From contig JAADHZ010000094.1 in assembly GCA_013151575.1 (NCBI GenBank), positions 1 to 33,050 of the forward strand: a stretch of 33,050 bases of DNA. Reading direction: 5' to 3'. A model generated the notes under the pieces. It saw nothing but the letters and a program-made list of their open reading frames with translations. It was not told the origin of the DNA and made no database searches. The stretch is from Gammaproteobacteria bacterium (GTDB taxonomy: Bacteria > Pseudomonadota > Gammaproteobacteria > SZUA-152). Each line of letters begins with the position of its first letter. Position 1 is the first letter of the stretch. A program made the translations under genes and the position numbers. Positions 1 to 33,050 of the stretch are shown piece after piece.

Positions 1-189
1 GCCATTGATCTGCCATTGATCTGCCATTGATCTGCCATTGATCTGCCATTGATCTGCCATTGATCTGCCATTGATCTGCCATTGATCTGTGACCCCATTG
101 ATCTGTGACCCCATTGATCTGTGACCCCATTGATCCATCCACCATTGATCCACCATTGATCCATGCCATTGATCCATGCCATTGATCCA
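1..189. repeat. Short tandem repeat array, CCATTGATC core
   Basis: Eight perfect head-to-tail copies of an 11-bp unit (GCCATTGATCT) occupy 1-88. They are followed by about three copies of a 16-bp unit (GTGACCCCATTGATCT) at 89-136, and then four looser copies ending in ATTGATCC up to about 189. All share CCATTGATC, about 15 occurrences in total. The array runs off the left window edge, so its full size is unknown. On the other strand it directly abuts the point where the integrase reading frame loses its similarity. The units are contiguous with no unique spacers, so this is not CRISPR. It may be slippage-generated sequence, a degenerate repeat family or an assembly artefact near a contig end. 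Confidence 0.9.
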
Positions 190-674
190 CAGTCACCTGC
201 CCGTAACCGTAATCGATATCCTGTACCCGCAAACGTACGGCCTCAGTGATCCGTAAACCACAACCGTACAATAACTTCACCACCAACTCCGATGTTCCTT
301 CGAAGAAAGTCAATACCTGCTTCACCTAATCTCGCGTCAACACTACCGGGATTCGTTGCTGCTTATGTGAACGGGTTGCTCACACCTTTTCCAAAGGTTG
401 TTGTAATACTCGCTTGTATAAAAACACCGTGCATTGAAAGGCTGATTTTGTGTTGAAGCTGCGACATTGGCCTCTACGGCCAAATGAGTCAAAAAGTCCT
501 CCGCATTTTTCTCCACATTGACAAAAAGTGCCTACCGCGTCCTCATTTGATGAAATCGAATAAAGCGCACAACCCAGTCACAATAAGTCCGCTCTGTATG
601 GATCGAATAGTGGAGACGACGCATCAGATTGCGAGTCCTGTCAACAGGCCTTTCTCTGAATTTTGAGTTGACAT
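180..674 (-). pseudogene. Decayed integron-type tyrosine recombinase (IntI-like), truncated
   Basis: Reading the minus strand from the ATG at 674-672, successive frames give fragments typical of integron integrases. First comes an N-terminal core-binding segment (LHYSIHTERTYCDWVVRFIRFH), then AVEANVAASTQNQPFNA, FLYKRVLQQPLEKV, RIPVVLTRD and finally GTSELVVKLLYGCGLRITEAV, which holds the first catalytic Arg. The frame is broken by a shift near the N-terminus, a TAG after 'MRTR', a shift between the NAR and FLYKR segments, a TGA after 'LEKV' and a TAG after 'LTRD'. It stops at about 180, where the tandem repeats begin, so the HxxR and Tyr catalytic parts and the IntI-specific insert are missing. 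The gene must be inactive. Family assignment is by recognition of the N-terminal half. A XerC-like or phage integrase is less likely but cannot be excluded without the missing insert. Confidence 0.8.
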
Positions 675-725
675 GGTGAAACCTGGAGAATAGGGTTTTG
701 ACGAAGATAATAGGGTGAATATGCT
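668..725 (+). promoter_or_regulatory. Outward promoters at the integrase 5' end (Pc-like)
   Basis: Two candidate sigma-70 promoters read away from the integrase toward the downstream genes. The first has a perfect TTGACA at 668-673, 17 bp from a weak TAGGGT at 691-696. The second has TTGACG at 698-703, 16 bp from TATGCT at 720-725. The first overlaps the integrase start codon, the usual place for an integron cassette promoter. Functional activity is inferred only. Confidence 0.4.
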
Positions 726-739
726 TAGATAGTCCATCA

Positions 740-826
740 ATATCAGGATATCAGGGAAAATTTCCTGATTCCTCGTTCAATACAGTGGGTAGCAACGCAA
801 GTGGGTTTGATACTAATAAGTTAAGC
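740..826. other. Candidate attI-like region with recombination-core motif
   Basis: Two abutting direct copies of ATATCAGG lie at 740-747 and 748-755. The second also forms an inverted pair with CCTGAT at 764-769. About 50 bp further, GTTAAGC at 820-826 fits the integron core consensus GTTRRRY. The next gene starts only about 40 bp later, the spacing expected for the first cassette of an array. No convincing attC partner could be recognised downstream, so the assignment rests on position, orientation and a 7-bp motif that can occur by chance. Confidence 0.35.
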
Positions 827-864
827 GACACAATAAAATTTTATACATTATAAGAGGAGACTCT

Positions 865-1362
865 ATGCCAATAATTCAATTTTTAAGTCCAGCCCGAGAT
901 AGTGCAAAGGTATCCGCACATAGTAGGAAAGTATTGCTGGATATCATGAAAATATCTGGGATAGCTCAAATTACAATAACAAGCACCGCCAGAACAGCTC
1001 ACGACCAAGCAAGAATAATGTTTGAGAATATTGAACGACACGGAGTCGCTCATCAGAAAAAGCTCTACGGCACTTACGGAGACAAAGTCATAGACGAATT
1101 CTTAACTCTAAAACATAATGGAAAATCAAGAGCTGACATAATTACCGGATTGACAGAAAAAATTAATTCCTTGGGGCCTCGTAATGTATCCAGGCACGCA
1201 GGAAACCCAAATAAACTTAATGTTGTCGATATAGCCCCAAGCAGCATCAATCTCGCGGTTAGGAAAAAGTTTGAGTCGGCAGTTAGTAATGACTCCAGAG
1301 TTTCCAATTTTTTAATGCCGCCTAAAGATCCTGCATATCACTTGGAAATCCCACAACCCTAA
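865..1362 (+). CDS. M15-like peptidoglycan hydrolase, possible antibacterial effector
   Basis: The product is 165 aa with no signal peptide or membrane segment. ATG 865 follows a GAGGAG ribosome binding site. The residues resemble the zinc D,D-peptidase (M15/endolysin-like) pattern: S40-T-A-R43-T matches the conserved substrate-binding Arg segment, S109-R-H111 and D122 would be the first two zinc ligands, and H159-L-E161 in the C-terminal PAYHLEIPQP would supply the third ligand. The H-to-D spacing is longer than in classical M15 enzymes, so the catalytic class is tentative; amidase and endolysin-like alternatives remain. The gene is AT-richer than the chromosome core. It is followed after 5 bp by an exported protein, suggesting co-translation and a toxin-immunity or effector-immunity relationship. 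Expression would probably come from the upstream Pc-like promoters. Confidence 0.7.
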   Translation: MPIIQFLSPARDSAKVSAHSRKVLLDIMKISGIAQITITSTARTAHDQARIMFENIERHGVAHQKKLYGTYGDKVIDEFLTLKHNGKSRADIITGLTEKINSLGPRNVSRHAGNPNKLNVVDIAPSSINLAVRKKFESAVSNDSRVSNFLMPPKDPAYHLEIPQP

Positions 1363-1367
1363 CGAAG

Positions 1368-1874
1368 ATGAATATACTTATGTTAAAAAACTGTATTTTG
1401 TACTTCCTTCTAGTGTTCGGTTTGTCACTGTCAGGCCTATCATGCGCCGCTAAAAACTGTGTATTTAGCGATGATACTATATCTGAAAAATCATTCTCTG
1501 ATAATAAGTCTGTAGCCTTATACCAGTTGTTCCCAAAGAAAAATGAGGTTAAAGGAGTTTTATCAAATGGTAACTTGTTTTCCGTTAAATATTGGTCATG
1601 CAACCATTATGGAAAACATTCTTTTATGATTATTGGTCCAGAAATGCAAACAATACCCGACGAACTTAATAGCCAGGTAATTTTTTTAGGAGGTGTTTCA
1701 CTTAGTGAGGCAGAGCTAAATTTACTTGTTAAAGCAATAGAAAGAAAGCCACTCAAACTATCGAATTTACCGATAAAACTAAATATTTCATCGGATGGTT
1801 TTAATGAGTTCTATATACAGATAGGTATTGCTGGAGAAGCTATATTTGTTGAAATAAAACTATACAAGGGGTAG
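1368..1874 (+). CDS. Exported small protein of unknown family, possible immunity protein
   Basis: The product is 168 aa. Residues 1-28 form a clear signal sequence: a short N-region with Lys7, a hydrophobic core ILYFLLVFGLSLSGL, then a small-residue stretch SCAA. Cleavage near residue 28 is likely. The lipobox is poor (G-L-S-C), so a soluble periplasmic protein is preferred over a lipoprotein. The mature part has two cysteines (NCVF and WSCNHYG) that could form a disulfide. I do not recognise the family. The gene begins 5 bp after the stop of the M15-like hydrolase, so the two are almost certainly one transcript. A periplasmic partner next to a signal-less peptidoglycan hydrolase is the layout of cell-wall effector-immunity pairs. 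That role is inferred. Confidence 0.7.
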   Translation: MNILMLKNCILYFLLVFGLSLSGLSCAAKNCVFSDDTISEKSFSDNKSVALYQLFPKKNEVKGVLSNGNLFSVKYWSCNHYGKHSFMIIGPEMQTIPDELNSQVIFLGGVSLSEAELNLLVKAIERKPLKLSNLPIKLNISSDGFNEFYIQIGIAGEAIFVEIKLYKG

Positions 1875-1959
1875 CGCTTAATAAATAGCTGCTCGCGTCA
1901 AGTTAAATCGAGAGTCATTGGATCAGGAAGGAACCTAAGAAAGTGATTATTGTTACCCA

Positions 1960-2040
1960 ACAGGTGAGGATGAAAATCCAAATCCTGTCTGAGCAGGGTA
2001 AATGGGGTCAGGTCTTTCCTTGCCACATATAAAGTGGGTA
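1960..2040. repeat. Hairpin and left end of the RAYT element
   Basis: A stem-loop lies at 1960-1988: ACAGG/CCTGT outer stem, GGAT/ATCC inner stem and a GAAA loop. At about 2003-2018, TGGGGTCAGGTCTTTCC is imperfectly complementary to the sequence just after the transposase stop (GGAAAGGCCCTG, 2900-2911). These look like terminal inverted repeats and foldback DNA recognised by Y1 transposases. The boundaries are approximate. From 1875 to 2055 I see no gene. Confidence 0.4.
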
Positions 2041-2055
2041 TGCTAGTCTCAAAAA

Positions 2056-2892
2056 ATGGCACGACCACTTAGAATAGAACTCGCTGGCGGTATTTATCAC
2101 ATAACCTCAAGAGGTGATCGTCGGGAGGATATCTATGACAACGATGAAGACAGGGAAAAATGGCTGAAAATATTCGGTGATGTGTGTGAACGGTTTAACT
2201 GGTGTTGTCATGCGTATTGTTTAATGGATAACCATTACCACATCGTCGTGGAAACCGCCGATAAAAACCTGTCAAAAGGCATGAGGCAGCTTAATGGTGT
2301 CTACACTCAGTATTACAACCGCCAACACAATCGGGTAGGGCATGTGTTTCAGGGGCGCTTCAAAGGGATACTGGTTGAGCGTGATCCTTATTTATTAGAA
2401 TTGTCTCGATACGTGGTATTGAATCCTATTCGAGCGGGGATGACCAAAAATATCAATGATTGGCCATGGAGTAGCTATGCTGCAATGACAAATAAAGTGG
2501 CGCCCCCTCCTTGGCTCCTAGTGGACTGGGTACTTGGCCAATTTTCCAAGCAGCGAAAACGCGCGATTGAAAAATATATCAATTTTGTAAGAGAAGGTGT
2601 TGGGTTACCAACCATATGGCATCACGTACAAAATCAGGTATTTTTGGCATCGGAAAAGTACATTAATAAACTACAACTAAAAATAAACAAAAATGTCACA
2701 ATAAGTGAAGTGCCTCAACGGCAAAAAAGGAAGCTCCCAAAATCGTTAGAGTATTATGATAGCCAGTACAAAAACGAAACAAAATCGATACTCAAAGCCT
2801 ATCAATCAGGCGGCTACACATTGAAAGAAATAGGCGATTATTTTGGGAAGCATTATTCAACCATAAGTAGGATTGTTAATAATAATGAGTAA
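2056..2892 (+). CDS. REP-associated tyrosine transposase (RAYT, Y1/IS200-like)
   Basis: The product is 278 aa. The N-terminal Y1 transposase domain starts MARPLRIELAGGIYHITSRG and contains the HUH motif in DNHYHIVVET (about residues 58-67), with NGVYTQYYN supplying the candidate catalytic tyrosine helix. VGHVFQGRFKGILVE and YVVLNPIRAGM are typical RAYT signatures. The C-terminus (about 230-278) adds a helix-turn-helix of the DnaA-like type (YTLKEIGDYFGKHYSTISRIVN), a common fusion in this group. RAYTs nick and join single-stranded REP hairpins and are usually single-copy, domesticated genes. Hairpins and short inverted repeats occur on both flanks. The frame is intact over its full length, so it may be active. 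Confidence 0.92.
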   Translation: MARPLRIELAGGIYHITSRGDRREDIYDNDEDREKWLKIFGDVCERFNWCCHAYCLMDNHYHIVVETADKNLSKGMRQLNGVYTQYYNRQHNRVGHVFQGRFKGILVERDPYLLELSRYVVLNPIRAGMTKNINDWPWSSYAAMTNKVAPPPWLLVDWVLGQFSKQRKRAIEKYINFVREGVGLPTIWHHVQNQVFLASEKYINKLQLKINKNVTISEVPQRQKRKLPKSLEYYDSQYKNETKSILKAYQSGGYTLKEIGDYFGKHYSTISRIVNNNE

Positions 2893-2895
2893 AAG

Positions 2896-2930
2896 GTGTG
2901 GAAAGGCCCTGTTTGTCGCTACCGCGACGA
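2896..2930. repeat. Right end and hairpin of the RAYT element
   Basis: GTGTGGAAAGGCCCTG (about 2897-2911) is the imperfect inverse of CAGGTCTTTCC before the transposase. It is followed by a compact stem-loop with GTCGC at 2915-2919, loop TACC and GCGAC at 2924-2928. There is no T-run, so a simple terminator is unlikely. A REP-like foldback element is a better fit. Confidence 0.4.
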
Positions 2931-2989
2931 TGCTCAAACAACCCCGGTAAATATTTTATGATACTAAAGACAAGTGAATTGGAGGAATA

Positions 2990-3190
2990 ATGGATCCTGA
3001 AAAAATGATGACTGGTATTTCAAAAGAAATCGATGTCGCCCTGAAAGCAATGGGGAAAGCAAAAACTCCAGAGGAGAAGCTGATGCACAGTGAAACAGTA
3101 AAAAATCTATGCGAATCACTTGGGGTATTTCTAAATTTAATGAGTGACATTATGCCTTATGATGACGATGGCGAATCGAATCCATTTTAA
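2990..3190 (+). CDS. Small acidic protein, unknown function
   Basis: The product is 66 aa. ATG 2990 is preceded by a good GGAGG at about 2981-2985, which supports real translation. The protein looks helical and soluble (KMMTGISKEIDVALKAMGKAKTPEEKLMHSETVKNLCESLGVFLNLMSDIM) with an acidic tail DDDGES. No signal peptide or known motif is visible. It lies between the RAYT right end and a terminator in the AT-richer island. It could be a cassette-type orphan gene. I do not recognise the family. Confidence 0.55.
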   Translation: MDPEKMMTGISKEIDVALKAMGKAKTPEEKLMHSETVKNLCESLGVFLNLMSDIMPYDDDGESNPF

Positions 3191-3531
3191 AAATTTGAGG
3201 CTCAATGAAAAGGAATCAGTTCAAAGTTCAACGGGCTTATTTCGTGCTTGGGACGGGGATGTTTATTTCCAGTGAATGATTTCGGCGGGGTCGCCTATCC
3301 ATGTTTTCTCTCCTCGTTATGGGGCATATCATGCTTCGATCGAGCAGAAAATCCACTTAACGGGTTGTGCTGATTTGTGGGACCACCTCTCTGTTCGCAC
3401 TGCACAATTCAAACATCGTTACGAGCGGCCATTTGCCGATGCTGAATTTGATGGTCAAAAGGAGATGTATGTGAGCAGTTGCTAACTTTTCAGGTTTTGT
3501 CACTGCTTATTTTTACAGTTCATCGATATGA
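3191..3531 (+). other. 341-bp stretch with two overlapping tiny ORFs, coding status unclear
   Basis: A 24-codon ORF (ATG 3205, stop 3277-3279, GAGG just upstream, sequence MKRNQFKVQRAYFVLGTGMF...) overlaps by ATGA a second ORF of 69 codons at 3276-3485 (MISAGSPIHVFSPRYGAYH...). The coupling could be real, or this could be a frameshifted remnant of one gene. Neither product resembles a family known to me, and the second ORF has no ribosome binding site of its own. Nothing else is apparent before the terminator at 3532. Confidence 0.3.
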
Positions 3532-3569
3532 AAAAGGGCGATCCCGATTATTTCAGGATCGCCCTTTTT
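3532..3569. terminator. Bidirectional rho-independent terminator
   Basis: The stem AAAAGGGCGATCC (3532-3544) pairs with GGATCGCCCTTTT (3556-3568), with an 11-nt loop. T-runs follow on both strands. It separates the accessory island from the convergent fbp gene and can terminate both. Confidence 0.9.
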
Positions 3570-3610
3570 ATTGGCCGCCGTGTTTACGCTGGCAGCCTAA
3601 AAGGCACGCA

Positions 3611-4618
3611 TCAGCCTTCTTGGTGATAGGCGATAACGCGCTCCACTTCCTGCTTGGAACCTAGAATCACCGGCACACGCTGGTGTAGACCTGTAGGCTG
3701 GATTTCCATGATGCGCTCGCGGCCCGTGGAGCAAATACCACCGGCTTGCTCTACGATGAAGCCCATGGGATTGGCCTCATACATCAGGCGCAGCTTGCCG
3801 GGTTTGCTGGGGTCACGGGTGTCCATGGGGTACATGAAAATGCCACCCCGGGTGAGGATGCGATACACCTCGGCCACCATGGAGGCGACCCAGCGCATGT
3901 TGAAATCCTTTTCGAGCGGCCCGGTGCTGCCCGCCAGACATTCGTCCACGTAGCGTTGCATGGGGGCTTCCCAATGGCGCTGGTTGGACATGTTGATGGC
4001 AAATTCAGCGGTCTCTTCCTGAATAGTCATGTCGGGGTGAGTGAGGATGAATTCGCCTACGTTGTGGTCCAGAGTAAAGCCGTTGACGCCGTTGCCGGTG
4101 GTTAACACCAGCATGGTGGATGGGCCGTAGAGGGTGAAGCCGCCGCAGACTTGTTCGGTGCCGGGCTGTAGAAAATCCGCTGCGGTAGGATTTTCCACGC
4201 CGTCGGGACAGCGCAGGATGGAGAAGATGCTGCCGACAGACAAGTTGACGTCGATGTTGGAAGAACCATCCAATGGGTCAAACGTCAGTAAGTACTTACC
4301 CTTAGGATACTCGGCGGGAATGGGATAGATATCGTCCATTTCTTCGGAGGCCATGGCGCCGAGATGGCCGCCCCACTGGTTAGCTTTAAGGAAAATATCA
4401 TTGGAGAGAATGTCCAGTTTTTTCTGGGTTTCGCCCTGGATATTTTCGCTGCCTGCGGAGCCCAACACGCCGACCAGCGCGCCTTGGTTCACACAGCTGG
4501 AAATCGCTTTACAGGCAGTGACAATATCGTTGAGCAGGGCGGTAAAATCGCCGGAAGCCGAAGGCGAGTTGCGTTGTTCTTCGATAATAAATTGAGTGAT
4601 AGTTTCGCCAGTGTGCAT
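3611..4618 (-). CDS. fbp: Fructose-1,6-bisphosphatase, class I
   Basis: The product is 335 aa, full family length. It hydrolyses fructose 1,6-bisphosphate to fructose 6-phosphate in gluconeogenesis and, where present, the Calvin cycle. The class I metal site is intact as [25 protein letters not shown] (about residues 107-131). An acidic metal-binding segment ([10 protein letters not shown]) precedes it, and the C-terminal substrate loop reads [21 protein letters not shown]. An AGGGA ribosome binding site lies upstream of the ATG at 4618. The gene is divergent from hemC across 254 bp and converges on the terminator at 3532. A phosphoribulokinase gene elsewhere in the window fits the same sugar-phosphate metabolism. 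Confidence 0.97.
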
Positions 4619-4872
4619 TATGAGTTCCCTAAGTTTACAAGTGTAAAACGGCAGTCTTGGCCGGGGTCCGGCAGAGCCTTCAGCAAAATTCTATACGCCC
4701 CGGGCAATATAGAGAGGCGGACAACACGCCGCCACGCAATGGCCGCGATTTTAACAGAATCCCGGCATTTGGCCAGTTTGAGTTGCAGCAGAGTGGCGTA
4801 GCCCTTAGCATTAGTGCCTTTTCCGGCCCCGGCCGTTCTACATCCCCAATAACAAAATACAGAGTATTGAAG

Positions 4873-5802
4873 ATGAGCCAAATTGTTCGCATCGCCACCC
4901 GAAAAAGTCCTCTGGCCCTGTGGCAGGCCGAATTTGTCCGAGACAGTTTGCTGGCCCGTAACCCGGATCTCCAGGTGGAGTTGGTGAAAATGGTCACCCA
5001 GGGCGATAAAATTCTGGATACCCCGCTGGCCAAGGTGGGCGGTAAAGGCTTGTTCGTGAAGGAGTTGGAGCAAGGCATGTTGCGCGGTGACGCCGACATT
5101 GCCGTGCACTCCATGAAAGATGTGCCGGTGGAATTCCCCGAGGGCCTGCACCTGGCTGTCATTTGCGAACGGGAAGATCCGCGCGATGCTTTTGTCTCCA
5201 ACGACGTCCAAAGTATCGAGGATTTGCCCAAGGGCGCACGGGTGGGGACGTCAAGTCTGCGTCGCACCTGCCAAATTCGTGCCTGGCGGCCGGACCTGGA
5301 TATCCGTGACTTACGGGGCAACGTCAATACTCGCCTGCGCAAGCTGGACGACGGCGAATACGATGCCATTATTTTGGCCTGCGCTGGGCTCATCCGGCTG
5401 GGTTTTCACGATCGTATTCGCGACCATCTCGACCCCGCCTTCAGCTTGCCCGCCATTGGTCAGGGCGCTGTGGGCATCGAATGTCGTCGCGACGACCCGT
5501 ACATCAACGAACTCCTCGCGCCGCTGAATCATACCAAAACCGCTATTTGCGTACGGGCCGAGCGGGCCATGAACGAACGCCTCGAAGGTGGTTGCCAAGT
5601 ACCCATTGCCGGTTATGCCGAGCTGGATGGCGACACGCTACTGTTGAGGGCATTGGTGGGACGTCCCGATGGCAGTGAGATGGTGCGTGGCGACATTGCA
5701 GGCCAGTCGGCAGAGGCCGAACATCTCGGTACCACTCTCGCCAACGACCTGCTGTCGAGAGGAGCGGGCGAGATTCTCAGGGAAGTTTACGACCGTGCTT
5801 GA
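4873..5802 (+). CDS. hemC: Porphobilinogen deaminase (hydroxymethylbilane synthase)
   Basis: The product is 309 aa, the normal length. It polymerises four porphobilinogen molecules into hydroxymethylbilane in tetrapyrrole synthesis, in the cytoplasm. [22 protein letters not shown] is the classic N-terminus. [31 protein letters not shown] and [13 protein letters not shown] are the substrate and cofactor-binding signatures. Cys241 in [11 protein letters not shown] carries the dipyrromethane cofactor. The open frame extends upstream to 4657, but the family start is the ATG at 4873. The 254 bp back to fbp must hold both promoters; no strong sigma-70 site stands out. It heads a hemC-hemD-hemX-hemY operon, with 36 bp to hemD. 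Confidence 0.97.
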
Positions 5803-5838
5803 ATCACGCGCCTGTGATCAGCTGGAAACACGGAGCCC

Positions 5839-6609
5839 ATGCCCGCGCTAAACGGGGTGTGCGCACTGGTCACCCGCCCGCTCCAACAGGGGCAGGCTCT
5901 GTGTGAGCGCATTGAACAGCGGGGCGGCTCGGCCATTGCTTTTCCCGTCATTGAGATCCAACCACCCTCCGATGCGGCGCAGTTCCGGCGTCAACTGGAT
6001 GTCTTGTCCACATTCGATCTGGCGATATTTGTCAGCGTCAATGCTGTTAACGCAGTGGCAGACGCGCGAGTGAATACTCACTCCTGGCCCGAGGGCACCG
6101 CCATTGCGGCGGTGGGTCGAGCCACTGCCTCCGCTCTTAGCCGCCGGGGCTTGCCGGTGACATGGGTGGCCCCCAGGCCATTTAACTCCGAATCCCTGTT
6201 GTCACTCCCCGCACTGCAACACCTCGGCGGACAACGGGTGGTGATATTTCGGGGTCAGCAGGGTCGGCCATTGCTGGGCGATACCCTGGAGCAGCGCGGC
6301 GCCCATGTTCGCTACGTGGAAAGTTACGTGCGGGCCGTGGCCCATCCCGACCCCTCGGCGCTTTATCAAGCCTGGCGGAATCAGGTATTGTCCCACATCG
6401 TGATTACCAGCAACGAAGGTCTTGAAAATTTGGCGGCGCTGGTGGACTCTTCACATCAGCAGGATCTTTTTAACACGCAATTGGTGGCAATTAGCGAACG
6501 CGCCGTGCCGTTGGCCAAAACTCTGGGCTTTATCCATCCGCCCACAGTTGCCAGTGAGGCCAGCAACAATGCTATTGTTAGCGCCATTGAACGTACCTTG
6601 AAAATATAA
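5839..6609 (+). CDS. hemD: Uroporphyrinogen-III synthase
   Basis: The product is 256 aa. It cyclises hydroxymethylbilane with D-ring inversion to uroporphyrinogen III, the branch point to haem, siroheme and cobalamin. The family is poorly conserved, but the N-terminus (LVTRPLQQGQALCERIEQRGGSAIAFPVIEI), the internal IFVSVNAVNA and VGRATASAL, and the C-terminal HIVITSNEGLENL support it. So does its place directly after hemC and before hemX. The ATG at 5839 is used; GGAG precedes it. Confidence 0.93.
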   Translation: MPALNGVCALVTRPLQQGQALCERIEQRGGSAIAFPVIEIQPPSDAAQFRRQLDVLSTFDLAIFVSVNAVNAVADARVNTHSWPEGTAIAAVGRATASALSRRGLPVTWVAPRPFNSESLLSLPALQHLGGQRVVIFRGQQGRPLLGDTLEQRGAHVRYVESYVRAVAHPDPSALYQAWRNQVLSHIVITSNEGLENLAALVDSSHQQDLFNTQLVAISERAVPLAKTLGFIHPPTVASEASNNAIVSAIERTLKI

Positions 6610-6632
6610 ACGGCACACTGAGGGGCTTGGCC

Positions 6633-8009
6633 ATGAATGACAGGGCGAATAAAAAAAACAGCGGCGCCGACGATAAAAAGAACGAAAAAAAAGACGGCAA
6701 GAAAAAAGGGCGGCCAGTGGTACCTCCTCCCCAGACACCAAAAAAACCGAGTGACGGGGAAACTGTCAGCGAACCGACGGTTGCCAAGGGTGATGTCAAA
6801 CCCGAGGGTACGGTTGATTCCCGCCCTGCCCATAAAAAACCGCCGCCGAAGAAAAATCCTGGCCCGACAACTTCTGGCCCGACAACTCAGCCAGAGCGAA
6901 AAACGCCCTGGACGGCAATATTTTCCCTGATTATTGGTCTCGGTGCCCTGGGCGTGGCCGGGTTTGCCATGTACCTGCTTGATAATGAGTTCCGGCCTCA
7001 TGTGGAAAATCAGGCCCTACAGCTGGGCCAGCAGGGTGAACGTCTGAAGCAACAGGGCGATCACCTGAAACAGCAGGACGGGCAGCTGAAGCAGCAAGGC
7101 GCGGAGTTGGCGCAATTGCAGCAGTCACAGCAGGCCGCCGCACAAACGCTAGCGGATGAAGTCAGCGCTCGCCAAACGGCGCAGGCCGAGCATCAGGCGT
7201 TATCGGTGGCCATGAACACCTTGTCCGAAAAACTGGGGCGCACCACCCTGGCTTGGCGCTTGGCTGAAGTGGAATATTTACTCACCGTGGCTAATCATCG
7301 TCTTACGCTGGCGCAGGATATAGGCACCGCCGTCGCCGTATTTGAAACGGCCGACGGGCGTTTGAAAGCCCTGGGTGATCCCGCCCTGCTGGCCGTGCGC
7401 AATATGATCTCCCAGGAAGTGATTTCCCTGCGTTCTCTGCCCCAGCCGGATATCGCCGGTATGGCGTTGGAGATTGGAAACTTGGCCTTGCAGGTCAACG
7501 AATTACCTCTGATCGACAAAGCGCGTATTGCCGCTGCCGTCAGCGGCGACCACAATCTCGGCGATGTGCCCAATTGGAGGGATATCCCGCAGGCCATGTG
7601 GAAGGACCTCAAAAGTTTGGTGACGGTGCGGCGTCACCAGCAGCAACCCATCGAGCCCCTACTGCCCCCCAGCGAAACCTGGTTCCTGCAACAGAACTTG
7701 CGCCTCAAGCTGGAACAGGCGCGCCTGGCCTTGCTGCGCACTGATACTCCCCTGTTTCGACAGTATCTCACTGAGGCCAAAACCTGGGTAACAACCTATT
7801 TTGATGCCGAGTCCGCCGCTGTCGCCAACTTGCAAAACAGCCTTTCCCGTCTGGGAGGTGAGGAACTGAGCCCCGTGATTCCTGACGTGAGCGGCTCGCT
7901 GAAAGCCCTGCGCCAGCGCCTGGGTGGCCAGGAGTGGTCCACCACCGGTTCCGCACCTCCGTCGTTGGGAATGTCGCCCTCCACGCAGTCGCAATCGGCG
8001 GCCTCATGA
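6633..8009 (+). CDS. hemX: HemX-family membrane protein
   Basis: The product is 458 aa. This family is found in proteobacterial hem operons, and its exact role is unsettled despite an old label as a uroporphyrinogen-III methyltransferase. No methyltransferase motif is visible. The layout is a long Lys/Pro-rich cytoplasmic N-terminus (1-90), one membrane helix (TAIFSLIIGLGALGVAGFAMYLL, about 92-114), a Gln-rich coiled coil with near-perfect heptads built on LKQQG (about 125-165), then a helical periplasmic domain. The ATG at 6633 follows GAGGGG with proper spacing and is preferred over the TTG at 6627. The stop overlaps the hemY start by ATGA. Confidence 0.9.
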   Translation: MNDRANKKNSGADDKKNEKKDGKKKGRPVVPPPQTPKKPSDGETVSEPTVAKGDVKPEGTVDSRPAHKKPPPKKNPGPTTSGPTTQPERKTPWTAIFSLIIGLGALGVAGFAMYLLDNEFRPHVENQALQLGQQGERLKQQGDHLKQQDGQLKQQGAELAQLQQSQQAAAQTLADEVSARQTAQAEHQALSVAMNTLSEKLGRTTLAWRLAEVEYLLTVANHRLTLAQDIGTAVAVFETADGRLKALGDPALLAVRNMISQEVISLRSLPQPDIAGMALEIGNLALQVNELPLIDKARIAAAVSGDHNLGDVPNWRDIPQAMWKDLKSLVTVRRHQQQPIEPLLPPSETWFLQQNLRLKLEQARLALLRTDTPLFRQYLTEAKTWVTTYFDAESAAVANLQNSLSRLGGEELSPVIPDVSGSLKALRQRLGGQEWSTTGSAPPSLGMSPSTQSQSAAS

Positions 8010-9289
8010 AAACCCTGACCTTTGCCCTGCTGACCCTGATTGTCGCCGTATTCGTAGCGTTACAGGCTATGGATGACCCAGGCTATGCCCTGTTTGCGCT
8101 GGGGGAATGGACACTGGAGACCACTCTGCTGCTGGTGTTCGTTGCGACATTGCTGGTGTTCGTCGCGCTCTATTTTGTGATCCGGCTACTGGCTGGGTTG
8201 CGATCCGTGCCTGGCGGCGTACGCCGGTGGCGATTGAATCGCCGTGAGCGTCTGGCTGTGCTGTCGTTGAACCGGGGTTTGATCGATCTGGCGGAGGGAC
8301 GCTGGGCGGCGGCCGAACGCCATGTGCTGAAATTCGCCGACAAGGGGCGTGCGCCATTGCTCAATTATTTGGCTGCCGCCCGGGCCGCGCAGGCGCAGGG
8401 CGCGAGCGGCCGACGGGACCGGCACCTGAAACGGGCCTACGCAAGTGATCGCTCTGCCGATATCGCCGTGGGTTTGACGCAGGCTGAATTGCAATTGAAA
8501 CAACAGCAGTTCGAACAGGCTCTGGCGACCTTGCGCCATTTGCATCATCTGGTCCCTAAGCATGCACAGGTGCTCAAAGCCCTAGCAAAGTTATACCGTC
8601 AATTGCAGGATTGGGAACGCCTGCTGGAATTGTTGCCGACCCTGCGCCGCCACAAAGTGGTGGATGTTGAGACCGAAAACACCATGCGCCGTGAGGCTTT
8701 TCTGGCCCTATTGGGGAACGTGCAGAATTCCTTAGACCTGTCGAACATCTGGGCGCGCGTCCCTAAGCGCCAGAAAGAAAACCGGGAGCTGGTGCTCGCC
8801 TACGTGCAGCAGCTGATCAATCTGGATGACGCTCAACTTGCCGAACCCGTGTTGAAAGCCGCCCTACGTCGCCAACGCGACGATGCCTTGCTGCGTTTGT
8901 ACGGGTTGGTAGCGGGTGTTAACCCTAGCCAGCAATTGGCCACGGCCGAATCCCTGCTCAAAGGTTTTGAAGCCGATGCCACTGCTTTGCTCACGGCGGG
9001 CCGCCTATGTTTGCGTGCAGGACTTTGGGGGCGGGCGCGGGAACATTTGGAGGCCAGCGTGAAGGCGCACCCCAGTATGGAAGCCTGCACCGAACTAGGA
9101 AATCTGTTGGAACACCTCGAAGAGCCGGAACGGGCTCTGGCGTATTATCGGGAGGGGTTACGGCAAGCTCCGGGGGCGGTCAGCCCCCCGACACTGGAGG
9201 CGCTGGATCAGGAACGCCAGACCCGTCGGCTGGAGGCGCGGGACGCCACTACCGTGGTGTCGATAACGGCAGGCGAGTCGGCGGTATAA
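8006..9289 (+). CDS. hemY: HemY-family TPR membrane protein
   Basis: The product is 427 aa. This is the proteobacterial HemY of the hem operon, not the unrelated Bacillus protoporphyrinogen oxidase. Two membrane helices lie at about residues 1-20 and 38-62 (LLLVFVATLLVFVALYFVIRLLAGL). A TPR-rich domain follows, including LIDLAEGRWAAAERHVLKFADKG and FEQALATLRHLHHLVPKHAQVLKALAKLYRQLQDWERLLELLPTL. It begins in a 4-nt overlap with the hemX stop, implying translational coupling. The frame is open further upstream (to 7934), but ATG 8006 gives the expected N-terminus. Its exact role in haem metabolism is not established. Confidence 0.92.
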   Translation: MKTLTFALLTLIVAVFVALQAMDDPGYALFALGEWTLETTLLLVFVATLLVFVALYFVIRLLAGLRSVPGGVRRWRLNRRERLAVLSLNRGLIDLAEGRWAAAERHVLKFADKGRAPLLNYLAAARAAQAQGASGRRDRHLKRAYASDRSADIAVGLTQAELQLKQQQFEQALATLRHLHHLVPKHAQVLKALAKLYRQLQDWERLLELLPTLRRHKVVDVETENTMRREAFLALLGNVQNSLDLSNIWARVPKRQKENRELVLAYVQQLINLDDAQLAEPVLKAALRRQRDDALLRLYGLVAGVNPSQQLATAESLLKGFEADATALLTAGRLCLRAGLWGRAREHLEASVKAHPSMEACTELGNLLEHLEEPERALAYYREGLRQAPGAVSPPTLEALDQERQTRRLEARDATTVVSITAGESAV

Positions 9290-9290
9290 A

Positions 9291-10322
9291 CTACTCCGCC
9301 GTCACGCCGGGGCGCTGGAATTCAAAGGCGTCGGAAAAATAGCGGTCCTGCACCATGCCGTGTTCGGAAAAGGCGTCAAAGCCCGCCCGCACCATTACCG
9401 GAGGGCCGCTGGCGTAGATGTCAAAGTTTGCCAGGCCCGAAGGGAAATCCGCAATAATGGCCTCGTGTACATAACCGGTGCGCACATTGCTGGCATGCTG
9501 CGGGGAGGCCTCGGAAAGCACGGCGTGAAACTGAAAATGAGGTAGGTTTTTGGCCCACTTGCGGGCCAGCTCACCCAAGTAAAGGCCTTTTTCGTCGCGC
9601 ACGCCCCAATAAAGGTGCATGGGCTGCGTCACTCCCTCCGCCAGCGCGTGTTCGATGATGCCTTTGATGGGCGCAAACCCCGTGCCTCCGGCCATAAAAA
9701 TCAGTGGACGCCGCGCGCCCTCACGTAAATAAAAATTACCGTGAGGCCCCTCGATGCGCAGGATATCCGTCTCTTTCAGCGTGTCCATGACGTAACCGGT
9801 AAAATCACCCCCGTCCACATGGCGAATATGCAGCTCCACCAGGGCATCATCGTGGGGTGCATTGGCGATGGAAAAGCTACGCCGACGGCCATCCTTCAGT
9901 AAAATATCCACGTACTGCCCGGCTAGAAATTGCATGCGGTCAGTGTCAGGCATTTTGAGATAGAGTCGCACCACGTCGTCCGCGAGAAACTCCTTTTTTT
10001 GCACCTTGGTGGGGTGAATGCGAATATCAAGCTCTCCGGCAGCGCCAATCTCTTTCACCTCTACATCGAGATCGGAACAGGCTCGGGCCTGGCAAAACAG
10101 CGCTAGCCCGGCATCCACCTCCTCCTGGCTCAAGCCCGGCGGAAGATCCGTGCCATAATCCAGCACTCCAGAAAGCAGTCTACCCTTGCATGTGCCGCAA
10201 CCACCGTTGCGGCAACCATAGGGAAAGGCATAACCTTGACGCAGCGCCGCGTCCAAAACGGACTCATCGGCGCCCACCATAAAAGAGTGCCCACTGGGCT
10301 GGATACGGACTAAAAAGGACAT
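9291..10322 (-). CDS. Ferredoxin-type NAD(P)H-flavin oxidoreductase (CDP-6-deoxy-glucoseen reductase-like)
   Basis: The product is about 343 aa. An N-terminal plant-type [2Fe-2S] domain has the cluster motif YGCRNGGCGTCKG (C-x4-C-x2-C) and a fourth Cys in LFCQARACSD. It is followed by an FAD domain with RRSFSIANAP and an NAD(P) domain with FMAGGTGFAPIKGIIEHAL and YASGPPVMV. This architecture transfers electrons from NAD(P)H via FAD to the iron-sulfur centre. Related proteins are annotated as CDP-4-dehydro-6-deoxyglucose reductases, but the physiological partner is not known here. The start is placed at MSFLVRIQPSGH, which matches the family. An in-frame ATG at 10346 would add 8 residues. The gene is divergent from the epimerase gene across about 70 bp and ends 1 bp from hemY, convergently. 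Confidence 0.9.
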   Translation of the reverse strand: MSFLVRIQPSGHSFMVGADESVLDAALRQGYAFPYGCRNGGCGTCKGRLLSGVLDYGTDLPPGLSQEEVDAGLALFCQARACSDLDVEVKEIGAAGELDIRIHPTKVQKKEFLADDVVRLYLKMPDTDRMQFLAGQYVDILLKDGRRRSFSIANAPHDDALVELHIRHVDGGDFTGYVMDTLKETDILRIEGPHGNFYLREGARRPLIFMAGGTGFAPIKGIIEHALAEGVTQPMHLYWGVRDEKGLYLGELARKWAKNLPHFQFHAVLSEASPQHASNVRTGYVHEAIIADFPSGLANFDIYASGPPVMVRAGFDAFSEHGMVQDRYFSDAFEFQRPGVTAE

Positions 10323-10390
10323 GTAGGGAGGGCCACCGAGTTTCATTAAAGGGCGGAAAGTATGCGCGAATTACCAGATCAGAACCACCC

Positions 10391-11257
10391 ATGAATACTG
10401 TGCTTATTGCAGGCTGTGGCGACATCGGCGAGCGCGTCGCTTGTTTGTGTAAAGGGAAAAAAATGACGGTTACCGGGTTGGTGCGCAGCGCGGAAAGCGT
10501 GGCCCGTTTACAGCAGATAGGCATCGTGCCGGTACAGGTAAATTTTGCGCGGAACGATTTTTTGGGCAAGCTGCCCACCGTTGAAGCGACGGTATTTTAT
10601 CTGGCCCCACCGCCCGGTGAAGGTGACAGCGATCTGCTCATTCGCCAGTTTTTGGATTCTATCCTCGCAGATGCGTTGCCGAAAAAACTGGTGTTGCTCA
10701 GCACCACCGCCGTGTATGGCGATTGTCAGGGGGAATGGATCACCGAACAACGCCCCGTCAATCCACAAACGACACGCGGCCGCCGTCGGTTGGATGCCGA
10801 ACAGGCCGCCCGTGATTGGTCAATAAAAAACAGCGTGCCGACGGTTATCCTGCGCGTCGGTGGCATCTACGGCCTTGGCCGTCTGCCCCTCTCTCGCATC
10901 AAAAAAAGACTGCCTATTTTATGTGAAGCCGAATCACCCTACACCAACCGCATTCATCAGGACGACCTCGCTAGCATCTGCCTTGCCGCTGCCGAACGTG
11001 GCAAAGCCGGTGAGGTATACAACATTTCCGACGGCCAGCCTGGCACCATGTCGCGCTACTTTAAGGATGTCGCCCGGGCGCATGGCCTGCCCATGCCACC
11101 GGAGGTGAGCTTGAAGGAAGCAAAACAAGTGATGAGCGCGGGCATGTTGTCCTACCTAAAAGAATCCCGGAGGCTAGATAATCGCAAGATGCTGGAAGCA
11201 TTGGGGGCGGTGTTGCGATTCCCTGGTATTAAAAATGGGTACCCTGATTATTCATGA
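10391..11257 (+). CDS. NAD(P)-dependent epimerase/dehydratase, YeeZ-like
   Basis: The product is 288 aa. A Rossmann fold is marked by VLIAGCGDIGERVACLC at the N-terminus. The region LVLLSTTAVYGDCQGEWITEQRPVNPQTTRGRRRLDAE carries the extended-SDR Ser/Thr and a YG but lacks the usual Y-x3-K, as in YeeZ-like atypical SDRs. Further family features are VILRVGGIYGLGR and NRIHQDDLASICLAA. The substrate is unknown. It is probably a single-gene transcript, divergent from the flavin reductase. Confidence 0.88.
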   Translation: MNTVLIAGCGDIGERVACLCKGKKMTVTGLVRSAESVARLQQIGIVPVQVNFARNDFLGKLPTVEATVFYLAPPPGEGDSDLLIRQFLDSILADALPKKLVLLSTTAVYGDCQGEWITEQRPVNPQTTRGRRRLDAEQAARDWSIKNSVPTVILRVGGIYGLGRLPLSRIKKRLPILCEAESPYTNRIHQDDLASICLAAAERGKAGEVYNISDGQPGTMSRYFKDVARAHGLPMPPEVSLKEAKQVMSAGMLSYLKESRRLDNRKMLEALGAVLRFPGIKNGYPDYS

Positions 11258-11310
11258 AACTCCGGTAGCGAAATAGCGTGCTGCGAGGTAGATGATTCAT
11301 GCTGTTTGGA

Positions 11311-12378
11311 TCAGGAATCCCGTTCGTATTTTTTCAACAAAATGCCCTCGTCACCACAGCAGTTAGCCGCGCATTTTTTGACTGCGTGCAGGGCTTGCGG
11401 GTTGGTGTCCAGATAGGCATCCACCGGTAGATTGTTCTCGGCGCAGTCGCAACCTTTGTCGTCGTACAGGTACACATTTTTCAGCCCGGCACGACGCCCC
11501 AGCTCGGCGGCCGTGTGCAGGACGTCGCTGGGTGTCGCCGACAGATGGCTGAGCTTGAACGCGGGGAAAAATCGGGTGATGTGCCAGGGGCTGTCGCAGC
11601 CCAGGTGGTCGCGCACCCAAGCCGCGATGCGCGCAAGCTCGTCCGGGTGGTCATTTTTGCCAGGGATCACGTTGGTGCGCACCTCCACGTGCATGCCCAG
11701 TTGCTGGGCCTTTTCGATGCTGCCCAGCACGTCTGCGACGGTGGCGACCGGACAAATGTCTTTGTAAAAAGCGTCGTCCAGGCTTTTGATGTCGGAGCAC
11801 AGCACGTCCACGTACGGGGCCATCAGCGCCAATGCCTCGTCGGTGACGAAGCTGTTGGACACGTACAGGGTGTACAAGCCGGCAGCGTGGGCTAGTTTGG
11901 AGACATCGATCACGTATTCCAACCAGACCGCAGGCTCCGAATAGGTAAACGCGATGCCATCGACACCGTGGTGCAGGGCCGCGTCCACCAGCTGCTGCGG
12001 GGTGACAAACGCGGCGGTGGAGGCTCCCCGGGCCAGCTCATCCAGCGCCGATACTCCCCAGGAAATGTCCAGATTGTGGCAGCCACCACAGCGAAAGTTG
12101 CAGCCGTAGCTGCCCACTGACATTACCGTGGTGCCGGGGCGGAAGTGCCGTACGGGCTTTTCCTCAATGGGGCCGATATCGATGGCGGACAGAATGCCGT
12201 AGCTGAGGTTGTATAGAGTGCCGTTGCGGTTGACGTGGGCTTGGCAAAAGCCGCGCTGACCGTGGGCCAGTTTGCAACGCCATAGGCACAGCTGGCATTC
12301 GGTGGTGCCGTTGGCGTTAGGTTGCTGAAGTCGGGTTTTAACCAGTTGGTACTGGCTGGGCTCAGGGTGCTGAGTCAT
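11311..12378 (-). CDS. amrS: AmmeMemoRadiSam-system radical SAM enzyme
   Basis: The product is 355 aa. The radical SAM cluster motif is SYGCNFRCGGCHN (C-x3-C-x2-C). Upstream, TECQLCLWRCKLAHGQRGFCQAHVN is a conserved Cys-rich N-terminus, and IAFTYSEPAVWLEYVID is the typical next block. The C-terminus has extra cysteines (DDKGCDCAE and CAANCCGDE). The family usually occurs with AMMECR1 and Memo-like partners, neither of which is next to it. The open frame runs upstream to 12783, but that extension is antisense to tRNA-Phe and is spurious. The ATG at 12378 gives the family N-terminus, with AAAGG upstream. Confidence 0.92.
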   Translation of the reverse strand: MTQHPEPSQYQLVKTRLQQPNANGTTECQLCLWRCKLAHGQRGFCQAHVNRNGTLYNLSYGILSAIDIGPIEEKPVRHFRPGTTVMSVGSYGCNFRCGGCHNLDISWGVSALDELARGASTAAFVTPQQLVDAALHHGVDGIAFTYSEPAVWLEYVIDVSKLAHAAGLYTLYVSNSFVTDEALALMAPYVDVLCSDIKSLDDAFYKDICPVATVADVLGSIEKAQQLGMHVEVRTNVIPGKNDHPDELARIAAWVRDHLGCDSPWHITRFFPAFKLSHLSATPSDVLHTAAELGRRAGLKNVYLYDDKGCDCAENNLPVDAYLDTNPQALHAVKKCAANCCGDEGILLKKYERDS

Positions 12379-12500
12379 GGGATACGGCCTTTCATCGGCG
12401 AGCATCCTATTATAGGCGAAACAATGGTCCAGTGTTTCCCGGTTACCGCTTTTTCGGCTTGACTCGACGGGGTTCAGCGGCTTTAATACGCATCCCCAAC

Positions 12501-12576
12501 GGCCGGATAGCTCAGTCGGTAGAGCAGTGGATTGAAAATCCTCGTGTCGGTGGTTCGATTCCACCTCCGGCCACCA
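12501..12576 (+). tRNA. tRNA-Phe (GAA)
   Basis: This is a 76-nt cloverleaf including the encoded CCA. The acceptor stem is GGCCGGA/TCCGGCC, the D-arm is GCTCAGTCGGTAGAGC, the anticodon loop is TTGAAAA with GAA, and the T-arm is GGTGG TTCGATT CCACC. The anticodon stem GTGGA/TCCTC has a U-U mismatch at positions 28-42. All other stems pair fully. The gene stands alone upstream of a small membrane-protein gene. Confidence 0.98.
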
Positions 12577-12749
12577 TCTTTTTTCGCATTTTTCCAACCT
12601 CATTATTCGACAGTCTTCCGGACTTGTTCCGGATTCTCTGGTGGCAGGGTGCGCCCGCACGAATACGTGATGGCCGATATGGGCCACGTTTTTCACGGCA
12701 CTTCTTTCGTCAGAGCAAGTCAGAGCATTTGTCCGAATTAAAGGAGGGA

Positions 12750-13157
12750 ATGATGGCGGGCCCATTTTACTTTGCGGTTGCAACCTACATCTTAATGCTG
12801 GCGGCGTTTTACTGGCACCGGGTGCGGCTGTTCCATATCCCGGTGATGGCGTCGGTGATGCTGTTTGATTTGCTGATGCCGGTGTATCTGGTGCTGACCC
12901 GCGACTGGCAGCGACGCTTGTTGGAGGAGGGAGATATTCTCTCCTTCGGGGTGTGGATGCATTTCGGGCTAATTATCACCTTGTACGTGCTGTATGCCAT
13001 CCAGGTACATACCGCGTTTGGAATGCTGAGACCGCAGGACAGGGATACAACAGCCCTGCGACGGGATCATCGCGCCCAGGGCATGGGGATATTGTTAGCA
13101 CGCGCGCTGGTGATTATTACCGGTGCGGTGTTGTTTGAGGCGGAGGCCGATCTTTAG
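12750..13157 (+). CDS. Small multi-pass membrane protein, unknown function
   Basis: The product is 135 aa, starting at tandem ATGs (12750/12753) directly after a strong AAAGGAGGG. Three to four hydrophobic helices are seen: FYFAVATYILMLAAFYW, IPVMASVMLFDLLMPVYLVL, GVWMHFGLIITLYVLYAIQV and GILLARALVIITGAVLFE. Histidines sit at helix ends (WHRVRLFHI, WMHFGL, VHTAFGML, RDHRAQGMG). The pattern recalls small haem- or copper-associated membrane proteins such as DUF420, but I cannot assign it. The open frame extends to 12432, through the tRNA, and is not used. A strong terminator follows. Confidence 0.8.
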   Translation: MMAGPFYFAVATYILMLAAFYWHRVRLFHIPVMASVMLFDLLMPVYLVLTRDWQRRLLEEGDILSFGVWMHFGLIITLYVLYAIQVHTAFGMLRPQDRDTTALRRDHRAQGMGILLARALVIITGAVLFEAEADL

Positions 13158-13177
13158 TCTCCGGTAAACATCGCATA

Positions 13178-13215
13178 AAAAAGGCCGCCCCTGAATAAAC
13201 AGGGGCGGCCTTTTT
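13178..13215. terminator. Bidirectional rho-independent terminator
   Basis: The perfect stem GGCCGCCCCTG (13183-13193) pairs with CAGGGGCGGCC (13200-13210). The loop is AATAAA, with an A-run before and TTTTT after. It serves the membrane-protein gene on the plus strand and the phosphoribulokinase gene on the minus strand. Confidence 0.95.
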
Positions 13216-13231
13216 GGCATTGGGGAGGGGT

Positions 13232-14119
13232 TTACGCTTTGTTCTTGTTTTCCAGCAATTGATGAATGCGTGGTGCGAGGATCAGTTCCATAGCGAAGCC
13301 CATTTTGCCGCCGGGCACTACGATGGTGTTGGGGCGGGACATGAATGAGTCCGTGATCATGTTCAGCAAATACGGGAAGTCCACACCGGTGGGGTCGCGG
13401 TAGCGGATGACGATGAAACTTTCGTCCGGCGTGGGGATGTCGCGGGCGATGAACGGGTTGGAGGTGTCCACCGTGGGCACGCGTTGAAAGTTGATGTCGG
13501 TGCGCGAAAACTGCGGTGTGATGTAGTGCACGTAGTCATCCATGCGTCGCAGAATGGTATCGACAATGGCCTCGGCGCTGTAGCCGCGCTGGGCGTTGTC
13601 GCGGTGAATTTTTTGGATCCACTCAAGATTGACGATGGGTACCACACCTACGAGCAGGTCGGTGTGGTCGGCGACATTGATATCGCCGTCCACGGCGCCA
13701 CCATGCAGGCCCTCGTAGAACAGCACGTCGGTGTCCTCGGCAATGTCTTCCCAGGGGGTGAACTGACCGGGAGTGAGTTCGGTATCCAGGCGGGTGTTGT
13801 GTTCGGCGGCTTCCTCTTCGCTGTGCAGGTAATAGCGACGGCGGCATTTACCGGTTTCGCCATAGGTTTTGAAGGTGTCGCTAATGAGGTCGAAGTGGTT
13901 GGCTTCCGGGCCGAAATGGCTAAGTTGTTTGCCCTGATTGGCGAATTCCGCGATGGCTTGCTTCATAGCGGCGCGGTCGTATTGGTGGTAACTGTCGCCT
14001 TCAACCACCAGCGGGTTTATATTTTCGCGGCGAAAAATATGCTCAAAGGCATTTTTGACCGTGGTGGTGCCGGCGCCAGATGAACCGGTAACGGCAATAA
14101 CAGGGTGTTTTACGGACAT
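13232..14119 (-). CDS. prkB: Phosphoribulokinase, class I (prokaryotic type)
   Basis: The product is 295 aa. It phosphorylates ribulose 5-phosphate to ribulose 1,5-bisphosphate. The P-loop GSSGAGTTTV sits at about residues 12-21. VEGDSYHQYDRAAM, NHFDLISDTF, LFYEGLHGGAVDGDINVADHTDLLVGVVPIVNLEWIQKIHRD and FSRTDINFQRVPTVDTSNPF are class I PRK signatures. A good GAGGAG lies upstream of the ATG. No Rubisco or other Calvin-cycle gene is adjacent, and many non-autotrophic gammaproteobacteria keep such a PrkB of unclear purpose. The gene ends at the shared terminator. Confidence 0.95.
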   Translation of the reverse strand: MSVKHPVIAVTGSSGAGTTTVKNAFEHIFRRENINPLVVEGDSYHQYDRAAMKQAIAEFANQGKQLSHFGPEANHFDLISDTFKTYGETGKCRRRYYLHSEEEAAEHNTRLDTELTPGQFTPWEDIAEDTDVLFYEGLHGGAVDGDINVADHTDLLVGVVPIVNLEWIQKIHRDNAQRGYSAEAIVDTILRRMDDYVHYITPQFSRTDINFQRVPTVDTSNPFIARDIPTPDESFIVIRYRDPTGVDFPYLLNMITDSFMSRPNTIVVPGGKMGFAMELILAPRIHQLLENKNKA

Positions 14120-14292
14120 ATTTTTCTCCTCAAACGATTTTTATCAATCTATTAATTCAGTGTGTGGATCTGTGGTTTACATCGGCTGGCTGCCTCGGCT
14201 GGCCTGGGAAGTTGACAGCACCGGGCGCGTCGTGAAATCGAACCACGCATTTTAGCGGGTTCACGACAGGCAGGGAAGCGCTTTCAAATGGC

Positions 14293-14739
14293 CTACCGTC
14301 GCAAAAACTCCACGGGAAAAATCTGCTGGGTTTGTTCGCCCTGGGTGATGGCATCAGAAAGGGTGTAGCGGTCGAGGATGTTCAAAAATTCGTTGCTGGC
14401 GTGGGAGAGCACCGCCTTGAGGGCGCAAACCGGCAAGACGACGCAAGGTTGGTTGGTGGTATTGAAACATTCGACGATATCAAAGTTAGGCTCCATGCGG
14501 CGCACCACGTCACCCACTGAAATCAGCCCCGGTGCGCGTGCAAGGCGCATACCGCCATTTTTCCCTCGGGCTGTCTTCAGAAAACCTTCACCGGCAAGAT
14601 GGTGAACAATTTTGACTAAATGGTTGCGCGAAATTTGATAAAACTCGGCGACTTCACTGATGGTGGCTTGTTTTTCCCCCTTCTGAGCAAGGTAAATCAA
14701 AACCCTGAGGGAGTAATCTGTGTGCAGTGTTAATTGCAT
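14293..14739 (-). CDS. nsrR: Nitric-oxide-sensing Rrf2-family repressor NsrR
   Basis: The product is 148 aa. The Rrf2 winged helix begins MQLTLHTDYSLRVLIYLAQKG and contains the recognition region ISRNHLVKIVHHLAGEGFLKTARGKNGGMRLAR. The three cluster cysteines typical of NsrR are present in VECFNTTNQPCVVLPVC (C-x6-C-x5-C), which bind an NO-sensitive Fe-S cluster. The ATG at 14739 matches family N-termini and has GAGTGG upstream. A GTG at 14748 would add only 3 residues. The gene is divergent from a truncated haemoglobin and reductase pair, with an NsrR-like box between, so it probably represses them until NO is present. Confidence 0.93.
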   Translation of the reverse strand: MQLTLHTDYSLRVLIYLAQKGEKQATISEVAEFYQISRNHLVKIVHHLAGEGFLKTARGKNGGMRLARAPGLISVGDVVRRMEPNFDIVECFNTTNQPCVVLPVCALKAVLSHASNEFLNILDRYTLSDAITQGEQTQQIFPVEFLRR

Positions 14740-14791
14740 GTTGTCCACTCTGATAATTTAATACTATCTTAATTATGTCGCGCTGAAGTGC

Positions 14792-14819
14792 TTGACAATG
14801 GGGCCGCACAAATTAAAAT
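14792..14819 (+). promoter_or_regulatory. Sigma-70 promoter for the truncated-haemoglobin operon
   Basis: A perfect -35 TTGACA at 14792-14797 is separated by 16 bp from TAAAAT (14814-14819), which matches the -10 consensus in 5 of 6 bases. It lies about 160 bp before the haemoglobin start. The -10 is overlapped by the NsrR-like box. Confidence 0.6.
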
Positions 14820-14837
14820 GCAGACGAGATACATCTT
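14815..14837. promoter_or_regulatory. NsrR-like operator
   Basis: Read on the minus strand this 23-bp site starts AAGATGTAT and ends TGCATTTT. It matches the published 11-1-11 NsrR palindrome (AAGATGYATTT, N, complement) at about 18 of 22 defined positions by my alignment. It covers the -10 of the TTGACA promoter, where a bound repressor would block RNA polymerase. The adjacent nsrR gene supports it. Confidence 0.7.
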
Positions 14838-14978
14838 TTGTGTGGCGTGTTTCGACCGACAATGGCTAGGCGTCGGGACGGACCCTGTGAGAAGTGTGAT
14901 TAATTTACCCTTTTTTACATGCAGTCACCACGCAAATATGGTGATGTATCTTCTACCTCTAATCAAAGGAGACGCAAC

Positions 14979-15347
14979 ATGTCTGAATCCCTATTTGACC
15001 GCCTTGGCGGAGAAGCCGCTGTTAACGCCGCTGTGGATATTTTTTATCGCAAGGTGCTCGCAGATGATCGCATCAACAAGTTTTTCGACGGTGTCGATAT
15101 GGAAAAACAGGCCGCAAAACAAAAGGCTTTTTTGACCATGGCCTTTGGTGGCCCCAACAGCTACACCGGTGACGACATGCGGAAGGGCCACGCCCATCTA
15201 GTGGAACGCGGGCTGAACGACACCCACTTTGATGCCGTGGTGGAGAATCTTGGTGCGACGCTGGCAGAACTCGGCGTATCCGCTGACCTGATCGGTGAGG
15301 TTGCGGCCGTGGCAGAAACGACGCGAAATGACATTCTCGGGCGTTAA
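14979..15347 (+). CDS. glbN: Group 1 truncated haemoglobin
   Basis: The product is 122 aa, the usual trHb1 size. It binds haem and O2, and trHb1 proteins can dioxygenate NO to nitrate. MSESLFDRLGGEAAVNAAVDIFYRKVLADDRINKFF is the standard N-terminus. The FGGP turn and the KGHAHLVERGLNDTHFDAV region carry the proximal His, and the B/E-helix residues lie in VDIFYRKV and QKAFLTMAFGG. The ATG at 14979 has AAAGGAG upstream; the open frame continues to 14919 without signals. It is followed after 39 bp by a ferredoxin reductase and preceded by an NsrR-controlled promoter, so it is probably the haem half of an NO dioxygenase. Confidence 0.95.
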   Translation: MSESLFDRLGGEAAVNAAVDIFYRKVLADDRINKFFDGVDMEKQAAKQKAFLTMAFGGPNSYTGDDMRKGHAHLVERGLNDTHFDAVVENLGATLAELGVSADLIGEVAAVAETTRNDILGR

Positions 15348-15386
15348 TTTGTCCCAGTAGTAAATGAACGACGGACGGGTACCCCC

Positions 15387-16367
15387 ATGCCAATTATTGC
15401 GTTTGAGGATCAGGAGTACGATTGTGGGCCAGCTGAGACGGTCCTGGATTGCCTGATTCGGCAGGGTGTATCCGTCAACTATTCTTGTCGTGCAGGGGTT
15501 TGTCAGACCTGCATGATGGTATCAACCGACGGCCGCCCGCCCGCCGAATCACAGGTGGGGCTCAAGGATACACTCAAGGCGCAAGATCATTTTTTGATGT
15601 GCTCCTGTGTGCCGGAGCAGAAGATGTCATTGGTGCGGCCTGGGAGTGACGGGGTGTCGTATGACGCCACTGTTTCCAGTTTGGATCGACTGAATGACGA
15701 TGTGGTTCGGTTGCGCCTGGAGCGGCCCGATGGCTACGAATATCAGCCGGGACAGTTTCTCAATCTCAAAAATGATCAGGGCGTGGCGCGCAGTTATTCA
15801 TTGGCCAGCATCCCGTCCGTGGACGATTTTCTGGAACTGCACGTGCGCCATATGCCGGGCGGCCAGGTCAGCGGCTGGGTTGCCGAGCGCCTGAGTGTGG
15901 GGGGCAACGTCACCATCAGCGCCGCCACCGGGCAGTGCGTGTACATGCCGGGGCGTCCGGAGCAGTCGTTGTTGCTCGTTGGGACAGGCACCGGTTTGGC
16001 GCCACTGCTGGGGATTGCGCGCGATGCCCTGCAACAGGGCCACGTTGCGCCGATTCACCTCTACCATGGTAGTGGCGACGCGCGAGGTCTGTATCTGGTC
16101 GACGTGCTGCGAGCCATGGCCGAGGCCCATGCGCCGTTTCATTACCATCCCTGCGCATCGCGCGGGGTTCCCCCCGAGGGCGTGCAACCGGTGCGCGCGG
16201 CGGATCAGGCACTGGCGGATTTTACGAGCCTGGCAGGTTGGCGGGTATTTCTTTGCGGGCGCGAAGATATGGTTAAAGCAGCGCAGAAAAAGACCTTTCT
16301 GGCCGGGGCTTCGATGCAGGATATTTTTGCAGATCCGTTCGTGGAGACAAAATTGGCGGAAGCGTAA
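15387..16367 (+). CDS. Ferredoxin-NAD(P)H reductase, partner of the truncated haemoglobin
   Basis: The product is 326 aa. The N-terminal [2Fe-2S] ferredoxin domain has VNYSCRAGVCQTC (C-x4-C-x2-C) and a fourth Cys in FLMCSC. The FAD domain has ARSYSLAS, and the NAD(P) domain has LLLVGTGTGLAPLLGIARDAL and VFLCGREDMV. It resembles the electron-transfer half of flavohaemoglobin or of oxygenase reductases and lies just downstream of trHb1 in the same orientation. The likely role is to re-reduce the haem after NO dioxygenation. That partnership is inferred from the operon and from NsrR control. It is a paralogue in architecture of the flavin reductase at 9291-10322. Confidence 0.9.
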   Translation: MPIIAFEDQEYDCGPAETVLDCLIRQGVSVNYSCRAGVCQTCMMVSTDGRPPAESQVGLKDTLKAQDHFLMCSCVPEQKMSLVRPGSDGVSYDATVSSLDRLNDDVVRLRLERPDGYEYQPGQFLNLKNDQGVARSYSLASIPSVDDFLELHVRHMPGGQVSGWVAERLSVGGNVTISAATGQCVYMPGRPEQSLLLVGTGTGLAPLLGIARDALQQGHVAPIHLYHGSGDARGLYLVDVLRAMAEAHAPFHYHPCASRGVPPEGVQPVRAADQALADFTSLAGWRVFLCGREDMVKAAQKKTFLAGASMQDIFADPFVETKLAEA

Positions 16368-16421
16368 AGCGAAGGAGGCATCCGCAAAGCAGCCGTCGCA
16401 AGCTGAGCGCTTACGCGACCG

Positions 16422-16898
16422 TCAGTGCAGGGGTTGGCGGAACTCTTCCATCACCATATTTTCCATCCAGCTGAAGGCTTCTTCCAGGCCGGGTTGGTTG
16501 AACAGCACCATCAGCACCACCCATTTCACCTGTTCCAGGTCGATTTCCGGTGACTCTAGGGCCATGATGCGGTCGATGACCAGCTCGCGACTGGCACTGT
16601 TTAGTACGCCCATCTGCTCCAGGAACATGAGGAAACCACGGCATTCGACGTCGAGTTTTTTCTCCTCTGTGGGACTAAACACCCGGATGGAACGGGCTTT
16701 GTGTCCGGCAGAGACGCCGTTTTTCTGTAGTGTGGCCAGATCTTCAAGCCAGGTGAATGCCTTGTTGATTTCGGTGCCTAAAAAACCCGCTTCCCGTAGC
16801 TGGGATTTAAGAACTTCCGGGTCGGCTTCCAAGGCGGATTCGTCATCCATATAGTTTTCGAACAGATACATCAGTACCTCGAGCACGTCTTCTTTCAT
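16422..16898 (-). CDS. smg: Smg family protein (DUF494)
   Basis: The product is 158 aa. It matches Smg: MKEDVLEVLMYLFENYMDDE at the N-terminus, LKSQLREAGFLGTEINKAFTWLEDL, SIRVFSPTEEKKLDVECRGFLMFLEQMGVL and REIVIDR-like RELVIDRIMALESPEIDLEQVKWVVLMVLFNQPG. The function is unknown; conserved linkage to dprA is typical. It starts 45 bp after dprA on the same strand, with AAAGGT upstream of the ATG. It converges with the reductase gene; the 54 bp between them holds no clear terminator. Confidence 0.95.
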   Translation of the reverse strand: MKEDVLEVLMYLFENYMDDESALEADPEVLKSQLREAGFLGTEINKAFTWLEDLATLQKNGVSAGHKARSIRVFSPTEEKKLDVECRGFLMFLEQMGVLNSASRELVIDRIMALESPEIDLEQVKWVVLMVLFNQPGLEEAFSWMENMVMEEFRQPLH

Positions 16899-16943
16899 GG
16901 GTACTTACCTTTAATGTCCGGCCCGCTTTGCGACAGACCACGC

Positions 16944-18095
16944 TCAGGTCCGGCTGTAAAGTCCGCCGGAGGATGTGACGCGTCCCTGCAATTCCAGTGT
17001 CAACAGCATGGCGGAAACACCCCCTGCCGTCAATCCGCTGCGGGCTACCAGGGTATCGATGCTGGTGGGTTCAAAACCTAGCGTATTAATGAGGTCGTCT
17101 TCGGCGGGATTCAAGGTGTCGAAGGGGTTGTTTTCGACACTGGGTGGGCGTGCGCCCGGCAGAGCCACCTGCGCTAGTGGCCCGAGTTCTTCTAATACAT
17201 CCTCGGGGTGCTCGGTCAGCTTTGCGCCGAGGCGCACCAGTTCGTGGCAGCCGCGCGCCAATGGGTTTTTGATGGAGCCGGGAATGGCGAAGACCTCGCG
17301 CCCTTGCTCCGCCGCCAGTCGTGCCGTGATCAGGGAGCCGCTTTTCAGGGCGGCTTCCACCACCAGTGTGCCCAGGCTGAGCCCACTGATAATGCGGTTG
17401 CGACGGGGAAAGTTGGCGGCGATGGGCGGGGTGCCCACCGGGAACTCACTGACCAGTGCGCCGTGTTCGGCGATTTGGTGTGCGAGATCCCGGTGCCGGG
17501 CGGGATAGATGCGATCCAGGCCGGTGCCCGCCACGGCCACGGTCAGGGCCCGCGAACGAAGCGCACCCCGGTGGCATGCTGCGTCGATGCCCAGCGCTAG
17601 ACCGCTGGTGATGGCCAACCCCGAACGTCCCAATGCTTCTGCAAAATCCTCGGCGGTTTGTATTCCACCGGCACTGGGGTTGCGGCTGCCAACGATGGCG
17701 ATCTGGGGGTGATTAAGCAGCGCCGGATTGCCGTGCACAAACAGCAGGGGCGGAGGATCGGCGATTTCTCTGAGCAATAGAGGGTATTGCGAGTCCGGTA
17801 AGGTGACGATGTGGCAGTTCGGTGCTTCCGCCCAGCGCTGGTCTTGCTCCACTCGTGCCCATTCGGGATGACGCAGGAAGGCTCGGGTTTTTTCCCGCAG
17901 CGACAGCTTGCTGCTCAGTGCCGCACCGTTGGAATCGAACAGCTCCCGTAGGTCGGGGATAACGGCAAGAATTTTTTTAAACAGAATGGGACCGATGCCG
18001 GGGGCTCGGTGCAGCGCCAGCCAATAGCGTAGCTGATCCGCTGGAATCGATGTGGGCGCAGAAGCAGGTGGGCGTGTTGTTGCGGGGTCACTCAA
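16944..18095 (-). CDS. dprA: DNA-processing protein DprA
   Basis: The product is 383 aa. DprA loads RecA on incoming single-stranded DNA during transformation. The N-terminal helix-hairpin region is LRYWLALHRAPGIGPILFKKIL. The Rossmann-like core has IAIVGSRNPSAGGIQTAEDFAEAL, SGLALGIDAACHRGAL, VAVAGTGLDRIYPARHRDLA and FPRRNRIISGLSLGTLVVEAALKSGSLITARLAAEQGREVFAIPGSI. A C-terminal winged helix follows (DLINTLGFEPTSIDTLVARSGLTAGGVSAMLLTLELQGRV). Translation starts at TTG 18095, with GGAGGGG 7 nt upstream and no in-frame ATG nearby. Confidence 0.96.
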   Translation of the reverse strand: MSDPATTRPPASAPTSIPADQLRYWLALHRAPGIGPILFKKILAVIPDLRELFDSNGAALSSKLSLREKTRAFLRHPEWARVEQDQRWAEAPNCHIVTLPDSQYPLLLREIADPPPLLFVHGNPALLNHPQIAIVGSRNPSAGGIQTAEDFAEALGRSGLAITSGLALGIDAACHRGALRSRALTVAVAGTGLDRIYPARHRDLAHQIAEHGALVSEFPVGTPPIAANFPRRNRIISGLSLGTLVVEAALKSGSLITARLAAEQGREVFAIPGSIKNPLARGCHELVRLGAKLTEHPEDVLEELGPLAQVALPGARPPSVENNPFDTLNPAEDDLINTLGFEPTSIDTLVARSGLTAGGVSAMLLTLELQGRVTSSGGLYSRT

Positions 18096-18143
18096 GCGGC
18101 AGCCCCTCCGTGGGCCGAAGCAAAACGGTTTATTGGATTGGCG

Positions 18144-19253
18144 TCAGGGGTTGCGGACCATGTCGTACACCCGCATGTCAGTGTAGGCCTCCATCACCAA
18201 CGCGTAACTCACTTGATCGAAGGTGCGAAACACCAGCACGATACCGGCGCGCAGATCCGGCAGAGTGACGTGTTCGCCTCGGTTTTTGCTAAAGTTGTCT
18301 CGGATGATGGCACCTTTTTGGAATACCGCCAGCACGTGTCCGGTCTCCATGCCGTCCTGTTTGCCCTTGTTGATGACCACGGTTTGGTACTGGCCGATGC
18401 GGGATACTCCGTCGATCACGGAGATAATCTGCCCTTCAATGGGGATTTCAGAGGGGTGGGGAATAAATGTGCGGTCCAGCCCGGAGGCTTTCACAGGTAA
18501 TAGACGATCTCCTGCCAGTGTTTCTCGATTGGACTGCACCACTCTCAACGTGGAGGGGTCGCCAAAATCTTCCACTTTTGCTTCCGCCACGTGAATGGCT
18601 TCATAGCCAAGAATGTCGCCGCGTGCCGCATTCTGGTTACGGTAAGTTTTTCCAATACGCAGCACTGCATAGCGGGAATTGGGGTCTTCGCCGGGAATCA
18701 AACCGCGGGCGAAAATTTTGTCGCCGGTGCCGGACATGAGCCGAGCATCTTTGCTGGAAATGACATAGGCTGAATTACGAATATCCCGTTCGCTCAATAT
18801 GCGGGGCTGCCCAAGAAACTGTTGAATAGCCGTCAGTGGAATAGTGGCTATGGGTGTGTCTACCCGTTTCGCCCGTATTTTAGGGGAAATTTTGACCGTG
18901 GGTTTGCCGCGACTGACGCGCAGTACCGGCCGGCCCTGAGCATCGTATTCCAGCAACACAACGTCACCGGGATAAATCAAATGGGGGTTTTTAATCTGCG
19001 GGTTGTAGCTCCACACCTCTGGCCAGTGCCACGGGCTTTCAAGAAAGTGTGCTGAAATATCCCACAGGGTGTCACCCTTGGCGACCACGTAGCGGTCGGG
19101 GTGGTCGGGCCTCAGTTTGATCACATCGGCATTTGCTGTTGCAGCGCCGAGTAGAAAAACAGCCAATATCAACGTGAACAGAAGGTATTTTGCAGACATT
19201 TTGTTCAACGGCTTTTCATTCAAAGGCATGTTTTTCCGTTGCAGCGTTTTCAT
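18144..19253 (-). CDS. Exported LysM-domain protein
   Basis: A signal sequence (MSAKYLLFTLILAVFLLGAATANA) precedes a LysM peptidoglycan-binding motif (YVVAKGDTLWDISAHFLESPWHWPEVWSYNPQIKNPHLIYPGDVVLL). The remaining 280 or so residues form a conserved but uncharacterised domain. It lies upstream of dprA, a frequent arrangement, and is probably cotranscribed with dprA and smg. The start is uncertain: ATG 19253 has AGAGGA 11 nt upstream, while ATG 19229 and ATG 19199 are alternatives. The last gives the most normal signal peptide. It is divergent from def. Confidence 0.88.
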   Translation of the reverse strand: MKTLQRKNMPLNEKPLNKMSAKYLLFTLILAVFLLGAATANADVIKLRPDHPDRYVVAKGDTLWDISAHFLESPWHWPEVWSYNPQIKNPHLIYPGDVVLLEYDAQGRPVLRVSRGKPTVKISPKIRAKRVDTPIATIPLTAIQQFLGQPRILSERDIRNSAYVISSKDARLMSGTGDKIFARGLIPGEDPNSRYAVLRIGKTYRNQNAARGDILGYEAIHVAEAKVEDFGDPSTLRVVQSNRETLAGDRLLPVKASGLDRTFIPHPSEIPIEGQIISVIDGVSRIGQYQTVVINKGKQDGMETGHVLAVFQKGAIIRDNFSKNRGEHVTLPDLRAGIVLVFRTFDQVSYALVMEAYTDMRVYDMVRNP

Positions 19254-19442
19254 CGACACCGTCGTCCTCTGGTTTGTCGGTTTGCCCGAGTGTAGTTGAA
19301 TCGCCCAGCATACTCCAGCGAGCCGACCGCCGGGAAGGACTACCATCACCCCACTCACGCAAGCTGGGGATCGTGAGTATAATGTCGGCAGCAATCATCA
19401 TATCTCTATAACCCCACCCCAGCGAATTTGAACACCATCAAC

Positions 19443-19946
19443 ATGCCGACGCTTCCCATACTGTACTTTCCCAACCCACTATTACGCCAAAAGGCATCAC
19501 CGGTGGAGGTCTTTGACGCAGCGCTCCACACCCTGGTGGATGATCTGTTTGAAACTATGTACACCGCGCCGGGCATCGGTTTGGCGGCGGTGCAAGTTAA
19601 CGTACTCAAGCGAGTGATCGTCATTGACGTGTCGGAAGACAAAAATGCCCCCTTGTGTCTGATAAACCCAGAATTGCTGGAAGCTCACGGCGAAGAAAAA
19701 GTAGAAGAAGGCTGCCTGTCGGTACCGAGTATTTACGAGCCTGTTACCCGCGCCCAGAGCATCAAGGTCCGTTTCCGTTGCCGTAATGGCGAAACCGTGG
19801 AACAGGACTTCGACGGCGTGTTGGCCATTTGTGTCCAACACGAAATGGATCACCTCGACGGTAAGCTGTTCGTGGATTATTTGTCTGAACTGAAGCGCAG
19901 CCGGATACGTAAAAAAATGGAAAAGATGCGTCAACAGACCCTGTAA
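19443..19946 (+). CDS. def: Peptide deformylase
   Basis: The product is 167 aa. It removes the N-formyl group from nascent proteins. All three motifs are present: [16 protein letters not shown] (metal Cys) and QHEMDHLDG (two metal His and the catalytic Glu). ATG 19443 gives [18 protein letters not shown], aligned with known starts. A TTG at 19428 is in frame but unnecessary. It precedes fmt by 34 bp, the standard def-fmt pairing. Confidence 0.97.
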
Positions 19947-19980
19947 CAGCTCGCCCGCTCCACTAACCAAGGAATTGTCC

Positions 19981-20973
19981 GTGACCCAAGGTCTGAAAAT
20001 CCTATTTGCTGGAACCCCGGAATTCGCCGCTGATAGCTTGCGTGCCCTGTTGGGCAGCGAACACCAAGTGGTTGCTGTTTACACTCAGCCCGACCGGCCG
20101 GCTGGTCGGGGCCGCAAACTGACTGCCAGCGCCGTAAAACAACTGGCACTGGCTCATCACCTGCCCGTGATGCAGCCGGTGACCCTGCGAGACCCGCAGG
20201 CACAGCAGCAATTGTCCGACTTTCACGCCGACCTGATGGTCGTCGTGGCTTACGGCCTAATTTTGCCACAGGCCGTGCTGGATGCCCCGCGACTGGGCTG
20301 CGTGAACGTGCATGCTTCGCTGCTCCCACGCTGGCGTGGGGCGGCCCCTATCCAGCGCGCCATCCTCGCGGGTGATGCCGAAACCGGCGTCACCATTATG
20401 CAAATGGATGCGGGCCTGGACACCGGCGACATGCTGTACAAGACGCGCTGCCCTATTCAGCCCAATGAAACCGCCCAACAGCTGCATGACACACTTGCTC
20501 AATTGGGCGCGCAAGCCTTGGTGGACTGCCTTCCGGCCCTAACCGAAGGCACTGCGACACCGGAAAAGCAGAATGAGACCCTCGCCTGTTACGCGGACAA
20601 ACTGCAAAAAGCCACAGCGCAGATCCAGTGGCGACACCCCGCGCAGGCGATCGCCCGCCGGGTCTGCGCCTTCAATCCCTGGCCGGTGGCGTTCACCCCC
20701 CTGGCCGAGGGTATCTGCCCAGACAAACACAACCGCCGCAAAGATGGGAATGGTTCCACGCCGCGTAACCTGCGCATCTGGCAGGCCCAGGCCGTGGAGA
20801 TGACAGCACAGGGTGAGCCTGGCGAGGTGGTAGCGGAATCCGCCGAGGGCATCGACGTGGTCACCGGTGACGGCGTGCTGCGGCTGCAACAGTTGCAATT
20901 GCCGGGTGGTCGCGTCCTCAGTGCCGAGCAATTTCTCCATGCCCACAGCCTGTTGGGTATTCGTTTTGACTAG
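19981..20973 (+). CDS. fmt: Methionyl-tRNA formyltransferase
   Basis: The product is 330 aa. It formylates initiator Met-tRNA. The catalytic domain has LKILFAGTPEFAADSLRALL at the N-terminus, LPRWRGAAPIQRAILAGDAETGVTIMQMDAGLDTGDML (with the SLLPRWRGAAPIQ signature) and an OB-like C-terminal domain (AFNPWPVAFTPL). GTG 19981 is chosen because AAGGA lies 7 nt upstream; the in-frame TTG at 19975 is only 1 nt from that site. The stop overlaps the probable rsmB start. Confidence 0.97.
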   Translation: MTQGLKILFAGTPEFAADSLRALLGSEHQVVAVYTQPDRPAGRGRKLTASAVKQLALAHHLPVMQPVTLRDPQAQQQLSDFHADLMVVVAYGLILPQAVLDAPRLGCVNVHASLLPRWRGAAPIQRAILAGDAETGVTIMQMDAGLDTGDMLYKTRCPIQPNETAQQLHDTLAQLGAQALVDCLPALTEGTATPEKQNETLACYADKLQKATAQIQWRHPAQAIARRVCAFNPWPVAFTPLAEGICPDKHNRRKDGNGSTPRNLRIWQAQAVEMTAQGEPGEVVAESAEGIDVVTGDGVLRLQQLQLPGGRVLSAEQFLHAHSLLGIRFD

Positions 20974-22312
20974 CCCTGCCAAGCCCCTGAACGCCCGCGC
21001 CACCGCTGCCCACGTGCTCAATCAGGTGTGCGGACAGGGACGCTCCCTGTCTCAAACGCTGGCCTCGTTGCCCGCCGCCGCACAGGCGCAGCGCCCGCTG
21101 ATTGCCGAAATGTGCTACGGCACTCTGCGCGATTATCCGCGATTGTCACTGCTGCTCGGTGCCCTGCTCAAAAAACCGCTCAAACCCAAGGACGGTGACG
21201 TGCGCGCCCTGATGTTGCTGGGCCTGTATCAACTCACCGCCATGCGGGTGCCGGAACACGCTGCGGTGTCCGAAACCGTGGCGGCGGTGACCGGCCTGAA
21301 AAAAACGTGGGCCCGTGGGCTGGTGAATGCGGTGCTGCGCAATTTCCAGCGCCGTAGCGAGGCTCTGCTGGCGCAAGCGGCAGCTGATGAGCCGGCTCAT
21401 TGGGGGCATCCCCAGTGGCTGCTGGACAGCCTGCAAACGGCATGGCCGGATCACTGGCAAGCTATCGCCCACGCTAACAACCAGCGGCCTCCGATGACCT
21501 TGCGTGTTAATCGCAGCATGGTCGATACGCCCCAATACTTGCGCGAACTGGACGAAGCTGGCATCGCCGCCAATCCGGGGCAATGCGCCTCATCGGCCGT
21601 GTATTTGTCCGAACCGGTGGACGTGACAACCCTGCCGGGTTTTGAACAGGGCCGGGTCTCGGTGCAGGATGAAGCCCCGCAACTGGCCGCCGAGCTGCTG
21701 GACGTACACGACGGGCATCGCGTGCTCGACGTGTGCGCGGCCCCCGGTGGCAAAACCGGGCATCTGCTGGAGCTGGCAAAACTGGATTTGGTGGCAGTAG
21801 ATGTGGATGGTGAACGCCTCCAGCGGGTGCGAAAAAATCTCCAGCGGTTGCGGCAATCCGCGCAGTTGATGGTGGGCGATGCCAGCGACCCTACCGTCTG
21901 GTGGGACGGGCGACTATTTGACCGCATCCTGCTGGATGCTCCTTGCTCCGCCACTGGCGTGATTCGCCGTCATCCCGACATTAAACTGCTGCGTCGCGCC
22001 TCAGACATTCCCGTGCTGGTGGCCCTGCAGGCAGAGATTCTCGATGCCGTCTGGCCCTTGCTCAAGCCCGGCGGTATGCTGCTGTATGCCACTTGTTCGG
22101 TGCTGCCGCAGGAAAATGCACAACAGGTGGCGGCGTTTCTGACACGACAGCCTGACGCGGAGGACATTCCGCTGAAGGCGTCGGGCCAGGCGGCCCAGTG
22201 GGGGCGCGACGTGACGGTGGGGCGTCAGGTGTTTCCGGGCGACGGCGCTGACCAACATGACACTGGCGGCATGGACGGATTTTATTACGCATGCGTGGAG
22301 AAAAAACATTAG
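20966..22312 (+). CDS. rsmB: 16S rRNA m5C967 methyltransferase RsmB
   Basis: The product is about 448 aa. The N-terminal NusB-like domain is ARATAAHVLNQVCGQGRSLSQTL, LIAEMCYGTLRDYPRLSLLLGALL and VNAVLRNFQRR. The SAM domain has VLDVCAAPGGKTGHLLEL, DRILLDAPCSATGVIRRHPDIKLLRR (motif IV catalytic Cys region) and LLYATCSVLPQENAQQVAAF (second Cys). TTG 20966 overlaps the last codons of fmt and gives an N-terminus like known RsmB. ATG 20939 is an alternative deeper inside fmt. It overlaps the next gene by 22 bp. Confidence 0.95.
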   Translation: MTSPAKPLNARATAAHVLNQVCGQGRSLSQTLASLPAAAQAQRPLIAEMCYGTLRDYPRLSLLLGALLKKPLKPKDGDVRALMLLGLYQLTAMRVPEHAAVSETVAAVTGLKKTWARGLVNAVLRNFQRRSEALLAQAAADEPAHWGHPQWLLDSLQTAWPDHWQAIAHANNQRPPMTLRVNRSMVDTPQYLRELDEAGIAANPGQCASSAVYLSEPVDVTTLPGFEQGRVSVQDEAPQLAAELLDVHDGHRVLDVCAAPGGKTGHLLELAKLDLVAVDVDGERLQRVRKNLQRLRQSAQLMVGDASDPTVWWDGRLFDRILLDAPCSATGVIRRHPDIKLLRRASDIPVLVALQAEILDAVWPLLKPGGMLLYATCSVLPQENAQQVAAFLTRQPDAEDIPLKASGQAAQWGRDVTVGRQVFPGDGADQHDTGGMDGFYYACVEKKH

Positions 22313-22926
22313 CCTTGGGTGGCTGTTCCCTCCGTACTTATCTGCGGGGAAACAAAAACGACCAAAGCCCTCGCCGTTGGCGGCGCGGGATAAGTACGCT
22401 GGTCGGCTGCGTGTTAGGTGTTTTTGGCGGCCTGGCCCAGGCTGAGGATTTCACTGTGCGCAATGCCAGCACTTCGCTGGACCAGCAGATTTATCGCCTG
22501 AGCGCCGATCTCGGATACCATTTCAGCCCGGTGGCGCTGGACGCTCTGGGCAACGGGGTGGCGCTGACCTTAGTGCTGGATATCGAAGTCTTCGAGCCTC
22601 GGCGTTATCTGTGGGGCGATGTGGTTGCCGCCCTGGAACAACGCTACCAGATCCGCTACCACGCCCTCAGTGACCAGTACATCCTGCGCCGTTTGAACAG
22701 TGGCTCCCAGTCCGCTTACTCGTCGTTAGATCGGGCATTGGCGTCGCTGGGAAAAATATCAGACCTGCCCATTATTGACGCCCCCCTGCTGGCGGAGAGC
22801 TCACTGTACAAGGTACGCGTGCGCTCCCGGCTGGATATTGACAGTCTGCCGGTGCCTCTGCGCCTGAAGGCTTACATCTCCAGCGATTGGTGGATGGACA
22901 GCGGTTGGTACGCCTGGGATCTGTGA
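22291..22926 (+). CDS. DUF4390 protein upstream of ntrY
   Basis: The product is 211 aa. It has an Arg-rich N-terminus and a signal-like helix (ISTLVGCVLGVFGGLAQA), after which the mature part would start at about residue 52. The rest (YRLSADLGYHFSPVALDALGNGVALTLVLDIEVFEPRRYLWGDVVAALEQRYQIRYHALSDQYILRRLNSG... and a Trp-rich C-terminus WWMDSGWYAWDL) matches DUF4390, found between rsmB and ntrY. The function is unknown. It overlaps rsmB by 22 bp and ends 7 bp before ntrY, so it is likely coupled to both. Confidence 0.88.
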   Translation: MRGEKTLALGGCSLRTYLRGNKNDQSPRRWRRGISTLVGCVLGVFGGLAQAEDFTVRNASTSLDQQIYRLSADLGYHFSPVALDALGNGVALTLVLDIEVFEPRRYLWGDVVAALEQRYQIRYHALSDQYILRRLNSGSQSAYSSLDRALASLGKISDLPIIDAPLLAESSLYKVRVRSRLDIDSLPVPLRLKAYISSDWWMDSGWYAWDL

Positions 22927-22933
22927 GCATCCC

Positions 22934-25159
22934 ATGACCACGGTATTCGATACATTGCGACGTCTCCCTACCAGCGTAGTGCCGGTGGTGGTGATGGCCG
23001 GTTTCATGTTGGCCTCGTTGTGGCTGCTGAGCGCGGCTACGGAAAATTCTGCCCAGTTCGGTCGCATGCATGTGACGCTGGTGGTGGTCAACGTGCTAGG
23101 CCTGATTGTTTTGGCGGGCTTGATTGGCATGGATCTCGTGCGTCTGGTGCGACAGTATCGTCGCGCCGCCATCGGCTCCCGTTTTACCGCAAGGCTGGTG
23201 GGCATATTTGTGGTGATGTCCGTGGTGCCGGTGTTGATCGTATTCTATTTTTCGCAGGGCTTTATCCAGCGCGGCATCGATAGCTGGTTTGATGTCCGCA
23301 TTGAGCGGGCGATGGACAACGCGCTGCGGCTCAGCCAGTCATCCCTGGACGTGCGCATGCGCAATGATCTCAAACAGGTGCGCGAAATGGCCTCCTCGCT
23401 GGCGGGTTCCCCCGAGGGCATGTTGTTGTTTGATCTCAATAAATTGCGTGACCGCAGCGCCGCCAGCGAGTTGACGTTGATGTCGCAAAGTGGCCACATC
23501 ATCGCCTCGTCCAGCGCGGGTTCGACGGCGATCATCCCGCAACGCCCTGGCGATTTGGTGTTATCGCAAGTGCGGGAAAACGGTAATTACGTCGGCCTCA
23601 AACCCATTGACAACATGGGCCTGCATATTCGGGTGGCGGTGCAGGTGGGCTCTCCGCAATCTGCACCGGACCCGCGCGTACTGTTCGCCCTCTTTCCCAT
23701 GGATGAACGTGTTGCATTGCTGGCCGACGGGGTGCAGTCCTCTTACTCAAAATACAAGGAATTGGTGTACCTGCGCGGGCCGCTAAAACAAAGTTTCAGC
23801 TTTACCCTGTGGCTGGTGGTGCTGGTGACCCTGTTGTCAGCCGTGTGGGCGGCATTTTTTCTTGCCCAACGATTGGTGGCGCCATTGCGGATTTTAGCGA
23901 TTGGCACCCGCGCTGTCGCGGCGGGCAATTACCATAAAAAACTACCGGCCGTCGGTGACGACGAACTGGGCATGCTAGTGCAGTCGTTCGTGGACATGAC
24001 GGAAAAAATTTCCACCGCGCAGGAAGAGGTGAAGCGCAGTCAGCAACTGGCGGAGCGCGAACGCGCTTATCTGCGTACTGTGTTGGGGCGGCTTTCATCC
24101 GGGGTGATTACCTTCGACAAAAAATGTGTGCTGCGGGCTGCCAACACGGCCGCCAGTCATATTCTCGACGTGAATTTTGATGCCGCCATCGGTTGCGATC
24201 TGGCGCAATTGGAAAGTGACTACCCCGAGGCCAGTGCTTTTGTGCAGGCCTTGTATCGGTATTTCGAAGGGGATGGTGGCGACTGGCGGGAGGAAGTCTC
24301 AGTCGTCGGCATCACCGGCCACAAAACCATCAGCTGTCAGGGCGCGCAACTGCCTAGCATGAAAGGCATGACAGCGGGTTACGTGGTGGTATTTGACGAT
24401 GTTACCGCGCTGATTCAGGCGCAACGCAATGCTGCCTGGGGCGAGGTGGCCCGCCGTTTGGCCCATGAAATAAAAAACCCCCTCACCCCCATTCAATTGT
24501 CCGCCGAACGGCTACGCTACAAATATCTCGCGACGCTTTCTCCGCAGGATGCCGAGGTATTGGACCGCTCCACTCACACCATTATTCAGCAGGTCCAGTC
24601 GATGAAAGAAATGGTGCAAGCGTTTTCCGAATACGCACGCTCGCCGGAGTTGCATTTACAGTCGCTGTCACTGACCACCGTTATTGACGAAGTGCTGGAC
24701 CTGTATCGCGGTGAAAACCAGCGAGCCCGCATCGTGTTTGACCCAAAACAGCCGGTGCCGAATGTAGAGGCGGACCCGGGGCGCATCCGCCAGCTGGTGC
24801 ATAACTTGCTGCGAAATGCCATTGAATCCATTCCCGGACGTGGCGACGGGGAAATACATGTGGAGCTGAGGCGGGTGAATCACAATAATCACCAGTACGT
24901 TGAATTGTGTGTGCAGGATAATGGCCCTGGTATTCCCGATGACATGCTCGACAGGCTGTTCGAACCCTACGCCACCAGCAAACCCAAAGGCAGCGGTCTG
25001 GGGTTGGCGGTAGTGAAGCGTATAGTGGAAGAACATTCCGGCGTGCTGTACGCCGAAAACCGCCACGGGGGCGGCGCACGACTGGTGGTCAGGCTACCCG
25101 CGCTGGCTGTGCCGGAAAACACTGCCGAGGTGGTGAGACTGAATGTGGGAACCCCGTGA
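22934..25159 (+). CDS. ntrY: Sensor histidine kinase NtrY-like
   Basis: The product is 741 aa. N-terminal membrane helices lie at about 15-35, 48-70 and 85-107, followed by a large extracytoplasmic loop, another helix at about 290-310, HAMP (LVAPLRILAIGTRAVAAGNYHKKLPAVGDDELGMLVQSF), PAS (about 380-490) and the kinase core. The phosphoacceptor is His511 in AHEIKNPLTPIQLSAERLRYKY. The ATPase motifs are VHNLLRNAIESIPG, QDNGPGIPDDMLDRLFEPYATSKPKGSGLGLAVVKRIVEEHSG. Known NtrY proteins sense cell-envelope, redox or nitrogen cues. It is followed by its cognate ntrX after 28 bp. Confidence 0.94.
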   Translation: MTTVFDTLRRLPTSVVPVVVMAGFMLASLWLLSAATENSAQFGRMHVTLVVVNVLGLIVLAGLIGMDLVRLVRQYRRAAIGSRFTARLVGIFVVMSVVPVLIVFYFSQGFIQRGIDSWFDVRIERAMDNALRLSQSSLDVRMRNDLKQVREMASSLAGSPEGMLLFDLNKLRDRSAASELTLMSQSGHIIASSSAGSTAIIPQRPGDLVLSQVRENGNYVGLKPIDNMGLHIRVAVQVGSPQSAPDPRVLFALFPMDERVALLADGVQSSYSKYKELVYLRGPLKQSFSFTLWLVVLVTLLSAVWAAFFLAQRLVAPLRILAIGTRAVAAGNYHKKLPAVGDDELGMLVQSFVDMTEKISTAQEEVKRSQQLAERERAYLRTVLGRLSSGVITFDKKCVLRAANTAASHILDVNFDAAIGCDLAQLESDYPEASAFVQALYRYFEGDGGDWREEVSVVGITGHKTISCQGAQLPSMKGMTAGYVVVFDDVTALIQAQRNAAWGEVARRLAHEIKNPLTPIQLSAERLRYKYLATLSPQDAEVLDRSTHTIIQQVQSMKEMVQAFSEYARSPELHLQSLSLTTVIDEVLDLYRGENQRARIVFDPKQPVPNVEADPGRIRQLVHNLLRNAIESIPGRGDGEIHVELRRVNHNNHQYVELCVQDNGPGIPDDMLDRLFEPYATSKPKGSGLGLAVVKRIVEEHSGVLYAENRHGGGARLVVRLPALAVPENTAEVVRLNVGTP

Positions 25160-25187
25160 TCCGCGCTAACCGAAAAAGGCGATTTCA

Positions 25188-26585
25188 ATGAAGGCATCCA
25201 TTCTTGTCGTCGATGACGAACCGGATATTTGCTCCCTGGTTCGAGATATTCTTCAGGACGAAGGTTATGTCGTCAGCGTGGCGGAAAACGGCGAAACGGC
25301 GCGCCGCCTGGCGCGCCAGCAGGACCCAGACCTGGTGTTGCTCGACATCTGGATGCCGGACATCGACGGCATCACACTGCTCAAGGAGTTTTCCGGCGAG
25401 CGGGCATTGCGCGCGCCCATCATTATGATGTCGGGCCACGGCACCGTGGAAACTGCCGTGGAAGCCACCCGGTTGGGGGCGCGGGATTTCCTCGAAAAAC
25501 CTCTGTCCCTGGCCAAGTTACTGCACACGGTAGAGCATGCGTTGGCGGACGCTGCAGCGCCCCATCCGGCCAACGCCACCCATCTGCCCATCACCGCCGT
25601 GCCGCCGGTGGGCAAGAGCACCAGCATACAATTGTTGCGCGAACATCTGGAACGCCTGGCGCACGATGAAGGCACTGTGTTGATTGGCGGCGAGCCGGGG
25701 GTGGGAAAAACCTTTTGCGCGAAATTTATGCATGCGCGAAGTGAGCGCAGCCGTGGGCCTTTCATCGACGTTCACACCTGTCTGCTGCATGACGGTGATG
25801 CGCGGGTGCTGCTGTTCGGCAGAGAAGTGCAAAAAGACGATGGTTCGATCTCCGTGATACCGGGTTTTCTCGAACAGGCCCTGGGGGGCACGTTGTTTAT
25901 CGACGACGTGGCCGAGCTGGATGCGTTGGTGCAACGAAGTTTGTTCGCTGCATTGAGCACTGGACGATGGGTGAGAGTGGGCGGCATGACGGCGCTGAAT
26001 GCCGACGTTCGATTGGTCGTGGCATCACGCTATGACCTGCAACAGGAAATACGCAGCGGCCGCTTTCGGGAGGATCTTTACCACCTGCTAAAAGTGGTGC
26101 CGGTGCACATTCCGCCACTGCGGGAGCACCTCGAAGATATCGCGGAGCTATTACCCTACTATGTTAATCTGTTGGTGGATCGGGAGGGTCTGCCCTATCG
26201 CAATTTCACCGTGGCTGCGCAAAATCGCTTGCGCCATTATCAGTGGCCGGGCAATATCCGCGAGCTTGAGGGACTGGTGCGCCGATTGTTGGTGCTGGGG
26301 CTGGACAGCGACATAGAGCTGGACGAAATTGAAACGGTGCTCAGTGCATCACCCCTACCCAGCGGCGCCATGAAACCCGAGTTTGATCTACCCTTGAAGC
26401 AGGCGCGCGAGCAATTCGAAAAGGCCTACTTGGAATTTCACTTGCGGCAGGCCGATGGTAGTGTCGGCAAGGTAGCAAAAGCGGCGGGGGTGGAGCGCAC
26501 GCATCTTTATCGCAAGCTGCGAGCTTTGGGAATCGACGCGGGGCGCGCGGGCCTGGAAAAATTCAGGGAGTCTCACCGGCGTTGA
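25188..26585 (+). CDS. ntrX: NtrX-like response regulator lacking GAFTGA
   Basis: The product is 465 aa. The receiver (1-120) has the acid pair at 9-10, phosphoacceptor D53 (LLDIWMPDIDG) and K105. The AAA+ domain keeps Walker A at 167-175 (GGEPGVGKT), a Walker B variant LFIDD (238-240) and the arginine-finger region GRFREDLYHLL (291-301). The GAFTGA loop that contacts sigma-54, expected after LFGRE (209-213), is absent and replaced by VQKDDGSISVIPGF. The Fis-type helix-turn-helix is at about 424-448. The loss argues for regulation without sigma-54 remodelling, as reported for some NtrX/NtrC homologues. It is the last ntr gene before trkA, with AAAGGC upstream of its ATG. Confidence 0.93.
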   Translation: MKASILVVDDEPDICSLVRDILQDEGYVVSVAENGETARRLARQQDPDLVLLDIWMPDIDGITLLKEFSGERALRAPIIMMSGHGTVETAVEATRLGARDFLEKPLSLAKLLHTVEHALADAAAPHPANATHLPITAVPPVGKSTSIQLLREHLERLAHDEGTVLIGGEPGVGKTFCAKFMHARSERSRGPFIDVHTCLLHDGDARVLLFGREVQKDDGSISVIPGFLEQALGGTLFIDDVAELDALVQRSLFAALSTGRWVRVGGMTALNADVRLVVASRYDLQQEIRSGRFREDLYHLLKVVPVHIPPLREHLEDIAELLPYYVNLLVDREGLPYRNFTVAAQNRLRHYQWPGNIRELEGLVRRLLVLGLDSDIELDEIETVLSASPLPSGAMKPEFDLPLKQAREQFEKAYLEFHLRQADGSVGKVAKAAGVERTHLYRKLRALGIDAGRAGLEKFRESHRR

Positions 26586-26704
26586 ACAGGCATTTTTCCT
26601 GCCGTAAACGTATAAAAAATAATAATTGAGTAAACATACACAGTGAAAAACGACCGTAACAATGCCGCGCCGCTCATTGCGTGCCTGCTGGCGATGTTTC
26701 TGAC

Positions 26705-28078
26705 ATGAAGATCATTATTCTGGGTGCGGGGCAGGTGGGCACCTCGGTGGCCGAGGTGCTGGCCAGCGAGGCCAACGACATCACGGTGGTGGATCTCGAC
26801 GAGGCCAAGCTGGAGGATTTGCGCGACCGGCTGGATATCGGCACGGTGGTGGGCGAGGCGGCCCATCCTGAAGTACTGGCGCGCGCAGGTGCCAAGGACG
26901 CCGATATGATTCTCGCGGTCACCAATAGCGATGAAATCAACATGGTGGCCTGTCAAGTGGCCTACACCCTGTTCCACACGCCCACTAAAATCGCCCGCGT
27001 GCGCAGCGTGGGTTATCTCTCCCACCCCCAACTGTTCACCCAGGAATCCCTGCCGATAGATGTGCTCATCAGCCCTGAGCAGCTGGTGACCGATTACGTA
27101 CAGCGACTGATTGAACACCCCGGCGCCTTGCAAGTGCTGGATTTCGCTGGCGGTAAAGTGCAGCTGGTGGCGGTGCGTGCTTACTACGGCGGCCCGTTGG
27201 TGGGTCACGAGCTGCGCACCCTGCGCGAGCACATGCCCGGCATTGATACCCGCGTGGCCGCCATCTATCGCCGCAATCGGGCTATTTCACCGGAAGGGGA
27301 TACCATTATCGAGGCGGATGACGAGGTGTTTTTTATTGCCGCCAAACGTCACATCCGGGTGGTAATGAAGGAGCTGCGCCGCTTGGACCGGCCGGTGAAA
27401 CGCATTATCCTCGCGGGCGGCGGTAACATCGGCGTGCGACTGGCGAAGGCGCTGGAGACCCGATACCAGGTCAAACTCATTGACCACAATGCTGGGCGCT
27501 CGAAAAAAATCTCTGAAGAGCTGGAAAAAACCATCGTGCTGTACGGCGACGCCGCAGACGAAGAATTGCTGCTGGACGAAAACATCGAACATACCGACGT
27601 ATTCTGTTCGGTGACCAACGACGACGAGGCCAACATCCTCTCCGCGATGCTGGCCAAACGTCTCGGGGCGCAAAAAGTCATGGCGCTGATTAACCGTGCC
27701 GCATATGTGGACCTAGTGCAGAGCGGCATCATCGACATCGCCATTTCCCCGCAACAAGCCACCATTGGCAGCCTGCTGACTCATGTGCGTCGTGGCGATG
27801 TGACTGCGGTACACAGTCTGCGGCGCGGGGCCGCGGAGGCCATCGAGGCGGTGGCCCACGGCGATGTGCGGTCGTCCAAAGTGGTGGGGCGTGCTATCGA
27901 AGACATCAAGCTGCCGCCGGGCACCACCATTGGTGCGCTGGTGCGCAAAGACAAGGTTATCATCGCCCACCACGACACCATGATCGAGGCCGAGGACCAC
28001 GTGATTCTGTTCGTGGTGGACAAGGCGCGAATCCCCGATGTGGAACGTCTGTTTCAGGTGGGAATCACCTTCCTGTGA
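26705..28078 (+). CDS. trkA: Trk potassium uptake regulatory subunit TrkA
   Basis: The product is 457 aa, the E. coli length. It has two RCK/NAD-binding halves. The first starts [20 protein letters not shown], and the second has [19 protein letters not shown] at about residue 237; each half is followed by a TrkA-C domain. It is a peripheral cytoplasmic subunit that gates TrkH. The start is the ATG at 26705. The 119 bp after ntrX is AT-rich and could hold a separate promoter, though the block is commonly cotranscribed. Confidence 0.96.
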
Positions 28079-28122
28079 GGCCGTCACCTGTTTTGCAACG
28101 GCAGCTTTACGGGGCCTGAGTT

Positions 28123-29574
28123 ATGCAACGCGCTGCCATCTTACGCATCGTCGGCCTGTTACTGATGGTGTTCAGTTTTTCCATGTTGCCGCCGGTGCTG
28201 GTGGGTGTGTGGTACGGCGATGGTGCGATTTATCCTTTTTTGGCGGCATTCGCCACCATTTTGACCCTGGGCGTGACGTGTTTTCTGCCGGTGCGCAAGG
28301 CCAATATGGACGTGCGCTTGCGCGATGGATTTATCATCGTCGCCGCGTTTTGGTTGGTGCTGACGTTGTCGGGCTCACTGCCGTTCATGTTGTCGGTCAA
28401 CCCGCACATGTCGTTTACGGATTCGGTGTTTGAAAGCGTCTCCGCACTGACCACCACGGGGGCCACCGTCATCACCGGCATTGATGACCTGCCGCATTCC
28501 ATCCTGTTTTACCGGCAGCAGTTACAGTGGATGGGTGGCATGGGTATCATCGTGCTGGCGGTGGCCGTGCTGCCCATGCTGGGCATCGGCGGTATGCAGT
28601 TGTACCGCGCGGAAACCCCGGGGCCGATGAAGGACAGCAAGCTGACCCCGCGTATCACCGAAACCGCGAAAGCCCTGTGGTACATCTACCTAGGGCTCAC
28701 TGTGGCCTGTGCGCTGGGTTACTGGCTGGCGGGCATGAGTGGTTTTGACGCCGTCAGCCATAGTTTTTCCACCATCGCCATTGGCGGTTTTTCCACCCAC
28801 GACGCCAGCATGGGCTATTTCAACAGCGCGGCGATCGAGGTGGTGGCGGTGGTGTTTATGTTGCTGGCCGGAGTCAACTTCGCGCTGCATTTCCTGGCCT
28901 GGCGCGGAGTGAGCCTCAAACCCTATTTTTATGACCCCGAGGTGCGGACCTATTTTTCCGTGATGGCGGTGAGCGCGTTGATCGCCAGCGTATACCTGTA
29001 CCAGACGCGGACCTTCGATACCGTACTCAGCGCGATGCATCACGGTATTTTTCAGGCCGTATCCATCGGCACCACCAGCGGCTTCACCACCACAGATTAT
29101 TACAACTGGCCGGGTTTTCTGCCGGTGTTGTTGCTGTTCACCAGCTTTATCGGGGGCTGTGCCGGTTCCACCGGCGGTGGTTTGAAAGTGATCCGCTTTT
29201 TGCTCCTGTTTAAACAGGGTATGCGGGAGATCTTCCGGCTTATTCACCCCAATGCTCAGATCCCCGTCAAGGTGGGTAACAAACCCCTGTCGGAGCGGGT
29301 GATTAACGCAGTGTGGGGGTTTTTCGCGCTGTACGTGGCGTCCTTTGCGGTGATTATGGTGCTGGTGATGATGACCGGCCTGGATCAGGTGACGGCGTTT
29401 TCAGCTGTGGCTGCCAGCATTAACAATCTGGGGCCGGGTTTGGGGGATGTGGGCGCTCACTACGGCGATATCAATTCCGCCGCCAAGTGGATTCTGTGTT
29501 TCGCCATGCTGTTGGGGCGCTTAGAAATTTTTACCGTGCTGGTGTTGCTGACCCCCGCTTTCTGGCGCAAGTGA
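28123..29574 (+). CDS. trkH: Trk potassium transporter TrkH
   Basis: The product is 483 aa, matching E. coli TrkH. It is the multi-pass pore subunit. The selectivity-loop segments SALTTTGATVITG, FSTIAIGGFSTHD, SIGTTSGFTTTDY and INNLGPGLGDVG are all present. GGCAGSTGGGLKVIRFLLLFK is the conserved helix-loop. It follows trkA by 44 bp, so the two probably form one unit for K+ uptake. Confidence 0.97.
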   Translation: MQRAAILRIVGLLLMVFSFSMLPPVLVGVWYGDGAIYPFLAAFATILTLGVTCFLPVRKANMDVRLRDGFIIVAAFWLVLTLSGSLPFMLSVNPHMSFTDSVFESVSALTTTGATVITGIDDLPHSILFYRQQLQWMGGMGIIVLAVAVLPMLGIGGMQLYRAETPGPMKDSKLTPRITETAKALWYIYLGLTVACALGYWLAGMSGFDAVSHSFSTIAIGGFSTHDASMGYFNSAAIEVVAVVFMLLAGVNFALHFLAWRGVSLKPYFYDPEVRTYFSVMAVSALIASVYLYQTRTFDTVLSAMHHGIFQAVSIGTTSGFTTTDYYNWPGFLPVLLLFTSFIGGCAGSTGGGLKVIRFLLLFKQGMREIFRLIHPNAQIPVKVGNKPLSERVINAVWGFFALYVASFAVIMVLVMMTGLDQVTAFSAVAASINNLGPGLGDVGAHYGDINSAAKWILCFAMLLGRLEIFTVLVLLTPAFWRK

Positions 29575-29591
29575 TACTACGGACCGCAGCA

Positions 29592-29921
29592 TCATTGTTC
29601 GTCACCGCCTGAACCAGGAATACGATAGGCGTCCATTTCCACTTCGTGGGTTTTATGTCCCAGCATCACGATACGCCCGGCGTAACGCTGGGCGCCGTCG
29701 CTGGTAAATTCAAAAAAATACAGTCGGCATAGCTGCATGCGGCCGTGGTTATTGCGGCGCAGCCAGATTTTTTTCTTTTCCACCGTATCGTCCAGAAACT
29801 GCACCGAGGCGCGCTGGCAGGCATCAAGCCCGGCGCGGCGCGCGATTTCCTTGCAGCGTATGGTATTCCCCCAGTACCACAGAGCACCCCCCAAGACGCC
29901 CAGCAACAGCAAATCACTCAT
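29592..29921 (-). CDS. DUF3301 small membrane-anchored protein
   Basis: The product is 109 aa. One N-terminal helix (LLLLGVLGGALWYWGNTI) is followed by the DUF3301 pattern: KEIARRAGLDACQRASVQFLDDTVEKKKIWLRRNNHGRMQLCRLYFFEFTSDGAQRYAGRIVMLG. The function is unknown. AGAGGG lies upstream of the ATG at 29921. It is convergent with trkH and on the same strand as slyX and cysB. Confidence 0.88.
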   Translation of the reverse strand: MSDLLLLGVLGGALWYWGNTIRCKEIARRAGLDACQRASVQFLDDTVEKKKIWLRRNNHGRMQLCRLYFFEFTSDGAQRYAGRIVMLGHKTHEVEMDAYRIPGSGGDEQ

Positions 29922-29993
29922 GAGTTATCCCTCTTTTTTCATGTGGGCAGAGAGGGTATTCATGGTGTCTGTTTTGGCATCATGCTGTGCGTA

Positions 29994-30197
29994 TTAATAG
30001 TGCGGAGGGGGCGGCTCCTGCGAAGGGTCCGCTACGCCCTGGGGATTTGTATCCCGTAGTTGGACCTGGAGTGCGGCCAGGTTGCGTTGTAGCGATTCCA
30101 TCATATGGTGCTGCTTTAGCAATACATCACTCATTTCTTCCAGCGCTGCCTCTTGATGGGTCAGGCGTATTTCCAGATCGGTTAATCGTGTTTCCAT
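29994..30197 (-). CDS. slyX: SlyX family protein
   Basis: The product is 67 aa. It is a coiled-coil protein with the SlyX pattern (RLTDLEIRLTHQEAALEEMSDVLLKQHHMMESLQRNLAALQVQLRD) and a Pro-rich tail ending PPPPHY. The function is unknown. It sits between the DUF3301 gene and cysB on the minus strand. Confidence 0.93.
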   Translation of the reverse strand: METRLTDLEIRLTHQEAALEEMSDVLLKQHHMMESLQRNLAALQVQLRDTNPQGVADPSQEPPPPHY

Positions 30198-30289
30198 GGG
30201 CTAGAGGGTTCCGCTCAAATGTTGGCTTTGTCCGGGAGACAGATGGGCGGCAACGTCGCCTGGGCACGTGGGGTGAAGGAGTCTGCCGG

Positions 30290-31249
30290 TTAGTCGACGG
30301 GCTTGATCTCGGCCTTGTTGGACTCCCAGCGCAGAATGCCCTCTACCGCTTCTTCGGTGAGTTGCGGCGTAATCCGGGTAATGAACGCGTACACAAAATT
30401 GCGTAGGTGCCGTCCGCGATGCACGCATATGCAGCTGGTGCTGGGGCGAAACAGGTGCCCGGCGCTTATCACCGACAGGTTCCTGTCCTCCCCGTCTTCC
30501 TCGATGGCTGTTTCTGCAATCAGGCCTACCCCTAGTCCCAGCTTGACATACTTTTTGATGATGTCGGAGTCCAGTGCTGTCAGGGCGATGTTGGTGAGTA
30601 GGCCAGCGTCAGTAAACGCCTCGTTGATGGAGCTGCGCCCGGACACGGCATGGTCGTAAGTGATCAGCGGGTATTGGGCCAGGCTCTCCAGTGTCAGGGG
30701 AGTTGGTGCGTCGTTGATAGGGTGGTTGGCGGGAGTGATTACGGCCAAATTCCACTCTTTGTACGGCAGCATCACCAGCTCAGCGGGCATATTTTTGGTG
30801 ACGGTGGTAATGGCTACGTCGGCGGTCCGGCTGAGTAACATGTCGTAAATCTGCCGTGCGTCACCTTGGTGGATGCGCAATTTGACGTCGGGATAGGCCT
30901 CGGAAAATTGAGCGATCGCATCGGGCAGCGCGTGGTAAGCCTGAGTGTGCGTGGTGGCGATGGACAGGGTGCCTCGGGTGTCGTCATTGGCCTGCTGCGC
31001 CACTTGGCGGATGTTCTCCGTTTCCGTGAGGATGCGTTCGGCCATGGTGATGATGCTTTCACCGGCCGAGGTAACGCCGGTTAGGCGTTTTCCGTGGCGT
31101 TCAAATATTTGTAGGCTGAGTTCTTCTTCCAGCAGCCGTATCTGGGTGCTGATGCCAGACTGCGCGGTAAATAGCCGCTCTGCCGCAGTCGTCACATTGA
31201 GCCCTCTTCTGGCTACCTCGCAAATGTAGCGTAGTTGCTGCAGTTTCAC
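30290..31249 (-). CDS. cysB: LysR-type regulator CysB
   Basis: The product is 319 aa (E. coli CysB 324). CysB activates cysteine and sulfate-assimilation genes in response to N-acetylserine. The N-terminus MKLQQLRYICEVARRGLNVTTAAERLFTAQSGISTQIRLLEEELSLQIFERHGKRL is characteristic. In the effector domain SIATTHTQAYHALP and TYDHAVSGRSSIN match the sulfate or acetylserine pocket of CysB. Translation starts at GTG 31249, with AAGGA 8 nt upstream. Confidence 0.94.
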   Translation of the reverse strand: MKLQQLRYICEVARRGLNVTTAAERLFTAQSGISTQIRLLEEELSLQIFERHGKRLTGVTSAGESIITMAERILTETENIRQVAQQANDDTRGTLSIATTHTQAYHALPDAIAQFSEAYPDVKLRIHQGDARQIYDMLLSRTADVAITTVTKNMPAELVMLPYKEWNLAVITPANHPINDAPTPLTLESLAQYPLITYDHAVSGRSSINEAFTDAGLLTNIALTALDSDIIKKYVKLGLGVGLIAETAIEEDGEDRNLSVISAGHLFRPSTSCICVHRGRHLRNFVYAFITRITPQLTEEAVEGILRWESNKAEIKPVD

Positions 31250-31543
31250 CGGAACGTCCTTTTTCTGATTTTTCTATATATTAAAAACGAAACTACATGC
31301 GCATTCTTATCACTTCCAATTATTTCTAATGCCCGTAGTCTTTGTATCACATCGCGCGCCGAAGAGCACCTGAATATTTGGGATCCGGCCCGCCATATAT
31401 CCGCATCGAAAAAAGAGTGCGAAACATATCACAAAAAGAAAATTCTGGGCTGTGGCCAACACAAGTAAAGGCCGCCAAAGGGGGCACAGTGCATCCGACG
31501 CCCAATACATTACCGTAATTTACAGTTCTAAAGGAGAACCGTT
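31250..31543. promoter_or_regulatory. Divergent intergenic region cysB / Sel1 gene
   Basis: This is 294 bp without a credible gene. It is AT-rich next to cysB (around 31265-31330) and must hold both divergent promoters. I see no consensus promoter pair. ATTACCGTAAT at about 31509-31519, 24 bp or so before the Sel1 gene, is a short palindrome that could be an operator. Confidence 0.4.
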
Positions 31544-32347
31544 GTGAAAACTACCCGCCGTAAAATGAAAAAAAATGCCATTAGCCAGATATTTGTAGGG
31601 GCGCTGATGGGCGCGACCGCATTCAGCGTGCAGGCCAATGCCTACGAAGACGGTTTGATGGCTTACGCCGTGGGTAACTACACAGAGGCCGGACAATTGC
31701 TGATGGAAGCAGCGGATGCCGACCAGGAGGGCGCGGAGCACATGTTGATGCGTCTGTTCGCTGAAGGCAAATTGTACTCGTCCAATGTGGCCAGCGATAC
31801 CCTGAAATGGACTCGCAGGGCCGCAGAAAAGGGCATCATGCAGGCCCAGTTCGCGTTGGCAGAAATTTATTTTCAGAAACGGGGAGATGCTAGCGCCGCC
31901 CTCCCGTGGTATCAGCGCGCCGCCGAGCAGGGCCACGCGGAAGCCTATTATCGCTTGGGGGGCATTTACGAGACGGGCGCGAAAGGCGTCAGTGCGGATT
32001 CCTCTCAAAGCAAACACCTGTTTCAGATTGCTGCATCGGAATTTGATGTGTACGCCCAGAAGGGTGACGACCACGCGCAATATAATTTAGCCTCTATGTA
32101 CAAGCAGGGCCAGGGGGTAAAAAAGAACATTGTGCTGGCCCTGAAGTGGTGGGAGAAATCCGCACTACAGGGCAACGTCTTGTCACAGCTGAGCCTGGGA
32201 AGGGTTTATGCACAGGGCGATGGCGTAGAGCGCAATGCTTATCTGGCAATGCGCTGGTTGCAGTTGGCGGCGGCCCAGGGCGAGGGTGAAGCCGTTGCCA
32301 TGCTTCGCGACCTGGAGGGGAATGCCCGCGTGGCGCTTGCCATGTAA
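31544..32347 (+). CDS. Secreted Sel1-repeat protein
   Basis: The product is 267 aa. The signal peptide is KNAISQIFVGALMGATAFSVQANA (cleavage near residue 32). Five or so Sel1-like repeats follow, for instance ALPWYQRAAEQGHAEAYYRLGGIYETG, ALKWWEKSALQGNVLSQLSLGRVYAQGDGVERN and AMRWLQLAAAQGEGEAVAML. Such proteins act as periplasmic scaffolds; the partner is unknown. GTG 31544 follows AAGGAG by 7 nt. An ATG at 31565 is also in frame, but the GTG has the better site. A terminator follows. Confidence 0.9.
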   Translation: MKTTRRKMKKNAISQIFVGALMGATAFSVQANAYEDGLMAYAVGNYTEAGQLLMEAADADQEGAEHMLMRLFAEGKLYSSNVASDTLKWTRRAAEKGIMQAQFALAEIYFQKRGDASAALPWYQRAAEQGHAEAYYRLGGIYETGAKGVSADSSQSKHLFQIAASEFDVYAQKGDDHAQYNLASMYKQGQGVKKNIVLALKWWEKSALQGNVLSQLSLGRVYAQGDGVERNAYLAMRWLQLAAAQGEGEAVAMLRDLEGNARVALAM

Positions 32348-32368
32348 TCCGATTGAAACTCACCCAAA

Positions 32369-32406
32369 CAAAACCCCTGTTATCGGTGACGTCAACAGGG
32401 TTTTTG
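32369..32406. terminator. Rho-independent terminator
   Basis: The stem AAACCCCTGTT (32371-32381) pairs with AACAGGGTTT (32394-32403) around a 12-nt loop, followed by T-runs. It ends the Sel1 gene. On the other strand it also suits the HDOD gene that ends at 32429. Confidence 0.85.
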
Positions 32407-32428
32407 TGTTGTGCGTGAGGGTGAATTG

Positions 32429-33050
32429 TTAGCGGTCGGCACCCAACAAGAGGGCACGAGCATCGACGATTTGGGCCAACGTGCTGATGCGAGTCGGTTC
32501 AATAATATCGTCATCCAGTCCGGTGAGTTCCCAGGCGATGGGTTGAATACGGGGGGCGTTTTCCAGGTCGGTGTTGTCCAGCTCAGCTAAGGTGGCGATG
32601 CTGTTGGCGATGTGCACAATAGCAACTTCCACGCGGCTTTGTTTGGCCTCTGCAGGATTGTGGTGATAAGCGATGCATTCCTGAATGTTGGTGGGCAAAT
32701 TCCAACGCTGAGCCAATTCGCCGCCCACTTCGGCGTGATCAAAGCCAATGATCGCCTGCTCTGCCTCCTGGCTTTCCAGCTCGTTGGGGCCGTCGATACA
32801 AGCCTCCAGCGCCTGACGGGCGAGCGCCGGTACCCGGTTGTACAACACCAGCTGCCCGATATCGTGTAGCAGCGCTCCCACAAACACCGCTTCGCGCTGT
32901 CGATTCAGACACTCCATCGCCAGTGTCCGTGCCGCCAGCGCACACAGAATGCTGTGTTCCCAAAAACCCTGCATGGACACAAGGCCATTGGGGATGCCAT
33001 CAAAGGCCTTCACCGCTGCGCTGGCCAGTGCCAGGTCGCGGACTTGCCGG
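32429..33050 (-). CDS. HDOD-domain signal-transduction protein, partial
   Basis: About 206 aa are visible and the 5' part lies beyond the window. In frame, the coding extends to the last bases (RQVRDLALASAAVKAFDGIPNGL). The HDOD signature is FWEHSILCALAARTLA, then VFVGALLHDIGQLVLYNRVP, then GFDHAEVGGELAQRWNLPTNIQECIAYHHNP. These proteins are usually linked to two-component or motility-type regulation, and the exact function is unknown. The GTG at 33011-33013 is an internal Val and not the true start. Confidence 0.93.
   Translation of the reverse strand, partial: RQVRDLALASAAVKAFDGIPNGLVSMQGFWEHSILCALAARTLAMECLNRQREAVFVGALLHDIGQLVLYNRVPALARQALEACIDGPNELESQEAEQAIIGFDHAEVGGELAQRWNLPTNIQECIAYHHNPAEAKQSRVEVAIVHIANSIATLAELDNTDLENAPRIQPIAWELTGLDDDIIEPTRISTLAQIVDARALLLGADR

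Follow-up and report, generated by a model that had tools for sequence, protein, structure and literature searches.

The window analyzed here, a stretch of 33,050 nucleotides of gammaproteobacterial DNA, encodes an open and intact 465-residue response regulator of the NtrX/PlrR type (ntrX/plrR; 25188..26585, forward strand) that carries a Sigma54_activat domain in which no GAFTGA motif is found. The question raised by this locus is whether such a protein still acts as a sigma-54 activator and, if not, what its AAA+ domain would be for. A sequence-only reading of the gene had proposed that the product is not a classical enhancer-binding protein and probably serves instead as a DNA-binding factor acting with sigma-70 or as a repressor.

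The gene lies directly downstream of three genes on the same strand: the conserved upstream neighbor rsmB (20867..22312; NCBIfam NF008149), plrP, which encodes a DUF4390 protein (22291..22926; PF14334), and ntrY/plrS, which encodes a sensor kinase with an HEIKN motif (22934..25159; PF19312 NtrY_N, HAMP, HisKA, and HATPase domains). It is followed, again on the forward strand, by trkA (26681..28078; NCBIfam NF007032) and trkH (28123..29574; PF02386, TIGR00933). The order rsmB-DUF4390-ntrY-ntrX is that of the gamma/beta NtrX (PlrR) lineage, and since rsmB-plrP-plrS-plrR-trkA-trkH matches the order in Bordetella, the window protein belongs to this lineage. The name plrP comes from PMC13001219, where the product is given as a periplasmic accessory of PlrS in Bordetella. 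The top-ranked NCBIfam model for the protein was the NtrX equivalog NF051870, with 370.5 bits against a curated cutoff of 600; among the matches listed, all those above the cutoff belonged to genomes that are not of the window's class.

The three-domain architecture of the protein is complete. The receiver domain (residues 5 to 115; 25200..25532; PF00072) has all of its phosphorylation residues (D9, D10, S82, K104, and the phospho-acceptor D53 at 25344-25346), and the Fis-type helix-turn-helix (HTH) domain (residues 407 to 446; 26406..26525; PF02954) carries the NtrX signature ERTHLYRKL at residues 436 to 444, which as a whole motif is found in none of four paralogues in the same genome. Between them lie the AAA+ domain (Sigma54_activat, residues 141 to 306) and an AAA lid (312 to 388), with a match of 125 bits to PF00158 versus 82 bits to PF14532 (Sigma54_activ_2). 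The Walker A motif GEPGVGKT (G168 to K174 and T175; 25689..25712) follows the full consensus, T175 standing at the position where bEBPs have Glu. That the receiver, Walker A, and Fis HTH are kept was thus correctly read from the sequence.

The residues that would drive a sigma-54 motor are in a different state. PspF residue numbers and roles are taken here from the cited papers, and the mapping onto the window protein is from our alignments. After LFGRE (residues 209 to 213), the GAFTGA slot of loop L1 is occupied by QKDDGS (215 to 220; 25830..25847) when the protein is aligned with NtrC4 (3dzd) and the paralogues, and the absence of any recognizable variant, noted earlier, is confirmed. Walker B is indeed D-D in place of D-E as a matter of sequence (D239-D240; 25902..25907; PspF D107-E108), and the analysis brought out two stronger defects that had gone unremarked. 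The glutamate-switch asparagine (PspF N64) is replaced by H196 (25773..25775), and in the R-hand REDLYHL (residues 294 to 300; 26067..26087) the position of the second arginine (PspF R168) is L300; R294 (PspF R162) and D296 are retained, as is the sensor II arginine R358 (26259..26261). The arginine finger previously described as kept is therefore present as R294, but its R-hand partner is gone. Of the features by which bEBPs are recognized, the protein shows the Walker A motif and the AAA+ fold and has neither GAFTGA nor a complete RxDxxxR R-hand. The source that defines this motif and identifies R162 as the R-finger of PspF lists R168 substitutions with a kcat of ≤0.43, a KM of >3,000 µM, and loss of ATPase (PMC3419264). 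PspF E108D, by contrast, is described as having reduced ATPase activity and acting on duplex DNA similarly to the wild type (PMC4132715); because the substitution is tolerated there, the Walker B D-D is weak evidence, and we set it aside as a key argument. As judged from the alignments, the strong evidence against motor function is L300, H196, and the absent GAFTGA.

A damaged or misread gene was considered and rejected. The open reading frame is open, its relatives are full length, and dN/dS is low, which speaks against a frameshift or pseudogene; chance or sequencing error was rejected because GAFTGA is absent in 11 same-genus genomes, while NtrC of the same class is intact. In this control, GAFTGA and all ten positions were present in 30/30 NtrC proteins; a match was seen in 62 of 94 genomes, and the best 30 were used, with the open reading frame chosen within each locus by motif counts, a procedure that favors intact copies. 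In the four own-genome paralogues, too, the motif is present as GAFTGA or GSFTGA and no catalytic residue is lost, and together with the NtrC control this indicates that NtrX in particular has decayed. Because the genome has rpoN, loss of sigma-54 was rejected as a cause.

The alignment with NtrX homologues that had been suggested as a check of the earlier reading shows that the change is not confined to this gene. From 348 NtrX proteins, 321 remained after de-duplication at 98% identity; the counts of 189 gammaproteobacterial proteins and of 22 rows from the window's order given below were made before this step, and those with denominators of 193, 195, 79, 59, and 27 after it. The gamma group comprises gammaproteobacterial NtrX without those of the order of genome G101 (193 distinct full-length proteins, 195 distinct rows), an order we call Burkholderiales from its AAA-less NtrX and its group size. 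GAFTGA was found in 0/193 gamma NtrX, 0/59 Burkholderiales-order proteins that retain an AAA+ remnant, and 0/27 NtrX from a set of top-scoring NF051870 matches outside the class (30 loci, 27 entering the counts; probably alphaproteobacterial). Judging by these alignments, gamma and beta NtrX as a rule lack GAFTGA, and the loss is not peculiar to the window gene. Catalytic residues are eroded as well: among the 193 gamma proteins, the Walker A lysine is kept in 141, N64 in 19, the Walker B Asp in 83 and Glu in 82, R162 in 168, R168 in 29, and the sensor II arginine in 156, and all six catalytic residues (K, N, D, E, R, and R) coincide in only 3/193 gamma and 0/59 Burkholderiales-order proteins. 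Asp at the Walker B Glu position occurs in 88/189 gamma NtrX, so that D-D is common in the family. The receiver and HTH domains have not followed this course in any of the groups, D53 being present in 194/195 gamma rows (the lone exception, L350, is a contig-end row with gaps at D9 and D53) and R437 in 195/195 gamma and 79/79 Burkholderiales rows, with R437/R442 effectively invariant. The claim that the protein is no classical enhancer-binding protein is well supported by the missing GAFTGA, by H196 and L300, and by their conservation throughout the lineage; what does not carry it is the Walker B argument on which it had partly relied.

Decay goes furthest in the Burkholderiales order, where the AAA+ region is absent from 20/79 NtrX and the other 59 hold a decayed remnant, in which the Walker A lysine is kept once, the Walker B Asp twice, R162 twice, and R168 seven times; the L1 segment is cut to 13 residues in 55/59, and for two remnants the best match was PF14532 (124 and 141 bits). 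Excision was also seen in two gamma rows, one of them (L355, gap 107) a partial deletion counted as excised. On a receiver-plus-HTH tree (FastTree, 181 columns), excision corresponds to seven label changes, a rough count because the tree is weakly supported (72/324 inner branches starred). At the other end, the top-scoring outside-class NtrX, probably alphaproteobacterial, have the Walker A lysine, Walker B Asp, R162, and R168 in 27/27 each, and among 20 further loci, hand-picked for spread, GAFTGA or GAFPGA occurs in 6 and all six catalytic residues in 10. Outside-class NtrX with GAFTGA or GAFPGA (L265-L268, L270, and L254) are possible survivors of an ancestral sigma-54-contacting form. Two observations concern individual genomes. 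Two Burkholderiales-order proteins (L377 in G488 and L387 in G525; frames of 571 and 613 residues) have two adjacent HTH matches in one frame and possibly duplicated DNA-binding domains, receiver-HTH gaps of 323 to 328 being seen in this draw; and two NtrX genes (L344 and L351) occur together in G540, a genome of the window's family, one of them of a more ordinary gamma type, with contamination being possible.

Within the window's own genus, the domain is far from discarded. The AAA+ and receiver domains are under equal purifying selection (dN over whole-gene dS of 0.041 for each, from 51 pairs), and an AlphaFold model of the window protein folds the AAA+ domain with a pLDDT of ~90 (mean of 82.8 overall; pTM of 0.55) and superposes it on the AAA+ domain of FleQ (5exs) with a Z score of 29.5 and an rmsd of 2.2 over 248 residues. 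Against Brucella NtrX the model aligns over 421 residues with a full-length rmsd of 18, which probably reflects domain placement. Alignment and model fit an AAA+ domain that is not dead in the window's clade, having retained its fold and perhaps nucleotide binding and lost catalysis and sigma-54 contact. We consider it likely that the protein is a phosphorylation-controlled, sigma-54-independent DNA-binding NtrX/PlrR partner of NtrY whose AAA+ domain acts as a nonremodeling scaffold or nucleotide sensor. Given the intact motifs on both proteins, NtrY would phosphorylate D53, and the phosphorylated NtrX dimer would bind DNA through its Fis-type HTH and control sigma-70-type promoters as an activator or a repressor. 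The AAA+ domain would fold normally and be unable to remodel sigma-54 RNA polymerase, GAFTGA being absent and the glutamate switch (H196 and D240) and the R-hand (L300) apparently broken; it may stay as a dimerization or regulatory scaffold, with nucleotide probably still bound.

What such a domain does without its motor can be read in other ways. One reading, a subversion of this explanation that seems to us rather unlikely, makes it a static nucleotide sensor: ATP or ADP would be bound and not hydrolyzed, dimer geometry or DNA affinity would depend on which state is bound, and NtrX would in this way integrate phosphorylation with adenylate state. The pattern in the window's order favors it: all 22 rows have the Walker A lysine, R162, and D164, and none has R168, N64, or the Walker B Glu. 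It is also favored by the equal constraint on AAA+ and receiver in the genus and by the titles of 5m7n and 5m7p, according to which Brucella NtrX, another GAFTGA-less protein, was crystallized both with ATP and with ADP. Free loss of the Walker A lysine in relatives (the 141/193 and 1/59 given above) argues that nucleotide binding is not general. That same equality of constraint, together with the kept P-loop, weighs against an inert spacer heading for deletion, with no role beyond holding the receiver and HTH together, a reading that we judge distinctly unlikely for the window protein. It draws on the excisions in 20/79 Burkholderiales-order and two gamma rows, on the seven label changes of the weakly supported tree, on the variable length of L1 inside the window's genus, and on an AAA+ dN ~3.5 times that of the receiver in the Burkholderiales remnants, where, as in the top-scoring outside-class set, dS has probably come close to saturation and values were therefore compared only as ratios between domains.

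A retained sigma-54 activator making contact through a noncanonical L1 loop is, in our view, highly improbable. The window's loop is about as long as a normal L1 segment in the alignment; on the other hand, its tip QKDDGS is not conserved even within the genus, where both the length and the sequence of L1 vary: the window loop is 5 residues longer than in most same-genus sisters, and in L341 ~20 extra residues relative to sisters stand in place of GAFTGA. N64 and R168 are also lost. The presence of rpoN in the genome and its co-occurrence with NtrX favor this reading. In a class draw of 185 genomes, 112 had both NtrX and rpoN, 6 NtrX only, 29 rpoN only, and 38 neither (Fisher p of 3e-15), an association that may be explained by shared loss in small genomes and that still counts against sigma-54 independence. 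Against a retained sigma-54 activator stand four single-contig genomes, at least 98% complete, with NtrX and no rpoN match (G103, G317, G350, and G504). Two of the six NtrX-only genomes (G038 and G084) also carry NtrC, and because of this their rpoN may be missing merely from the assembly.

The sigma-54-independent regulator that we prefer would need target promoters, and the window was scanned for these. Sigma-54 promoter-like sites with up to 2 mismatches numbered 21 in the window versus 24.1 expected, giving no signal, and several of them lay inside the tandem repeat with which the window begins. GCAN9TGC, the published pattern for NtrX sites, occurred 15 times versus 18.7 expected and was not enriched. 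Between positions 22200 and 26700, sigma-70 promoter-like sites (2 versus 2.4 expected) and terminator-like sites (6 versus 5.5 expected) were likewise not above chance. Since these scans were no better than chance, they point to no target promoter and no autoregulation site in the window. The repeats at the contig start (positions 1-190) are tandem arrays with periods of 11, 16, 13, and 26 bases built around CCATTGATC or CCATTG, including 8.1 exact copies of the 11-base unit at 1-89, and an IS200-like Y1 transposase (PF01797) is encoded near them at 2056-2892 on the forward strand.

Known systems bracket the window protein. The best solved relative and best full-length structural match is Brucella abortus NtrX (5m7n, 5m7o, and 5m7p), which shares the receiver-AAA+-Fis architecture without GAFTGA but keeps Walker B D-E, the glutamate-switch asparagine, and both R-hand arginines (FREDLFHRL); three of these residues are changed in the window protein. 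PlrR of Bordetella, a beta NtrX, shares the gene order and the HEIKN kinase motif (PMC13001219); beta NtrX are said in the same source to lack the AAA+ domain, which the window protein has. The NtrC proteins of Caulobacter and Rhodobacter capsulatus are NtrC-family members without GAFTGA that are linked to sigma-70 promoters (PMC10274813), but theirs is a lineage-specific L1 deletion in NtrC, whereas the loss in NtrX is family-wide and reaches catalytic residues. Vibrio cholerae VpsR (spelled VspR in the source) is given there as a GAFTGA-less regulator acting with sigma-70. VpsR and FleQ are atypical NtrC-family regulators and strong structural matches to the window protein; unlike it, they are not partners of NtrY and, according to the titles of their PDB entries, bind c-di-GMP.

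That NtrX can be without GAFTGA is not new: the motif is described as absent from Caulobacter NtrX (PMC10274813). In the literature searched, which mostly excluded subscription journals, we found no description of a graded pseudo-ATPase series in NtrX; neither the catalytic erosion seen across gamma NtrX nor the decayed AAA+ remnant of 59/79 Burkholderiales-order NtrX appears to have been described, the window protein being one intermediate. The remnants also qualify the statement that beta NtrX are without an AAA+ domain (PMC13001219). We tentatively propose, as a possibility that falls short of probable, that gamma/beta NtrX is a pseudo-AAA+ regulator that has repeatedly lost sigma-54 contact, hydrolysis, nucleotide binding, and the whole domain, in that order, and that the window's clade is frozen with ATP or ADP bound and unhydrolyzed, its AAA+ domain sensing adenylates allosterically and so tuning a regulator that acts with sigma-70. 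In annotation pipelines and papers, a Sigma54_activat domain is enough for a protein to be counted as a sigma-54 activator; domain content has, for example, placed NtrX on the list of bEBPs in Acidithiobacillia (PMC12194929). Since nearly all the gamma/beta NtrX sampled here have the domain in a catalytically eroded form, sigma-54 promoters are the wrong place to look for their regulons. Within the NtrX family, stages between an AAA+ motor regulator and a simple two-domain response regulator still exist in living bacteria, and through them the role of a motor domain after the loss of its motor becomes testable.
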